Shown: piece by piece, positions 1-64,000 of the stretch
How the letters are laid out: every line of letters begins with the position of its first letter
How positions within the stretch are numbered: the stretch's first letter is position 1
Assembly (NCBI RefSeq): GCF_000751075.1
Contig: NZ_CCMG01000002.1
Coordinates: forward strand, 62,001-126,000
Direction: 5' to 3'
Length of the DNA: 64,000 nt
Origin: Rickettsia tamurae
Lineage (GTDB): Bacteria; Pseudomonadota; Alphaproteobacteria; Rickettsiales; Rickettsiaceae
The notes under the pieces: model-generated
The model's input: the letters and a program-made list of their open reading frames with translations, nothing else
The model's database searches: none
What the model was told of the DNA's origin: nothing
Translations under genes and position numbers: made by a program

Positions 1-3000
1 ATATTAAACATTTTCACTACCTTGAAATCTACTGATGCAAGTATCGGTACGGTTAAAACAATTAATATAGGACAAGTAGGGACTCCACAAAACTTTACCG
101 TTCAAGTTAATAACGGAAATTTAGCTCTTTTAAGTAGCGTAAATAGTAGTATTAATTTTGGTGATGCTAAATTAATATTATCTGCACCGCTTGATCAAAC
201 TATTACCTTTGCTAATAGCTTAAACGGTATAAAAACCGGTGGAGGTATTGTAACTTTAGACGGTAACGGTAATAATTTAACCGTAAGCGGTAATAATGGA
301 GCAACACTCGGTAGTAAAGGTAATGAGCTAGCTAGCTTGAATATCAAAGGGAAAGTTACTGTCACTAATAATTTTGGATGTACAAAATATCAGCAGTTAA
401 ATATAAATAACGATGCAGTACTTACCGACCAAAGCCTAACATCTGCTAAGATTGCAAATATGAGTATCGGTGAAGTAACAGGGGTAGCTACTTATGCTTT
501 AGATGCTATAAACGGTGATTTTGATTTAAATACCGGGGGGGGGATGATATTTGAACATCAAGATTCGGTATTAGAGCTTAAAAATAGTTCAAATGCTAAT
601 GACCGTACTATAACATTAACAGCTGCTTTAGATCTCGGTAATGATCAATTCGAGTTAACCTAACCACGGATACTAACAAATTAACGATAGATAATAACGG
701 TAATGCGGCTTATACGCTCGGTACGGCAAATCATAGGTTAAAACAATTAACTTTTCCAGTACCGGTAATGGGGCTATCGATTTAAATGTAGGGATCAATG
801 TTGAAAATATCGCCTTGAACGTTAATGATATAGAGCTTGACGAGGTTAATGTAAATGTTCTTTTTAACAAGAATGCAACATATACGGCAACAGGCAATAT
901 AAACGGTAATGTGGATTTCCAAGGTAATGCAGGGGTAATAAATCTTAATGACGGTATAAAAATTGATGGTATCGTTACAAGTACCGGTAATGTGAACGGT
1001 ACCTTGGATTTTAAAGGAGCAGGCGAAGTTACCGGTTTAATCACTAATATAGCAATGCTGAAAGCAGGAGCAGGTGATGTATCGCTCTCTACCGGCGGTA
1101 ATTATTCTATTACCGAAATTCAAGGTAACGGTAATAATGATTTAACCTTTGGTGCTAATTCAAACTTAACAACTGAGATTAACAAGACTGGCGGTCAGGC
1201 TGTGAATTTAGTATTTATCAATGGCGTTAGCGGTTCTGTCGGTTCAAATGCAGTAGTCGGTGATATTACGATACAAGCAGGGACGGTAAATTTCGGCAGT
1301 ACCGTTAAAAGCGGTAATGTTATTATATCGAACGGTGCTACGATGCAGGTTAATAAGAACGTAACTGCTACTGATCTCAGGTGAAAATGCTAATGACAGT
1401 ACTTTAAAACTAAATAATCCTGCACCTTGTTAATATAACCGGTACGCTTGGCAATAACAATACTATAGGTACAATAGAAGTTGCAAATAATGATGCTACC
1501 ATTACAAAAGCACAAAATATTAACTTCTCAAATGCCGCTCAAACAGCTACTTTAACTTTAGGTGCAGCAGCACAAGTTACTAATATTACTACGGCAGGAA
1601 ATAACCTCCACACTTTAGCGGTAACGGATTTTGATACCGGTAACGGTTCTATCGGAGCTGCAAATAACAGATTAAAAGCGATAGAGTTAACAGGTAACGG
1701 TACAGTTACGGTTAACTCTAAGAATTTCTATTCAGGAATTACCACCGCAAATAACGGACAAGGTAACGTAAAGCTAAATATAGACGGTGGGATTGTTTAT
1801 GATTTGGGTAGTAAGCTAGGCAGTTTAGCGAGCGTACAAGTTAGTGGAAATAGTACTGTTAAAGGTGATGTATATTCTAAAGATATTAATATAGACGCAG
1901 GTAAAACTATAGATTTTGATAGAGGTAATAATAATGCAAATTCAAAAAGCTTAGCCGTACCGAGTGCTAACGTTGATTTAGACGTATTACCTCGTTCGCT
2001 CTCGCTATTTAATTACTTAACCGATATTAAATCAGATAATTTAAATTTTGCAGATGCTACGGCCACGGCAAATTTCAAAGATGCAGTTTTAATAGATGTA
2101 CCTATTGATAACGGTGGTACTTTAAAATTCAATGAAAATACTTTAAGTGGTCTAAATGAACCGAATTCACCTCTTAACAATAATAATCAGAATCGAAGAA
2201 GACGTTCTACTACTAATCAGGCAGCAGTTGTGGCAGGGTGATGAAGATAATATCGGGACAGGCATTTGGGGCATACCATTCTATGGCAAAGCAACGCAAA
2301 AATCTAAAAACGGTTCAAGCGGTTATAAATCTAATACCGGCGGCGGTATAATTGGTTTTGACTATAATATTGATAATTCTATAGTTATTGGGGCTGCTTA
2401 TACTATGGCCGATAGTAAAGTACGGCACAAAAACGATAAAAACGGTGATAGAACCAAAGCTAAAAGCAATATATATTCTATCTATGGACTTTATAATTGG
2501 CTTACTAATAACTTCTTTGTTGAAGCTATGGTTCATATGGTAGAAATAAAGTCAAAAATTACGAAAAGCGTATAACTTCTACCAGTGATCAAACCGCAAT
2601 CGGTAAATTTACTAATACTTTTTATAGCGGTGAATTACTCGGCGGATATAACCATCTAATGTCTCATCTGACAACTATAACGCCGATGCTTGGGGTTCGT
2701 TATGCTAAATTTAAAAATAATAGTTATAAAGAAAGCAGTACTACTTTCCAAAATTTATCTATAAGAAAAAACTCCTATGATAAATTTGAAACTATATTAG
2801 GTTTAAAGAGCGTAACTAATTATTTAGTACAAGATATAATAGTAAAACCTGAATTACACGGGTTTATAAATTATAACTTTAAAGGTAAGTTACCGAATAT
2901 CGATGCACGTCTTGATGGTATAGATAGACCGCTTACAACAATTAGATTTAAACCTGCAAAGATAACCTATAATTTAGGCGGCGGTATTTCGACTAAATAT

Positions 3001-3093
3001 AATATGATGGAATTCGGTATTAGATATAATTTATACTTGGCAAAGAAATATACGGCAAACCAAGGGTCTTTAAAGATTAAAATAAATCTATAA
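1..3093 (+). pseudogene. Sca/OmpB-like surface autotransporter, C-terminal part, multiply frameshifted
   Basis: The reading frame is already open at base 1, so the gene begins left of the window. Fragments lie in different frames at about 1-663, 664-750, 815-1384, 1385-2241, 2242-2575 and 2576-3093, so at least five frameshifts separate them. The passenger part is rich in Asn, Gly and Thr with recurrent NGNG/GNVNG patterns, as in rickettsial OmpB-type proteins. An Arg-rich stretch (QNRRRRSTTN) precedes the C-terminal beta-barrel, which begins around DEDNIGTGIWG at about 2242 and ends in KYTANQGSLKIKINL, very like the OmpB barrel end. Type V secretion and surface adhesion are the known family roles. 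With this many lesions a full-length product is unlikely. It lies about 27 kb from sca4, which would suit sca3, but the paralogue is my inference and could be another Sca protein. Confidence 0.85.
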
Positions 3094-3153
3094 TAACCCA
3101 ATTATCCATAATTTGTGTTCTAACTAATGTAGAGCCTTAAACCAGTATAGATA

Positions 3154-3179
3154 GACTTAATCAAGACTTTTGTTAAGTC
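3154..3179. terminator. Possible hairpin between the converging autotransporter and LRR/ANK remnants
   Basis: GACTTAA and TTAAGTC form perfect 7-base arms, and CAA/TTG extends the stem inward across one unpaired base. It lies between two converging gene remnants, which suits a bidirectional terminator. There is no clear T-run after the stem, so this is a weak call. Confidence 0.3.
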
Positions 3180-3229
3180 TCGCTATACCTTAAGCCATAG
3201 GCAGGAGGGTAGGGAAATTGCCCTTGTCC

Positions 3230-4913
3230 TTACTTAATTAATTGGTTTACATCATACCCCATGCTCATTAGTCCGGCTAAAATAAGCTCCTCATCGTTAT
3301 TTATAATTGCTTCGTGGATTAAATCAGGGCTTAGCTTACTATCTACGGCAACTTTCAGCAATTTCGGATGATTCAAAAGCGGTTTGTCATAAATTATCTC
3401 TTTTACTACAAATGTTACTATTTTATTTGCTGGTTTATTCATTTGTTGTACTATACGCTCCTTAACTTCTTCTTCTAAATCTATAAGCTTGCCTTTTGTA
3501 ATCTTTCCTACTGTAAGCCATTTCATACTACTTATTATTTTCTCTCTATCGGATGCATTTGTTAATGTCGGTACTTTTTCTATTATTATGTTTATAGTGT
3601 TTTGTATTTCATCTTTATCGCTTATGGTAATAGTATTATCTTTCTGTAATTTAGTATTTAACTCTGCTACTACTTTATCTATACTTAAATGTTTATCTGC
3701 TATATATTGCTGTTGTACCGCTTCTTCAATTTCATCTTCCAAATCTATTAGCTGACCTTTAGTAATTTTATTTTTGCTTATAATATTTTTGTAGCTATGC
3801 TTAATGCTGTTTCGCCGCCATTAGTTATATGATTAATAGTTTGATCCGGCATTCTTGAAATTAGTTGCACGCATACCTCACCTAAGCCTTTCCATGCAGC
3901 ACAAGTTAAGGCTGTAGTGCCGTGTTTTGGTAATAGTATTAATAGCTGGATCGCTCATTTGAGGGATTAGTTGCATACATACTTTACTTAAGCCTTTACT
4001 AGCAGCATAAGTTAATACTGTTTCGCCATGCATAAGTTAATACTGTTTCGCCATTATTATTGATAATACTAATAGCCTAATTATTCGTTTTAGATATTAA
4101 GTAATTCACAGACTTTTTCTAAATCTTTATAAGCGGCTAAAGTTAAAGCCGTATTGCCGTTAGCATCAATTTTGCTAAGCATATCACAATTTAGCTCTTT
4201 AACTAAACTTTCTGCTTCTTCTTCCTTACTTTCTTTTATTGCTAAAATTAGTTGATTATATTTTAGCTCATCAAGTTTTAGGCTCTGCTGTTGTTCTTCC
4301 TCTGCCTGTTTCTTCGCTTCTTCTTCTGCTAATAGTTTTCTTTTTTCTTCTTCCGATCGTTTCTTTTCTTCTTCTATTCGTTGTTTTTCTAGTTCTTGCT
4401 GCTGTTGTTCTGCATATTTCTTTTCTGTTTTTGCTTTATTTTCTTCATATAAATTTTCTTTTTTATAGCTATAGCCATCCAGTTCTTTCTTGATCTTTAT
4501 TGCTGCTTTATATTTTTCTACAGCTTCATTATACTTTTCTTGACTGCATAAATTATTACCCTCTGCATTTAAGCTTTCTGCTTTTTTCTCGGCTATAGTT
4601 TTATTTCTTTGCAGATATCCGTTAATCGTGTCCAACGTTGCCTTATCTATGTTGTTGTTATCAAGATTAAGCCATATTAAAGAGTTATTAGCTTTAAGTG
4701 CTTCAGCGATTTCCCTTGCTCCAGCATCGCCTATGTTGTTAGCAGAAAGATCAAGCGATGTGAGAGTAGAATTATCTTTTAGCATTAAGGCTAATCCCTT
4801 TCTTCACTATCGCCTATTTGGTTACTCCCAAGATAAAGCGTTGTATCACCTTTTCTTAAACTATCTGCTTGCCGGCCCCCTCTTTTTTCTAGAAATTCTA
4901 TTAGTTCTTTCAT
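3230..4913 (-). pseudogene. LRR / coiled-coil / ankyrin repeat protein, broken into pieces
   Basis: The likely start is an ATG at 4913 opening MKELIEFLEKRGGRQADSL; this runs only to about 4790. A second frame (4785-4090) carries one to two leucine-rich repeats (LTSLDLSANNIGDAG, LIWLNLDNNNID), a TPR-like stretch (NLCSQEKYNEAVEKYKAAI), a long Glu/Lys/Gln coiled coil, and the start of an ankyrin repeat (GNTALTLAAYKDLEKVCELL). Further ankyrin units (GETVLTYAASKGLSKVC, GTTALTCAAWKGLGEVC) continue in shifting frames through about 3800-4080. A 170-residue helical tail (3742-3230) contains two copies of a motif beginning ITKG(Q/K)LIDLE(D/E)E. The architecture resembles eukaryotic-like effectors, but at least three lesions argue it is inactive. 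The function of the tail is unknown. Confidence 0.75.
4005..4054. repeat. 25-bp perfect tandem duplication inside the ankyrin region
   Basis: A 25-base unit starting GCATAAGTTAATACTG is present twice, head to tail, with no mismatch (4005-4029 and 4030-4054). Because 25 is not a multiple of three, the duplication shifts the frame of the ankyrin repeat it lies in. One copy alone would read GETVLTYAAS continuously on the minus strand. Confidence 0.9.
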
Positions 4914-5192
4914 ATTTATATCCTTATTAAATCATATAAATTTTAATATTTTGTTAAAAATGAGCTATAGCCAGAATCATAATAAGGAGTTTTAAGAATG
5001 CAATAGAAATTTAACTAAAAGTGTGAATAAATGAGTTGAAGTTGCTTTAATGATTATATATAAGTTAGTTTTTTTATAATATTTAAACGGTATTTAAAAG
5101 AGTTTAATATAAAAATTAGACATTTTGGAACATAAAAGGAGCATATGGATTTTTTAGAAAACGAAGTGAAACCCCGAAACCCTGAAAGGGCT

Positions 5193-5269
5193 TGGCGAGA
5201 ATGACGGGACTCGAACCCGCGACCTTCTGCGTGACAGGCAGACGCTCTAACCAACTGAGCTACATCCCC
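5193..5269 (-). tRNA. tRNA-Asp (GTC)
   Basis: The minus strand folds into a complete cloverleaf. The acceptor arms are GGGGATG and CATTCTC, and the D arm is GCTC-AGTTGGTTA-GAGC. The anticodon stem TCTGC/GCAGA encloses loop CTGTCAC with anticodon GTC, and the T arm is GCGGG-TTCGAGT-CCCGT. Discriminator G and an encoded CCA follow. Non-coding AT-rich DNA lies on both sides; in 5270-5550 I see no gene. Confidence 0.97.
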
Positions 5270-5550
5270 CTTATACATAAGAGATAACAATATATATAAC
5301 AATTCTTCTATTTCTGCAAGAGTAAAATATCTTATTTTATCAAAAAATATACAGAACCTAACGTTTAGATTTTATAGCTTATTCCTAATATTATAATCAA
5401 TAGATATTTCTATTAATCTAAATTAGTCACTATTAGTTGAAGCCTTGAAAATTATTATATTTGTTAAGGACTTTGTTAAAAAAGAAAAACCTATTGGTTA
5501 CATCTATATTAACAAAACCTTACTTTATTAATAATTATTAGAGGTTTTAT

Positions 5551-5833
5551 ATGACTAAACCATATGTCATTAAATTAACTACTCCTTTTGAGCGTATTAA
5601 AACTTTATAATCCTATACCCGATATTGCTCTTAGAAGTGCTATTATTATGCAGGCAATAATAGATGCAACTAATACTTCTACCAAGAAAGAGTCAACAAA
5701 AGCAGAATATAATGCTAAAAAGTGGCTTTTTGAAAATAATGAAAATTTTAATGCTACCTGCTTAGAAATCGGTATTGAGCCTAATTATGTAAGGAAGACT
5801 GCTAAAAAACTAATTAAATCACAACAAAATTAA
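5551..5833 (+). pseudogene. Small hypothetical protein, frameshifted near its start
   Basis: An ATG at 5551 with GAGG seven bases upstream opens MTKPYVIKLTTPFERIKTL and stops at once. The next frame carries LYNPIPDIALRSAIIMQAI and continues to an Asn/Lys-rich end (EPNYVRKTAKKLIKSQQN) at 5833. The two pieces look like one gene of roughly 90 codons broken by a frameshift around 5590-5610. A TTG at 5588 could start the second frame, but it has no good ribosome binding site. The C-terminal segment CLEIGIEPNYVRKTAKKLI could be a helix-turn-helix. I recognise no family. Confidence 0.5.
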
Positions 5834-5977
5834 AGATAAGCGTCCCAAACTCTACGGCTAAAGTTTAAATAAATTAATTTGTAATAAAACTTGAAATTAC
5901 TCTAAATATAAATTAATTGTATAGGTGTTACTTAGTAACGCCTATATATTAATTATTTCAGATTATAAAGGTTATTT

Positions 5978-6556
5978 ATGATTATTTCAGTTTCAGCTCA
6001 ACATATTTCGATCGGTAATAGCTTACAAGAATATTCAAAAGAGAGGGCTACGCAAGTCGTTAAAAAATATTTTACCGATATAATAAATATAGATATACAT
6101 TTTTCAAAAGAGGGAATTAACTTTAAATGTGATATTATAGTAAAATATGGTTCAGGTAAACATAATATAGTCAAAAGTAATGATAGTTGTAGCGATATAT
6201 ATGTAGCTTTTGATAAAGCTATGTCAAAACTAGAAAAACAGCTTAGAAAATATAAATCAAAATTCAAAAATCATCATGCGGGTAAAGTAAAAATATCAGA
6301 AATTGCTTACGAAGGTACCAAATATATTATTAATCCGCAATCTGATAGTGAAACCTCTAACTCCGAAAATAATGATAATCCGGCAATTATCGCTGAAAAG
6401 CCTGTAGAAATATTAAAATTATCAGTAAAAGAAGCGGTAATGAAAATGGATTTAGAAGATTTACCTGCGGTAGTATTTAAAAATATCAATAATGATCGTA
6501 TCAATATAGTTTATTATCGTAAAGACGGTAATATTTCTTGGGTAGATTATAATTAA
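5978..6556 (+). CDS. hpf: Ribosome hibernation promoting factor, long form (HPF/RaiA family)
   Basis: The 192-residue protein has an N-terminal S30AE/HPF domain (about residues 1-105: MIISVSAQHISIGNSLQEYS, then a basic KLEKQLRKYKSKFK helix). It also has the C-terminal dimerisation domain typical of long HPF (about 145-192: VKEAVMKMDLEDLPAVVFKN ... WVDYN). Long HPF binds the 30S decoding region and dimerises ribosomes into inactive 100S particles in stationary or stressed cells. The stop codon overlaps the ATG of the next gene (TAATG), suggesting translational coupling. The protein looks intact. Confidence 0.9.
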   Translation: MIISVSAQHISIGNSLQEYSKERATQVVKKYFTDIINIDIHFSKEGINFKCDIIVKYGSGKHNIVKSNDSCSDIYVAFDKAMSKLEKQLRKYKSKFKNHHAGKVKISEIAYEGTKYIINPQSDSETSNSENNDNPAIIAEKPVEILKLSVKEAVMKMDLEDLPAVVFKNINNDRINIVYYRKDGNISWVDYN

Positions 6557-7073
6557 TGCTTATTATCCCTTATAAAGGAGTTACGCCAAGAATCGATAAA
6601 AGTGCATATATTGTCGAAAGCAGCTCTTTAATAGGAGATGTTGAAATAGGTAGTAATTCAAGCATTTGGTTTAATACGGTTCTTAGAGGCGACGTTGAAT
6701 CGATAAAAATAGGAAATAATACTAACGTGCAAGACGATAGTGTAATTCATACTTCAAGATTTAACGGACCGGTAGAAATAGGCGATAATATAACTATCGG
6801 TTATCTCTCTCTTATTCATGCCTGCACAATACATAATAATGTTTTTATCGGTATGAGTACTACGATAATGGATTATGCAGTAATAGAAGAATATGCTTTT
6901 ATTGCTGCAGGAAGTCTTATCTGCCAAAGAAGATAATTAAATCTAAAGAATTATGGATGGGATCCCCTGCAAAATTTGTTAGATATTTAACCGATCAAGA
7001 TTTAGAATATATGCAAGATAACGTAAGAAATTATGTAGAACTTGCGAGTATTTATAATAGGGAATTAGAATAA
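6556..7073 (+). pseudogene. Gamma-carbonic anhydrase / hexapeptide-repeat protein, frameshifted
   Basis: Left-handed beta-helix hexapeptides are evident (LIGDVEIGSNSSIWFNTVLR, GDVESIKIGNNTNVQDDSVIH, VFIGMSTTIMDY), as in the YrdA/CaiE/gamma-carbonic-anhydrase family. The first frame ends prematurely at 6936 after AAGSLICQRR. The remaining 45 or so codons (PKKIIKSKELWMGSPAKF to NRELE) continue in another frame to a stop at 7071-7073. One small indel near 6920 therefore separates most of the beta-helix from the C-terminal helix. The start overlaps the stop of hpf, so the two were probably one operon. Metal-site His residues (one in SVIHT, one in SLIHA) remain visible. Confidence 0.8.
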
Positions 7074-7076
7074 TCT

Positions 7077-7262
7077 TAATGTTATTCTAGGGGCTTTGTT
7101 GCATGGATCGGTTTATCCGTCATTGCGAGGAAATTGCATAGCAATTGATGAAGCAATCTCAGGAGTTTGTTATTATTTCATGAGATTGCCACGCAGCCTA
7201 CGGCTTCTCGCAATGATAACTCGGTATCCATGCAACAAGGCCTATTCTACACGGGAATGACA
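7077..7262. repeat. Nested Rickettsia palindromic elements, three layers
   Basis: The innermost palindrome has arms beginning CGTCATTGCGAGG and ending TTCTCGCAATGA (about 7110-7216). It is enclosed by TTGTTGCATGGATC / GTATCCATGCAACAA (about 7095-7238). Outside this are partial arms of a GTCATTCC-type element (AATGTTATTC / GAATGACATT). The folD stop codon lies at its right edge. Confidence 0.8.
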
Positions 7263-8120
7263 TTATGTATTATAAGAATCCTTAAATGCCTTAACCGTAT
7301 TTTTAAGTAAAAACGCAATAGTCATCGGTCCGATGCCGCCTGGGACGGGAGTAATATATTTTACGTTAGATTTAACATTTTCAAAATCAACATCACCGAT
7401 AATTTTATTGCCGCTAATTCTATTAATGCCTACATCAATTACTATAGATTCAGGATTAAAATATTCTGCAGTTAATTTTAAAGGCAAACCTATTGCGGCA
7501 ACGACAATATCGGCTTTAGAAGTAATAGAGCTTAAGTTTCGTGATTTGGAATGGCAAATAATAACACTGCAATTTTCTTTTAACAGTAAAGCACTTAAAG
7601 GTTTTCCTACTATATTTGAGCGTCCGATAATTACAGCGTTTTTACCGGTTAAATTAGGTTCGTATTTTTTTATAACTGCAAGACAACCAAGGGCAGTGCA
7701 GGGGATAAAGCCTTGACTAATCCCGCTATGTAAGTAACCGACATTTAAAGGGTGGAAACCATCGATATCTTTAGAAGGTGATACTGCCGATAAAATTTTA
7801 TTTTTATCTATGGAGCTTGGCAAAGGAAGCTGAACTATAATTCCCGAAATCTCGTTATCAAGGTTTAACTCGTTGATTTTCGATATTAAATCATCTGTAT
7901 AAATAGTAGTAGATAGATTTACTAATAAAGTATCGATTCCTATTTTATGTGCATTTTTTATTTTATTTTTTACATAAATAATGCTTGCCGGATTATCGCC
8001 TACTAATACTATAGCAAGTTTCGGTGAAGCGTTGGTTTGGCTTTTAAGTTCTTGAATTTCTAGCTTTAAGTCTGCTAGTATCTCATTTGCTAACGCTTTA
8101 CCGTCAATTATATTATTCAC
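7263..8120 (-). CDS. folD: Methylenetetrahydrofolate dehydrogenase / cyclohydrolase FolD
   Basis: This bifunctional enzyme interconverts 5,10-methylene-THF, 5,10-methenyl-THF and 10-formyl-THF, supplying formyl groups for initiator tRNA. Family motifs are intact: [30 protein letters not shown] (Rossmann NADP site) and [17 protein letters not shown] chose the GTG at 8120 ([14 protein letters not shown]), which gives about 285 residues, the usual FolD length. The frame stays open to an ATG at 8261, but the extra 47 codons ([15 protein letters not shown]...) are encoded mostly by a palindromic element and overlap the end of the ferredoxin reductase gene, so they are unlikely to be native. It may be co-transcribed with that upstream gene. 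Confidence 0.93.
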
Positions 8121-8149
8121 TATATACCCTTGATAAATGAAGTATTGAT

Positions 8150-8266
8150 ATACGAAGATCAACTTTAAAAAGAGCAAGGAGTTCACAAGGCGAGGAGCGG
8201 AGCAATAATACGTGAGCACCGCAGAACTTGTAGAACGACGTAGCCAATTTTTAAAGTTCATCGAGT
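8150..8266. repeat. Rickettsia palindromic element at the fnr-folD junction
   Basis: Imperfect inverted arms (CGAAGATCAACTTTAAAAA on the left, TTTTTAAAGTTCATCG on the right) enclose about 85 bases. The element encodes the N-terminal extension of the longest folD frame and supplies the stop codon (8258-8260) of the ferredoxin reductase. The same family recurs, degenerate, at 18838 and 58214. Confidence 0.75.
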
Positions 8267-9256
8267 ATATTTTGTGGTAGAATACTCAAAATGTAGAGCC
8301 TTGCCGTCAAATACTCTACTATAAGCATGATGGAGGCTACTTGCTGCTTCGGCAAAACCGGTAAGAATCAGTTTAAGTTTACCGGCATAATGAGCAATAT
8401 CACCAATAGCGTAAATACCTTTTATATTAGTTTGATAATAGGAATTATCTACTTCAATATGGTGAAGCTTAACATTTAAACCCCAATTTGCTAAGCTACC
8501 CAGATCTTGTTTTAAACCAAAAAAAGGTAGTAATATATTGGCATCCAATTTGCGAGTATTATTTTGTAGATCCTTAACTATAACCGATTGAAGTTTACTA
8601 TTATTACCATCTAAAGCATTTAATTGATAACCGGTTACTAACTCGATTTTACCGGTTTCTGCAATATGCCTTAATTGCCTTACGCTTTCAGGGGCAGCCG
8701 TAAATTTATCCCGCCTATGTACTAAATATATTTTATTTGTAATCTCCGAAAGAGAAATAGCCCAGTCAACAGCCGAATCCCCGCCGCCTGCTATAACTAT
8801 ATTTTTACCCGCAAATTTGCTTTTATCATTGATGAAATAAAAAACCGACTTGCTTTCAAAATCTTCAATATTTGCAAGAGGCGGTTTATTCGGTCCGAAT
8901 GAACCTGCTCCTGCTGCAATAATAATAACTTTGCTTTTAATAAGAGTGTTTTTTGAGGTTTTAATTTCAAAAAAATCATCTTGTTTATTTAGTTCTATAG
9001 CTTGCTGATTTAAGTGATATACAGGCTTAAAAGGAGCTGCTTGAAGCTCTAATTGTTTTATTAGCTCTTCTGCTGCAATTTTAGGATATGCCGGTATATC
9101 GTAAATAGGCTTTTCAGGATATAGGGTAATACACTGACCGCCAATAACTTCTTGTGCATCAATAACATGACATTTTATGCCAAGCATTCCTGCTTGAAAA
9201 ACTGCAAATAATCCAACCGGACCGGCACCTATTATTACAACATCAGTATTATACAT
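8258..9256 (-). CDS. Ferredoxin--NADP+ reductase, thioredoxin-reductase-like type
   Basis: The 332-residue flavoprotein has an FAD-binding motif at residues 9-16 (IIGAGPVGL), [20 protein letters not shown] characteristic of this FNR class, and an NADP-binding motif [13 protein letters not shown] second FAD contact, [11 protein letters not shown], lies near the C-terminus. It lacks the CxxC disulfide of thioredoxin reductases, which distinguishes the TrxR-like FNR family (YumC type). It passes electrons between NADP(H) and ferredoxin or flavodoxin. The last residues (STTKYTR) and the stop lie at or in a palindromic element, so the extreme C-terminus may have been replaced by repeat sequence. 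Confidence 0.9.
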
Positions 9257-9328
9257 TACTTTTTATATTTAAATTTTAAAAAGGATTTTATTGGATATTG
9301 AGGAAATAATCAATTGTTATTGTGCTGA

Positions 9329-9492
9329 GGTTCTGCACACTTTTAATATTATAATCATAATTATGACTCTTTTTAGCTGCAAATTATAAGATTTTTTTGA
9401 AATAGGAACAACTATTACTACAAAAATCTTATTAATTTTCGCTTAAAAATATCTCATAATTATAATCATTAATCAAAAGCGTACAGAACCTA
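9329..9492. repeat. About 165-bp palindromic MITE-like element, copy B
   Basis: Left end GGTTCTGCACACTTTTAAT and right end AAAAGCGTACAGAACCTAG are inverted repeats. The internal sequence matches the element at 57361-57529 in the opposite orientation: both contain AAGCGAAAATTAATAAGATT and ATTATGRCTCTTTTTAGCTGC or their complements. It fills most of the 233-base gap between the reductase gene and vapC, and it is not one of the common RPE types in this window. Confidence 0.8.
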
Positions 9493-9918
9493 GATAGATA
9501 TTGATTTAATATGTCCTAACTTAGCCCAGTTAAGAATTTTTTGATCTCTAGTAAGTAGGGTAGCTCCAAGACATTTTATTGTTGCTACAATAATTCTATC
9601 AGCTAGGGCACCATGAAAATCATCCATAAGAGAAATGCTTTCAGCAGCAATCTCCAGAGAAATATCTTTAATAGATAATCCGTTGATATTTGTTATAGAG
9701 TTTAGAAAGTCCTTTATAGGTTCGTAAATATTAATACGCTTTTTAAAGTTAAGCATAGCTATTTCCTATAATGAGATAGAACTTAGGAATAATTGCGAAT
9801 TTTCTTGAGCTAAATTGATTTTGTGTTTTATTTGTTCTGATAATTCTTCAGGTTGTAATAGTGACCACAATAAAACATGGGTATCTAGTACTAAACCATT
9901 ATTAGTTCTGCATTCCAT
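9490..9918 (-). pseudogene. vapC: VapC-type PIN-domain toxin with an in-frame amber codon
   Basis: The N-terminal PIN motif is clear (GLVLDTHVLLWSLLQPEEL, with the first catalytic Asp). The C-terminal part has the other PIN signatures (HGALADRIIVATIKCLGATLLTRDQKIL). The frame is interrupted at 9766-9768 by a TAG exactly where family members have Trp in the motif SISLWEIA. Reading resumes in the same frame with EIAMLNFKKRINIYEP. A TGG-to-TAG change therefore splits an otherwise complete toxin of about 140 residues. It is also fused in frame to the antitoxin upstream. PIN toxins are Mg-dependent RNases that cleave tRNA or rRNA; this copy is probably inactive unless the amber is suppressed. Confidence 0.85.
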
Positions 9919-10131
9919 TATTTCTTCTATTGGTTCTAATATATCCGCTTTTATCTCGGCTTTGTTTTTTAGCATACCAAATATTGAGATCTTTTTAGTA
10001 TTTATAGGTAATATTTGTGCTACTTCCCTATCTCTTTTGGTAATTATAATAGATTCCTTATCTGTTTGTAATTTTTCTATTATTTCAAGACAATGAGACT
10101 TAAATTGACTTATTGCTATTTTAGTAGCCAT
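9919..10131 (-). CDS. vapB: VapB/Phd-type antitoxin, reading into the vapC frame
   Basis: MATKIAISQFKSHCLEIIEK is the Phd/YefM-type DNA-binding N-terminus. IIITKRDREVAQILPI follows, then a C-terminal toxin-binding segment (IFGMLKNKAEIKADILEPIEE). The frame has no stop before the toxin: it runs directly into ECRTNNGLVLDTHVLLW. Removing one A from ATAATGG would give a normal antitoxin end (EEIWNAELIMV, then stop) overlapping a vapC start. I infer that a one-base insertion fused the two genes. Antitoxins of this family neutralise the toxin and repress their own operon. Confidence 0.75.
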
Positions 10132-10229
10132 TTTTATACTCTGAAAAAATAAAAGTATTATTATACTATAATAGTCAATTATATTTCTATTTATAACAAG
10201 CTAATAATTCTGTGGGAAAAATATCATAA

Positions 10230-10514
10230 ATTTATATTAAATATGAGTTTACCTTTGAAAATAGACTGAAACACGACGATTTAGAAGAAATTTATAGTGA
10301 ACTTTCTGATAAATTCCCTTACTGGGATCATACATTAGCTCCTTCTAAAACGATTGAAGTGACTTTTCCAGACAGAGATCCAGGATATTATGTTGTAGAA
10401 GTTGATTGGATAGTAGCCGACACACCACGTAAATTTGTTTCGTCGTTTATTGTTGAATATAAGGATGAGGTTACACCGATAGGTCTTAATACGAATGATG
10501 GAGAATGCCTTTAA
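10230..10514 (+). pseudogene. Remnant of a small unidentified gene
   Basis: An open frame of about 94 codons has no ATG in frame at its beginning. It reads YEFTFENRLKHDDLEEI, then FPYWDHTLAPSKTIEVTF and YYVVEVDWIVADTPRKFVS, ending DGECL. Its composition (acidic, Trp- and Tyr-containing) looks like real protein rather than noise. The start appears to have been lost. I recognise no family. Confidence 0.4.
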
Positions 10515-10521
10515 CGTTATT

Positions 10522-10615
10522 CCCGCATAGATAAGGTCTTGTTGCATGGATCGGTTTTCTTTCTGTTACGCTGTGACTTGATCACGGGATGACAGAGATG
10601 GAATCGATCCTTAAA
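10522..10615. repeat. Degenerate palindromic elements upstream of nrdA
   Basis: CTTGTTGCATGGATCGGTTTT and a decayed GTGACTTGATCACGGGATGAC palindrome are followed by GAATCGATCC, the partial right arm of the first. The rest of the gap to 10902 is AT-rich. I see no gene in it and cannot place the nrdA promoter firmly. Confidence 0.5.
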
Positions 10616-10902
10616 CTTATGCCTACGCAGAAATATAACTTGGAACCACGCAACGATGCCTTACTTCCACAGGATTAAGACTGCTTGTGCCTTAAGAAAG
10701 CATAACATTTGTAAAAACTATTCTATATAGTAATCAATGGTGATTTGTGTCAAGTCAAAAATCTAAAAAAAAAATAAATATTTATATTGAATAAATTATT
10801 ATTCTCGTGTCTACTTAGGTGAAGATTCTATACACTGAATATGGTGTCATTTTTTCAAAATAAGCATTATAAATAACGCCTACAACCCCATTAGTACCTA
10901 TA

Positions 10903-12726
10903 ATGAACACGCTTAAAAAAAACAAATTTCAAATAACTATAAACAACAACCATAACAATTTACTTACTCCTTTCGGTAAAGCTATTCTGCGAGATCGATA
11001 TCTTATGAAAGGTGAGGATTTTCAAGATTTATTTGCAAGAGTTTCTAGTTATTATGCCGAAAATAAACAGCATGCTCAGAAGTTATATGAATATATGAGT
11101 AAAATGTGGTTTATGCCGGCAACACCAATCTTAAGTAACGGCGGAACGGATAGGGGGCTTCCTATTTCATGCTTCTTGAATGAGACCGATGATAGCTTAG
11201 ACGATATAGTAAATTTATGGACGGAAAATGTTTGGCTTGCTGCACGCGGCGGCGGGATTGGAAGTTATTGGGGTAATGTTCGTTCTATTAATGAAGGGAT
11301 TCGTGATAAAGGTCATTCATCCGGTATTATACCGTTTATTAAAGTAATGGATTCTATGACTCTTGCTATTTCGCAAGGTTCTATTAGACGAGGTTCATCG
11401 GCTGTATATTTGCCTATTAATCACCCTGAAATTGAAGAATTTATCGATATAAGACGTCCGACAGGTGGGGATGTTAACCGTAAAGCTCTTAATATTCATC
11501 ACGGTATAGCTATAACCGATGAATTTATGAAAGCCGTTGAAAACAATAAGGATTTTGACCTTATTAGTCCTGCTACCAAAAAAGTCGTAAATAAAGTTAG
11601 AGCAAGAGATTTATGGGTTAAATTATTAACTACTAGAATAGAAACAGGTGAGCCTTACTTGTTATTTATCGATAGTGTTAATAAATCCATACCTGAGCAT
11701 CATAAAAAATTAGGGCTTCAAGTTAAAATGTCCAATCTTTGTAGCGAAATTACATTACCGACGGGAATTGATCATTTAGGAAAGTCAAGAACTGCTGTTT
11801 GCTGCCTTTCCTCTTTAAATTTAGAGTATTATGAAGAGTGGAAAGATGATAAAGAATTTATCCATTCTATTATGTTATTCCTTGATAATGTTTTAGAAGA
11901 CTTTATTAATAAAGCACCAGATACTATGGCAAGAGCTAAATATTCGGCTTTGCGTGAGCGAAGCGTTGGGCTTGGCGTAATGGGCTTCCACTCATTTTTG
12001 CAAGTGAAAAAAGTACCGGTAGAATCGGTTATGGCCAAAGTTTGGAATAAAAAAATATTTGAATATATATCTGCTGAAGCCGGTAAAGCCTCAATAGAAA
12101 TCGGTAAAGAAAAAGGAGTATGTCCTGATGCTCTAGATGCAGGAAGTAATGAACGATTTAGCAATAAAACCGCAATAGCACCTACCGCCTCAATTTCGGT
12201 AATAGCAGGTAATGCCTCACCCGGAATAGAGCCGTTTGCCGCTAATAGCTTTGTACAAAAGACTTTAACCGGTTCTTTTAACGTGCGTAACAAACATTTA
12301 GAAAAGTTATTAGAAGAGAAAGGATTTAATAATGATCAAGTCTGGTCTTCGATTGCAACACATGAAGGATCAGTGCAACATTTAACATTTTTATCCGAAG
12401 AAGAAAAACAGGTTTTCAAAACCGCTTACGAAATTGATCAGAATTGGCTAATTGAACTGGCAAGCGATCGTACTCCTTACATTACGCAAGCACAATCTTT
12501 AAACATCTTTTTACCGGGTAACATTAGTAAGAAATATTTAAATAATATTCATTTTAAAGCCTGGAAAAAAGGAGTAAAAAGTTTATATTACTGTAGATCC
12601 ACGTCAATACAACGAGCCGATAAAGTGTCGCATGATGTACTAAAAGCAGATTTTAAAGACTTAGAGAAACAAAACGATAAGTTAGTAGAAGCCGGTAACT
12701 ACGAAGAATGCTTAGCTTGTCAGTAA
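10903..12726 (+). CDS. nrdA: Ribonucleoside-diphosphate reductase, alpha subunit
   Basis: The class I ribonucleotide reductase large subunit reduces NDPs to dNDPs using a radical delivered by NrdB. The substrate-site redox pair is visible at Cys90 (RGLPISCFL) and in the [10 protein letters not shown] segment. The radical Cys and catalytic residues are in [10 protein letters not shown] (Cys280, Glu282). The Tyr-Tyr relay is in [10 protein letters not shown], and the C-terminal shuttle pair is CLAC (603 and 606). At 607 residues it is short because it begins almost directly at the R1 core ([14 protein letters not shown]) and lacks the N-terminal ATP-cone, so overall-activity feedback by dATP is probably absent. 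nrdB follows 1 kb downstream after an inserted Rpn-type gene. Confidence 0.96.
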
Positions 12727-12739
12727 GTATAATATAACT

Positions 12740-13567
12740 ATGCAAAGATATTTAGACCCAACAAATGATGTAGCATTTAAAAAATTGTTTACGGATAAAA
12801 CAAGGTTACTAAGCTTTCTCAATAATATTATGAGGTTACCTGAAGAGTTAAGGATTATCGACCTTGAATATATTTCAAACGAACAAGTACCGGATTTAGG
12901 GCAGAATAAAAGGAGTATAGTAGACGTAAAAGTTAGAGATAACTCCGGCAATATTTATATTGTTGAGATGCAAAACGGCTATGCCGATGCCTTTTTAGCA
13001 AGAGTACAATTTTACGGTTGTATAGCATTTTCTTCGCAATTAAAAAGAGGAAAAGAATATGCTGATCTAGCTCCTGTAGTAATGGTAGTAATTACTTCTG
13101 GATTTCAGGCATTACCCGAGGAAAAAGAATGTATTAGCTATCATCAAACTATTAATGTCGGTAACGGTGAGCATCAACTTAAATGCTTGTCTTACGTATT
13201 TGTTGAATTAGACAAATTTACCAAAGAAGCAGATGAGTTAGAAAGCTTAGAAGATGATTGGTTATATATGATGGCTAAATTCGATAGAGCCAAAGAACCC
13301 CCGAAACATACAAAAGATGAAATAGTATTATCAGCCTATAAAACTATTGAACAATTTAACTGGAGCGAAGCAGAATATGATAATTATATTAAAGCGATGC
13401 TTACTGCTCAAACGGAAGAGTTAAATCAAAAAAGTAAATATAATGAGGGGAAAGCTGATGGGAAAATTGAAATAGCAAAAAAAATGCTAATTAAAGGAAT
13501 GTTGCTAGAAGATATTATTGAGCTTACAGAATTATCTCCGGAAGAGATAGAAAAGCTAAAAGAATAG
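12740..13567 (+). CDS. Rpn family PD-(D/E)XK nuclease / putative transposase
   Basis: The 275-residue protein begins [20 protein letters not shown], the hallmark N-terminus of the Rpn/PD-(D/E)XK transposase family (Pfam PF12784 type). The nuclease core is seen as [20 protein letters not shown] (D...ExQ). The C-terminal tail has the family's [19 protein letters not shown] and an EIEKLKE ending. Such proteins are RecA-independent recombination-promoting endonucleases. It lies 14 bp after nrdA and on the same strand, so it has been inserted into the nrd operon without stopping transcription. It looks intact. Confidence 0.9.
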
Positions 13568-13570
13568 AAT

Positions 13571-13742
13571 ATGAAACAATACATAGATGTGACACCAAAT
13601 CAAAAAAGTAAGTATACGAAGGTAGAGCTGAAAGCGAAATTGAAGCAGCAAAAAACGCATTACTTGAGGGAATTGATATAAATACTATATCAAGAATAAC
13701 GGGGTTATCAGTTACGGAAATAGAAAAATTAAAAGAAAAATT
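13571..13742 (+). pseudogene. C-terminal remnant of a second Rpn-family gene
   Basis: A short piece beginning MKQYIDVTPNQKSKY is frameshifted into YEGRAESEIEAAKNALLEGI and DINTISRITGLSVTEIEKL. The pattern matches the tail of the preceding complete gene ([16 protein letters not shown] ... [14 protein letters not shown]). It looks like a duplicated or second insertion of which only the tail survives. It ends directly at the nrdB start, whose ATG lies inside its last codons. Confidence 0.7.
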
Positions 13743-14726
13743 ATGTCATTACTTGATGCAAGTCCAATTTATAAACCGTTTTCATATCCATGGGCATATG
13801 AAGCTTGGCACACTCAACAAAAAATTCATTGGTTACCGGAAGAAGTACCGCTTGCCGACGATGTTAAAGATTGGAAATATAACTTAACTCCAGGGGAAAA
13901 ACATCTATTAACGCAAATATTTCGTTTTTTTACACAGGCAGATATTGAAGTGAATAATTGCTATATGAAGCATTATTCACGAGTATTTAAACCGACTGAA
14001 ATATTAATGATGTTATCGGCATTTTCTAATATGGAAACGGTACATATTGCAGCATATTCACATTTACTTGATACGGTAGGTATGCCGGAAGTAGAATATT
14101 CAGCATTTCTTAAATATAAGGAAATGAAAGACAAGTATGATTATATGCAGCAATTCGGAGTGGATACCAAAGAAGATATAGCAACTACACTCGCAGTATT
14201 TGGAGCTTTTACTGAAGGATTACAGCTATTTGCTTCTTTTGCGATCATGCTTAATTTTCCTCGTTTTAATAAAATGAAAGGTATGGGTCAGATTATTGCT
14301 TGGTCAGTGCGTGATGAAACGCTTCATACTAATTCAATCATTACTCTGTTTAAGACTTTTGTAAGAGAAAACCCTGAAGTTTGGACGGAAACGCTGCGTA
14401 AACGTATCTATGAAGCTTGTACGACTATTGTGCATTTTGAGGATGCCTTTATTGAACTTGCTTTTGAAGTTGGTGGTATTGAGGGGTTAACGGCATATGA
14501 AGTAAGACAATATATTCGTTATATTGCCGACCGTCGTTTAATGCAGCTAGGACTCAAAGATGTATATTTGGTAAATCATAACCCGCTTCCTTGGCTTGAT
14601 GAAATGCTAAACGGAGTCGAACATACGAACTTTTTTGAAAATAGAGCAACTGAATATTCAAAAGCAGCGACTACCGGTTCATGGGAAGAAGTATTCACTG
14701 AGATGGACGCCAAAAGCGGAGGCTAA
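13743..14726 (+). CDS. nrdB: Ribonucleoside-diphosphate reductase, beta subunit
   Basis: The 327-residue diiron subunit generates and stores the radical for NrdA. Metal ligands are visible with class Ia spacing: Asp67 (FFTQADIEV), Glu98 and His101 (NMETVHIAAY), and later Glu residues in FGAFTEGLQLF and RDETLHTN. Tyr105, four residues after His101, is the expected radical tyrosine. The C-terminus lies in TGSWEEVFTEMDAKSGG. The immediate upstream sequence is the Rpn-gene remnant, so its native leader has been replaced. Confidence 0.95.
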   Translation: MSLLDASPIYKPFSYPWAYEAWHTQQKIHWLPEEVPLADDVKDWKYNLTPGEKHLLTQIFRFFTQADIEVNNCYMKHYSRVFKPTEILMMLSAFSNMETVHIAAYSHLLDTVGMPEVEYSAFLKYKEMKDKYDYMQQFGVDTKEDIATTLAVFGAFTEGLQLFASFAIMLNFPRFNKMKGMGQIIAWSVRDETLHTNSIITLFKTFVRENPEVWTETLRKRIYEACTTIVHFEDAFIELAFEVGGIEGLTAYEVRQYIRYIADRRLMQLGLKDVYLVNHNPLPWLDEMLNGVEHTNFFENRATEYSKAATTGSWEEVFTEMDAKSGG

Positions 14727-14737
14727 ATAATATACTC

Positions 14738-14815
14738 AGATAGAACTTGAAAAATTGGCAGCAATGTCTTGTAAGTCCTCGGATGCTGAACGTATTGTGT
14801 CGAAGTATACATATT
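14738..14815. repeat. Decayed palindromic-element fragment after nrdB
   Basis: AGAACTTGAAAAATTGGCAGC and following bases resemble the left half of the element at 58214-58318 (TTTGAAAAATTGGCAGCG). The right arm is missing. The remainder of the gap to 14905 is A/T-rich with no gene. Confidence 0.4.
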
Positions 14816-14905
14816 AACAACAAAAAAAAATTAAAAATACCTAATCTTTATTTTTAAAAATTTTTTAAAATAGATTTAAAATATTTAAAAATTTCGAGTA
14901 ATTTT

Positions 14906-17773
14906 ATGGCTGTTATAAAAAATAAAAACTATCAAAAAGTTGTAGAAAAAGTTTTATCTTCTTCTAAAGCTAATAAAGTACTAAAGAGTGCAATTAAGGA
15001 CTTATCGTCTTCAAAAGGTATAAGCTTAAGAACGATGTTACTCGGAGCAAGATTTGTTTTAACTAATCCTGTAAATACTTATAATCTTGTTAAGCTTGCT
15101 AACTCTTCTAAGATATATCTTGATCTGGAATTTCAAAAATCACTTCTTGAAAAATCTTCAATATGGGAATTTTTAAAAAAACATTCAGATGATTTGCCTA
15201 AAATAGGTCAAATCTTAGCAAATGCGGGCTTTAGAGAATTTCAAGATAAGAGTGCTTTAGATCAAAAGGGACTCGAAATACTAAAAGAATGTTTTAAAAA
15301 TGAAAAAGTACTTAAAAAACTTCAAGAAATTGCAGTTGAAGTAAAGCAAGAGCTACCGGACTGGAATAAAGTGACTTCTAGAAGTTTGGATATGCTGGTT
15401 ACCGATAAAAACTTCAAAAAATTCTTTAATGAAAAGAGCGAAGATATTACGAATTATATACGTACCGGAGCAACTGAAATACTTCCAAGCGATTATATAA
15501 AAACTTTTGATGATATATTACAAAAACCTGAAAAGAAAAATTTATATTCATTAGTTATAAAAATATTTAATGAACATCCTGATTTTAAGCAAGAACTAGC
15601 TAAAAATATAAATAATACTCATTCTCTAAAAAGATTTAACAAACTATCTCCTGAAAAACAAATAATTATTGAAAATTTCTTAGCAGAAGCAAAAGAACAA
15701 GCTAAACCTTTCTTAAAAGAACATTTTGAAAGCTACAAAATCGATCTTAAAATTTTAGATATTATTCCTACTTTATTAAATAAAATTCCTGAGACAAAAG
15801 AAATTTTTGATACTCTTAATGCTCCAAATCAAGGTGTAATGATATCTCTTGAGAAATCCTTAGAAATGGTAGCGGGTGATGATAAATTAAAAAGTTTTTT
15901 TGCTAATAATAAAACAATCTTACCAAATATTGCTTTAGGTATTATTGAAAATACTCCTAGCGTACAAAGCATAACAAAAGAATATAATTTTGATAAACAA
16001 ATGCTTAGTATAGTAGGCGAAGTTATGTCAAAGCCGGAAATTGCTCATGAGATTATTGTAGACTTAAATAAAGGCGATTATATGAGTTTAATCGGTAATA
16101 TAATCTCTGCCCTTAATGATCCTTCATTTAAATTAAAAGATGTATTAATAGACCAAAGTAAAGAAGGTCTATTTGATAATTTAATTACAGGAGTTTTAGA
16201 ACAAGATGAAAAAAATAGCCAAACTATAAAACAACAACTTATAAATTATGGTCTAGAAGTGAGTGATGTTACAAAGCTAACTAGCATAATGCCTATATTA
16301 CTTGATAAACCTGAATCATTAAAAAAGGTTTTTCGAGATTTTATTAAAGGCGATTATACGGGAATGGCAAAAGAATTAATAGCTTTAACTAAAGACAATC
16401 CTGAAATTAAAAAATATTTAAATAATAATAGAGAAATATTTGCAAGTATTTTAGATAAAACTTTAGTGGACATACCAGGTATAAATAACCTTGATAAGAA
16501 AGAATTATATAATGTACTTCCATCAATGTTAAACCATCCTGATGAATTAGTTAAAGTTATAGAAGAGGTTGAAAAAAGTAATTATCGTGAGGCTGTTAGT
16601 GCTATATATAATCTAGCTCAAAAAACAAATTATTTTGAAGGGCAATTGCCGAATATTATAAAAGCAGGTTTTAGCTATGCTACTGAAAAAGTAAAAGACG
16701 TATTTAGTCCATCACAAGATTTTAAAGATAAAACTATAGATGAAATTACTCTTAGAAATAATTTAAATAAAATACAAAATGGAAAATTCAGCTTAAAGGG
16801 AGCTATATTAGTAGGTAATTTATCTAATATCGACTTCTCAGGCGTATCATTAAAAAATGCAGATTTAACTAAAGTAACTTCTTTAAAAGATTGTAATTTT
16901 AAAAATACTAATTTAACAGGTGCTAAATTACCTGATAATTTAATGCTACTTACTGATACTTACAATCTTGATAAGGCTATCCCTCCTTTAGTACCTAAAC
17001 TAATTAAAGAACAACAAGCAAAATTAATTGATAAGGCAATTGATAAAGTATTTTTACAAATACAAGCTGAAGGAAAAAGAAATTTACTTAGTAAAAAAGA
17101 ATTTGTTCAACAGGTAAAAATATTATATGAAGAAAATCAAACGATTAAAGACTATATTATAGAAAAACTAAATTCACTACCTATGAATATGGTTACTAAC
17201 CTAGCTACTCCTAAAACAAATCAATATAAACATATTACAAATCATGTAAATTCTCCATTACAAATATTAAACCCTTTATATGAAAATATTGCAAATAAAC
17301 AAGATATTAAGAGTAATTTATTAGCAAATATTTTAAGCGAGAAAATATCACAAAAACTTTTTGATAAAGGTGATAATAGAGGTGAAGATTTTTACATGAT
17401 TAATCAGATGCTAAAACCTATCGTTTCTGAATATTCTAAAGAGAATCCCGATAATATAAATAATTTTTTAGAGCCGAAAAATCTAGAAAAGTTAGCAAGT
17501 AATATTGCCTCTACTTTAAATTCTAAATCTAAATATACTTGGGCAGGCACTATTATCGGTGGAATTTATTTACCAAAAGAAATCTTCAATGAACAGTTAA
17601 AAGATAACTTTAAAAATGAGTTTGAAAATATTAATAAATTAAATATTTTAAAAGAAGCACAAGGTATCGTCTCAAATTTAAATAGTAAGATTAATATTGT
17701 AGGATCTAAGACAAATGCACTTTCCATTACTTCTATTTCTAATAATAAAAAGAAAGAAGAAATACATAGATAA
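14906..17773 (+). CDS. Large Rickettsia hypothetical protein with a pentapeptide-repeat segment
   Basis: The 955-residue, Lys/Asn/Leu-rich protein is largely predicted helical. The middle holds several loosely repeated blocks of about 100 residues with recurring phrases (IIPTLLNKIPE, IMPILLDKPES, VLPSMLNHPDE, each followed by a LKKV/LVKV helix and a GDY/SNY segment), suggesting an internal helical repeat. Around residues 640-680 is a short pentapeptide-repeat run (FSLKGAILVGNLSNIDFSGV, LKNADLTKVTS, NFKNTNLTGAKL). No signal peptide or clear membrane span is seen. Its family is familiar only as an uncharacterised rickettsial protein; a host-directed role is possible but not shown. It stands alone between nrdB and miaA. 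Confidence 0.85.
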   Translation: MAVIKNKNYQKVVEKVLSSSKANKVLKSAIKDLSSSKGISLRTMLLGARFVLTNPVNTYNLVKLANSSKIYLDLEFQKSLLEKSSIWEFLKKHSDDLPKIGQILANAGFREFQDKSALDQKGLEILKECFKNEKVLKKLQEIAVEVKQELPDWNKVTSRSLDMLVTDKNFKKFFNEKSEDITNYIRTGATEILPSDYIKTFDDILQKPEKKNLYSLVIKIFNEHPDFKQELAKNINNTHSLKRFNKLSPEKQIIIENFLAEAKEQAKPFLKEHFESYKIDLKILDIIPTLLNKIPETKEIFDTLNAPNQGVMISLEKSLEMVAGDDKLKSFFANNKTILPNIALGIIENTPSVQSITKEYNFDKQMLSIVGEVMSKPEIAHEIIVDLNKGDYMSLIGNIISALNDPSFKLKDVLIDQSKEGLFDNLITGVLEQDEKNSQTIKQQLINYGLEVSDVTKLTSIMPILLDKPESLKKVFRDFIKGDYTGMAKELIALTKDNPEIKKYLNNNREIFASILDKTLVDIPGINNLDKKELYNVLPSMLNHPDELVKVIEEVEKSNYREAVSAIYNLAQKTNYFEGQLPNIIKAGFSYATEKVKDVFSPSQDFKDKTIDEITLRNNLNKIQNGKFSLKGAILVGNLSNIDFSGVSLKNADLTKVTSLKDCNFKNTNLTGAKLPDNLMLLTDTYNLDKAIPPLVPKLIKEQQAKLIDKAIDKVFLQIQAEGKRNLLSKKEFVQQVKILYEENQTIKDYIIEKLNSLPMNMVTNLATPKTNQYKHITNHVNSPLQILNPLYENIANKQDIKSNLLANILSEKISQKLFDKGDNRGEDFYMINQMLKPIVSEYSKENPDNINNFLEPKNLEKLASNIASTLNSKSKYTWAGTIIGGIYLPKEIFNEQLKDNFKNEFENINKLNILKEAQGIVSNLNSKINIVGSKTNALSITSISNNKKKEEIHR

Positions 17774-17817
17774 CGCATTAATTATGGCTAAAGCGAGATA
17801 AAAAAGATATAAAAACT

Positions 17818-17893
17818 GTCATACTGGGACTTGTTCCCGGTATCCAGAAAACCTTAAAAAGTTTTGGATCCCATGATCAAGCCACGGGATGAC
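17818..17893. repeat. Rickettsia palindromic element between a + gene and miaA
   Basis: GTCATACTGGGACTTGTTCCCGGTATCCAG-type left half and TGGATCCCATGATCAAGCCACGGGATGAC-type right half form a long inverted repeat. It lies between the converging 955-residue gene and miaA, where its RNA hairpin could serve as a terminator. Confidence 0.85.
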
Positions 17894-17923
17894 AAATTAA
17901 TAGCATACCATTTTTATTTAACC

Positions 17924-18979
17924 CTAGCTATAGTACGTAAAATTTCTTAATATTTGTGCAAACTCTTCTTGGTTAGAATATTCTAATGTGGTTTTATCTT
18001 GTATCTGATTTTTAAACCAAGTAACTTGTCTTTTAGCATACTGACGGGTTCGTATTTGAGCTGCATTTAAAGCCTCATCTAAAGTGAGATTGCCGTTTAA
18101 ATAAGCTAAAATTTCTTTTATCCCTACTGCTTTTAAATTCGAATAATGTTGTGGGGTGAATTGTCTTTTTATTAAAGCAATTTCGTCAATTGCCCCTTCT
18201 TTAAATATCTTATCTAAACGCTCATCACATGTTTTATACAAAAATTTTCGCTCAGGATTTAAGAAGATAATTTTGAAATTAAAATCAGATAAGATTTGTT
18301 CTTTTGGCAAGGTTTGAAAGGAAAAAATAGATTTACCGGTTTGCATGAATATTTCATAAGCTCTAATTAAACGTTGAGTATCATTTTGATTTATTTTAGA
18401 AGCAGTAAGCGGGTCAAGCTTCTCTAATTTATTCCATAATTCTATATTGCCTATTTTACTATGCAATTCTCTAACTTCTTTGCGTAAATCCTCCATTATA
18501 TCAGGAATATTATTATAGCCAAAAACTAGAGAATTGATATATAAGCCCGTTCCTCCTATTAATATGGGTAGTTTCCCCCTGCCGGTTATTTCTTTTATTT
18601 TTTCTGTCGCAAGTTTTAGATATTTTATTACCGAGAAATCTTCTGTAATTGATAGAAAATTATATAAATGGTAAGTAACTTCAGTTTTATAGCTTTTCGG
18701 AGGGGAGGCGGTAATGATAGGAATTTCCTTATAAACCTGCATTGAGTCGATATTAATGATTTCGCCGTTATAAGCTTTAGCCAATTCATGCCCTAAATAA
18801 GACTTCCCGCTAGCAGTCGGCCCGCATAATATAAATATACTCAAATGATTTGAAGAATTGTTTCTGCAAAACTTCGGAGGACTCGCATGCTCACCTATTA
18901 AGTATAGGCTGTGCGTGCTCGCTCCTCGTTTTACATTCCAATTCTTCAAATCATTTGAGTATATTTCTTCCTTTGTCAC
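17924..18979 (-). CDS. miaA: tRNA dimethylallyltransferase with an in-frame palindromic insert
   Basis: MiaA adds a dimethylallyl group to A37 of tRNAs reading UNN codons. The P-loop GPTASGKS, the [14 protein letters not shown] region, [20 protein letters not shown] and [12 protein letters not shown] are intact, and the C-terminus has [16 protein letters not shown]. Normal MiaA starts just before the P-loop. Here MTKEE is followed by about 43 residues (roughly 6-48) encoded by an RPE, then [13 protein letters not shown]. The total of 351 residues exceeds the usual 300-310 by about that amount. The frame remains open, so the enzyme is probably made with an extended N-terminal arm. Confidence 0.92.
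18838..18963. repeat. Palindromic element inside the miaA reading frame
   Basis: Arms CTCAAATGATTTGAAGAATTG and its complement CAATTCTTCAAATCATTTGAG are essentially perfect. The element keeps miaA open and is of the same general type as the one overlapping folD. Confidence 0.9.
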
Positions 18980-19006
18980 TTGTTTAAACTATTTCATGTA
19001 TTCGGT

Positions 19007-19074
19007 GTCATACCGTGGCTTGACCACGGTATGACAACAAAAAGTACTGGATTCCCGCTTTTAGCTAGGAATGA
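19007..19074. repeat. Short palindromic elements upstream of miaA
   Basis: A near-perfect 29-base palindrome (GTCATACCGTGG / CCACGGTATGAC around TTGA) is followed by the right arm of a GTCATTCC-type element (GGATTCCCGCTTTTAGCTAG, GAATGACAT). Confidence 0.8.
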
Positions 19075-19085
19075 CATTAATACCC

Positions 19086-19443
19086 TTAAACGATTTCATC
19101 AGTATTAATAGTATTTCCTAAAGTCTTAGTATTAGCATTACTATCTGCCGGTCCACTAAATATTATTGTACCAAATTTGTTGTCATAACTAAAGTTGGAC
19201 TAAGCCTGCGTCATTGTAGTCAAGAACTAAACTATTTAGACCGTTAGATGCTGTTACATCACTGTTAAGTTTAAAAATAAGAGGATCATTAGTAGGCTCA
19301 AGGTCTTTATTTTTTATTACCAATGGTGCCTTGTTGGTAATGTTAATATTTAATGTATTTGCACCTGTTGCCGTTATTGTAACTAATTTAGTATCAACAG
19401 ATGATGTATCGATTAGGTCTGTTGTATATGAGATTTTAAACAT
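19086..19443 (-). pseudogene. Small beta-rich hypothetical protein, frameshifted
   Basis: MFKISYTTDLIDTSSVDTKL continues for 84 residues and stops after DYNDAGLVQL. The following frame carries NFSYDNKFGTIIFSGPADSN and TKTLGNTINTDEIV to a stop at 19086. Together they make about 118 residues broken by one indel near 19190. Alternating hydrophobic and Thr/Asn residues suggest beta structure. A ribosome binding site (AGGAAAAATA) precedes the ATG at 19443. I know no function. Confidence 0.55.
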
Positions 19444-19514
19444 ATTATTTTTCCTTTATATTAATTTAATGTAAGAAAAATATATAAAATAATACTTTAG
19501 AAAGCAATAATTTT

Positions 19515-20930
19515 TTAATAATTAATTAATAGTAACAGCCCGTATTTTTCAAGATATTTATTAATTATAGTTATTATTTTTTCTAAACCATCCTTATTAG
19601 CTGATTCAGCCCTTGCAACTATAATAGATTCGGTATTAGAGCTACGCAAGAGCCACCAACCATGCTCAGTATTTACCCGTACACCGTCAATATCGTTAAA
19701 TTCTATTTTATCATCAAGTAACTTTTGCTTTATTTCTTCTATAATTTTTAGTTTTAACTCTGAAGAAACAAATATTTTAATTTCCGGTGTACTATAGCTT
19801 TTGGGTAACTCGTCTATTATCTCATCTAGAGTTTTATCCGATTTGCTAAGTAAATCTAAAAATCTAAGAGCTGCATAAATTGCATCATCAAAGCCAAAAT
19901 ATTTATCGGCAAAGAATATATGCCCGCTCATTTCACCGGCGAGTAAAGCCTTTGTCTCAAGCATTTTGCTTTTAATAAAAGGATGACCTGTTCGCCATAT
20001 TATAGGATTTCCGCCGAATAATTTTATTTTATCAACGATGAACAGGCTGGCTTTTACATCGACTATTATAGTGGCATTTGGGTTTTCCTTTAAAATATCC
20101 TCAGCAAATATACATAAAATTTGATCACCTAATAATATCTTCCCGCTTGAGCTGATAATACCGATTCTATCACCGTCACCGTCAAAAGCTATACCAAGGT
20201 CACAATTTTGTTCTTTAACTAATTTAATTAGCTCTTGTAAATTAGCAGGGTTAGTAGGGTCGGGGTGATGGCTTGGAAAATTCCCGTCAATCTTACTATT
20301 TATGATTATATTCTTGTTAGCTAAATGTTTTTTTAGTTCTTCAATAATATTGCCGGTTGCTCCGTTACCGCAATCCCAATCTACTTTTAATTTTGGATTA
20401 ATATTTATTCCATCTAAAATACGTTTTAGGTATTTAGATTGGATGTCGTAAGGAGTTATTGTCATCCCGCGGCTTGACCGCGGGATCCAGTTAATATCAC
20501 TATGGATACCGTGGTCAAGCCACGGTATGACATTAATCTTTGCTAGTAAATCCTGGATTTGAGGACCGAAAAAAGATTTGCCGTTTTGCAACATTTTAAA
20601 ACCGTTATCGTCACGAGGGTTATGTGATCCCGTGACCATAATACTACCGGCAGGCATAAAGTGTTTATCTGCAAAATATAAAACCGGCGTTGGAACTATG
20701 CCAATATTTATGATTTTAGCTCCTGCATCAGTTAATCCTAGTTCTAAAGCTTTACAAAGGGTAGGGGAGCTGAGCCGACCGTCTAAACCTATACAGATTT
20801 TATCGTTATCTTTCGTTATAGTCATCTCGGCGAAACAAAAGCCGATTTTATAAGCTACTTCTTCCGTTAAATCCTTAAGGCTATTACCTCGTATGTCATA
20901 AGCCCTAAAAATTTCTTTGTTAATTTGCAT
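19515..20930 (-). CDS. Phosphomannomutase/phosphoglucomutase with an in-frame palindromic insert
   Basis: This alpha-D-phosphohexomutase interconverts hexose-1- and hexose-6-phosphates for LPS and nucleotide-sugar synthesis. The catalytic phosphoserine loop is MVTGSHNPRDDNGFKML and the Mg loop is AFDGDGDRIGI. The sugar-binding loop is GEMSGH, and the C-terminal phosphate-binding region is VRVNTEHGWWLLRSSNTES. Residues about 134-157 (around NVIPWLDHGIHSDINWIPRS) are encoded by an RPE lying in a linker of domain 1, shortly before ITPYDIQSKYLKRIL. All catalytic motifs are present. It begins the stretch of envelope genes with lptB, lptA, lptC and kdsD. The PMM/PGM substrate preference cannot be read from the sequence. 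Confidence 0.9.
   Translation of the reverse strand: MQINKEIFRAYDIRGNSLKDLTEEVAYKIGFCFAEMTITKDNDKICIGLDGRLSSPTLCKALELGLTDAGAKIINIGIVPTPVLYFADKHFMPAGSIMVTGSHNPRDDNGFKMLQNGKSFFGPQIQDLLAKINVIPWLDHGIHSDINWIPRSSRGMTITPYDIQSKYLKRILDGININPKLKVDWDCGNGATGNIIEELKKHLANKNIIINSKIDGNFPSHHPDPTNPANLQELIKLVKEQNCDLGIAFDGDGDRIGIISSSGKILLGDQILCIFAEDILKENPNATIIVDVKASLFIVDKIKLFGGNPIIWRTGHPFIKSKMLETKALLAGEMSGHIFFADKYFGFDDAIYAALRFLDLLSKSDKTLDEIIDELPKSYSTPEIKIFVSSELKLKIIEEIKQKLLDDKIEFNDIDGVRVNTEHGWWLLRSSNTESIIVARAESANKDGLEKIITIINKYLEKYGLLLLINY
20461..20531. repeat. Palindromic element inside the phosphohexomutase gene
   Basis: GTCATCCCGCGGCTTGACCG and ...CCGTGGTCAAGCCACGGTAT flank a short A/T-rich centre. The whole element is in frame with the enzyme. 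Confidence 0.9.
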
Positions 20931-20978
20931 AAAAAACTGTTTTGAATGTTATTACATGGTTCGGAAAACGTATTCAAT

Positions 20979-21061
20979 GTCATGCCGTGGCTTGACCACG
21001 CCATAAAAACAATTTATAGTAGTCAATTCTACTGGATACCGTGGTCAAGCCACGGGATGAC
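20979..21061. repeat. Palindromic element between lptB and the phosphohexomutase gene
   Basis: GTCATGCCGTGGCTTGACCA opens the element and GTGGTCAAGCCACGGGATGA closes it. The left half lacks several bases, so the palindrome is imperfect. Confidence 0.8.
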
Positions 21062-21069
21062 ATCGGAAT

Positions 21070-21792
21070 CTAGAAGCTAAAGCTTTCTCCCAAATACACT
21101 TCCTTAACTTTCTTGCTACTTGCTATTTCCTTAGCACTTCCTTCTAATAATACTTTACCTTCAAAAATAACATAAGCACGGTCGACTATATCTAGAGTAT
21201 CACGTACGTTATGGTCGGTAATTAATATGCCTATATTAAATTCACGTAAATAAGTAATTAGATTTTTGATATCGGAAATAGCAAGCGGGTCAATACCGGC
21301 AAGCGGTTCATCAAGCATGATAAATTTAGGCTCTATTGCAAGTGAACGTGCAATCTCAAGCCTACGCCTTTCACCGCCTGATAAGCTAGCAGCGGATAAA
21401 TCCTTTAAATGAACTATCGAAAATTTCTCTAGCAAATTATGGGTTTTTTGTTCAATTACTTCTTTATCATTTTCAGATATCTCAACTACAGCTTTAATAT
21501 TATCCTCGACTGATAATCCCCGAAATATCGAAGATTCTTGAAGAAGATAACCGATTCCAAGCCTTGCTCGTAAATAAATAGGCAAGTTGGTAATATTTAT
21601 ATCATTTAAAAGTAATTGCCCCGAGTCCGGTTTCATTAAACCGATAATAATGTTAAAGCAAGTTGTTTTACCGGCTCCGTTCGGACCGAATAAACCAACT
21701 ATCTCTCCTTGTTTTATATTCAGAGATATATCCGTTAATATATTCCTTTTTTTGTAGGATTTTGATATATTTTTAACTTGTAAGCTGTCCAT
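21070..21792 (-). CDS. lptB: LPS export ABC transporter ATPase LptB
   Basis: The 240-residue ATPase has Walker A GPNGAGKTT, Q-loop LLQESSIF, signature LSGGERRRLEIARSL, Walker B FIMLDEPLAGIDP and H-loop ITDHN, all in their usual order. LptB powers extraction of LPS from the inner membrane together with LptF/G and LptC. Its neighbours lptA, lptC and kdsD on the same strand confirm the LPS context over a generic branched-chain amino acid ABC ATPase. Confidence 0.93.
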   Translation of the reverse strand: MDSLQVKNISKSYKKRNILTDISLNIKQGEIVGLFGPNGAGKTTCFNIIIGLMKPDSGQLLLNDINITNLPIYLRARLGIGYLLQESSIFRGLSVEDNIKAVVEISENDKEVIEQKTHNLLEKFSIVHLKDLSAASLSGGERRRLEIARSLAIEPKFIMLDEPLAGIDPLAISDIKNLITYLREFNIGILITDHNVRDTLDIVDRAYVIFEGKVLLEGSAKEIASSKKVKEVYLGESFSF

Positions 21793-21832
21793 CTTTTTTA
21801 TTTGTTATTTTGTTGCGTGGATTAATTTTCAA

Positions 21833-21946
21833 CGTCATTGCGAGAAAATTACGTAAGTAACTGATGAAGCAATCCAGTTTAAAAATGCTAATCTTTAGCA
21901 TTTTTAAACTGGATTGCAACACTCCTTGCAGTCGCTCACAATGACG
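21833..21946. repeat. Palindromic element between lptA and lptB
   Basis: ACGTCATTGCGAG and CGCTCACAATGACGT arms enclose GCAATCCAGTTTAAAAATGC and its complement. It separates lptB from lptA by about 170 bases and could reduce read-through between the two. Confidence 0.85.
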
Positions 21947-21964
21947 TACCAACGATAAATAGCT

Positions 21965-22549
21965 CTATTTCTTAATAATATCTACATAGTAGATTAGTTT
22001 ATTAGTTTTTAAAACATTATCGTCACGCTGTAATATTACATTACCAAGTAGAATAAGTTGTTTATTATCGAAAAAATATTTAGCACTATCTGCAAGTAAT
22101 AATTCATTATTTATTTTTCTTTCTACAGTCAATTTAGTAGGGACAACTATATGATCAATAGTTTGCTTTTCATCTATTGTTTTATAAAAAATATATAATT
22201 CTTTCGTTCTAAGTATCGCATTATCGAAGTAAACAACAACATTTCCAAGATATTCTGCCTTTTGTTTGGTTCTATCAATAATTAAAGTATCAGATGTTAT
22301 ATGTAAATTTGAAATATTTTTATCATTAGCATATATTGCGGTACTAATTATAAGAAGTAAAACAAGTTTAATAATAGATATCTTTCTAAACTTCGCTTCT
22401 AGAGGTAATTTAAACGTTGAACCGGTACTCGCATCCTCACGTATGTCTATATACGCTGCGGTGCTGCGTTCCGTGTCTCCTTTAAATTCCTCTCTATAAG
22501 CTGGTTTAGAAAGATATCTAATCCGATAAATCGATGATTGTAGAAACAT
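21965..22549 (-). CDS. lptA: LptA-like periplasmic LPS transport protein with an RPE-1 insert
   Basis: The C-terminal part (about residues 75-190: [39 protein letters not shown]) is the OstA/LptA beta-jellyroll that bridges LPS from LptC to LptD. The frame starts 32 bases inside the lptC end, as expected for an operon. Residues about 11-57 ([40 protein letters not shown]) are a textbook RPE-1 translation. The hydrophobic signal segment [17 protein letters not shown] follows the insert, so export would require a signal preceded by about 55 residues or a start codon after the insert. No ATG is available there. Confidence 0.88.
22377..22518. repeat. RPE-1 element inside lptA
   Basis: Perfect 15-base arms GATATCTTTCTAAAC / GTTTAGAAAGATATC bound the 142-base element. 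Its minus-strand translation contains [20 protein letters not shown], the classic RPE-1 peptide. A second copy lies at 45567-45712. Confidence 0.93.
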
Positions 22550-23114
22550 TGCTTTTAAAAATTATAATATTATTTTCATCCTTCGTATTAAAACTATCCG
22601 AAGTAATTGAAGAGTTTTTGTAAAGTAACTTAGCAGGGGAATGACCGGTTATATTCTTATTTACTAAATCAATCCTTGCATCGTTAGTGTTAAATATGAT
22701 CTCATCAAAAAAAAGTTTTACATCGTTTTTTAAATCTAATATGTTTGATTCTTCATCTAAAAAGCCTTCTTTCGCATTGATAATAAGAGTTTGGTCTTGA
22801 TTTACGTTATAAATAGCATTTATTATATCTAGTTTATATTTGTTATCTGACTCTTTTACAGCTCGCTCAGTTTTAATCTTATACGCATTTAAATTTTTAT
22901 TTACTCCCTCAAAAATTGAATCTTTCAATATAATATTATATTTTAAATCAAAATTTTTAGTATCTTTTAAACTTTTTTTTGTAACGTTAATATCGTTTTC
23001 TTCATTAATATAACCACTTTTAATTAATATATATCCTATATACAAAATTCCAACTATTATTAAAAGATATACAGATTTCCAAATTTTTTTTCGCCGTTTA
23101 TAAGAAGAGGGCAT
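22518..23114 (-). CDS. lptC: LPS export protein LptC
   Basis: The 198-residue protein has one N-terminal membrane anchor ([20 protein letters not shown], about residues 16-35) followed by a periplasmic OstA-like domain ([39 protein letters not shown]). LptC receives LPS from LptBFG and passes it to LptA. It overlaps lptA by 32 bases and lies 5 bases after kdsD, indicating one transcript. Confidence 0.88.
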
Positions 23115-23119
23115 AGATT

Positions 23120-24079
23120 TTAGCTAACTCCTATGCGTAGTAAATCATGAATATGGATAATGCCTATAATAACATTATCATCAACAATCGGTATATTAGT
23201 GATATTCTTGGCTTTCATTAAATTTAAAGCCTCTTTTGCAAATATTTTCGATGAGATATGAATAGGGTTTTTGGTCATAATGCTTGATGCTGTTTTTAAG
23301 TGGATTTGATCGTTAATATGACGACGTAAATCCCCATCGGTTATAATTCCCACCAAATTTTGGTTTTTATCTGTTACAAGTGTACAACCTAAACGTTTTT
23401 TATTCATAACAATTATAGTTTCGGCAAAGGAAGTATCTTCATATACTAAAGGTATTTCATCACCGCTACGCATTAGGTTTTTAACTTTTGTTAAATTAGC
23501 ACCGATTGTACCTCCCGGATGATAAATTTTAAAATCATCTTTAGTAAAGCCTCGTTTTTCATGTATAACAGTCATTAAAGCATCACCGAGTGATAACATT
23601 ATTAAAGATGATATAGTAGGAGCTCCAATTACAGAAGCTTCCGGGTATTCAGGTACTATTAATAAAAAATCGCTTCTTTTAGCTAAAGTGGAATTTTTAT
23701 TCATTGTCATCGCAGCAATTTTTATGGAAGAGTTCTTGCAATATTCAATTATATTAAATAGCTCTTTAGTTTCACCGGAATTAGATAGCATAATTACTAG
23801 ATCATTTCTCGTCACCATACCTAAATCGCCGTGACTTGCTTCTGCCGGATGTAAATAAAAAGCAGGCATACCGGTTGAGGAAAAGCTAGCTGCTATTTTT
23901 TTTGCAATATAACCGCTTTTACCTATACCCGTTAAAATTACCCGTCCTTTGAAAGATAGTAAAAATTCTATAATTCTGTTAAAATCTTCAGGGATATTTT
24001 CGGATAATTTTTCTAAAGCACTTGCTTCACTAGAAATAACCCTCTTTGCGATGATGCGGTAATTATTTGTGTTGGTCAT
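23120..24079 (-). CDS. kdsD: Arabinose-5-phosphate isomerase (KdsD/KpsF family)
   Basis: The 319-residue protein has an N-terminal SIS domain (about 35-180: [52 protein letters not shown]) and two CBS motifs at the C-terminus (about 205-319). It converts ribulose-5-phosphate to arabinose-5-phosphate, the first step of Kdo synthesis. It heads the lptC-lptA-lptB run, so Kdo supply and LPS transport genes are linked. Confidence 0.93.
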
Positions 24080-24092
24080 TTATTTACTCATT

Positions 24093-24121
24093 GTCATACC
24101 GTGGCTTGTCCACGGTATGAC
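24093..24121. repeat. Short palindrome between pnp and kdsD
   Basis: GTCATACCGTGG / CCACGGTATGAC form 12-base arms. Directly after the pnp stop, the RNA hairpin could protect or terminate the pnp message. Confidence 0.85.
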
Positions 24122-24125
24122 AAGA

Positions 24126-26372
24126 TCAATTAAAATACTTACGTTCTGTAATTACTTCAGACGTTTCAGTATTATTATCTTCATTCCAAGCTCGTTTTTT
24201 ACTAGAATCACGTCGCTGCTCAGATTCTGAACTTTCCTTAGCATTATTAACATTATTTTTTGGTTTTGGATTATTTGAAGATTTATCCTTATCGGTATTT
24301 TTAATAGTTAATTTTGCTTTGCCTTTATTATCAAAACCTATTAGCTTAACTTTTACTATATCGCCTTGTTTTAAAACACTACTAACCGTTTCTATTCTTT
24401 CTTCTGAAATTTCACTAATATGAACAAAGCCATCTTTATTACCTAAATAATTAATAAAAGCACCGGAATCTAAGACTTTCATTACCGTACCGTTAAATAT
24501 TTCACCGATTTCAGGTTCAACGACAATAGCTTTAATTTTATCTAAGGCAACTTTTAGCTTATCTCTATCTGAAGCATAAACAGAAACGCTGCCGTCATCG
24601 CTTATATCTATTTTAGCACCGCTAGTTTCACAAATTTCCTTTATTACTTTACCGCCCGGTCCTATAATATCTCTAATTTTATCCTTATCTATTTTTATAG
24701 TAGTAGTAGAAGGAGCATTTTTACTTAGTTCGCTATTTGGTTTACTGATAACTTTATTCATTTGCTCCAGTATATGCAAACGACCGAGTCGTGCTTGCTC
24801 TAAAGCTACTTTCATTATTTTAAAATCTACTCCGGATATTTTGATATCCATTTGTAATGCAGTAATCCCTTCACTAGTTCCTGCAACCTTAAAGTCCATA
24901 TCACCGAAATAATCTTCATCACCGAGAATATCCGATAATACGGCAAATTTTTTGCCTTCCTTAATAAGTCCCATAGCAATACCCGCAACCGGTGCTTTTA
25001 TCGGTACGCCGGCATACATTAAAGCAAGAGAACTACCGCAAACAGTTGCCATTGAAGAAGAACCGTTAGACTCCGTAGTTTCGGCAACTACTCTAATAGA
25101 ATAAGGAAATTGTACTTTATTAGGTAATATTGGATTAATAGCACGCCATGCGAGTTTACCGTGTCCGACTTCACGACGACTAGGTGCTTTCATCGGCATT
25201 GCTTCATTTACAGAGTAGGGCGGAAAGATATAATTAAGCATAAAACGCTCTTTATACTCACCCTCTAAACTGTCAACCATCTGCTCATCTAAACTAGTAC
25301 CGAATGTAGTGCTAACTAAGCTTTGCGTTTCGCCTCTAGTAAATAAAGCTGAACCGTGTGCGGAAGGTAGTAAACCTATTTCACAAGCAATTTGTCTTAT
25401 ATCCGTGGTACTTCTTCCATCGATACGTCTATTTTTTTCTAAAATCTCGTTACGTAATATATCTGATTCAATAGATTTTAAAGCCGATTCGATTTGATAA
25501 TTACTATATTTTTTATTTTCTATGTCGCTTACAAAATGTGTAAGAACTTTTTCAGGTATTAAATCTAAATTAGTGCTACGTTCTTGTTTAGATTTAATCG
25601 CAAAAGCTTGTTCAATTTCTTTTACAAATAATTTCTCAATTTCTTTCTTTAATGAGGCGGGATATAAATCTTGCATTTCAAGCTTTGGTTTTTTAGCTTC
25701 TTCTACTAGTTCTTTAATTATCTTTATTACCGGCTGGAAGCTTTCAAATCCAAATTTTACGGCTTCTAACATTTGTTCTTCAGAGAGTAAATGAGCTTCC
25801 GATTCAACCATCATTACTGAATCTGATGTTCCTGCAACTACTAAATCAAGCTGACTTGTTTTTAATAATTCAAGTGCCGGATTTAAAACAAATTCACCGT
25901 TGATTAAACCGACCTTACTTGCAGCAACTATTTCTAGATAAGGAGCAGGGGATAGGCTAAGTGCAGCCGATGTACCGATAATTGCAAGTATATCTACCGG
26001 AGTTTCAGGATCATATGAAAGAACACTGCAAGTTACATGCGTTTCATTCACAAAAGCCGGATGAAATAACGGTCTAATCGGTCTATCTATTAAACGAGAT
26101 ACTAAAACTTCTCTATCTGATGCTTTTCCTTCACGTTTAAAAAATCCTCCGGGGATTTTACCGGCAGCATACGCCATTTCTCTATAATTAATCGTTAAAG
26201 GAAAAAAGCCGATACCTTCTTTTGCTTTTTTAGCTACTACTGCTGTACATAATAAAACGGAATTACCCATTTTTACCGTAACTGCTCCATCAGCTTGCCT
26301 TGCTATTTTACCTGTACTAAGCTCAAGAACTTTCCCGTTCCATGTAACACTCTTAGTTATTTCGTTAAACAT
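24126..26372 (-). CDS. pnp: Polyribonucleotide nucleotidyltransferase (PNPase)
   Basis: The 748-residue 3'-5' phosphorolytic exoribonuclease has two RNase PH domains (first with [22 protein letters not shown], second with [20 protein letters not shown] and [21 protein letters not shown]). A KH domain contains [17 protein letters not shown], and an S1 domain is near residues 620-690 ([20 protein letters not shown]). The tail is rich in Ser, Asn and Lys. It sits downstream of rpsO, the conserved bacterial arrangement. Confidence 0.97.
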
Positions 26373-26412
26373 CTATTTATCTCATTTCATAATTTATATT
26401 TTATTCAAGGTT

Positions 26413-26441
26413 GTCATCCCGTGGCTTGACCACGGGATGAC
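26413..26441. repeat. Short palindrome between rpsO and pnp
   Basis: GTCATCCCGTGG / CCACGGGATGAC form perfect 12-base arms. In many bacteria this intergenic region carries an RNase III-processed hairpin controlling pnp. Here the structure is an RPE core, so any such role is inferred. Confidence 0.85.
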
Positions 26442-26471
26442 ACTAGGTCAAGTTGCGATATGATATTTGTA

Positions 26472-26747
26472 CTACTTAATCTTTCTAATTCCTAGCTTAC
26501 TTATTAAATCTAAATATTCGCTAACATTATTCTTTTTAATATAGTTAAGTAATCTGCGGCGACGTCCGACTAAAATCAATAATCCGCGTCTTGAAGTATG
26601 ATCTTTATGGTTAGATTTAAAATGCTCGGTTAAATTATTGATTCTTTCAGTTAAGATAGCACATTGCACCGCACTTGAACCTGTATCATTTTCCGTTATA
26701 GCATATTCTTTAATTAATTGTTGTTTACGTTCTGTAGTAATCGACAT
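26472..26747 (-). CDS. rpsO: 30S ribosomal protein S15
   Basis: The 91-residue protein matches S15 throughout ([54 protein letters not shown]). It binds 16S rRNA at the h20-h22 junction early in 30S assembly. AGGAGAAATTATCG precedes the ATG. The gene lies between truB and pnp. Confidence 0.98.
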
Positions 26748-26782
26748 CGATAATTTCTCCTTAAATATATAGACTTCTAGTT

Positions 26783-27673
26783 TTAAAAGAAGTCTTGTAT
26801 TAAATTAAATACTCGTAAAGAATTAAAGCAACTCTTGTTTAAGCTACCTATTGCAAGCAAAACACCTTTATAGCGAACCCATAAAAGATTAACGTCTTTT
26901 TCATAATTAAATAAACATTTCTGTCCGTATTTAATTTGCTGTGCTTGGCTGTCAGTTGCATCAAGAACCAGGATGTCGTCCAGTATTGCTTCTATCTTTA
27001 TGCTTTTTTCCTCTAGGGAATTTTTGGTAATTTCGTCAGGCGATTTAATTCGGATAGCATTTTCTTCTTTAAATATTCCAACCTGAGTACGGCGTAATTC
27101 TATCACAAATCCTAAACTTTGCAAGGACAATGCCAAATCTTCTGCTAAAGTCCTTATATAAGTACCTTTTGAGCATTCCGTATAGTATATAGCGGTAGCA
27201 TTTTTCTCATCAAAATTTAAACATTTTAGATCATAAATAGTTATATTTCGTGGCTTTAATTCTACTTCTTTCCCCTCTCTCGCCAATTTATAAGCTCTTA
27301 CGCCGTTAACTTTAAGAGCTGAAAAAGCCGGCGGTATTTGTGTTACGTTACCGATAAATTTAGAACATACGGCATAAGCCTCTTCTTGAGAAGGGATATA
27401 ATCTTTCGTTGCTATTACTTTACCGGCATAATCGCCGCTATCTGTTTGTATTCCAAATTTTACGGTAAAAATATAGGTTTTTCTAGCATCAATTAGTAGC
27501 TGTATTAGTTTTGTAGCTTCACCTACGGCAAGTGGTAATACTCCTTCCGCTTCTACGTCTAGAGTACCTGCATGCCCTATCTTAACTTTACCGAGTATTT
27601 TTTTTACTATACTAACAAGTTTAGCAGAACTTATGCCTCTTGGCTTATAAATATTTAACCAATAATTACTCAT
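26783..27673 (-). CDS. truB: tRNA pseudouridine(55) synthase
   Basis: The 296-residue enzyme makes pseudouridine 55 in the T loop of tRNAs. The catalytic Asp lies in [39 protein letters not shown] and [20 protein letters not shown] are typical TruB motifs. It stands immediately upstream of rpsO on the same strand. Confidence 0.96.
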
Positions 27674-27741
27674 TTTAATTTGATTTTAACTTGACTTAAA
27701 TTTAGAAAATCTTTAATATATATCTAGCCAATTACAAGTAT

Positions 27742-27897
27742 TGTTGTATAGATCAGGGAAAGCTTTAGATGTCATTCCCGCGTAGCGGGGATCTAGGGTA
27801 AAGCGAGATAAATCGAGCTTTTCAAAAAATCTTTTAAAAAGCTTTAAAGTACTGGATTCCCGCTTTCGCGGGAATGACATACAGTTCATACAACAAA
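27742..27897. repeat. Nested palindromic elements between truB and tlc
   Basis: The inner element has arms GATGTCATTCCCGC / GCGGGAATGACAT. It is enclosed by TTGTTGTAT / ATACAACAA. It sits between the divergent truB and tlc genes, where each gene's promoter must also lie. Confidence 0.8.
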
Positions 27898-27928
27898 GCT
27901 CCAATTACATGATAGGTTAGACCAAATA

Positions 27929-29464
27929 ATGACGATTAACCCCAGTAATATAGAAAATTCTTCCTCTAAAATCAATACCTGTCTTTCTAAACTTACCGAT
28001 TATATCTGGCCTATAAAACGCCACGAAGTTTCTAAATTTTTATTCATCACCTTATTAATGTTCTGTATTTTATTTATCCAAAATCTAATCAGAGCTTTAA
28101 AAGATAGTATTGTTACTACTATGATAGGCGCCGAGACTATCTCGTTTTTGAAGTTTTGGGGAGTGATGCCGTCAGCTTTCTTAATGGCTGCTATCTATGT
28201 AAAGCTTGTTAATAGGATGAAAGCAGAAAATATATTTTATCTTATTATATCAATTTTTTTAACATTCTTTGTTTTATTTGCCTACGTTATTTTTCCAAAT
28301 CATGAAATGCTGCATTTAAGCCCTGTAAACGTTCAAAATTTAACGGCAAGTTTACCTAATTTAAAATGGTTTATACTGCTTTTATCAAAATGGAGTTTTT
28401 CACTATTTTATATAATAGCCGAATTATGGCCAAACGTAGTTTTTGCATTACTTTTTTGGCAGTTTGTTAATAATATTACTACAGTGGAAGAATCTAAAAG
28501 ATTTTATCCGTTATTCGGTTTACTTAGTCAAACAGGTATTTATTTAGCAGGGCAGTTTTTAGAAAATCTAAGTAATATTAATGATTACGTAACTAATAAA
28601 TTTGCATTGCAATCGTCTTTTCATACACTTTCTATACAAATTATACTAACTATAGTATTAATTTTAGGTATAATAGCTATTAAAACTTTTTGGCTGCTTA
28701 ATCATAAAGTACTAGACAAAGAGCATATGGCGTTACTCAGGTTTAAAGCAAAGAAAAAATCTATGACTATTGCCGAAAGTTTTCAAATGATTCTATCGTC
28801 AAGACATATTAGATTAATTGCAACTTTGCTTATCTGCTATGGCATTGCCATTAATTTAGTAGAAGGTCCTTGGAAAGCAGCAGCTACTAAAATTTATAAA
28901 ACTCCAACCGAATATGCAGCTTTTATAGGAAGTTATTTGAGCTATACCGGAGTATTTACTATTTTATTTGTCGTACTTGGTTCAAATATAGTTAGAAGAC
29001 TTGGCTGGTTTACGGCAGTTGTTATCACACCTTTAATAGTTTTTATTACCGGTATATTATTTTTTGCCATTAATAATTTTGAAGGATTTGCCGGCTTAAT
29101 AATAGCAAATTTTATCCTAACCGATCCTGCTTTAATTGCTATAACAATAGGTGCTATTCAAAATGTGCTTAGTAAATCAAGCAAATATACCTTATTTGAT
29201 TCAACAAAAGAAATGGTCTATGTTCCTTTAGATCCGGAAATAAAAATAAAAGGTAAAGTTGCTGCCGACGTGATAGGTACAAAACTCGGTAAATCCGGTA
29301 GTGCATTTTTACAATCATTGGTATTTATAATATTACCTTCCGCTAGTTATCAATCTATTTCCATCTGTTTAATGATTATATTTATAATTACTTGCTTAAC
29401 TTGGCTTTGGGCAACTAAAGAACTCAATAAAGAATATAAAAATTCTATTAAATTTTCTCAATAA
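27929..29464 (+). CDS. tlc3: Nucleotide translocase of the ATP/ADP (Tlc) family, probably Tlc3
   Basis: The 511-residue polytopic protein has about 12 hydrophobic spans. The family N-terminus is IWPIKRHEVSKFLFITLLMF, followed by NLIRALKDSIV. LWPNVVFALLFWQFVNNITT and YTLFDSTKEMVYVPLDPEIK are Tlc signatures. These plant-plastid- and chlamydia-like carriers import host nucleotides. Five paralogues occur in Rickettsia; the neighbourhood (near sca4 and truB-rpsO-pnp) points to tlc3, reported to prefer other nucleotides over ATP/ADP exchange. The paralogue number is my inference from position. Confidence 0.9.
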   Translation: MTINPSNIENSSSKINTCLSKLTDYIWPIKRHEVSKFLFITLLMFCILFIQNLIRALKDSIVTTMIGAETISFLKFWGVMPSAFLMAAIYVKLVNRMKAENIFYLIISIFLTFFVLFAYVIFPNHEMLHLSPVNVQNLTASLPNLKWFILLLSKWSFSLFYIIAELWPNVVFALLFWQFVNNITTVEESKRFYPLFGLLSQTGIYLAGQFLENLSNINDYVTNKFALQSSFHTLSIQIILTIVLILGIIAIKTFWLLNHKVLDKEHMALLRFKAKKKSMTIAESFQMILSSRHIRLIATLLICYGIAINLVEGPWKAAATKIYKTPTEYAAFIGSYLSYTGVFTILFVVLGSNIVRRLGWFTAVVITPLIVFITGILFFAINNFEGFAGLIIANFILTDPALIAITIGAIQNVLSKSSKYTLFDSTKEMVYVPLDPEIKIKGKVAADVIGTKLGKSGSAFLQSLVFIILPSASYQSISICLMIIFIITCLTWLWATKELNKEYKNSIKFSQ

Positions 29465-29572
29465 TAATATCAGTTTTTTCTTGATATTACTAAAATCTCT
29501 ATATAATATCTTTGACAGTATAACACAAACTGTGAAAAAGATGTAGTACTTGCATGGATAGGTCTTTTTGCT

Positions 29573-29601
29573 GTCATCCCGTGGCTTGACCACGGGATGA
29601 C
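29573..29601. repeat. Short palindrome upstream of sca4
   Basis: GTCATCCCGTGG / CCACGGGATGAC form perfect arms, preceded by TTGCATGGATAGGTC, a partial left arm of the TTGTTGCATGGATC family. Confidence 0.85.
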
Positions 29602-29647
29602 AGCGGAAAATTTGTGCTAATTAATTTTTGGTTAAATTAGAGGTTTT

Positions 29648-32600
29648 ATGAGTAAAGATAATACTGGATATGAAAATGATGAAGGATATGAATCCGATAT
29701 AGATGAAAAAAAACAAGAACAAGCTGCTCCCGCTCAACCTACACTAGATTCAGCTGACGATGGTTTTATCGTTACTTCTGCATCTTCTGCTCAATCTACC
29801 CCTTCAATTAGTGCTTTATTGGACAATATCTCTCCTGACGGTCAGACATCAGACCCAATAACCAAGGCTGTAAGAGAAACAATTATACAACCGCAAAAAG
29901 ATAATTTAATAGAACAAATATTAAAAGACCTGGCAGCCCTTGCAGACCGTGATTTAGCTGAACAAAAAAGAAAAGAAATAGAAGAAGAAAAAGATAAAAC
30001 ATTAAATGCTTTTTTCGGTAATCCGGCTAATAGAAAATTTATTGATAAGGCTTTAGAAAATCCTGAGCTTAAAAAGAAATTAGAATCAATAGAAATAGCC
30101 GGCTATAAAAATGTTCATAATACATTTAGTGTCGCTAGTGGATACCCTGGTGGATTTAAGCCGGTACAGTGGAAAAATCAAGTAAGTGCAAGCGATCTTA
30201 GAGCAACAGTAGTTAAAAATGATGCAGGTGATGAACTCTGTACCTTAAATGAAACAACTGTTAAAACTAAGCCTTTTACTGTAGCTAAACAAGACGGTAT
30301 TCAGGTTCAGATCAGCTCATATAGAGAAATAGATTTTCCTATAAAACTTGATAAAGCCGATGGGTCAATGCATTTGTCGATGGTAGCATTAAAAGCTGAT
30401 GGCACAAAGCCCTCCAAAGATAAAGCCGTATATTTCACTGCCCACTACGAAGAAGGACCAAACGGTAAACCTCAACTTAAAGAAATAAGCTCACCGAAAC
30501 CTTTAAAATTTGCTGGAACCGGAGATGACGCAATAGCTTATATAGAGCATGGTGGAGAAATTTATACACTTGCGGTAACACGCGGTAAATATAAAGAAAT
30601 GATGAAAGAGGTAGAACTAAACCAAGGGCAGAGCGTTGACTTATCACAAGCCGAAGATCTTATAATAGGACAAGGACAAAGTAAGGCACTAGAAACAAAC
30701 GAACCTACAATAAATCCAAATCAAGGATTACAGTCATCTATTGAAACGCCTACGTCTACTCAAACTACACAGATGCCACAGTCGCAACAAGTGAATCCAA
30801 ACCTCCTTAATGCAGCTACAGCTTTATCAGGCAGCATGCAAGATTTATTAAATTATGTAAATGCAGGTTTAACAAAAGAAACTGACGGCAATAAACAAAT
30901 TGATTTAATTAAAGAAGCAGCCACGGCAATTCTTAATAATGAGAAAAGTGATATTGCTAAAAAGCAGGCTAATATCATTGCTTTAACTGAAAATACGGTC
31001 GATAATAACGACCTCACACCGGACGCAAAAGTAGCTGGAGTAAATGCGGTATTAGAAACCATAAAAAATGATCAGAATACCCCAGACCTAGAAAAATCAA
31101 AAATGCTTGAAGCTACAGTAGCTATCGCTTTAAATTCAGAGAATCTTGAACCGAAGCAAAAACAGCAGATGTTAGAAAAGGCAGTAGATGTCGGTTTAAG
31201 TCTTAAAGATGATGCAAGTAGAGCTGCGGCAATTGACGGTATTACGGATGCTGTAATAAAAAGTAACCTTTCTACTGAAGATAAAGGGACGATGCTTATA
31301 GCAGTAGGTGATAAGGTTAATGCCTCTGAATTAAGCAATGCGGAAAAACAAAAATTATTAGGTTCTGTATTAAAGAAAGGTGTAGAAGCCCAAGTTCTCA
31401 GCTCGGAACAACAACAATTGATGCAACAGAATTTAGATAAGATTACGGCGGAACAAACTAAAAAAGATACAATAAAAAAAGTAAATGATATTTTATTTGA
31501 TCCTCTAAGTAATACTGGATTAAAAACAACAAACATACAAGCCATTACATCTAATGTTTTAGATAGTCCGGCTAAAGTAGAGGTAAAAAGTGAAATAATT
31601 GAAGGAATTACTAACACAATTGCAGGAAGCTCGCTTGAAGCTAAAGACAAAGCAGAGATTGTTAAAGGGGTAGGCGAGACTATAGCTACTCATAGTGATA
31701 CCTCTTTATCCTTACCGGATAAAGCACTTATTATGGCATCAGCGGAAAAAGGTATTGCAGAAAGTAAGACTGATTTACCTGATAGAGAGCTAATGACTAA
31801 AGGATTAGTAGACGGTATTTATGAAGGCAAAGGAGGTCCTGAAATAACTAAGGCAGTTTCTAGTGGGATCGATAATAGTAATATTAATGACTCTGAGAAA
31901 GAAGCACTTAAAAAAGCTAAAGATGCAGCGAGTGAGGCAGCTTTAGATAGAGAAACTCAAAATTTAACTGAAGGGTTAAAAGGACAGAATATAGAAGAAC
32001 CCAAGCCTCTCGATGATATATATAACAAAGCCCAAGATGTAGCTAATGCATTAAAAAATGTTATTACCCCTGTTTTAGATGCTCATCCTGAAAAACGTGA
32101 AGTCTCAAAAGAAGAAGTTGTGAAAAAAACTTCAAATATATTAAATGATATCTCTAAGCTTGCAGTTGAGAAAGTCAATAATATTCGTGCTATGCTTTCT
32201 CCATATGGTAATCTTAAAACTCTCGAAGAAAAAAGAGCTGAATCAACAAAAAAAGTAGATGAGCTGGTAAAGGAATTTGGTACTAAATCTTCTACTGAAG
32301 AACAGCAAAGTTTCATTAAAGCTAATTTAATTGATGATAAAACTTTATCTAAAGAGGTACGTTTACAAACTATAGATAAGTTATTACAAGAACAAAAACG
32401 AGCAGACGCAGTTGAAAACCGTAGTGTTAAAACGGAAGATGTAAGGGTAGTATCAGGACAGTCTGAATTAAAACCTATAAGTAAAGATGAGCCGGATATT
32501 GAAAAAGCTAAAATGGTAGTAGAAAGAGATAGAGTTAATATCAAAGATAATATAAAAATTATGGGAGCATTAATGAATGCAAGAGATAGCATTCAGTCGG

Positions 32601-32656
32601 AAAATTTAAATAAATCAATACCTATTAAAAGAGAGTCTTCTCCTCCACAACGCTGA
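29648..32656 (+). CDS. sca4: Sca4 (D antigen), cytoplasmic-type surface cell antigen
   Basis: The 1002-residue acidic, helical protein starts MSKDNTGYENDEGYESDIDE, the recognised Sca4/geneD N-terminus. It lacks both a signal peptide and an autotransporter barrel, unlike other Sca proteins. The region after about residue 385 is a run of amphipathic helices. In spotted-fever species Sca4 is secreted into the host and binds vinculin through helical segments, lowering tension at cell junctions during spread. The reading frame is intact, with GGTTTT between a weak ribosome binding site (AGAGG) and the ATG. Confidence 0.95.
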   Translation: MSKDNTGYENDEGYESDIDEKKQEQAAPAQPTLDSADDGFIVTSASSAQSTPSISALLDNISPDGQTSDPITKAVRETIIQPQKDNLIEQILKDLAALADRDLAEQKRKEIEEEKDKTLNAFFGNPANRKFIDKALENPELKKKLESIEIAGYKNVHNTFSVASGYPGGFKPVQWKNQVSASDLRATVVKNDAGDELCTLNETTVKTKPFTVAKQDGIQVQISSYREIDFPIKLDKADGSMHLSMVALKADGTKPSKDKAVYFTAHYEEGPNGKPQLKEISSPKPLKFAGTGDDAIAYIEHGGEIYTLAVTRGKYKEMMKEVELNQGQSVDLSQAEDLIIGQGQSKALETNEPTINPNQGLQSSIETPTSTQTTQMPQSQQVNPNLLNAATALSGSMQDLLNYVNAGLTKETDGNKQIDLIKEAATAILNNEKSDIAKKQANIIALTENTVDNNDLTPDAKVAGVNAVLETIKNDQNTPDLEKSKMLEATVAIALNSENLEPKQKQQMLEKAVDVGLSLKDDASRAAAIDGITDAVIKSNLSTEDKGTMLIAVGDKVNASELSNAEKQKLLGSVLKKGVEAQVLSSEQQQLMQQNLDKITAEQTKKDTIKKVNDILFDPLSNTGLKTTNIQAITSNVLDSPAKVEVKSEIIEGITNTIAGSSLEAKDKAEIVKGVGETIATHSDTSLSLPDKALIMASAEKGIAESKTDLPDRELMTKGLVDGIYEGKGGPEITKAVSSGIDNSNINDSEKEALKKAKDAASEAALDRETQNLTEGLKGQNIEEPKPLDDIYNKAQDVANALKNVITPVLDAHPEKREVSKEEVVKKTSNILNDISKLAVEKVNNIRAMLSPYGNLKTLEEKRAESTKKVDELVKEFGTKSSTEEQQSFIKANLIDDKTLSKEVRLQTIDKLLQEQKRADAVENRSVKTEDVRVVSGQSELKPISKDEPDIEKAKMVVERDRVNIKDNIKIMGALMNARDSIQSENLNKSIPIKRESSPPQR

Positions 32657-32680
32657 TCAAGATTTGTATTCTGTATATTA

Positions 32681-32874
32681 TAAAGGCAAGCGATGTCATT
32701 CCCGCAAAAGCGGGAATCTAGTAAAACGTATAAAAAATAAGTTTTTTATATGTTTATTTTATTAAATATGTAACTTCTGTATCAATATTAAAGTTATTTT
32801 TCCAGGTTCCCGCTTCCGCGGCGGGGATGACATAAATGATATCAAAACATAATCAGGATGACAGCTTGCCTTTA
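32681..32874. repeat. Nested palindromic elements between sca4 and the XRE regulator
   Basis: Outer arms TAAAGGCAAGC / GCTTGCCTTTA enclose a GTCATTCCCGC ... GGGGATGACAT element. The stop codon of the regulator gene (32872-32874) lies in the right outer arm. The genes converge here, so the hairpins could end both transcripts. Confidence 0.8.
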
Positions 32875-33264
32875 TGCATTAGTTTTTAGTTTTTCTTTTC
32901 CAGCTAAACATTTTACTAAATTATTAACGGCTTGTTGTTCTTCCGTGCTATTAATTTTCATAAAATTTCTTGAAACTTCAATGCACATACGTTGATGTTG
33001 AGTATGTACGGGCTGCGGTTTATTAGCTTCTTCTAAACCTTCAAAGAAATAATCAATATTCCTATCTAAAGCTTCTGCGATTAGTACTAGCCTTCCTACA
33101 GAAATTCTATTAATTGCTTTTTCGTATTTTTGTAATTGTTGATGAGTAACATCAATTACTTCAGCAAGTTGTTGACGAGACAGCCCCTTAGCGAGTCTTA
33201 AAGAATAAATTTTCTTGCCGATAAAACTATCGATTTTTTGTATAATATCGTTTTTTCTACCCAT
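32872..33264 (-). CDS. XRE-family helix-turn-helix regulator
   Basis: The 130-residue protein has an N-terminal Cro/C1-type HTH (about residues 18-72: IYSLRLAKGLSRQQLAEVID, VTHQQLQKYEKAINRIS). NIDYFFEGLEE follows, then a short helical tail (STEEQQAVNNLVKCLAG). A ribosome binding site (AGGAG) precedes the ATG. Similar proteins are common in Alphaproteobacteria; the target is unknown. It could regulate itself or the adjacent AT-rich region. Confidence 0.88.
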   Translation of the reverse strand: MGRKNDIIQKIDSFIGKKIYSLRLAKGLSRQQLAEVIDVTHQQLQKYEKAINRISVGRLVLIAEALDRNIDYFFEGLEEANKPQPVHTQHQRMCIEVSRNFMKINSTEEQQAVNNLVKCLAGKEKLKTNA

Positions 33265-33791
33265 TATTTTCTCCTTGGTTACTAATTATATCTATATTTA
33301 AAAATTTTCTTTGAACAAAAATGATATTATCCTATATTATTATAAAACATGTGGTATTAATAATTTAATACCATTAAACTTATCCAATTGTAAGTAGAGA
33401 TAATACTATAAATTAATATTATAAGCAACTATAAAATAATATTTTTTAAGTTTTTATAATCATTTGGTAAATAATTATTAAAGAATCGTGCAAAATTATT
33501 TCTTATCAAATAAAAATATCATAAGAACTTTAAAATTATTTTAAAGATAAAATATGAATATCTTATGTTTTAAAAACTTATTTACTGAAGCATAAATTAC
33601 AATTTATAAAAAAATAAAATTTTGGTGCATTATAGAAAAATATAAAATTAATGCAAAGGAAAATTTCATTTCTATATTAATATTTCAAATCAAGGATAAA
33701 GTATAGTTTCATTTTAATTATAAATTAATTATTTACAGCGAACTTATTTAAGATTAAATATAAAATTAATAATAACAACTTAGCTTTTATA
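33265..33791. other. 527-base AT-rich gap with no gene
   Basis: This interval separates the start codons of the divergent XRE regulator and BrkB-type gene. It is almost entirely A and T, with many direct repeats of ATAAAATTAAT character. It has no open frame of note, no RPE and no RNA structure I can support. It may hold the two promoters and an operator. Confidence 0.6.
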
Positions 33792-34619
33792 ATGAGAAAA
33801 ATTTTTAATTGTCTTTACGTAGCCTTATTTAGAACAATAGAAGATGATGGCGTTGAACATTCGGGATATATGTCATTCATGATACTTTTATCTATTTTCC
33901 CTTTCCTAGTATTCTTATTAGCTTTAACAAGCTTTTTAGGAGCTTCAGAACTTGGTCAAAATTTTATACAAATTTTTCTAGAGAGTCTTCCAGAGCAAGC
34001 AACAGAATCAATAGAAAAGAGAATACGAGAATTACTAAGTGCTCCTCCTCAAAGTTTAATGAATCTTGCCATAGTAGGCAGTATTTGGACTGCTTCTTCT
34101 TTTGTAGAATGTTTAAGGACTATTTTAAATCGTGTATATCAAATAAAATCTCCCCCCCCTTATATAAGAAGAAGATTACTTAGTATTATACAGTTTCTTA
34201 TAATTAGTGCCTTGATTACCTTTACTATGTTTCTTTTAGTGGTGATTCCAATATTATTTACAAAAATTCCGATAATATTAGAGACCATTGAAAAATATAA
34301 GATCATTTTAAATTTTATAAGATATTCTTTAATTTTAATTTTATTATTTTTAGGTGCCTCGTCTTTGTATTATATATTACCTAATGTAAAACTAAATTTT
34401 ATTGATGTATGTCCAGGGGCTTTATTAACTGTAATATTATGGATAATAAGCGGCCATTTGCTTTCAACTTATATAGTCTACTATAATCAATTAAATCTAA
34501 TGTATGGTTCCCTTGGTAGTATAATAGTTACATTAATATTCTTCTATATTATAAATATGATATTTATCTATGGTGCGGAATTTAATTATCTAATGAAAAA
34601 TTATGAAAATATAGAGTGA
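33792..34619 (+). CDS. YihY/BrkB family inner-membrane protein
   Basis: The 275-residue protein has about six hydrophobic spans and the family pattern near the N-terminus (HSGYMSFMILLSIFPFLVFL). NLAIVGSIWTASSFVECLRT, LNRVYQIKSPPPYIRRRLLS and the end FIYGAEFNYLMKNYENIE are also typical. The old name Rbn (RNase BN) for this family is a misassignment. The function is unknown. Confidence 0.85.
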   Translation: MRKIFNCLYVALFRTIEDDGVEHSGYMSFMILLSIFPFLVFLLALTSFLGASELGQNFIQIFLESLPEQATESIEKRIRELLSAPPQSLMNLAIVGSIWTASSFVECLRTILNRVYQIKSPPPYIRRRLLSIIQFLIISALITFTMFLLVVIPILFTKIPIILETIEKYKIILNFIRYSLILILLFLGASSLYYILPNVKLNFIDVCPGALLTVILWIISGHLLSTYIVYYNQLNLMYGSLGSIIVTLIFFYIINMIFIYGAEFNYLMKNYENIE

Positions 34620-34641
34620 AGTGCGGCTTAAAACACTTCAT

Positions 34642-34680
34642 AAGTATTTAATTTTACAAAAATAAAATACTTTTATTTTT
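34642..34680 (+). terminator. Possible terminator after the BrkB-type gene
   Basis: AAGTATTT and AAATACTT form an 8-base AT stem followed by TTATTTTTT. A second stem, TGAAGTG / CACTTCA (34617-34640), overlaps the stop codon just before it. Neither is GC-rich, so the call is tentative. Confidence 0.35.
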
Positions 34681-34711
34681 TAGTTTTTAGGTTTTGTGAA
34701 CAAAATACAAA

Positions 34712-35545
34712 TTATTTAAAAAACTCCGGTTTAAATAACATAAAGCTATCCTGAGATGATGTAGGTAATGGAGTTAAATTATATTGCGGATCGAAAGCGT
34801 TCCCATAAATTTTTTCTATTTTTTGGAGCGAATTTGGAGATTTTAAAGCCAATAATATTGATTTTAAAATAGTAAAAATTGCTATATACGGATCGGTTTC
34901 GGGGGAAGATAAGCGATGTTCTAAACGTTTTGGAAAAGAATTTGGAATTCTTACGGCTACGCTTCTATTATTTCCACCGTACGATATATGTGTAGGAGCC
35001 ATAAATTTTTTATTTATCCGTGAATAATCTAGAGTAGTCGGCATAAAAGCGAGTAGGGTGTCTAACATATAGTGACATAGCCCTTGTGCTGCTAAAATTA
35101 TATAATAATCATTGAAATCGGAATTAAAATTAATATGAAAATGCATACTATTACCATAATCATCCAAAAACGGCTTAGGAGAAAAATCTATATAACCGTT
35201 TAACTGCTGTGCCATTTTTTTTAAAATAGTTTTAACCTCTAATATATTTTTTATATATTGTATTAAGTTTACAGAAGGAGGAAGATCTATTTCAAATTGG
35301 TTATTGCCTTTTTCTTTTTTTATTTTAGAAATTTTAAATCTAGCTAAGTATTTTCTTGAAAGTATTTCAAATTTAGCTATATCAATATTGTGGCTTAAAT
35401 AAAACTCTATTTCTACGCCAATAATAGGGATTAGGTTATAGTCTTGATGAAATTGTGCTATTATTTTTTCCAGCTGTTTATTTTTTTGTAAACGACCGGA
35501 TAAAGTATTAATAAAACTATTATAATTAATATGGGGTATTTTCAT
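34712..35545 (-). CDS. Glutamine-synthetase-like protein (short, atypical)
   Basis: The 277-residue protein has catalytic-domain motifs of the glutamine synthetase superfamily. These are GVEIEFYLSH (metal Glu), GNSMHFHINFN (metal/ATP His), APTHISYGGNNRSVAVRIP and EHRLSSPETDPYIAIFTIL. Typical GS has 440-470 residues with an N-terminal beta-grasp domain; here that domain is absent and the catalytic part is abridged. It is probably a GS-like ligase acting on another amine, or a non-glutamine enzyme. It starts head to head with pgeF, with the start codons overlapping. Confidence 0.75.
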   Translation of the reverse strand: MKIPHINYNSFINTLSGRLQKNKQLEKIIAQFHQDYNLIPIIGVEIEFYLSHNIDIAKFEILSRKYLARFKISKIKKEKGNNQFEIDLPPSVNLIQYIKNILEVKTILKKMAQQLNGYIDFSPKPFLDDYGNSMHFHINFNSDFNDYYIILAAQGLCHYMLDTLLAFMPTTLDYSRINKKFMAPTHISYGGNNRSVAVRIPNSFPKRLEHRLSSPETDPYIAIFTILKSILLALKSPNSLQKIEKIYGNAFDPQYNLTPLPTSSQDSFMLFKPEFFK

Positions 35546-36266
35546 GGAAGGATTAATAAACGGATCAGTTTATTATAAAATTTTTGATAAAACATTCAAT
35601 AATTCTAGTCATAGATATATAAAAAAAAATAACTCTATAAATGAAACAGAAATAGTTGAAAACAAAAAATCTATTACTACTTATTTTAAAGCACAAGATA
35701 TTTTAATTTTAAACCAAGTACATGGCAATCAAATTGTTAATGCTGATGAGTTCATAATTGCCGTACCTGAGGCAGATGGAAGCATTACAACTAAGAAAAA
35801 TTTAGTATTAGCGGTACAATCGGCAGATTGTGTACCGGTATTACTTGCAAGCGGTGACGGTAAAATAATCGGAGCGGCACATGGAGGTTGGAAAGGAAGT
35901 ATAAATAATATTATTAGTAATATAGTTACTAAAATGGCAGAAAAAGGAGCAAAGAATTTAATAGCAGTGATAGGTCCTGCTATAGCTCAAAGTTCATATG
36001 AAGTTGATGATGAATATTATAAAGCTTTCTTAAGTAAGGATATTAACAATAAACAGTTTTTTATAAACTCTATAAAAGAAAATCATTATATGTTTGATTT
36101 ACCGGCTTTTGTAGAGTTAAAACTTAAAGAAGCAGGTGTCAAAGATATAAAAAATATTGCTGAAAATACTTACACAAATCCGTTAAAATATCCAAGTAAA
36201 AGACGCTTATATCATTTGCAAGAACCTTATAATCAGAATATATTATCAGCTATCGTAATTAAATAA
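35544..36266 (+). CDS. pgeF: Peptidoglycan editing factor PgeF (YfiH / multicopper polyphenol oxidase family)
   Basis: The 240-residue protein contains QVHGNQIVNADE, ADCVPVLLASGDGKIIGAAH (Cys and His of the metal site) and HGGWKGSINNIISNIV. IGPAIAQSSYEVDDEYYKAF and ENTYTNPLKYPSKRRLYHLQ follow. PgeF removes wrongly incorporated L-Ser from muropeptide precursors; eukaryotic homologues (LACC1) act as purine nucleosidases. TATGGGGTATTTTC upstream of the ATG provides a plausible binding site. Confidence 0.9.
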   Translation: MEGLINGSVYYKIFDKTFNNSSHRYIKKNNSINETEIVENKKSITTYFKAQDILILNQVHGNQIVNADEFIIAVPEADGSITTKKNLVLAVQSADCVPVLLASGDGKIIGAAHGGWKGSINNIISNIVTKMAEKGAKNLIAVIGPAIAQSSYEVDDEYYKAFLSKDINNKQFFINSIKENHYMFDLPAFVELKLKEAGVKDIKNIAENTYTNPLKYPSKRRLYHLQEPYNQNILSAIVIK

Positions 36267-36268
36267 TG

Positions 36269-36520
36269 GCATTGCTAAATAAATATTGATGGTTTGAAAA
36301 AGCTACGTCATTGCAAGGAGACGTTGTTGCATGGATCGAAAAACGCACTGGGTGTCATACCGTGGCTTGACCACGGTATCCAGAAAAATAACTTAAAATA
36401 CTAATAATCTTAGTATTTTAAACTGGATCCCGCGATCAAGTCGCGGGATGACACTGGAAAAACTGATACACGCAACAATGCTCGCTCGCAATAACGATAT
36501 CTATCTTTATTTAGCAATGC
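36269..36520. repeat. Four-layer nest of palindromic elements
   Basis: From outside in: GCATTGCTAAATAAA / TTTATTTAGCAATGC; then CGTCATTGCAAGGAG / GCTCGCAATAACG; then TTGTTGCATGGATCG / ACACGCAACAA; then GTCATACCGTGGCTTGACC ... CAAGTCGCGGGATGAC. All lie between pgeF and the deformylase-like gene with no coding potential. Confidence 0.85.
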
Positions 36521-36553
36521 AAAAATAACTCTTCATTTATCCGGAGTATATTA

Positions 36554-37105
36554 ATGAATCAAGAGAAACATTACTATCAAATAGTTTATGCACCAAACGA
36601 TATTTTTAAAAAACAAGCAGAATATATAGACATTGTTGATGATAATATTCGTACTATTGTTGATAAAATGCTTCAGACTTTACATATAGAAAGGGCAGTG
36701 GGCTTGGGTGCTAATATGGTAGGAATATTAAAGCGTATAGCGGTAGTTGACCTACATGAAAATAATAAATCATCGCCTATAGTTTTTATTAATCCGGAAA
36801 TAACTTATTTTTCGGAAGAAAAACAAACTTTTATTGAGGGTTCTTTATCGTTTCCAGGCATTGAAGCATCTATTACACGATCAAAAGCAATCAAGGTAAA
36901 GTATCTTGATTATAACGGTAATAAGCAAGAACTAGCAGCAGAAGGCTTTTTAGCAACTGTAATTCAGCATGAAATAGATTATTTAAACGGCAAAACTTTC
37001 TTAGATTATTTATCAAAACTTAAGCATGATACACTACTTAAAAAGATGCTAAAGCATATAAAACTCCATCCTCCACATATTCACGGTAGCGGTTGTAGGC
37101 ATTAA
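36554..37105 (+). CDS. Peptide deformylase-like protein lacking metal ligands
   Basis: The 183-residue protein has the deformylase fold motifs in the right places, but each is altered. The GxGLAAxQ motif reads VGLGANMVG (about 49-57). The Cys ligand in EGCLS is Ser97 (EGSLSFPG). The HExxH zinc motif reads HEIDY (139-143), so the second His ligand is Tyr143. Two of three metal ligands are therefore missing, and formyl-Met hydrolysis by the known mechanism looks impossible. The frame is otherwise intact with a His-rich end (HPPHIHGSGCRH). It is probably a paralogue with another role; the true def lies elsewhere. Confidence 0.88.
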   Translation: MNQEKHYYQIVYAPNDIFKKQAEYIDIVDDNIRTIVDKMLQTLHIERAVGLGANMVGILKRIAVVDLHENNKSSPIVFINPEITYFSEEKQTFIEGSLSFPGIEASITRSKAIKVKYLDYNGNKQELAAEGFLATVIQHEIDYLNGKTFLDYLSKLKHDTLLKKMLKHIKLHPPHIHGSGCRH

Positions 37106-37153
37106 TTAATTCTTAAAATTTATTTTTATTAATAAATATGGAGGAAATATTTT

Positions 37154-38387
37154 ATGTATCAACAACAACCGAATATATCTAATCAATATCCGGAAGAATG
37201 CTATATATCACAAGAAAAAGGAATACTTAGAACACCTCGCAATTTATACAATAATTCATTAGAAAATATACCATTTGCAAAATGGATGAGATCTAAAGAA
37301 GGAGTAACATCAACAGTAATATATTTATATTTACAGACAATTAAAGATTTACAAAAGGCTTTAGTATTCGGAATTGCCGACGCCGCAACACTTCTAGCAT
37401 ATCTTTGTTATAACGGTTTTGGTGACAAACTAAATATAGATAAAATAAAGTTATTTATAGCTGTAGGAAAAAACTTAGGTAGCGAAATATGTACGCGATA
37501 TATGGAAGGACAAAATGATGAAACTTTTGACCTTACTGAATTTTTACAAAATAATAAATCTTTTAAATAAAGCCGAGCGATTTGCTAATATATGTAAATC
37601 TAATGCAACAAATACTTCTAATGATACTGTATTATATAAGGATACAGTTTTAGAAGCTTTTCGTCCATTTCTTAGAGCGTATTTGCTTGACATTTTTAAA
37701 ATTCATTTAACATTACAAGATAAAATAGAGTATTATGGACATAGAGGAACTATAAAGTATATAGGAAAAAGCGTTATTGAAAAAGTGTTTGATTTTGGCG
37801 AGAAAATTCATGAATTTATTGACACCGGTAACAATAAAAACGTTAGTACTAATGTCAATACTAGTGGAGCTACCACTGCCGTAACAACTACTACTACAAC
37901 TTATTCAAATAATCATAAACCTTATAAAACTACTGAAATCAGAAATGAACATAATAAATGTTACGGTGAAATACGTGAAGAAACAATAAAAACACATATA
38001 AAATTTAGATTAAATAAACATTATCCAATAACAATTATAGAATATAGATCTCTTTCTCTTCCTGATAAAATAATCCCTGGCTGATCTTTTGATTTTAAGT
38101 TTGTTCTTAGCGGTCCTAACGGCGATAAGATGGAGGCAAAAGATAACGCTTATCTAGGAATTAATTATAATCTTGAAGGTAAAATATGTAAATTAACTGT
38201 ACCAAATCCTCCCGTAGTTTCTTAAAACCCTCTTTGGCCTGCTTTAGTCATGTATCATGGTCAGATTTATACATTACCTGTAAATAGTGGACACTATAAC
38301 TACTTAGTACAAAAAGTATATGAACATAGCGGAATGGTAACAATAGGGCATGAAGATCCTCCTTATTCTTTAGAATTAATAGGTTGA
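37154..38387 (+). pseudogene. Unknown protein with a Sel1-like repeat; one frameshift and two in-frame stops
   Basis: The first frame (37154-37570) carries a repeat-like segment: KALVFGIADAATLLAYLCYN and FIAVGKNLGSEICTRYMEG. A frameshift in the A/T run near 37560 leads to a second frame (AERFANICKSNATNTSND, FRPFLRAYLLDIFKIHL, then a Thr-rich linker). That frame is closed by TGA at 38082-38084 and TAA further on, yet sensible sequence continues in the same frame (SFDFKFVLSGPNGDKMEAKD; LVQKVYEHSGMVTIGHEDPP) to a stop at 38385-38387. The TGA stands where a Trp codon would fit. The repeat segment resembles those at 52-55 kb. Confidence 0.65.
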
Positions 38388-38449
38388 TATTTTTAGTTTT
38401 CTGATATGGGAGTATGGCTAAACTACAAGAAGGAGATGAGAAGCAAAAA

Positions 38450-39145
38450 TCACATTTTCACAAGTCGCAGCCAAGCTTCCCAGTCACGTTTGCCTAAATC
38501 TTTTTCAAACGATAATAAGTCTTTTACCGTCTGCTTACATATTTCTACGGAAGGGATTATAAGCTCTTGTTCTTTTGTGAAATTTAGTAAACATTGCGTT
38601 TTACAAGCTTGTTCTAAATGGTAAGTATAAAACATAGCTTCATGGATAGTTTTGCCGCAGGTAATAGCACCGTGATTACGAAGTAACATCACGTAATTTT
38701 GCTTAAGGTCATTAACAAGTCTAGTGCTTTGCTTGTCAGCATCTAGCACTAGAGAATTATAATCATGATATGATATTCTATCGTAAAAATGTAATGCCCA
38801 TTGACTGATCGGTAAAAGCCCGCATTTTAAAGCAGAAACGGCAATAGCTGCAGGAGTATGATAATGAAAAATGGCAGAAATATCAGAGCGTGCTTTATAA
38901 ATACTACCATGAATAAAGTAACCGGTTTTATTATATTGATATTCTTCCCCTTCTAAAATTTTTCCGTCTAAACTAACTTTTAAAAGATTCTCTGTAGTTA
39001 CTTCTTCAAACCTTAGTCCAAAAGGATAAATATAGTAAAAATCGGCATTTTTAGGTCTTGCGGATAGATGCGTATAAGTATGATCATCCAGCGATAAATA
39101 CGCCATTATTCGGTAAGCGGCAGCTAAATTATATTTTATATCCAT
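38450..39145 (-). CDS. Class II aldolase / adducin family protein
   Basis: The 231-residue protein has [20 protein letters not shown] (substrate phosphate region), the zinc pair in [20 protein letters not shown], and the third His in [20 protein letters not shown]. Relatives include fuculose-phosphate and ribulose-phosphate 4-aldolases/epimerases, but adducin-head homologues in Rickettsiales have no proven substrate. The frame looks intact. Confidence 0.88.
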
Positions 39146-39205
39146 TATTGTTAAAATCTATATTGGTTTTATGTTATTCTCGCGTAGACTGGTTTTTTAT
39201 TGTCT

Positions 39206-39300
39206 GTCATCCCGCGACTTGATTGCGGGATCCAGTAAAAATATTAAAACAACTAATACTAATTGTTTTTTTGGATACTGTGGACAAGCCACGGTATGAC
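39206..39300. repeat. Palindromic element between the aldolase and membrane-protein genes
   Basis: GTCATCCCGCGACTTGATTG on the left pairs with CAAGCCACGGTATGAC on the right. Partial arms of an outer TGTTATTC / GGAATGACAT element lie at about 39170 and 39340. Confidence 0.8.
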
Positions 39301-39366
39301 AACAAAAAAGTTTGGATTCCCGCCGTTGCTGGAATGACATAGGAGCTGTGCAACAAATCCTCAGCG

Positions 39367-41175
39367 CTATTTAAAGGGAGCGTATACTGCTTCTTTCTCT
39401 GTTTCTATAATCGCTTCTTTAGGAGCTTTTATACATTCTCGTAAAGATTTTTTCCCTAAATACGGTGCTAGATTATAATTTAATATATAACATTGTAAAT
39501 TATCTTTCTTACCGCTAAAGTTAAATTCAATTTTATTTCCTTGCTCCAATAGCTTTTTAATCTCTGTCGTTTGCTGGATAAAATTCTTTTGTTCTAAGTT
39601 TAAGTGCTTGATTCTTAGTATATTTTTTACTACGGAAAACGTAGAAACAGCAAGAAGCAAAAGAAATATAAATAACTCTTTATTACTTTGCTTATTTAAG
39701 AAAATACTATTTTTAATATATGCAGCTGCAATCATTCCGATACCGATAACATAGCATCCTAGATATCTAAGTAACGATGCTCCTCTAATTGCCTCCTCAT
39801 AACTAAAGTTAAAGAAATATAAATATAACCGCCACAAAGCAAAAATTATAAAACACGCAAACGTACTTATCAGGAAAAATTTATATTCTTTCAACAAATC
39901 AGGTTTATATTTACGAATTCCGTACCATGCAGCTATACAAATAGTATATACAACTAAACTTCCTTCTTTTACTAAGAATAACAAGAGAAATTTACCGTAA
40001 TTTAGTAATAATGATCTATGCTGTTCATTAAAATTTTCAGCAATGTATATTAAATTGCTAAAACTATGTTCGCCTCTGTCAAAAAAATCATGAGTATTTT
40101 TAAAATAACTCATCCAAATAAAATTACACAAAATCGATAAGGTAAGTAGAATTAGATATATAATGTAATCACTTGATTTTTTATGTTTTTTATAAAAAAT
40201 TGTATAATGAGCTATAAGAATTACTGAAGCAAAACTAGCAAACCATGTTCCAATTTCTCGGAAAGAGGCAAGTAATATCGTAATAGGTAAAATAAGCAAT
40301 AATGCTTTTTTCTTGTCTTCCTCAAGGATATAAATTGCAAAAATAGCTCCGAACATTAAGCCAATAGTACTATCGTTATATATTGAGCGAATTCCGGTCG
40401 TATATAATACTACACTACAAAGTAAAAGTGTGAACAACACACCGGTTTGCCACAATTTCTTATTTGCGGCTAAAGGAGCTAGAAATGCTAAATGTAATAA
40501 GAAATGAGCAAATAATACGTTACCGTCCGAATAACCTGAAAGTAACAGCATAAAATAATGATAAACAGCAGCTCCTCTTGGATAATGGGCATGAGTAGTA
40601 ATAATGGAGGTTAACGAAGACTGATTCTCAAAAACACCGAAATATAGCAATTCTTTAGTAAATATCCCCCAATGTGAGAAATCATCATAAGTATGCAGCG
40701 ATGCATCTCTGGTATAAAGAAAAAACAAAAGAATCAATAAAGTAAATACAATGATTTCAATTATATTTTTTCTAGATTCCTGCTTCCGCAGGAATGACAT
40801 GAAGGAGGTATTATTGCGTAGATCAAGAAATACGTGCGGTGTCGTACCGTGGCTTGACCACGGTATCCAAAAATATAACTTAAAAATACTAAACATTTTT
40901 AATTGGATCCCGCGATCAAGTCGCGGGATGACAGGAACGGAGCCAACCCCTGCAACAACGCCTATGAAATGCAGGAATGACATGAAAGCTAAAAATATAC
41001 CGATGAAATAACTTACATATGTTGCAGCCGGTAATAGCTTTAACATAGCAAAACAATATAAAACCGGTACTAATATGCTGATTGTTACAGGAATAACGAA
41101 AGTCAATTTTGTTTTGAAATATTTGGCAAAAAAAGACGAAAACCCAAAAATGCTTAATATCGGTATTATGATCAT
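39367..41175 (-). CDS. Polytopic membrane protein with nested RPEs translated in frame
   Basis: The 602-residue protein has about ten or more hydrophobic spans. A loop contains DASLHTYDDFSHWGIFTKEL and HAHYPRGAAVYHYFMLLLSG; the acidic DD motif near the start of a large loop recalls GT-C glycosyltransferases, but I cannot assign it. Residues about 64-134 (VPVIPRLDRGIQ, IPWSSHGTTPHVF, SFMSFLRKQESRK) are the translation of nested RPEs, inserted between the second and third membrane segments. The frame is open throughout. The C-terminal soluble part (KNFIQQTTEIKKLLEQGNKI) is short. Confidence 0.75.
   Translation of the reverse strand: MIIIPILSIFGFSSFFAKYFKTKLTFVIPVTISILVPVLYCFAMLKLLPAATYVSYFIGIFLAFMSFLHFIGVVAGVGSVPVIPRLDRGIQLKMFSIFKLYFWIPWSSHGTTPHVFLDLRNNTSFMSFLRKQESRKNIIEIIVFTLLILLFFLYTRDASLHTYDDFSHWGIFTKELLYFGVFENQSSLTSIITTHAHYPRGAAVYHYFMLLLSGYSDGNVLFAHFLLHLAFLAPLAANKKLWQTGVLFTLLLCSVVLYTTGIRSIYNDSTIGLMFGAIFAIYILEEDKKKALLLILPITILLASFREIGTWFASFASVILIAHYTIFYKKHKKSSDYIIYLILLTLSILCNFIWMSYFKNTHDFFDRGEHSFSNLIYIAENFNEQHRSLLLNYGKFLLLFLVKEGSLVVYTICIAAWYGIRKYKPDLLKEYKFFLISTFACFIIFALWRLYLYFFNFSYEEAIRGASLLRYLGCYVIGIGMIAAAYIKNSIFLNKQSNKELFIFLLLLAVSTFSVVKNILRIKHLNLEQKNFIQQTTEIKKLLEQGNKIEFNFSGKKDNLQCYILNYNLAPYLGKKSLRECIKAPKEAIIETEKEAVYAPFK
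40775..40985. repeat. Three-layer nest of palindromic elements inside a reading frame
   Basis: Outer arms TTCCTGCTTCCGCAGGAATG / GCAGGAATGACAT enclose TTGCGTAGATC / CTGCAACAACG. These enclose a GTCGTACCGTGGCTTGACC ... CAAGTCGCGGGATGAC palindrome. The whole nest stays in frame with the membrane protein. Confidence 0.8.
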
Positions 41176-41197
41176 ATTAATTTGTAAATAATTTTTC

Positions 41198-41289
41198 CGT
41201 CATTGCGAGGAAAAACTGAAAATTTTGACGAAGCAATCTCAGGATATTTGATAAGATTGCCACGCGGTCTTCGACCGCTCGCAATGACG
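41198..41289. repeat. Palindromic element between ppdK and the membrane-protein gene
   Basis: CGTCATTGCGAGG and CGCTCGCAATGACG arms enclose GAAGCAATCTCAGG / AAGATTGCCACGCGG, the common element type of this window. Confidence 0.88.
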
Positions 41290-41321
41290 GGGTAGTGTCT
41301 CCTCGCAATGATTATATATTA

Positions 41322-43970
41322 TCACCCATGTTTAATTTTAGCTTGTGCTGCGGCAATTCTTGCTATAGGGATTCGGTATGGAGAGCAAGAAACATAGTTT
41401 AAATTCATTCTGTGAAAAAATTCTATAGAGCTAGGGTTTCCTGCATGCTCCCCACAAGCTCCGAGTTTCAAATTAGCATTACTGCTTTTTCCTCGTTTTA
41501 TAGCAATTTCAATTAATTCTCCTACACCTTCTTCATCTAGAGTAGTAAATGGATCGGATTCAAAAATCTTCTCTTCTAAATAATATGGAAGGAAGGAAGC
41601 AATATCATCTCTAGAAATTCCGTAGGTAGTCTGAGTTAAATCATTAGTACCAAAACTAAAATAGTCAACTTCCTTAGCTATTTTCTTACTGCCGAGTGCT
41701 GCCCTTGGTAGTTCTATCATAGTACCGAGCGTAAAGGAAATTTTATATCTATAACGTTGCTCTAATTCCTCTATTACCTCATAAATATCCATTTTAAGCT
41801 TTTTTATTTCACCTACATTGCTAATTAAAGGAATCATTAGTTCTAAGTTACATTCTATATGTTCTTTTTTATGGAGCTCAAAAATAGCTGTAAAAATTGC
41901 TTCAATTTGCATTTGGTAAATTTCCGGCGAACATATACCAAGTCTACATCCACGGTGACCGAGCATAGGATTTACTTCATGCATAGCATGAAGACGTTGA
42001 TTAATCATGGATAAAGGTAGATTTAAGCTATTTGCCAAATTCTTTTTATCTTCTTCGGTGGTAGGTAAAAACTCATGCAACGGCGGATCAAGTAATCTAA
42101 TATTTACTGGTTTATCTTTCATTACTCTGAATAAAGCTTTAAAATCCTCAGTTTGCAGAGATAATAATTTCTGCACGGCAAGCTTTCTCCGTTCTATATC
42201 AGGAGCAATAATCATTTCCCTTACTAAAGGAATTTTATTTTTATCAAAAAACATATGTTCGCTACGACACAAACCTATACCTTGAGCTCCAAACTTTATA
42301 GATACTAAAGCATCGTTAACCGTTTCGGCATTTGCACGAACTTTTAAGCTACTAATATCGTCTGCCCAATCTAAAATTAATTTTGATTCCTCACTGAAAG
42401 TAGGTTGAATTAACGGCATTTCACCTAAGAAGATTTTACCACTACCTCCGTCAATCGTTATAATATCACCTTGTTTAATAACTATGTCGCCTGCTGTTAA
42501 TATTTGCTTTTTCTCATCTATAGATAAATTACTTGTGCCGCAAACACAAGGCTTCCCCATACCTCTTGCCACAACTGCGGCATGTGAAGTCATTCCCCCT
42601 CTAATAGTTAAAATACCTGAAGAAACATGCATTCCATTAATATCCTCGGGACTAGTATCATGGCGTACTAAAATTACTTTATGATGATGAGATAATTTTT
42701 CGGCATCATAAGGTGAGAATACTGCAATACCTGTTGCAGCCCCAGGAGAAGCAGGTAGCCCCTCGGCAATAGAAGTAAGCCCCTTACTGTAATCAATTCT
42801 TGTATGTAATAATTGATTTAATGATTCCGGATCAATTCGCATTAAGGCTTGTTCTTTAGAAATAAGCTTTTCTTCTACCATTTGTACGGCAATATTAATA
42901 GCAGCGATGGCTGTTCTTTTTGCGGTACGTGTTTGCAAGATATATAGCTTATTATTTTCTATAGTGAATTCTATATCCTGCATATCTAAGTAATGTTCTT
43001 CAAGCTTTTTCGCAATTTGTGATAACTCCTTAAACACTTCCGGCATCATTGCTTGCATAGAATTTGAATCATTTGCAATAATAGGCATAGGTGTTCTAGT
43101 TCCCGATACTATGTCTTCACCTTGAGCATTTATTAAAAACTCTCCAAAGAGCTTTTTTTCTCCTGTAGAAGGTGATCTAGTAAAAGCAACTCCCGTAGCT
43201 GAAGTTTTACCTAAATTACCGAAAACCATTGCTTGAATATTAATAGCCGTACCGAAATCCTCCGAAATATTATTGATTTTTCTATATATAACCGCTCTAT
43301 TACTCATCCAAGAATGTAGCACCACTTTAATTGCCGATTCTAATTGTTCATAAGGATCATTAATTAGTTGCTTAGTATACTTAATATGCAACCGTTTGAA
43401 ATCATCAATAATTTTTTCTAATAATTCTGCGGTAATATCGCTATCTTTATAAATATCGGCTTGAATCTTGTGCTTTTCGTAAATTTGTTCAAATAGATCA
43501 CTAGGTATAGATAATACCGTTGAACCGTACATTTCTAAAAATCTTTTGTAACTATCAAGAGCAAATCGTTTATCACCGCAGGAATCCGCAAGAGCATTAC
43601 ACACTTCGTTATTCATTCCAAGATTAAGGATAGTATCCATCATTCCAGGCATTGAAATCGTAGAGCCCGAACGCACCGATAATAACAAAGGATTGCTTGT
43701 ACTGCCGAAAATTTTACCGGTAGTTATTTCAAGTTCGGTGATAGCTTTTTTTAAGTCGCTTTGAAAATTTTTAGGAAAGTTATTATTGTGGGTATAAAAG
43801 TAATTACATAGCTCTGTAGTTATTGTAAAACCATCAGGAATAGGTAGTTTTAGGTTAGACATTTCAGCAAGACCGGCACCTTTGTTACCAAGTATATTCT
43901 TCATGCTAGCGTTTCCATCACTACCATTACTGCCAAAATAATAAATTAATTTTTTCATATCATATATCAA
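41322..43970 (-). CDS. ppdK: Pyruvate, phosphate dikinase
   Basis: The 882-residue enzyme has the nucleotide-binding domain at the start (GNKGAGLAEMSNLKLPIPDG, LSVRSGSTISMPGMMDTILN). The phosphohistidine domain contains GGMTSHAAVVARGMGKPC. The C-terminal PEP/pyruvate barrel has RSEHMFFD, GHRGCRLGI, SFGTNDLTQTTYGISRDD and GACGEHAG. It interconverts pyruvate + ATP + Pi and PEP + AMP + PPi. In a cell without full glycolysis it probably supplies PEP from pyruvate or generates ATP. Confidence 0.96.
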   Translation of the reverse strand: MIYDMKKLIYYFGSNGSDGNASMKNILGNKGAGLAEMSNLKLPIPDGFTITTELCNYFYTHNNNFPKNFQSDLKKAITELEITTGKIFGSTSNPLLLSVRSGSTISMPGMMDTILNLGMNNEVCNALADSCGDKRFALDSYKRFLEMYGSTVLSIPSDLFEQIYEKHKIQADIYKDSDITAELLEKIIDDFKRLHIKYTKQLINDPYEQLESAIKVVLHSWMSNRAVIYRKINNISEDFGTAINIQAMVFGNLGKTSATGVAFTRSPSTGEKKLFGEFLINAQGEDIVSGTRTPMPIIANDSNSMQAMMPEVFKELSQIAKKLEEHYLDMQDIEFTIENNKLYILQTRTAKRTAIAAINIAVQMVEEKLISKEQALMRIDPESLNQLLHTRIDYSKGLTSIAEGLPASPGAATGIAVFSPYDAEKLSHHHKVILVRHDTSPEDINGMHVSSGILTIRGGMTSHAAVVARGMGKPCVCGTSNLSIDEKKQILTAGDIVIKQGDIITIDGGSGKIFLGEMPLIQPTFSEESKLILDWADDISSLKVRANAETVNDALVSIKFGAQGIGLCRSEHMFFDKNKIPLVREMIIAPDIERRKLAVQKLLSLQTEDFKALFRVMKDKPVNIRLLDPPLHEFLPTTEEDKKNLANSLNLPLSMINQRLHAMHEVNPMLGHRGCRLGICSPEIYQMQIEAIFTAIFELHKKEHIECNLELMIPLISNVGEIKKLKMDIYEVIEELEQRYRYKISFTLGTMIELPRAALGSKKIAKEVDYFSFGTNDLTQTTYGISRDDIASFLPYYLEEKIFESDPFTTLDEEGVGELIEIAIKRGKSSNANLKLGACGEHAGNPSSIEFFHRMNLNYVSCSPYRIPIARIAAAQAKIKHG

Positions 43971-44117
43971 AATTTGCTAACAATTTATGTGTTTAGAAGC
44001 ATTAAATACATATTTATACAGTATGAAAAAAATAGTAGCAATGTTAAATTAAGAATATCTTTAATAAAATAGTTGAAATTTTAAATTTGTTAGTATACTT
44101 ATTAATTTAATTATATT

Positions 44118-44215
44118 CTGTGTACAAAAGTCAAATTTTCAAAAAAAATCTTATTAATTTTCGCTAAAAAATATCTCAAAATAGCAAGTCAATTAGAAAC
44201 CTTCACAGAACCTAA
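44118..44215. repeat. Truncated copy C of the MITE-like element
   Basis: ATTCTGTGTACAAAAGTC at the left, AAAATCTTATTAATTTTCGC inside and CACAGAACCTA at the right match the elements at 9329 and 57361 with an internal deletion. It lies between ppdK and rnpB; the rest of that gap (43971-44280) is AT-rich without a gene. Confidence 0.65.
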
Positions 44216-44280
44216 TAAGTTAATTGAACTTCTTCTAAATGTTATTGACTAATTTAAGAAAATTGACCATAATTCTAAAC

Positions 44281-44700
44281 GGTCGTGCAGTTGCGTGATG
44301 ATATAGCAAAGCTATAGATCACGAGGAAAGTCCGGACTCTATAGAGGTATGGTGCCGGTTAACCTCCGGCAGAGTATTATTACTTTAGGGAAAGTACCAC
44401 AGAAAATATACCGCCGAATATGAATATTTCGACACAACTTCAAATTTTGAAGTTCTATCTTAGTATTTTCGGTAAGGGTGAAAAGGTACGGTAAGAGCGT
44501 ACCGGTAAGTTGGTAACAAATTACGCATGGTAAACCCCACCAAGAGCAAGATCAAATAGGCGTTACAGAACTTATCAAGTTCCCGGGTTATCTCTAACCG
44601 GCTTGTAATGCGGGTAGATCGCTTGAGGTAAACGGCAACGTTTATCCTAGATAAATAACTGCAATGAATTTCTATTCATACAGAATCCGGCTTATAGACC
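44281..44700 (+). ncRNA. rnpB: RNase P RNA
   Basis: The 5' conserved block GAGGAAAGTCCGGACTC (CR I) lies at about 44323. The matching 3' CR V block includes GAGCAAGATCAAATAGG, and ACAGAATCCGGCTTATAGAC closes the molecule. The ends GGTC (44282) and GACC (44697) pair as part of P1. A GGTAACAAATTACGCATGGTAAACCCCACC region and GGTAGATCGCTTGAGGT are also as in alphaproteobacterial type A RNase P RNA. The ribozyme matures tRNA 5' ends. Exact termini are by pairing, within a few bases. Confidence 0.95.
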
Positions 44701-44705
44701 TTATT

Positions 44706-44870
44706 TGTCATCCCGTGACCCTTATGTCATTCCTGCGAAAGCAGGAATCTAGCAAAATCTATAAAAAACTTGTTTTTTTATAGACTTGTTTTATATTTTT
44801 CTGGATTCCTGCTTTCGCAGGAATGACATACGAAGTGTTTGTACAATATAGGACAAGACCACGAGATGAC
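44706..44870. repeat. Nested palindromic elements after rnpB
   Basis: Inner arms GTCATTCCTGCGAAAGCAG / CTGCTTTCGCAGGAATGAC are perfect. Outer arms GTCATCCCGTGACC / AAGACCACGAGATGAC show one element inserted into another. Confidence 0.88.
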
Positions 44871-44895
44871 ACCGAACTTATTATGACATAATTTA

Positions 44896-45564
44896 ATGAA
44901 AAAGTTATATCATTATCCTATTTGTCCTCTTTCAAGACAAGCCCGTGTCTTCTTAAAAGAATTAGATATAGAATTTACTACGATTAAAGAAGATTATTGG
45001 CAATTCAATAAAGATTTCTTAAAAATAAATCCTGCCGGAACATTGCCTATTTTAGAAGAATCATACGGCTTATTTGTGGTAGGTATTTATCCTTTTGTTG
45101 AATATCTTAATAGCAAATATCCGAATTTTAATTTTTTAGATGAAGATATTGATATTTGCTGTGAAATTCGGAGATTATTTTTTTGGTTTAACGATAAATT
45201 TTATCGTGAAGTTACTAAGATTATTATCGATGAAAAAGTTATAAGATCAATTGCTAAAATGAGCAGCCCACGAACCAAGTTTTTACGTGCTGCAAAAAAT
45301 AATTTAAATTATCATTTAGAATATATAACTTCTTTACTAGAAAAAAGAAGTTATCTTGTATCGGATTCTTTAACTATTGCCGATATTGCCGCAAGTTGTC
45401 ACTTATCGGTACTCGATTATTTCGGTGAGATTTATTGGGATAAATGGACGCTTATCAAACATTGGTATTCACTAATTAAATCAAGACCCGCTTTTAGGTT
45501 ATTACTACAAGATAGAATCCCGGGCTTTACCCCTCCGAACTATTATACAGATTTAGATTTTTGA
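44896..45564 (+). CDS. Glutathione S-transferase family protein
   Basis: The 222-residue protein has an N-terminal thioredoxin-like domain (KLYHYPICPLSRQARVFLKE, ... INPAGTLPILEE) and an alpha-helical C-terminal domain (YLVSDSLTIADIAASCHLSV, the conserved N-capping motif). The active residue is probably Ser or Cys in CPLSRQ. Its substrate is unknown; it may act in detoxification or redox control. Confidence 0.9.
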   Translation: MKKLYHYPICPLSRQARVFLKELDIEFTTIKEDYWQFNKDFLKINPAGTLPILEESYGLFVVGIYPFVEYLNSKYPNFNFLDEDIDICCEIRRLFFWFNDKFYREVTKIIIDEKVIRSIAKMSSPRTKFLRAAKNNLNYHLEYITSLLEKRSYLVSDSLTIADIAASCHLSVLDYFGEIYWDKWTLIKHWYSLIKSRPAFRLLLQDRIPGFTPPNYYTDLDF

Positions 45565-45566
45565 AT

Positions 45567-45712
45567 AGACTTCTTCGGAAACTCTACTTCTAGAGGTAAT
45601 TTGTGTGTCAATCCGCTGCTCGCATTCTCTCACATACTTCTATGTACGCTGTGGTGCTGTGCTGCGTGTTTCCTACAAATTCCTCTCTATAAGCGAGTTT
45701 CCGAAGAAGTCT
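45567..45712. repeat. RPE-1 element at the end of the BPL_N gene
   Basis: Perfect 18-base arms AGACTTCTTCGGAAACTC / GAGTTTCCGAAGAAGTCT. The centre (CGCTGCTCGCATTCTCTCAC...) is the same family as the element in lptA at 22377. It supplies the stop codon (45673-45675) and the last residues (NSLIERNL) of the neighbouring gene. Confidence 0.92.
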
Positions 45713-46425
45713 AATATATAATTTAATAATTTGATTCTTTCCGTATCATGAGCTTTTAGTATTTTACGAATATTATTAAGAGATTGATTTTTTATGAGTG
45801 CAGGCTCATATTCAAGATGAACTCCACTTAAAATAGCTTTCCCATCACCGTAAGTACATTTTATTATTACAGGTTTATTATCTTCATAACTTGCTATTAT
45901 TTCAGTATCTTTAGTATTTTCTGCATCAACAAAATATCCACCGCCATTATAAAAAGCATAACAATCCTTAATATTTAAATTAAGTGTTGGATTTATTTTT
46001 AGATAAGCGGCTCTTGCTCCTTTATGTGAGTTGTAATAATAAGGAGCAAGCAGCGGTCCTCTAACCGTTCCATTGAAAATCTTTAATTCTCTTTCACCTA
46101 TAACCTCTATATTTGTTCCTTTAGCGAATTCTACATAGTTACCGCTATAGTAACTGCCTGCACATATCCCAAGAAAATTACCGCCATTTTTTAAATAATT
46201 TTTTATATTAGCATTTCCTTTACCTTGCAATTTTTGTACATAGTATAAATCTCTTCCACCAAGTAAAATAAGTAATAAGGTGTTTTGAACCCACTTTTCG
46301 CCTATAATTTCTTGTGCAGTAATATAATCTACGTTATACTTTGGAGCATAAAGTCTTAAGGTATGCACGCAATGCTTAATACTTTCTTTTGAAACTCCTA
46401 GATCATTATAAATTTTTATTTTCAT
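45673..46425 (-). CDS. BPL_N-type glutamine-amidotransferase-like protein
   Basis: The 250-residue protein matches the biotin-protein-ligase N-terminal (BPL_N) family: a class I amidotransferase fold with nucleophile Cys88 in NFLGICAGSYYSG. LILLGGRDLYYVQKLQGKG and FYNGGGYF are typical of the family. In eukaryotic biotin ligase this domain is fused to the catalytic part; here it is separate and divergent from bioY, consistent with a biotin-related job whose reaction is unknown. The C-terminal end lies in RPE-1 sequence. Confidence 0.88.
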   Translation of the reverse strand: MKIKIYNDLGVSKESIKHCVHTLRLYAPKYNVDYITAQEIIGEKWVQNTLLLILLGGRDLYYVQKLQGKGNANIKNYLKNGGNFLGICAGSYYSGNYVEFAKGTNIEVIGERELKIFNGTVRGPLLAPYYYNSHKGARAAYLKINPTLNLNIKDCYAFYNGGGYFVDAENTKDTEIIASYEDNKPVIIKCTYGDGKAILSGVHLEYEPALIKNQSLNNIRKILKAHDTERIKLLNYILDFFGNSLIERNL

Positions 46426-46500
46426 TTTTATATTCTTGACAAGGACATTATATAATTCTATTTAGTGCAATTACTTAAAAATAAATTATGAGGCAATTTT

Positions 46501-47043
46501 ATGCAACTTAATTCAATCTCACTACCGTTAACCAAAAGGCAAGCAATAGAAATAGTTTTAGGAGTGGTATTACTTACTATTTGTTCACAAATAGTAATAC
46601 CTATGAAGCCTATATTTATTTCATTGCAAACCGTTGCAGTGATGTTCATCGGACTTACATATAATAAGACTACTGCACCTTTAACTATACTATCTTACAT
46701 AACTCTTGGAACAATGGGAATCCCTGTGTTTGGAGAGTTTTCGAGCGGGTTACGAATATTATTCGGTCCCACCGCAGGATATCTAGCGGGTTTTGTAATT
46801 GCCGTATATATTATGGCTAGCTTAAAAGATAAAATTTTTACTTCTAATAAATGGTTAAATCAGATATCTTTATGTTTAATCGGTAATATAATTATTATGA
46901 GTTTTGGCTGGATGTGGCTTTCTAAACTCTTAGGACCAAGCGGTGCATTTTACGGTGGTGTATTACCTTTTATAATACCGGGAATAATTAAATCAGTATT
47001 ATTAATTGGACTTATTAATGTAGTAAAACCAAAAACTCGATGA
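46501..47043 (+). CDS. bioY: BioY biotin transporter, substrate-binding (S) component
   Basis: The 180-residue membrane protein of about six spans has BioY signatures: QTVAVMFIGLTYNKTTAPLT, IPVFGEFSSGLRILFGPTAG, YLAGFV and the C-terminal FIIPGIIKSVLLIGLINV. It binds biotin as a solitary ECF S-component or with an EcfA/T module elsewhere. No biotin synthesis genes are in view, so uptake supplies BirA. GAGGCAATTTT precedes the ATG. Confidence 0.93.
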   Translation: MQLNSISLPLTKRQAIEIVLGVVLLTICSQIVIPMKPIFISLQTVAVMFIGLTYNKTTAPLTILSYITLGTMGIPVFGEFSSGLRILFGPTAGYLAGFVIAVYIMASLKDKIFTSNKWLNQISLCLIGNIIIMSFGWMWLSKLLGPSGAFYGGVLPFIIPGIIKSVLLIGLINVVKPKTR

Positions 47044-47067
47044 ACTTCAAAATTTGACTATTTCAGC

Positions 47068-47168
47068 GTCATGCTGTGGCTTGACCACGGCATCCAGAAA
47101 AATAATAAAAATACTAATAATTATTAGTATTTTTTAACTAGACCCCGTGGACAAGCCACGGGGTGACA
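47068..47168. repeat. Palindromic element between bioY and folC
   Basis: GTCATGCTGTGGCTTGACCA / GTGGACAAGCCACGGGGTGA arms enclose AATACTAATAATTATTAGTA. Confidence 0.88.
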
Positions 47169-47212
47169 TAGGTGGAACTGATTATATTATTAAAGCAAAA
47201 AAACAGTAACAA

Positions 47213-48493
47213 ATGCTAATGCCGCATTTTCCGGTGCCGACCTGGAAAAATAATATTAAATATGATCTTGAAAATATATCAAGGCTTTTAAAAGCCTTAG
47301 GTAATCCTCATTTAAGACTTCCTCCCGTCATACATATAGCAGGTACAAACGGTAAAGGTTCAAGTACCGCTATGCTCAAAAGCATCTTTATGCTTACCGG
47401 TTATAAGGTACATTGCTATACATCTCCTCATTTATTAGAATTTAATGAACGAATCGTAGTAGCAGGTGAGAAAATCTCGGATAATGAATTATGGCAGGTT
47501 TATGAGCAGGTGAGGGTAGCAAGCGAAAAATTTAATATCGAACCTAGCTTCTTTGAAGGTACTACGGCGGCAGCATTTCTAGCATTTGAGAAAACAAAAG
47601 CTGATATATTAATTTTAGAAACGGGACTTGGCGGACGATTAGACGCAACAAATATAGTAGAACGACCGTTAATTACTTTAATTACACCTATTTCATATGA
47701 TCATATGAATATGCTGGGTAATACATTACCCCTAATAGCAATTGAAAAAGCTGGTATTATGAAGTCTTGCGTTCCTTGCGTTATAAGTATGCAAGCTTTG
47801 GAAGTTTATGAAACATTATTTGCAAAGGCTGAAGAGTTAGAAGTACCGAGTTTCTGTTATGAATATGATTTCGGTATTAAAAAGACGGACAACGGATTTA
47901 TTTATTCATCACGAAATTTTAGTTATGAGTTTCCGAATCCTTCGCTACTTGGTGATCATCAATTAATAAATGCTGCAAGCGTTATTGCTTTAATAAGTTT
48001 GATAAATAAACAATTTAATATCAGCAACGAAATTATCTCTAAAGGACTGCAAAATACTATTTGGGGAGCTAGAATCGAAAAAATAGAACCGAAAAAATAT
48101 TCTAAATTAATAGGTGATAATGTTCAAATTTGGGTAGACGCAGCTCATAATAATAGCGGAGCTCAAGTTTTGGCAAATTGGATTCGTGATAATTTAAAAT
48201 CACCGATATATTTAATACTCGGTATGACTAAAAATAGGAATATCGAGGAATTTTGCTCCTACTTTAAGGGTTTGACAATTAAAGGTTACGGTGTTAAAGT
48301 TTTATCCGAACCACTAAGCCATAGTGCAGAAACAATAAATTTGGAAGGCAGAAAGAGCGGTATTGATTTTAGCGAAAGCGACTCACTTGAAGAAGCGATT
48401 AGTGATATAAAGAAGATAAACGGCGATAATAAAGCAAATATTATAATAACCGGATCGCTTTATTTAGCTTCCGATTTTTATAAGTTACTATGA
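47213..48493 (+). CDS. folC: Folylpolyglutamate synthase / dihydrofolate synthase
   Basis: The 426-residue Mur-ligase-like enzyme has the P-loop HIAGTNGKGSSTAMLKSIF, YTSPHLLEFNERIVVAGEKI, LETGLGGRLDATNIV and ISYDHMNMLGNTLPLIAIEK. The C-terminal domain contains WVDAAHNNSGAQVLANWI. It adds glutamate to folates (and to dihydropteroate in bifunctional members). The start at 47213 is unusually close to an RPE, and it has no strong ribosome binding site. Confidence 0.94.
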   Translation: MLMPHFPVPTWKNNIKYDLENISRLLKALGNPHLRLPPVIHIAGTNGKGSSTAMLKSIFMLTGYKVHCYTSPHLLEFNERIVVAGEKISDNELWQVYEQVRVASEKFNIEPSFFEGTTAAAFLAFEKTKADILILETGLGGRLDATNIVERPLITLITPISYDHMNMLGNTLPLIAIEKAGIMKSCVPCVISMQALEVYETLFAKAEELEVPSFCYEYDFGIKKTDNGFIYSSRNFSYEFPNPSLLGDHQLINAASVIALISLINKQFNISNEIISKGLQNTIWGARIEKIEPKKYSKLIGDNVQIWVDAAHNNSGAQVLANWIRDNLKSPIYLILGMTKNRNIEEFCSYFKGLTIKGYGVKVLSEPLSHSAETINLEGRKSGIDFSESDSLEEAISDIKKINGDNKANIIITGSLYLASDFYKLL

Positions 48494-48720
48494 TGTCATT
48501 CCTGCGTGGATACTAAATCGTCATTGCGAGCGACTGCAGGCCTTGTTGCGTGGATCAGTTTTTCCGGTGTCATCCCGCGACTTGACCACGGGATCCAGGA
48601 AACAACTTAAAATACTAAAATATTTAGTATTTTAAACTGGATCCCGTGGTCAAGTCGCGGGATGACACCGAGTGCTTTTTTCGATCCATGCAACAAAACC
48701 AATTTTTCCTTGCAATGACG
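48493..48720. repeat. Multi-layer nest of palindromic elements between folC and sodB
   Basis: The layers run CGTCATTGCGAGCG / TTGCAATGACG, then TTGTTGCGTGGATC / GATCCATGCAACAA, then GTCATCCCGCGACTTGACCA / TGGTCAAGTCGCGGGATGAC with a central AATACTAAAATATTTAGTAT. A partial GTCATTCC arm lies at the far left. Confidence 0.88.
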
Positions 48721-48770
48721 TATTGATTCTCGCTATAAATATATAAAAACCAACATAGGAGAAAATAAAT

Positions 48771-49400
48771 ATGACCTATTGCAACAAATCTAATCAAACC
48801 TCATATCCTTTTATCTTACCTGATTTACCTTATGAGAAAGAAAGTTTTAAACTACATTTTACTCCCGAGACTTTTGATTATCATCATGGTAAACATCATA
48901 ATGCTTATGTACAAAATCTAAACAATTTACTCAAAGATAAAGAAGAATTACAAAAAAAAGATTTAGAAGAAATAATAGAATGGTCCTCTCAAAACTCAAA
49001 TGCAGCTATTTTTAATAACGCAGCCCAAATATGGAATCATACCTTTTTTTGGCATTCAATAAAGCCGCAGGGCGGAGGTAAGCCAAGCGGTAAAATATTA
49101 GAACAAATTAATAAAGATTTCGATAGTTTTGAAGGATTTTGTGAGCAGTTTAAGCAAGAGGCAGTAGGGCAGTTCGGTAGCGGCTGGGCATGGCTTGTAT
49201 ATCACGATAATAGGTTACAAATTATAAAAACCGCTAATGCCGGTACACCTATAGCAAACGGTATGAAGCCGCTTCTCGCATGTGATGTATGGGAACATGC
49301 TTATTATATTGATTATCGTAATAAACGACCTGATTATGTTGACATATTTATTAAGCATATGATTAACTGGAAGTTTGTAGAAGATAACCTAATTAAGTAA
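48771..49400 (+). CDS. sodB: Superoxide dismutase (Fe type)
   Basis: The 209-residue enzyme has metal ligands in [31 protein letters not shown] and [20 protein letters not shown]. The Gln-containing active-site segment [20 protein letters not shown] favours Fe over Mn. It detoxifies superoxide in the cytosol during intracellular life. A clear AGGAG lies ahead of the ATG. Confidence 0.95.
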
Positions 49401-49404
49401 AATT

Positions 49405-51057
49405 ATGAATTTAGAGGATATTAAAAAGGCTCAAGAAACTCCCATCGAATATATAGCTTTTAGTGGAGGGGGAGCTAAGGGAGCAATATATTCCGGAGCT
49501 TATGAGGCAGCAAAAAAAGCCGGTATTTTGGATAATGTCAAGGCGGTAGCCGGTTCTTCCGCCGGTGCTATAACTGCAGCAGTGGTAGCTCTTGGGACAC
49601 CGCCTGAGCGATTTGAAGAAATTTCTAAAAATACAAATTTACAAACATTGCTTGGAAAAAAAGGATTTTCTGCGGGTATAGTACAGTTAAATAAAGACGG
49701 TAAACCTTTATATGATCTATTAGAACTTGTTATTAAAGAAAATATAGGAAATTTTTTACAGAGATCAGATATAGTAAATGTTAAAGATGATAAAGCTCTT
49801 GATGAATTAAGAGGAAGATACAACCAAAAAGACGGTAAAATATATTTTAAAGACATAGCGTTACTCCGAAAATACGATCCCGTACAGTATAAGGATTTAG
49901 TAATTACGGCAACTCAGCAAGAGACAAGCGAACTAACTATTTTCAATAGCTTTGATACGCCAAATGTTGAAATTGCTTTAGCTTGCCGTGCTTCTGCTTC
50001 TATACCACTTGTTTTTGAGTCGGTAAAAATTGACGGTAAAAAATATGTCGACGGCGGATATAGAGATAATATACCGACAAAATATTTTAAAGGCAATGAA
50101 CCGGAATTTGACACAAAAGAAGTAACTGATAATATGGAGGAGATTACCTTAGCTAAAAAGCAAGGTAGAACTCTAGCTATGGCTTTTGGTACGGGTATGG
50201 AAGCTGATGCAAATATTGCTATATATAGTGCAAAAAAATTTGAAAGCCCAAGTGATATCGTAAAGTTTTTAGCTGATGTATTATTTAAGACGCTTGCAAA
50301 AGTAGGAGGAAAATTTAAATATACTGAAACTCTAAGAGAAACTAATGAGCAGTTACGTGAAAATGCTTTAAACACCGTTGTTTTAGATACTGCCGGAATA
50401 GATACTTTGGATTTCAAAGATGCACAAAAATATTCTGATTATTTGCATATTAAAGGATATTGTCAAACTAGAGAACATTTGAATAATCATAACCTTGGCA
50501 AAGAAGCAGATAAAACATTTGACCATCAAAAATTTCTACTAAATGTTTATGAAGTTTATGATAATAAAAATCTACATAAAACATTTGGAACTAAATTATT
50601 AGAAATGTTTATTCCGTCAAAAGAAAATAATACTTCTAAATGGCAAGAAGGAGTTATTGAAAATCATGATGATAAAGCAAAAATGTTATTATCATTTTGT
50701 AAAACCGGAGCATTAAACGAAAAAGAATTAAATGAAAAGCTTAAAGAATATGTAATTATTGCTGCAACTAGTCGTAATAATACACTAAAAGCCGATACAA
50801 ACTCATTGAAAGCTTTGCTGCATACCTTAAACGATCCTGCTGCTTCAAGTAAAATAAAAGATAGTTTCATTGAGGTACTTGGAATAGATAAAAATAAAGA
50901 TGTACGATTTGATAAAACTAAAACCTTTGATGAAAATATTGCTAAGTTTAAATTTACTAAACAAGATTTAGAAAGCTTTATAACTAAAAGTAAAAGCAAA
51001 GCACCAAAAATTCAAAGCAAACATAACGTAGCTACAAGTCATGTAAGTAGGGGGTGA
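49405..51057 (+). CDS. pat1: Patatin-like phospholipase A (Pat1-like)
   Basis: The 550-residue protein has the patatin catalytic dyad and oxyanion loop: GGGAKGAIYSG (about 21-31), the nucleophile elbow GSSAG with Ser52, and DGGYRDNIP with Asp near residue 216. The C-terminal half is helical and basic at the end (FITKSKSKAPKIQSK). Rickettsial patatins act as PLA2 on host membranes and promote phagosome escape and entry. No N-terminal signal peptide is seen, as known for this family. It starts 4 bases after sodB. The identity as Pat1 rather than Pat2 rests on its chromosomal setting. Confidence 0.92.
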   Translation: MNLEDIKKAQETPIEYIAFSGGGAKGAIYSGAYEAAKKAGILDNVKAVAGSSAGAITAAVVALGTPPERFEEISKNTNLQTLLGKKGFSAGIVQLNKDGKPLYDLLELVIKENIGNFLQRSDIVNVKDDKALDELRGRYNQKDGKIYFKDIALLRKYDPVQYKDLVITATQQETSELTIFNSFDTPNVEIALACRASASIPLVFESVKIDGKKYVDGGYRDNIPTKYFKGNEPEFDTKEVTDNMEEITLAKKQGRTLAMAFGTGMEADANIAIYSAKKFESPSDIVKFLADVLFKTLAKVGGKFKYTETLRETNEQLRENALNTVVLDTAGIDTLDFKDAQKYSDYLHIKGYCQTREHLNNHNLGKEADKTFDHQKFLLNVYEVYDNKNLHKTFGTKLLEMFIPSKENNTSKWQEGVIENHDDKAKMLLSFCKTGALNEKELNEKLKEYVIIAATSRNNTLKADTNSLKALLHTLNDPAASSKIKDSFIEVLGIDKNKDVRFDKTKTFDENIAKFKFTKQDLESFITKSKSKAPKIQSKHNVATSHVSRG

Positions 51058-51073
51058 GTTAGGTGGTGTCTAC

Positions 51074-51150
51074 TGTCACCCCGTGGCTTGACCACGGGAT
51101 CCAGAAAAACAATTTAAAATGCTAATAATTTTAACTAGCCACGGGGTGAC
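51074..51150. repeat. Palindromic element between pat1 and birA, deleted right arm
   Basis: GTCACCCCGTGGCTTGACCA opens the element. The right side retains only TAGCCACGGGGTGAC, so about 12 bases were lost. Confidence 0.8.
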
Positions 51151-51159
51151 AATGGAAAA

Positions 51160-51978
51160 ATGAACATCGGTAAATTTAAACTAATTGTTTTTGACAAGCT
51201 AGACAGTACAAGCTCTGAGGCTATGAGAATTGCTCAGAATGCTAAAGTTGATTCAAACTATGCAGTACTTGCCAAATCTCAAACTAGCGGACGTGGTAGA
51301 AGCGGCAAAAACTGGCAGTCTAGGTCAGATAACTTACATGTAAGTTTACTAATAAAGCCTGATAAAGAGCTAGAATTATTACCGCAATTATCTTTTGTTA
51401 CGGCACTTGCAGTTTATGAGAGTATAGAATTGTTGACTATGTCATCTAGTAGCTTGACCACGGGATCCAGTAAATCAACAACTAATGGTGCTGCAAGTTA
51501 TTTTTTGGATCCCGTGGTCAAGCCACGGGATGACAGTGTACAACTAAAATGGCCCAATGATGTATTAATTAACGGTCGGAAAATTGCCGGTATACTTCTT
51601 GAATCTGTTAAAGTAGAAAATAATTATTACCTTATTATCGGTATCGGTATTAATATCACCTATCACCCTGATAATATCGACCAGCCTACTACTAGCTTAA
51701 TAGGCGAAAATCTACTGCCTATAGAACCACAAGCTTTACTTAAGATATTAATAGAGAATTTTGAAAAATATTATCAAATTTGGTATAATAACGGTTTTCC
51801 TTTTATTAGAGAAAAATGGTTAGAACATGCTTACAAGTTATATGAAAATATTAGCGTTAAATATCAAAATGATATAGTAACCGGTTTTTTTAAAGATATT
51901 GATAGTACCGGCAGAATAATATTGCAACTACCTTCCAAAAAAATAATCTCTTTTTCCACTGCCGAACTTTTCTTTTAG
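51160..51978 (+). CDS. birA: Biotin--[acetyl-CoA-carboxylase] ligase with an in-frame palindromic insert
   Basis: The 272-residue ligase has the family motifs LDSTSSEAMRIA, KSQTSGRGRSGKNWQSR (biotinyl-AMP loop), LKWPNDVLINGRKIAGILLE (catalytic Lys) and IIGIGINIT. There is no N-terminal HTH, so it is a monofunctional ligase and not a repressor. Residues about 94-125 (MSSSSLTTGSSKS, LDPVVKPRDDS) come from an RPE and are placed immediately before the KWPND strand, close to the active site. The normal length is about 240. It works with bioY in this window. Confidence 0.92.
   Translation: MNIGKFKLIVFDKLDSTSSEAMRIAQNAKVDSNYAVLAKSQTSGRGRSGKNWQSRSDNLHVSLLIKPDKELELLPQLSFVTALAVYESIELLTMSSSSLTTGSSKSTTNGAASYFLDPVVKPRDDSVQLKWPNDVLINGRKIAGILLESVKVENNYYLIIGIGINITYHPDNIDQPTTSLIGENLLPIEPQALLKILIENFEKYYQIWYNNGFPFIREKWLEHAYKLYENISVKYQNDIVTGFFKDIDSTGRIILQLPSKKIISFSTAELFF
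51441..51534. repeat. Palindromic element inside birA
   Basis: A GTCATCTAGTAGCTTGACC left arm and GTGGTCAAGCCACGGGATGA right arm enclose an insert of AT character. The whole 94-base element is translated in frame. Confidence 0.9.
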
Positions 51979-52061
51979 CAAAAATATTACTAAATTTAAA
52001 TTGTAGATTTAATTTTTGTTAACTTCTACTTAAGCTCTAATTTAACAAGATAATAAATATA

Positions 52062-52641
52062 TGCCCTAAGAGAACAGCAATCCAAGTTATACGTCTCAAG
52101 CATTTTTAACAAATGCATATAAGCAATTAAACGAATTAAAAAAAACTTTCTTCTAATAACATTCGTACATTAATGCAAGATTTTTATAAAATTGAAAAAG
52201 CTTTTAAATGTGCCTTATTTACCGGTAATAATAACGCATGTGAAGGTTTAGTAGAATTATATGACGAAATAATAAAAAAATGCCTGATTATGAACTTCAA
52301 AATATAAATATAACACAATTTAGAGATATTATGGTCTTAGTCGGAAGAGAACTTAAAAATGAAAAATGTATAAATACTTCCTTATTGTCATTAGATATTA
52401 ATGAAAAGTTTTTTAACCAAGTGTTGTTGCTCACGTAAAAGCTATTGAAATATGTCAAAAGCAAAATAGTGAAGATCCTTTCGTAATTAATGAGGATGAA
52501 ATTATTGACAATTTTAATCTCACTCTTGATAGCCTCTGTATATCTGTAACAATAGACTATTCAGAGCTTGTATCCTCAATAACCATACATGAAGATGAGG
52601 TTAAAATAATAACCTCAGATAATTCGTGTAATATATTATAG
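52062..52641 (+). pseudogene. First member of a tandem Sel1-like repeat family, decayed
   Basis: Recognisable segments lie in different frames: IEKAFKCALFTGNNNACEGL, then VELYDEIIKK, then NITQFRDIMVLVGRELKNEK and CINTSLLSLDINEK, then an acidic tail (INEDEIIDNFNLTLDSLC). Several indels disrupt it, and no intact start is evident. It matches the pattern in the two genes that follow. Confidence 0.6.
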
Positions 52642-52652
52642 GGATATGGATT

Positions 52653-54038
52653 ATGAAACAAACTCCTATTTCAGCTCAAAAATTTATACAACTAACTCCT
52701 GAATATTTATATGAAAAAGGTAAAAAATCTTATAAAGATGCTTTACTGGAAGAAGAGATTTCTAAGCAACAAGAAAAATTTGTAGATACCATATTATATT
52801 TTCAAGGTGCTATGTTTTTAGGAAGTAATGATGCTTGTGCATATTTATCAGAATTTTATAAAAATGGAAATCACCTTGGAATCAATAATGAACAACTAAG
52901 TAATTTAATAAAAATTGTAATTAATATAGGAAAATTTTTACATCATAGCAAGTTAACAAATTCTGTATGTTTAAAAGATTTTGGGATATCTGATTACTCT
53001 GAACTTAAAGAGCTAGCTATAATAGAAAATGGATATATGAATGCAGTACAGGGAGAATGGAGTAAAATTCCTGTTCCTGAATACTTAATTCTTTCTAATT
53101 TAAAATCAATTATAACAGATTTTAATAGCACTTTACCCACTGAGTACCATTTAATTACCGATGAAAGTGTTTTTGAATGTAAAGAAGCAATAAACGAATT
53201 TACCGTATTGGGTAGCAATAACGATAAGCATAAATCTATAATTCAAAAACCCCAAGAAATGGAAGAAATAATAAAGCCTACTAACGCCCAATCTCAACCT
53301 ATAACTCCAGAACCAATAGAAGAATATAGAGAGTATGTTAAGAATGATGATTACGGGCTAACAGTGCAACAAACTGCACCATATCTTAAAAAAATAAAAG
53401 GGATAAAAATAATGATGAAAAATGAAACTAGAAAAACAGAAAATACATTACTTACTTCTTTAGAAATATTACAAGAAGCATTAAAATACTATTCTGAGAA
53501 TATTACAATGCCTCTTACCAACTCAGGAAAAAGTTCATCAGAAATAACAGAAAATAACCGAGATGTTATAATTGAAATATACCAAAAATTAAAAGAAGCT
53601 CTTTTTTGCGGTCAAGAAAATGCAGCGTGGTATTTAGCTCAGTTTTATTATAATGGCTGGTTAGTTAAAGAAAATTATACTGAAGGAGATTTTTTTCTCG
53701 AAATAGGAAAAAAACTTAAGTCTAAGAGATGTAATAATACTTCTTATAAAAGCGGTAATCTTTTACCGAAAGAGCTTGAAATTTTGACTACAAAATGTGC
53801 TAAAGTTATTGCAAGCTCTAAATCAAAATATCAATCAGAAATAACCGTTACAATAAAAGAAGAAGCTACCTCTGCTATTATTGAATGTATAAAAGATACT
53901 AAGATGGAAAATATATTTACTTTAGATGATAAACAACAAGATGAAACTATTAAAGATAGTGATTTTGATAATCCTGAACTATTAACATCATCTTCAGAAT
54001 CTGCACCGGTATTTAGACCTAACAAAAAAATAGTATAA
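52653..54038 (+). CDS. Unknown protein with two Sel1-like repeat segments
   Basis: The 461-residue protein has two related segments. The first (about 40-110) reads ILYFQGAMFLGSNDACAYLS, EFYKNGNHLG and IVINIGKFLHHSKLTNSVC. The second (about 300-375) reads LKEALFCGQENAAWYLAQFY, YNGWLVKENYTEGD and FFLEIGKKLKSKRCNNTSY. The pattern G-x-x-x-A-x-x-x-L-x-x-x-Y-x-x-G followed by IGKxLxSKxC resembles divergent Sel1/TPR repeats, which mediate protein interactions. The segments are separated by an acidic/Pro linker (PQEMEEIIKPTNAQSQPITP). It has no signal peptide or membrane span. The reading frame is complete, but sensible coding continues past its stop in another frame, so it may itself be truncated. 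Function unknown. Confidence 0.6.
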   Translation: MKQTPISAQKFIQLTPEYLYEKGKKSYKDALLEEEISKQQEKFVDTILYFQGAMFLGSNDACAYLSEFYKNGNHLGINNEQLSNLIKIVINIGKFLHHSKLTNSVCLKDFGISDYSELKELAIIENGYMNAVQGEWSKIPVPEYLILSNLKSIITDFNSTLPTEYHLITDESVFECKEAINEFTVLGSNNDKHKSIIQKPQEMEEIIKPTNAQSQPITPEPIEEYREYVKNDDYGLTVQQTAPYLKKIKGIKIMMKNETRKTENTLLTSLEILQEALKYYSENITMPLTNSGKSSSEITENNRDVIIEIYQKLKEALFCGQENAAWYLAQFYYNGWLVKENYTEGDFFLEIGKKLKSKRCNNTSYKSGNLLPKELEILTTKCAKVIASSKSKYQSEITVTIKEEATSAIIECIKDTKMENIFTLDDKQQDETIKDSDFDNPELLTSSSESAPVFRPNKKIV

Positions 54039-54268
54039 GCTTATTAGTACAGCTTTCTAAATCAATAACAACATCAACTGAGCAAAAAAATAATACTGAG
54101 CCTCCAACTCCTTTGCAAAATAACTTGGATGAACATGATTTAAACTCTTTAATACCAAATAATTTAACCTCTGCTCCTATACCACCAAATAATATAATTG
54201 CAGTGGATATATTAGGTAAGAAAAATAAAGAAAAAACCCCCTGCCTTATTAAATGTCTAATGTTGTGA
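54039..54268 (+). pseudogene. Frameshifted 3' continuation of the Sel1-like gene
   Basis: After the stop at 54038 another frame reads LLVQLSKSITTSTEQKNNTE, PPTPLQNNLDEHDLNSLIPN and IAVDILGKKNKEKTPCLI to a stop at 54266-54268. Its Pro/Asn-rich composition matches the linker and tail style of the gene before it. I take it as the original C-terminus cut off by a frameshift. Confidence 0.5.
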
Positions 54269-54275
54269 TAATATT

Positions 54276-54903
54276 TTGAAAAACGTAGAAATAAAAAACA
54301 ATAAAATTTTTTATTTATCACCGGTAAATCAGTTGCTTAAGGAAGGTTTAAGACAACAAGAAATGTTTTTTGTTTTTCACGATAAATGGCCTTCCTATAC
54401 TAAAAAAGCAGTTAATCTATTGTTTGAGTCAGCAGTAGAAAATTTAACCTGTGCGATGTTACTTGGTGAAGAAGAGGCAATATTGCCTCTATCTCAGCTT
54501 TATTATAGCGGTACTATTTACGATATTTTACCGGATTTAGTTTTTGGTGATTATATTGTTTTAATAGGTCAAAAACTTAGATATAAATCATACCAAAATA
54601 TTCCTTTAAGAATGATTACTAATACTAAGTGTTTAGAAAAGCAGCTAGATAGTCTCGCTATTACTATTACTTCTAATATGTTATTTTATTATCGTAATTT
54701 TAAATGCATAGGTGATAATATTAAAAAAAAATATTAAAGACTGCAATGAGCAATTTGATAAAGCATGGCATTTTTGTAAAATTGAATATTCCTATTCAAC
54801 ATTATTATCTTTTGAAATGCCGGAAGAAGAAGCCAAAAAACTTGAAGAAGTACCTTTAATAGGCACGAAATCTACTGATGATAGTAAATGTTTAATGTCT
54901 TAA
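54276..54903 (+). pseudogene. Third member of the Sel1-like family, frameshifted near its end
   Basis: The first frame (54276-54737) contains ENLTCAMLLGEEEAILPLSQ, LYYSGTIYDILP and VFGDYIVLIGQKLRYKSYQN, the same repeat pattern. An A-run at about 54720-54735 moves the reading to a second frame (DCNEQFDKAWHFCKIEYSYS, MPEEEAKKLEEVPLIGTKST) that ends at 54903. The A-run slip is the only lesion seen. Unknown function. Confidence 0.6.
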
Positions 54904-54928
54904 ATATTTTCTCTATGTTTAGTTTTTT

Positions 54929-55020
54929 CGTCATTGCGAGGAAATTGCATAGCAATTGACGAAGCAATCTCAGGATATTTGATGAGATTACCACGCAGCC
55001 TATGGCTGCTCGCAATGACG
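54929..55020. repeat. Palindromic element between the Sel1-like cluster and the phage module
   Basis: CGTCATTGCGAGG / GCTCGCAATGACG arms with the internal GAAGCAATCTCAGG type sequence. It marks the border between two accessory blocks. Confidence 0.9.
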
Positions 55021-55168
55021 ATTTAATGCCTCACAGTAATAACATAATAGAATTCCTCCCCACCTCTTAGTGCTAGCATTTTTTCAGTTATATTATCTTT
55101 AGCTTTTTAAAATCAAAAGGTAATAAATATATGAAAAAATAATCTACAGCAATCAAACTTTCGACAAT

Positions 55169-56599
55169 ATGGAAATAAAATCCGTAACCGATAATGAGGT
55201 AGTAATTATCGGCTATGCGAGTGTTTATAATATTGCCGATCATCATAACGATTTTATTTCTAAAGGGGCTTTTGCAAATGCTTCTCACCATAACGTAAAA
55301 TTTCTTTGGCAACATGACAGTAAAAAACCTATCGGGATTATTACTCATTTGGCTGAAGATGATCACGGTTTAAAATGGAAGCGGTGATAAATAACAAAGT
55401 CAAAGCAGGAGTAGAGGCGATAGAGCTAATAAAGCAAGGAGCGATAGATGGATTATCTATAGGCTTTTATATAAAAAACTCGGTTTATAATGATGCAAGG
55501 CAGAGAGTAATTACCGAAGCAGAGCTTTTAGAGATAAGCATTGTTACTTTTCCCGCTAATCAAAGTGCTAAAATCTTATATATTACTAAAGGACAAGAAA
55601 TAGAATACCACAATAAAATCAATGAGTTAGAGGAAAAACTATATAATATGCAAAATATTTTAGAAAGACCAAGTAGTGTAAATATAGAAGAACAAAAAAC
55701 AGCTTTCATTAATTATGTACGTAAAGGCGAAGATACCGGGCTTATGCAAAAGTCATCCCTAAACAATAGTACTGAAGCAGGAGGCGTTTTAATATTACAG
55801 ACTTTATATAACAGTATCATCACCGAGATAAATGCCAGATCACCAATGAGAGGACTCGCTTCGATTGAAACGATTTCTACAAATGCTCTTGATATAATAA
55901 GTGAAGATGGCAAATTTAGCAGTGACCGGATTGAGGAAGTAGAAGCAAGGGAAGAGACTCCGGCAGCGAAGTTAAAGCAACAGCGTATTTTTGTTCATGA
56001 GCTATATGCACAGCCGAAAGCTAGCCAAGCACTACTTGATGATGCAACTATCAGAGTTGAAAGCTGGTTAGGCGAAAGATTGCGTGATAGTTTTGTTAAA
56101 ATGGAAAATAATGCGTTTATAAACGGTGACGGCATAAAAAAAACTAAAGGTATTTTATCTCCTGATCATGATAAAATCGAGAAAGTTAAAATGGGTAATA
56201 AAATTACCGCCGATGGGCTGCTTGATTTTATAAACTCGCTTAAGGAAGAATATTTAGCGAATGCAACTTTGCTAATGAATCGTATTACTTTGTCGAAGTG
56301 CAGAAGCTTAAAGATAATCAAGGGCGTTTTATTTGGCAACAATCTCTATCAGAATCCTTTAAGCAAACTATATTTGGAATACCGGTAGTTTGTAGCTCCG
56401 ATATGCCTCCTATAGATAAAAAAGCAACGCTATAGCAATAGGGGACTTTAAAACAGGTTATAAAATAGTAGATAGAAGTGGTATTAATATAATGCGTGAT
56501 CCTTATACCGAAAAGCCTTTTGTAAAGTTTTACGCCGTAAAAAGAGTAGGAGGTGATGTTGTGAACCCTGAGGCTATTAAAGTTGGAGTGTTTGGTTAA
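55169..56599 (+). pseudogene. HK97/GTA-type prohead protease and major capsid protein, fused and frameshifted
   Basis: The protease N-terminus (VVIIGYASVYNIADHHNDFI, VKFLWQHDSKKPIGII) ends at 55387. Reading resumes in another frame with GAIDGLSIGFYIKNSVYNDA (protease Ser) and continues without a stop into the capsid protein. The capsid part contains a coiled-coil segment INELEEKLYNMQ, RSPMRGLASIETISTNALDI, VEAREETPAAKLKQQRIFVH and GDGIKKTKGILS. A second frameshift near 56300 leads to the capsid C-terminus (FIWQQSLSESFKQTIFGIPV, KPFVKFYAVKRVGGDVV) ending at 56599. These correspond to gp4 and gp5 of alphaproteobacterial gene transfer agents. The merger into one frame may be ancestral or a deletion. 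Confidence 0.88.
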
Positions 56600-56605
56600 A
56601 TTGTT

Positions 56606-56684
56606 ACCCCTTGGCTTGACCACGGGGTCCAGTAGTTTTTTTCTGGATGCCGTGGTCAAACCACGGCATGACATCGGGGGTTAG
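56606..56684. repeat. Palindromic element between capsid and connector remnants
   Basis: TACCCCTTGGCTTGACCACGG on the left and CCGTGGTCAAACCACGGCAT on the right form the inverted arms. Confidence 0.88.
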
Positions 56685-56687
56685 GCT

Positions 56688-57336
56688 ATGTTCAAAAAAA
56701 CAATCTTCAAATCATAAAAATATTTCCGCAAGAAGTATGGAGTTTAGAGCAGGTGAAAAATTATATGCGGGTGGAGGCTAGTTATGACGATGATTTAATA
56801 GTCGGATTAATTGATGCGGCAATCAACAGCAGCAGAGAATTTTACTAAGCTAAATTTTATATCAAAACAAATCAAATTTATTTGTAATATTTCAGGAAAA
56901 GGGAAGTTTTCATTAAAATATAATCCCTTACTAAAAATAACAAAGATAAAAAAAATTTAAAGACCAAGAAAATGATTTAGCGGTAGATGATTATATGATT
57001 GATCAAAATATTTTAACTCTAAATAAAGCCTTAAATAATGAAGAGCTGACGGTAAAATATATAAGCGGTTACGATAAAAATAATATTCCGCATGCTATAA
57101 AACACGGAATAATGCTACATATAGCCGAGATGTATGATCGTCAAGCTACGAACTGCCTCGGTCTTTCAAAAGAGGTAAAAATTTATATTTGCCTTATAGA
57201 AATATACAAATTTAGGAAATATGGCATTCATTTTGATGTCATTCCCACGAAGGCGTTGTTGCGTGGACCGGTTTTTCCGTCATTGCGAGGAAATTGCATA
57301 GCAATTGACGAAGCAATCCAGTTAAAAATTCTGTAA
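56688..57336 (+). pseudogene. gp6-like head-tail connector protein, degraded
   Basis: One frame reads FPQEVWSLEQVKNYMRVEAS and YDDDLIVGLIDAAINSS, the typical start of phage gp6-like connectors. Another frame continues with AENFTKLNFISKQIKFICNI. After a further break comes ALNNEELTVKYISGYDKNNI, then PHAIKHGIMLHIAEMYDRQA, the conserved C-terminal helix. The final residues (after FDVIPTKALLRG) are RPE sequence. It lies directly after the capsid gene, as in gene transfer agents. Confidence 0.75.
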
Positions 57337-57604
57337 ATCAGAATTTTTTTATTATTTTTCCTAGGTTCTGTGCACTTTTGATTAATGATTATAATTATGA
57401 GATATTTTTAAGCGAAAATTAATAAGATTTTTGAAGGAATAGTTATTCATATTTCAAAAAAAATCTGATAATTTGCAGCTAAAAAGAGCCATAATTATGA
57501 TTATTCTATTAAAAGTACACAGAACCTAGATTGCTACGCTCTTTTTAGTCGCTCGCAATGACGATTTGGTATCAACGCAAACAAACCTTATGCAGGAATG
57601 ACAT
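57236..57604. repeat. Four-layer nest: three RPE types around a 169-bp element
   Basis: From outside in: GATGTCATTCC / GGAATGACAT; then GTTGTTGCGTGGACC / TCAACGCAAACAA; then CGTCATTGCGAGG / GCTCGCAATGACG; and in the loop of the last, the 169-bp element at 57361-57529. Confidence 0.85.
57361..57529. repeat. 169-bp palindromic MITE-like element, copy A
   Basis: Ends CTAGGTTCTGTGCACTTTT / AAAAGTACACAGAACCTAG are inverted repeats with a single mismatch. The internal halves (TTATGAGATATTTTTAAGCG; CTAAAAAGAGCCATAATTAT) are diverged complements, so the entire element is one long imperfect palindrome. It carries no open frame. Other copies lie at 9329 (inverted) and 44118 (deleted). Confidence 0.85.
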
Positions 57605-57630
57605 AACAAATATAACAGCTCAGGTATCTT

Positions 57631-58227
57631 ATGAATTTTCACGATATACGCATGCCGGAATTTATTGAAAGTTTTGCGGTTGGGAAGCCGGAATTTTCTA
57701 CTTCTCATGCTATAACTAAATCCGGTAGAGAAGCAAGACATTTAGACCGCAACTATGGCTGTCAGAAATATTTAATCAAAAATGCAAAGTTAAGCAGTAC
57801 AGAATTTGAGCAATTTAATAGCTTTTTTAAAGCAAGACGTGGAAGTAATTTTGCTTTTAGATTTAGGGATTATGCCGATTATAAAGTAACGAACGGAATG
57901 ATTGCTAAGGGTGACGACAATTTAAATAAATTTCAGCTAAAGAAGATATATAGCGATCCTATTGTTCCTTACGAACGAGTTATCACTAAACCGGTTAATA
58001 GTGTAATTCTATATATTAATAATGTAAGAGCTATGGGCATTGTAGATTACAACGATGGTATAGTAACCTTACCAATTCCCTTAGGTCAAGATGTAATTTT
58101 AACTGCTGATTTTACTTTTGACGTAGCTGTTAGATTTAGTATAGATAGTTTTGAATATTCTTATTGTAATGACGGCTCTATAGAATTATCCAACATAGAA
58201 TTAGTAGAGGTAGCTATACTCGTTTAA
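57631..58227 (+). CDS. DUF2460 protein (gene transfer agent gp12-like, phage tail)
   Basis: The 198-residue protein starts MNFHDIRMPEFIESFAVGKP and continues with GREARHLDRNYGCQKYLIKN, FNSFFKARRGSNFAFRFRDY and ADYKVTNG, the DUF2460/TIGR02217 signature. The conserved end is FDVAVRFSIDSFEYS. In Rhodobacter-type gene transfer agents this is the distal tail protein gp12, directly before gp13. It is the only intact gene of the module here. The stop and last few residues lie in an RPE. Confidence 0.9.
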   Translation: MNFHDIRMPEFIESFAVGKPEFSTSHAITKSGREARHLDRNYGCQKYLIKNAKLSSTEFEQFNSFFKARRGSNFAFRFRDYADYKVTNGMIAKGDDNLNKFQLKKIYSDPIVPYERVITKPVNSVILYINNVRAMGIVDYNDGIVTLPIPLGQDVILTADFTFDVAVRFSIDSFEYSYCNDGSIELSNIELVEVAILV

Positions 58228-58318
58228 TTTGAAAAATTGGCAGCGTTACTTTTTGCTTATAATCCTCACGTATTATATATACGCTGCGGTCATAAGCTTC
58301 AAAGTGCCTTGCTCTTTT
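58214..58318. repeat. Palindromic element between the DUF2460 and DUF2163 genes
   Basis: CGTTTAATTTGAAAA and TTTTCCAAATTAAACTTCG are inverted arms. It supplies the DUF2460 stop codon. The family is shared with 8150 and the fragment at 14738. Confidence 0.8.
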
Positions 58319-58366
58319 CCAAATTAAACTTCGTCTATCTGCTTTATTTATTTATCAGGAGTATAT

Positions 58367-59146
58367 ATGAGTATTTTATCATCTAGAAGTGATTACAAAG
58401 CTTGCGAATTTTGTTTATTGTTTTCAAATTAAGCTAGCTAGCGGTGAGGAATTAAACTTAACAAATAGCGATCATGCTATAAAAAGTGAAGAGAGAGTTT
58501 TTTGCCGAATTCCGGTTTAGATTTAAAAGAAGCGGAATTTAACGATTCCGCACAAAACCATATAATAATTGAAGGTATTTTTGAGGAAAACGGCATTACG
58601 ACGACAATGGATTTAAATAATGCTATTGTTAAAATAATAATATATACTGACAAGGTTTTTGAGCATTTCGTTACATGTTATTGCACTTTATATACAAAAT
58701 ACGATTTAAACTTTAAAATACATTTAAAACCCGAAACGGTAAAATATAATCAGACTATAATTAATCGATATAGCAAAACATGTAGAGCAGTTTTCGGAGA
58801 TAGTAAATGTAAAATAGATAAAGCTTTATATAGCGGCATATATAAGGTTAAAGAAATGCTCAAGGAAAGTTTAAGAATACTAGATTTAGATAAAGAAAAC
58901 GGCTATTATAACGGCGGTCAAATTATATTCGGCAAAAATCGTTTTAGCAGTAAAGTTCTAAGCAATTTCGGTGATTTGATTATATTAGAGGATATTATAC
59001 CGGATTATGCTAAAGATGCCGAGGAAGTAAAAATTACTGCCGAATGTGATAAAAATTTTATAACCTGTTGCTATAAATTTAATAATGCTATAAATTTTAG
59101 GGGCGAACCGCTAATACCAAAAAAAGATTTTATAAATTTAGTATAA
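58367..59146 (+). pseudogene. DUF2163 protein (gene transfer agent gp13-like), two frameshifts
   Basis: An ATG at 58367, preceded by CAGGAG, opens MSILSSRSDYKACEF. A second frame carries FVYCFQIKLASGEELNLTNS and DHAIKSEERVF. A third, from about 58502, gives PNSGLDLKEAEFNDSAQNHI through the rest. The diagnostic C-terminal motifs are KTCRAVFGDSKCKID and ECDKNFITCCYKFNNAINFR, then GEPLIPKKDF. The frameshifts sit in a T-run (about 58498) and near 58400. gp13 is a hub protein of the tail. Confidence 0.85.
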
Positions 59147-59149
59147 TCA

Positions 59150-59323
59150 ATGAAACAAAGTTTTATAAAACTAGTATATGCAGAGCTAAAGAATATAATA
59201 AATATGAACAGCTCCAAACAACAGCAAAAAAAAGAAACGCAATTAATTGATTATTTTAAAATAGTTGAAAGTAATATATTATATACATTTCAAAAAATAA
59301 AAAAGGAATATGAAAGAGACTAA
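59150..59323 (+). CDS. Small hypothetical ORF overlapping the DUF2335 gene
   Basis: A 57-codon frame (MKQSFIKLVYAELKNIINMN ... KIKKEYERD) begins three bases after the DUF2163 stop. It overlaps the ATG of the next gene by 14 bases. It is Lys/Ile/Asn-rich, probably helical, with no recognised family. Its position suggests co-translation with its neighbour, but it could be noise. Confidence 0.35.
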   Translation: MKQSFIKLVYAELKNIINMNSSKQQQKKETQLIDYFKIVESNILYTFQKIKKEYERD

Positions 59324-59642
59324 ACGTTTTTTTAACAAAAATAATAGATTAAATAAAGGTTATGCTAAGACTTTTAGTGTAAATGAGCCTGATAATAATT
59401 TTTACCGTAAAAAATTTGAACATATATTACCGCCAGTTGATTTAATCAGTGAGTATGAGAGTATTTATCCTGGTACTTTACAGGAATTAATACATATGAC
59501 ACAAAAAGAACAAGCTCATAAGCATGCTATAGACCTAAAAAACTTGAAAATACAGGAAAGAGTCGCTAAATTAACACGAATCTGTTTATTAATATTTGGA
59601 ATTTGCCTTGTAGTTTTAATTTTTTTAAAGCTTTCTAAATAA
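59310..59642 (+). CDS. DUF2335 family small membrane protein
   Basis: The 110-residue protein contains FEHILPPVDLISEYESIYPG and TLQELIHMTQKEQAHKHAID, the DUF2335 core. A C-terminal membrane anchor (ICLLIFGICLVVLIFLKL) follows. GGAATATGAA lies at the start. DUF2335 proteins are often found near mobile or phage genes; their role is unknown. The predicted topology is a cytoplasmic helical domain with one span. Confidence 0.85.
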   Translation: MKETKRFFNKNNRLNKGYAKTFSVNEPDNNFYRKKFEHILPPVDLISEYESIYPGTLQELIHMTQKEQAHKHAIDLKNLKIQERVAKLTRICLLIFGICLVVLIFLKLSK

Positions 59643-59737
59643 AATTAAAGATAAAATATTTTATTTACTTGTAATTTTAAATAAAATAAGTTAAATGCAA
59701 TATATATTTATTTATAAACATAATACGGAGAAATTTT

Positions 59738-60262
59738 ATTTCTAAAAATAATTTTCCTAAGGCTAATAGAGGAATCAGAGCTAGAGAAGTTCGTCTAGTA
59801 GGCGAAAACGGCGAAATGCACGGCGTCGTAAATATTAGAGAAGCATTAGATATGGCGGAAAGAGCCGGTCTTGACTTAGTCGAGATATCACCGAATGCTG
59901 TACCCCCTGTCTGTAAAATTCTAGATTTTGGTAAGTTTAAGTATGAAAGCAAAAAGCGTTTGCATGAAGCACGCAAAAAGCAAAAAATCGTCGTACTTAA
60001 AGAGATGAAATTTAAACCTAATATTAGTATAGGCGATTTTGAAACTAAGCTAAGAAAAATAAAAGAATTTTTAAAAGACAGAGATAAAGTAAAAATTTCT
60101 TTATGGTTTAAAGGGCGAGAGATTCTTCATAAAGAGGTCGGTCAAGAACTATTTAAACGTATAGAAGTAGGACTCGAAGGACTCGTTAAAATCGATCAGC
60201 ATGCTAAAATGGAAGGTAAGCAGATGATAATGATAGTTAGCCCTGATATTAAGGTGCAATAG
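59738..60262 (+). CDS. infC: Translation initiation factor IF-3, with an ATT start
   Basis: IF-3 prevents premature 50S joining and checks initiator tRNA. The sequence opens [40 protein letters not shown], with the C-terminal domain [20 protein letters not shown] and [12 protein letters not shown]. The family N-terminus is reached only from an ATT at 59738, preceded by CGGAG with seven-base spacing; the first in-frame ATG (59816) would remove 26 conserved residues. A non-AUG start is a known feature of infC and gives autoregulation, since IF-3 discriminates against it. The resulting length is 174 residues. Confidence 0.93.
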
Positions 60263-60272
60263 CTACTCAAAT

Positions 60273-60433
60273 CGTCATTGCAAGCGGTATTGTTGTGTGA
60301 ACCGGTTTTCCCGTCATTGCGAGGAAATTGCATAGCAATTGACGAAGCAATCTCAGGAGTTTGTTATTATTTCATGAGATTGCCATGCAGTCTACGACTG
60401 CTCGCAATGACGGGGTGATATCCACGCAATGAT
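60273..60433. repeat. Nest of palindromic elements between infC and the E2 gene
   Basis: A partial CGTCATTGCAAGCGG arm and TATTGTTGTGTGAACCGG / ATATCCACGCAATGATG enclose a full CGTCATTGCGAGG / GCTCGCAATGACG element. The same element type therefore appears inside a copy of itself. Confidence 0.85.
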
Positions 60434-60472
60434 GTGTAATAACAATAATAAAAAATCAAATCTAAATAAGTT

Positions 60473-61711
60473 ATGCCGATTAAAATTTTAATGCCCGCTT
60501 TATCTCCAACTATGACGGAAGGAAATCTAGCTAGGTGGTTAAAAAAAGAAGGGGACAAAGTTAATCCCGGGGAAGTAATTGCCGAAATTGAAACCGATAA
60601 AGCAACGATGGAAGTAGAAGCAGTAGACGAAGGTATACTTGCCAAAATAGTTATCCCACAAAATAGTCAAAATGTACCTGTTAACTCTTTAATTGCCGTG
60701 TTAAGCGAAGAGGGTGAAGAAAAAACGGACATTGATGCGTTTATTGCAAAAAATAATAGTGTATCACCGTTACCGAAAACAGATACTAATCTTCCAAAAC
60801 CCCACGAGAATATAGCTAATGTAGAAGAACAGGTAGCAGTTATAAAACATGATACTAGTAAAATATTCACCTCACCACTTGCAAAAAGACTTGCAAAAAT
60901 AGGGAATATTAGGCTTGAGAGCGTGAAAGGTAGCGGTCCGCACGGTAGAATAGTTAAACAAGATATCTTATCATATACTCCTAGCACTGTTCATAATAAA
61001 ATAGTTAGTAGAAATCCTGAAGAATATCGTTTAGTACCAAATAATAACATCCGTAAGATTATAGCCAAGCGTCTGCTTGAATCTAAACAAACAGTTCCGC
61101 ATTTTTATTTATCTATAGAATGTAATGTCGATAAATTGTTAGATATAAGAGAAGACATTAATAAATCTTTTTCTGAAGATAAATCAACAAGGATATCGGT
61201 TAATGATTTTATTATTTTAGCAGTAGCCAAAGCTTTACAAGAAGTGCCAAATGCCAATGCTAGCTGGGGAGAAGATGCGATTAGATATTACAATAATGTT
61301 GACATTTCAGTAGCAGTAGCAATTGAAAATGGGCTTGTTACGCCGATAGTTAAAAATGCCAATCAAAAAAATATTATAGAACTATCTCGTGAAATGAAAA
61401 AATTAATAAAGAAAGCAAAAGATAATAAATTAACCCCTGAAGAATTTCAGGGTGGAGGGTTTACCATTTCTAACCTTGGTATGTACGGTATTAAGAATTT
61501 CAATGCTATAATTAATCCACCGCAAAGTTGTATAATGGGCGTCGGTAGTAGCTCAAAACGTGCTATAGTCAAGAATGATCAAATAACTATAGCAACAATT
61601 ATGGACGTAACTCTTTCTGCCGATCACCGAGTAGTAGACGGAGCAGTCGGTGCTGAGTTCTTGGCAGCATTTAAAAAGTTTATAGAGAGTCCCGCTTTGA
61701 TGTTGATATAA
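60473..61711 (+). CDS. pdhC: Dihydrolipoamide acetyltransferase, E2 of pyruvate dehydrogenase
   Basis: The 412-residue protein has one lipoyl domain (about 1-76; lipoyl Lys in EIETDKATMEVEAVDEG), a hinge, and a peripheral-subunit-binding domain (about 135-170: SPLAKRLAKIGNIRLESVKG, SGPHGRIVKQDI). The catalytic core ends in SADHRVVDGAVGAEFLAAFK with the His/Asp pair. It moves acetyl groups to CoA in the PDH complex, the main entry of host pyruvate into the TCA cycle. The single lipoyl domain and TLSADHRVVDG core separate it from the 2-oxoglutarate dehydrogenase E2. The E1 genes are not in the window. Confidence 0.93.
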   Translation: MPIKILMPALSPTMTEGNLARWLKKEGDKVNPGEVIAEIETDKATMEVEAVDEGILAKIVIPQNSQNVPVNSLIAVLSEEGEEKTDIDAFIAKNNSVSPLPKTDTNLPKPHENIANVEEQVAVIKHDTSKIFTSPLAKRLAKIGNIRLESVKGSGPHGRIVKQDILSYTPSTVHNKIVSRNPEEYRLVPNNNIRKIIAKRLLESKQTVPHFYLSIECNVDKLLDIREDINKSFSEDKSTRISVNDFIILAVAKALQEVPNANASWGEDAIRYYNNVDISVAVAIENGLVTPIVKNANQKNIIELSREMKKLIKKAKDNKLTPEEFQGGGFTISNLGMYGIKNFNAIINPPQSCIMGVGSSSKRAIVKNDQITIATIMDVTLSADHRVVDGAVGAEFLAAFKKFIESPALMLI

Positions 61712-61712
61712 G

Positions 61713-61860
61713 TCGTCATTGCGAGCAGGCATTATTGCGTGGATCAATTTCACCTCTGTCATCTTGCGACTTGACCGCGGGGGGATCCATAAAAACAACT
61801 TAAAATACTAATAATATTAGTATTTTAAGTTGGATACCGCGGTCAAGTCGCGGTATGACA
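61713..61860. repeat. Nested palindromic elements between the E2 gene and prfA
   Basis: A CGTCATTGCGAG arm fragment and TATTGCGTGGATC precede a GTCATCTTGCGACTTGACCG ... GGTCAAGTCGCGGTATGAC palindrome with centre AATACTAATAATATTAGTAT. Confidence 0.85.
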
Positions 61861-61885
61861 ATAATAAAAATAAATCACAAATAAC

Positions 61886-62971
61886 ATGAGTTTTTCAGAT
61901 AATTTAGCAAAAATTTTAGATAAATATGAAAATTTAGGCAAAAAACTATCTTCCGGCATTATGGGAGATGAGTTTGTTAAGGCATCTAAAGAATATGCCG
62001 AACTTGAAGATGTTGTAGCAAAAATTAAAGAATATAATAAGGCTAAATCTGAGCTTGAAGAAGCAAATAATTTTAAGCTAGAAGTAGGACTTGATAATGC
62101 TACTTTAGAAATGATTAAAGACGAAATCCACACTCTTGAAAATTCGTTACCAAAACTTGAAAGAGCCGTAAAAATTGCTTTATTACCGAAAGATGATGCG
62201 GATAGTAAAAGTGCTATTATTGAAGTTAGAGCAGGAAGCGGCGGAGAAGAAGCCGCACTTTTTGCTGCCGTACTTTTTAATATGTATCAAAGATATGCTG
62301 AGTTAAAAGGATGGCGTTTTGAGATATTAGCAATTTCCGATACAGGAGTAGGCGGTTATAAAGAAGCATCGGCGTCGATAAAAGGTAAAGATGTATTCTC
62401 TAAACTCAAATTTGAGTCAGGCGTTCATAGAGTGCAGAGAGTACCGGAAACAGAATCACAAGGACGTATTCACACTTCGGCAGCAACGGTTGCGGTACTT
62501 CCTGAGGCTGAAGAGGTTGATATTAAAATTGAAGATAAAGACTTAAAAATCGATACTTATAGAGCTTCAGGAGCTGGCGGACAGCACGTTAATACTACCG
62601 ATTCCGCCGTACGTATAACCCATATCCCTACCGGTATTACCGTAGCCTTACAAGATGAGAAGTCACAGCATAAAAATAAAGCAAAGGCGTTAAAAATTCT
62701 ACGTGCTAGAATTTATGAAGAAGAACGACGTAAAAAGGAACAAGAAAGAGCCGATAGCAGAAGAGGGCAGGTAGGTTCGGGAGATCGTTCAGAGCGGATA
62801 CGTACTTATAATTTCCCACAGGGAAGAGTATCCGACCATAGAATAAACTTAACACTTTATAAGATAGACGAAGTAGTTAAAAACGGACAATTAGATGAGT
62901 TTGTTGAAGCTTTAATTGCAGATGATGAAGCTAAGAAACTTTTGGAGATATACAGCAAAAATACAGCCTAA
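61886..62971 (+). CDS. prfA: Peptide chain release factor 1
   Basis: The 361-residue protein reads UAA and UAG. The stop-recognition tripeptide is in [20 protein letters not shown] (P-E-T, RF1 type). The GGQ catalytic motif is in [40 protein letters not shown] is intact near the C-terminus. RF1 is responsible for recognising the in-frame TAG in the vapC remnant. The gene is followed by recJ with 7 bases between. Confidence 0.97.
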
Positions 62972-62978
62972 TAAACAA

Positions 62979-64000
62979 ATGAAGCCACAAGCATCTATAA
63001 ACGGTAAAATCTGGCAGCAGAAACTGATTAACGAAGATATAGTCACCGAGTTATGTCGTAGTTTCAAAATTAGTGATTTACTTGCTAGGATAGTATCATT
63101 AAGAGTAAATAATCTAGAGGAAGTAGAAAATTTTTTGATACCGAAAATCAAAAATTTATTACCTGATCCTTTTCATCTACTTGATATGGAAAAGGCTGTA
63201 GATAGAACCGTTAAAGCTATTTTAAATAACCAAAAAATATGTATCTTTGCCGATTATGATGTGGACGGTGCTACTTCAGCCGCTTTACTTAAAAATATTT
63301 TTAGAGATTTAAATATAATATGTGATATTTATGTTCCCGATCGTATAGCTGAAGGATACGGTCCAACTCCTTTTGCTATGCAAAAAATTAAAGATAACGG
63401 CACAGAATTATTAATTACAGTTGATTGCGGTGCTATGGCACATGAAGCCCTAAAATACGCAAAAGACGTTAATCTTGATGTTATAGTAATCGATCATCAT
63501 ATAGCTACGGAAATATTATCGGATGCAGTAGCTATAGTAAATCCAAATCGTATTGATGAAAAAAGCGAATATAAACATTTGGCAACCGTAGGAGTTGCTT
63601 TCTTATTTGCAACTGCAATATTATCGAATTTAAAGAAGCAAAATTATTTCACGCAAACAATGCTTCAGCCTAATCTAATGAAGTATCTAGATTTAGTGGC
63701 TCTTGGTACTGTTTGCGATATGGTGAAATTAACAGGCTTAAATCGTGCATTTGTCGCAAGCGGATTGAAAGTAATGCAACAAAGGCAAAATATAGGGATT
63801 AAAACATTATATGATATGGCAGGGCTTAATGAAATACCGAAATGTTATCATTTAGGGTTTATTCTAGGTCCGCGTATCAACGCAGGCGGTAGAGTAGGAA
63901 AGTCAAGTTTAGGGGCTAATCTCCTATCTACTAGTTGTTCTAATGAAGCAAATAAATTAGCTGAAGAACTTGAAAAACATAATAATGAGCGTAAAGTAAT
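62979..64000 (+). CDS. recJ: Single-stranded-DNA-specific exonuclease RecJ, 5' part
   Basis: The frame starts at ATG 62979 and remains open to the end of the window, so the C-terminus is missing here. DHH-family motifs are present: ICIFADYDVDGATSAALL, LLITVDCGAMAHEAL, VIDHHIATE (DHH box) and HLGFILGPRINAGGRVGKSS. RecJ degrades ssDNA 5'-3' in RecFOR and mismatch repair. It probably shares a transcript with prfA. Confidence 0.93.
   Translation, partial: MKPQASINGKIWQQKLINEDIVTELCRSFKISDLLARIVSLRVNNLEEVENFLIPKIKNLLPDPFHLLDMEKAVDRTVKAILNNQKICIFADYDVDGATSAALLKNIFRDLNIICDIYVPDRIAEGYGPTPFAMQKIKDNGTELLITVDCGAMAHEALKYAKDVNLDVIVIDHHIATEILSDAVAIVNPNRIDEKSEYKHLATVGVAFLFATAILSNLKKQNYFTQTMLQPNLMKYLDLVALGTVCDMVKLTGLNRAFVASGLKVMQQRQNIGIKTLYDMAGLNEIPKCYHLGFILGPRINAGGRVGKSSLGANLLSTSCSNEANKLAEELEKHNNERKV

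What the first reader, a model, noticed from the sequence alone, without database searches (positions are those of the whole stretch)
57236..57604. A four-deep nest of palindromic elements with a different 169-bp element at its core
Three RPE arm types are arranged concentrically and the innermost loop is split by a 169-bp palindromic element whose ends are CTAGGTTCTG / CAGAACCTAG. The RPE sequences on both sides (CGTCATTGCGAGG ... GCTCGCAATGACG) would be continuous without it. This gives a readable insertion order: GTCATTCC type first, then TTGTTGCGTGGA type, then CGTCATTGCGAG type, then the 169-bp element.
Basis: seen in the sequence. Interest (0 to 1): 0.75.

Follow-up and report, generated by a model that had tools for sequence, protein, structure and literature searches.

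The report
Mobile hairpin inside a palindrome composite
In a Rickettsia genome, a 163-base hairpin of a kind that is present at some sites in one species and cleanly absent from the same sites in others sits inside a composite of palindromic repeats that also occurs elsewhere as one block, so only the last of the four proposed insertion steps is supported, and the hairpin was likely moved by a transposase made by another element.

Summary
The nest is real. Two of the three repeat layers have exact arms (GTCATTCC, CGTCATTGCGAG); the right arm of the middle layer is degenerate. The '169-bp element' is a 163-bp terminal-inverted-repeat element (57364-57526) with TA on both sides inside a former CTAG. 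Matches to it occur in 23 of 23 Rickettsia genomes searched, the own one included. At three other loci exact empty orthologous sites show that it duplicates TA: it is a MITE. In another Rickettsiales genome the same kind of MITE shares 19 of its 20 terminal bases with an 870-bp IS5-family element that also has TA on both sides: the likely type of transposase. No partner was found in Rickettsia.

The 'readable insertion order' is not supported for the three repeat layers: the composite recurs at other sites as a block without the MITE, layer order is permuted elsewhere in the window, and the one orthologous composite locus examined shows whole, outer-exchanged, internally deleted and empty states, no outer-only step. 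At the window locus the nest sits where up to four prophage genes (about 1.5 kb) present in relatives are missing. As a nest it is ordinary; the resolved TA duplication and arm-to-arm copying within the hairpin are the interesting part.

The parts
57238..57245 (+). outer layer, left arm GTCATTCC (O); RPE-4-like by recalled naming
57256..57267 (+). middle layer, left arm TTGTTGCGTGGA (M); RPE-7-like by recalled naming
57278..57289 (+). inner layer, left arm CGTCATTGCGAG (I); RPE-6-like by recalled naming
   Evidence: (I8)
57310..57346 (+). central part of the composite: GAAGCAATCCAG and the small hairpin AAATTCTGTAAATCAGAATTT
   Evidence: recurs in other composite copies
57362..57363 (.). TA, left copy of the target duplication (target C-TA-G, C at 57361)
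   Evidence: rule established at other loci
57364..57526 (+). 163-bp MITE, ends GGTTCTG / CAGAACC, inside the composite
57404..57495 (+). conserved core of the MITE, shared with copies whose outer arms differ and, in part, with genomes of other Rickettsiales families
57527..57528 (.). TA, right copy of the target duplication (followed by G at 57529)
57552..57563 (-). inner layer, right arm
57568..57587 (-). middle layer, right arm, degenerate
   Evidence: by comparison with other copies; not matched within 2 mismatches
57595..57602 (-). outer layer, right arm GGAATGAC
56693..57212 (+). remnant of the head-tail connector gene in four out-of-frame pieces (the relative's intact protein matches PF05135), left border of the lost stretch
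57631..58227 (+). open DUF2460 phage gene, right border of the lost stretch

Best explanation
A composite Rickettsia palindromic repeat carries, inside its central stem, a 163-bp hairpin flanked by TA on both sides, a MITE that likely arrived last by inserting into a CTAG there and that was likely moved in trans by an IS5-family (IS427-like) transposase. Shown: the TA-to-TA anatomy here; exact empty sites with one TA at three other loci; composite copies elsewhere without the MITE; CTAG as a natural variant of CTGG at the insertion point. Inferred: the insertion at this locus itself (no empty ortholog was seen among the loci fetched), and the transposase, which is inferred from an 870-bp IS5-family element with near-identical ends in another Rickettsiales genome. 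The three outer layers are one modular repeat (outer pair, middle pair, inner pair) that is gained or lost and internally deleted as a block; it most likely reached this site as a block, or was left there when the prophage genes between two repeat-bearing sites were deleted. The MITE's arms are kept complementary at least partly by arm-to-arm copying (one case seen at an orthologous site), for which replication template switching is the likely mechanism.
For: MITE: best copies 98% identical at other places in other species; 41 of 45 of the best-matching copies examined have TA at both ends. Exact empty sites: L078 (G007) is empty in L144 (G022); L087 (G000) is empty in L168 (G011) and L171 (G010); the orthologous trio L088/L090/L095 (G011/G010/G008) is empty in L004 (own genome, within about 1.5 kb of another copy); flanks overlap by exactly TA (for L168 and L171). 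Partner: L295 (G028; its contig length 1,851,238 is that of Rickettsiales bacterium Ac37b by P0022): 870 bp, TA on both sides in CTAG, two overlapping ORFs, both over the NCBIfam IS5_3 cut-off, left end 19 of 20 identical to that genome's MITE. IS427-group elements of Paracoccus seen in the passage are 832-865 bp, 10 of 11 with 2-bp duplications, some with two overlapping ORFs and a frameshift motif (PMC3281130, passages). Composite as a block. Gain or loss, erosion. Missing prophage genes. Hairpin upkeep: 50 pairs, 94.9% of cells paired, 29 pairs with double changes, 0 of 500 shuffles as high on any of five measures; orthologous arm rewritten in G010 (L090) but not in G011 and G008 (L088, L095).
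Against: No relative with the composite but without the MITE at this very locus was seen. No IS5-type partner with matching ends was found in Rickettsia: the IS5 transposase was compared only with the loci held, and the end-motif searches (the listing of 68 was truncated) showed no clear 0.9-kb IS in the genus; one 855-bp pair in G016 (L299) encloses only an HTH piece that matches the IS481 NCBIfam model below its cut-off. A fourth locus (window 9328-9493) gives an unclean junction in G006. Arm ends were delimited by complementarity and TA, which favours pairing in the outer helix; 9 of 37 candidates were left out of the alignment because their ends were unclear. 4 of the 45 copies lack TA at one end. 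The assignment of L295 to the IS427 group rests on size, duplication and ORF layout, not on a tree.
Confidence: 0.75

Rival explanations
1. One reading: four separate insertions at this locus, each inside the previous one.
For: The arms are concentric; inner-only, middle-plus-inner and three-layer left halves all exist in the genus, so nested assembly may have happened once, long ago, in the composite's ancestor.
Against: The composite recurs as a block; order is permuted elsewhere; in the 8 genomes judged, an orthologous locus shows whole, exchanged, deleted and repeat-free states only; relatives carry other repeat types or none at the left and right sites here.
Confidence: 0.1
2. Recombination between two repeats flanking the prophage genes deleted the genes and left a chimeric nest (left half from the left repeat, right half from the right one). 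Partly compatible with the best explanation, which leaves the route of the composite open.
For: The nest sits at the missing stretch; repeats of other types lie at the left site in 8 of the 10 relatives readable there (G022, G006, G015, G014, G002, G001, G018, G021; not G003, G013) and at the right site in 5 of 12 (G015, G003, G002, G001, G014) (read by eye); genes between are gone; RPE-6 repeats bound an 88-kb inversion in R. africae (PMC2694212, passages).
Against: Both halves fit one composite type as found whole in L040 and L041, so no mixing of unlike halves is needed; G006 lost part of the same stretch without this nest.
Confidence: 0.35
3. The MITE is moved by an IS630/Tc1-mariner-type transposase, which also duplicates TA (recalled).
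For: TA duplication; DDE_3 transposases in 10 of 23 Rickettsia genomes, 8 over the family's cut-off, 107 matches in one.
Against: Clear ends were readable only in G020 and are TATAGC..., unlike TAGGTTCTGTG; of 30 loci around such transposases one has a single end-motif hit, with 3 mismatches. The IS5-type element matches 19 of 20 end bases. Not every DDE_3 element's ends were determined.
Confidence: 0.08
4. The MITE core is a functional structured RNA or DNA site kept by selection, and mobility is secondary.
For: Core recognisable in other Rickettsiales families (20 of 105 genomes match, 11 of them outside the family, several weakly); strong covariation; no Rfam match.
Against: Copies are polymorphic between species and cleanly absent at some sites; double transversions (95 cells) outnumber G-T pairs (45) among departures from the commonest pair, which fits arm copying at least as well as selection on RNA.
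Confidence: 0.2

Closest known systems
Rickettsia palindromic elements RPE-4, RPE-6, RPE-7 and 'extended RPE-4' (PMC3767692)
   Same: ATGAC-bearing palindromes, different groups at the same orthologous site, common origin proposed; our composite shows such arm types joined in one block.
   Different: The paper (passages and section 12 read) treats in-gene insertions; in what I read it describes neither a concentric order nor a foreign element inside.
CGTC-tagged REPs (PMC3733652)
   Same: CGTC/TGTC-tagged short palindromes, mostly head-to-head pairs; the paper equates CGTC-1 with RPE-6 and CGTC-4 with RPE-4 in R. conorii; no dedicated transposase.
   Different: The paper lists 8-9 bp stems; our copies are long multi-layer composites. 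Passages only were read.
TA-flanked bacterial MITEs: Correia/NEMIS, RUP (PMC2229807)
   Same: Under 200 bp, AT-rich, TIRs, TA at both ends, long stem-loop, no protein.
   Different: Own sequence family; hairpin over nearly its whole length; likely IS5-type rather than the IS630-type partner proposed for RUP. Passages only were read.
RPE-5 of R. conorii (PMC2267715 table: 115 bp, 45 found, intergenic, structured)
   Same: Intergenic class with a conserved predicted structure; grouped apart from the ATGAC-rich RPEs in PMC3767692, Table 2.
   Different: No RPE-5 sequence was available to me, so identity is untested; the length differs.
IS5 family, IS427 group (PMC3281130)
   Same: About 0.85 kb, 2-bp duplication, two overlapping ORFs; L295 fits.
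   Different: L295 is in another Rickettsiales genome, not in Rickettsia. Passages only were read.
Quasipalindrome template switching (e.g. PMC7202029, PMC8604942; starts of abstracts in the search listing only)
   Same: One arm of an imperfect inverted repeat is rewritten from the other, several bases at once, as in L090.
   Different: Here it would act on a mobile element across its family; one orthologous case was seen.

Membership tests
TA-type MITE | terminal inverted repeats | tested here: met
   22-nt arms at 91%; 45 copies compared
TA-type MITE | target site duplication shown by empty sites | tested here: met
   three other loci, flanks overlap by exactly TA; one further locus unclean; no empty site at the window locus itself
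TA-type MITE | no transposase inside, under 200 bp, multicopy | tested here: met
   163 bp; nine near-full-length copies in the own genome (40 of 66 candidates scored); 23 of 23 genomes match, own included
TA-type MITE | autonomous partner in the same genome | tested here: inconclusive
   none found in Rickettsia (truncated, 77 on held loci only); partner-like IS with matching ends in G028
IS5 family, IS427 group (for the partner L295) | IS5-type DDE transposase, about 0.85 kb, 2-bp duplication, two overlapping ORFs | tested here: met
   NF033580 110.7 and 124.4 bits against cut-off 110; 870 bp, TA on both sides; group features from PMC3281130 passages; no tree was made
IS630/Tc1-mariner MITE | ends match an IS630-type element of these genomes | tested here: inconclusive
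   readable ends (G020) do not match and 30 loci show no such ends apart from one 3-mismatch hit; not every element's ends were determined
RPE-4/-6/-7 (composite) | sequence match to the published RPE consensus | not testable with these tools
RPE-5 (MITE) | sequence match to RPE-5 | not testable with these tools
   only its length and counts were seen
Rfam structured RNA | match to a described family | tested here: not met
   0 matches at E up to 1 in window 56900-57800

The most novel reading that the evidence does not exclude
A Rickettsiales-wide family of hairpin transposons, 163-167 bp from TA to TA, keeps a fixed structured core while its arms drift freely in sequence because one arm is repeatedly rewritten from the other by template switching; an IS5-type transposase needs only the outermost bases, so paired arms rather than a fixed sequence are what is inherited.
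Probability: 0.35. Interest if true: 0.65.

Novelty: new member of a known kind. Interest (0 to 1): 0.45.

Why it matters
How Rickettsia palindromic repeats spread has been open: a 2007 review lists their target duplication with a question mark (PMC2229807, Table 1, passage). Clean TA duplications and a partner-like IS make this testable for one family. The composite shows that apparent nesting depth is not by itself an insertion clock in these genomes, which cautions against reading order from concentric arms. The orthologous arm rewriting gives a concrete case of how a hairpin element can stay a hairpin.

Tried and rejected
IS630 as the partner was my first idea because of TA; the ends I could read do not fit. 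A 4-bp CTAG duplication was my first reading of the window; comparison of 45 copies (Y-TA...TA-R in full in 39 of 45) and the empty sites reduce it to TA. A chimeric nest made by repeat-repeat recombination was considered and kept as a rival. The 855-bp end pair in G016 (L299) and the 2.3-kb pair in G014 (L300) were looked at as possible autonomous elements; the first holds only an IS481-like HTH piece, the second ORFs that look unrelated and were not searched. Plasmid records gave no MITE. Rfam gave nothing. MITE copies with composite-repeat motifs within 100 bp: 3 of 45 (L001, L006, L112), so no preference for these repeats as targets is claimed.

Papers: PMC3767692 passages and section 12; PMC3733652, PMC2229807, PMC2267715, PMC1950309, PMC3281130, PMC2694212, PMC4316617, PMC1525189, PMC10969869 passages only; the R. 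felis genome paper was not held. On print: no target duplication for a Rickettsia palindromic repeat was found in the searches or in the passages read; most subscription papers are outside that library and I did not see the original RPE papers.

Full report
What is there. The window lies in a Rickettsia genome of 1.45 Mb (G000; species not named). The nest 57236-57604 sits in a decayed prophage between a head-tail connector remnant in out-of-frame pieces (56693-57212) and an open DUF2460 gene (57631-58227). Arms: GTCATTCC (O) and CGTCATTGCGAG (I) are exact on both sides; the middle arm TTGTTGCGTGGA (M) is exact on the left and degenerate on the right. Between the central stem and the right arms lies the palindromic element. 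Its real borders are 57364-57526 (163 bp), flanked by TA at 57362-57363 and 57527-57528, within C-TA...TA-G.

The inner element is a MITE. Matches to it occur in 23 of 23 Rickettsia genomes searched, the own one included, and in 37 rows in the own genome, which count some places on both strands; nine copies there are near full length (40 of 66 candidates scored). The closest copies, in G007 and G005, are 98% identical and lie at other sites. I compared the ends of 45 copies, 40 fetched from the best rows plus 5 of the own genome; some are orthologs of each other. TA stands on the left in 44, on the right in 42, on both sides in 41; Y before and R after as well in 39. Empty sites settle the duplication: for L078 the orthologous place in L144, for L087 the places in L168 and L171, and for the orthologous trio L088/L090/L095 the place in L004 of the window's own genome have the two flanks joined with a single TA. 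At a fourth locus (window 9328-9493) G006 lacks the element but the junction differs by some bases, so I do not count it.

Which transposase. DDE_3 (IS630-type) transposases match in 10 of 23 Rickettsia genomes, 8 of them over the cut-off, but the only ends I could read, in G020, are TATAGC... and do not fit. G028 is a genome of three contigs in another Rickettsiales family; its main contig has the length of that of Rickettsiales bacterium Ac37b (P0022). There an end-motif search finds 10 exact end pairs, each 163 bp from TA to TA, and an eleventh with one mismatch. That genome also holds L295: 870 bp, TA on both sides in CTAG, ends TAGGTTGTGTGAAGTTTTCT against TAGGTTCTGTGAAGTTTTCT of the MITE (19 of 20; 15 of 20 against the window's MITE), and two overlapping frames that each exceed the NCBIfam cut-off for an IS5 family transposase (110.7 and 124.4 against 110). 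IS427-group elements of Paracoccus in the passage seen are of this size, 10 of 11 with 2-bp duplications, and some have two overlapping frames (PMC3281130). I infer an IS5/IS427-type transposase acting in trans. In Rickettsia itself no such partner was seen, though one search was truncated and one search covered only loci held.

The three outer layers are one modular block. Of the 30 copies printed, one being the window, none of the other 29 shows the MITE at that point. L040 and L041 are near-complete paralogs of the nest without it (183 nt at 87%, 215 nt at 78%). At the point of insertion 22 of the 29 other copies were readable by the script: CTGG in 15, CTAG in 5, other in 2; 7 were not read. 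The window itself holds permuted nests: I-M-A near 36306-36485 (with an O-type arm opposite the A arm), I-M-I near 60273-60421, O-M-I here. At one orthologous composite locus (query L141) 20 genomes show the right flank and 8 could be judged: G007 has the three-layer block, G022 a block with I as outer layer, G002 and G001 internally deleted blocks, and G010, G011, G008 and G009 no such repeat; the other 12 were not judged because the left flank, a multi-copy sequence, was not found in place or not read. These are gain or loss and erosion of a block, not steps of outer, then outer plus middle.

The window locus in relatives. With both flanks found, the distance between connector and DUF2460 is 556-2085 bp in nine relatives (G001 only by an 18-base left anchor) and 393 bp here. 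In the 14 relatives' loci compared, a head completion protein is found in 11, a tail completion protein in 10, a HEPN-like protein in 8 and its nucleotidyltransferase neighbour in 5; all four are absent here. G014, split over two contigs, was not in that count. At the left site 8 of 10 readable relatives carry other repeats (G003 and G013 none); at the right site 5 of 12 do (by eye). None of these has this composite here. G006 lost part of the same stretch without this nest. So the nest marks a deletion; whether as its cause or as a later arrival I cannot tell. RPE-6 repeats bound an 88-kb inversion in R. africae (PMC2694212, passages).

How the MITE stays a hairpin. I delimited 37 copies by TA and complementarity, dropped 9 with unclear ends, and aligned 28: 21 from Rickettsia and 7 from other Rickettsiales genera (A1); length is 163-167 bp in the 28. 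The consensus hairpin has 50 pairs; 94.9% of cells are paired, 29 pairs have changes on both sides, and none of 500 shuffles reaches any of the five measures (related rows make that number no probability, and the way ends were chosen favours the outer helix). Departures from the commonest pair are 95 double transversions, 47 double transitions, 45 G-T pairs and 71 mismatches. In the orthologous trio, the right arm of L090 (G010) carries the reverse complement of its left arm over a stretch where L088 and L095 keep another, shared sequence (37 of 40 arm bases complementary); L087 and L009 are near-perfect palindromes (39 and 40 of 40). This looks like quasipalindrome template switching, a process known from other systems (listing only). 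The core is shared by copies with quite different arms and is recognisable in other families of the order (20 of 105 genomes in all, several weakly); Rfam has no match.

Verdict. RPE numbers used here are recalled labels; PMC3733652 equates CGTC-1 and CGTC-4 with RPE-6 and RPE-4 and PMC3767692 argues that RPE-4, -6 and -7 come from one origin.

Noticed in passing
L090 against L088 and L095 (orthologous MITE copies in G010, G011, G008): One MITE arm reads as the reverse complement of the other arm in G010 only: several base changes and a one-base deletion together.
   Followed up: yes
L118 1968-2025, L126 992-1049, L127 959-1016; also G028:C1:784736-784791: Mini versions of 56-58 bp consisting of the two ends only, without the conserved core, with TA at their ends.
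   Followed up: partly
L063 2726-3389 (G022) and orthologs: A HEPN-like/nucleotidyltransferase gene pair, of the kind known as toxin-antitoxin pairs (recalled), sits inside the prophage tail-gene block: the HEPN-like gene in 8 of 14 relatives compared, its neighbour in 5; both are missing in the window genome's block.
   Followed up: partly
L137 (G000:C14:118700-120700): Three copies of the MITE or its core lie within about 1.1 kb, with three different sets of outer arms.
   Followed up: no
L104, L107, L110 (orthologous copies in G011, G010, G008): MITE copies whose left arm belongs to one arm type and right arm to another, as if recombined.
   Followed up: no
L277/L298 (G028): A MITE copy sits beside a second IS5-family transposase frame (81% identical over the N-terminal ORF), perhaps inserted at the end of that insertion sequence.
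   Followed up: partly
L279 and L295 (G028): The MITE copy and the partner-like IS share an identical left flank of at least 120 bp and then differ, so both sit at the same CTAG at the end of a repeated sequence.
   Followed up: partly
window 9328-9493 and 44144-44214: A second near-complete MITE copy (92%) and a partial one in the same window.
   Followed up: partly
L142 and L166 (G010 and G000, same flanks by eye): The left side differs by one extra layer of about 40 bp between direct TCGTCATTGCGAG-type repeats, so layers can be lost or gained on one side alone.
   Followed up: partly
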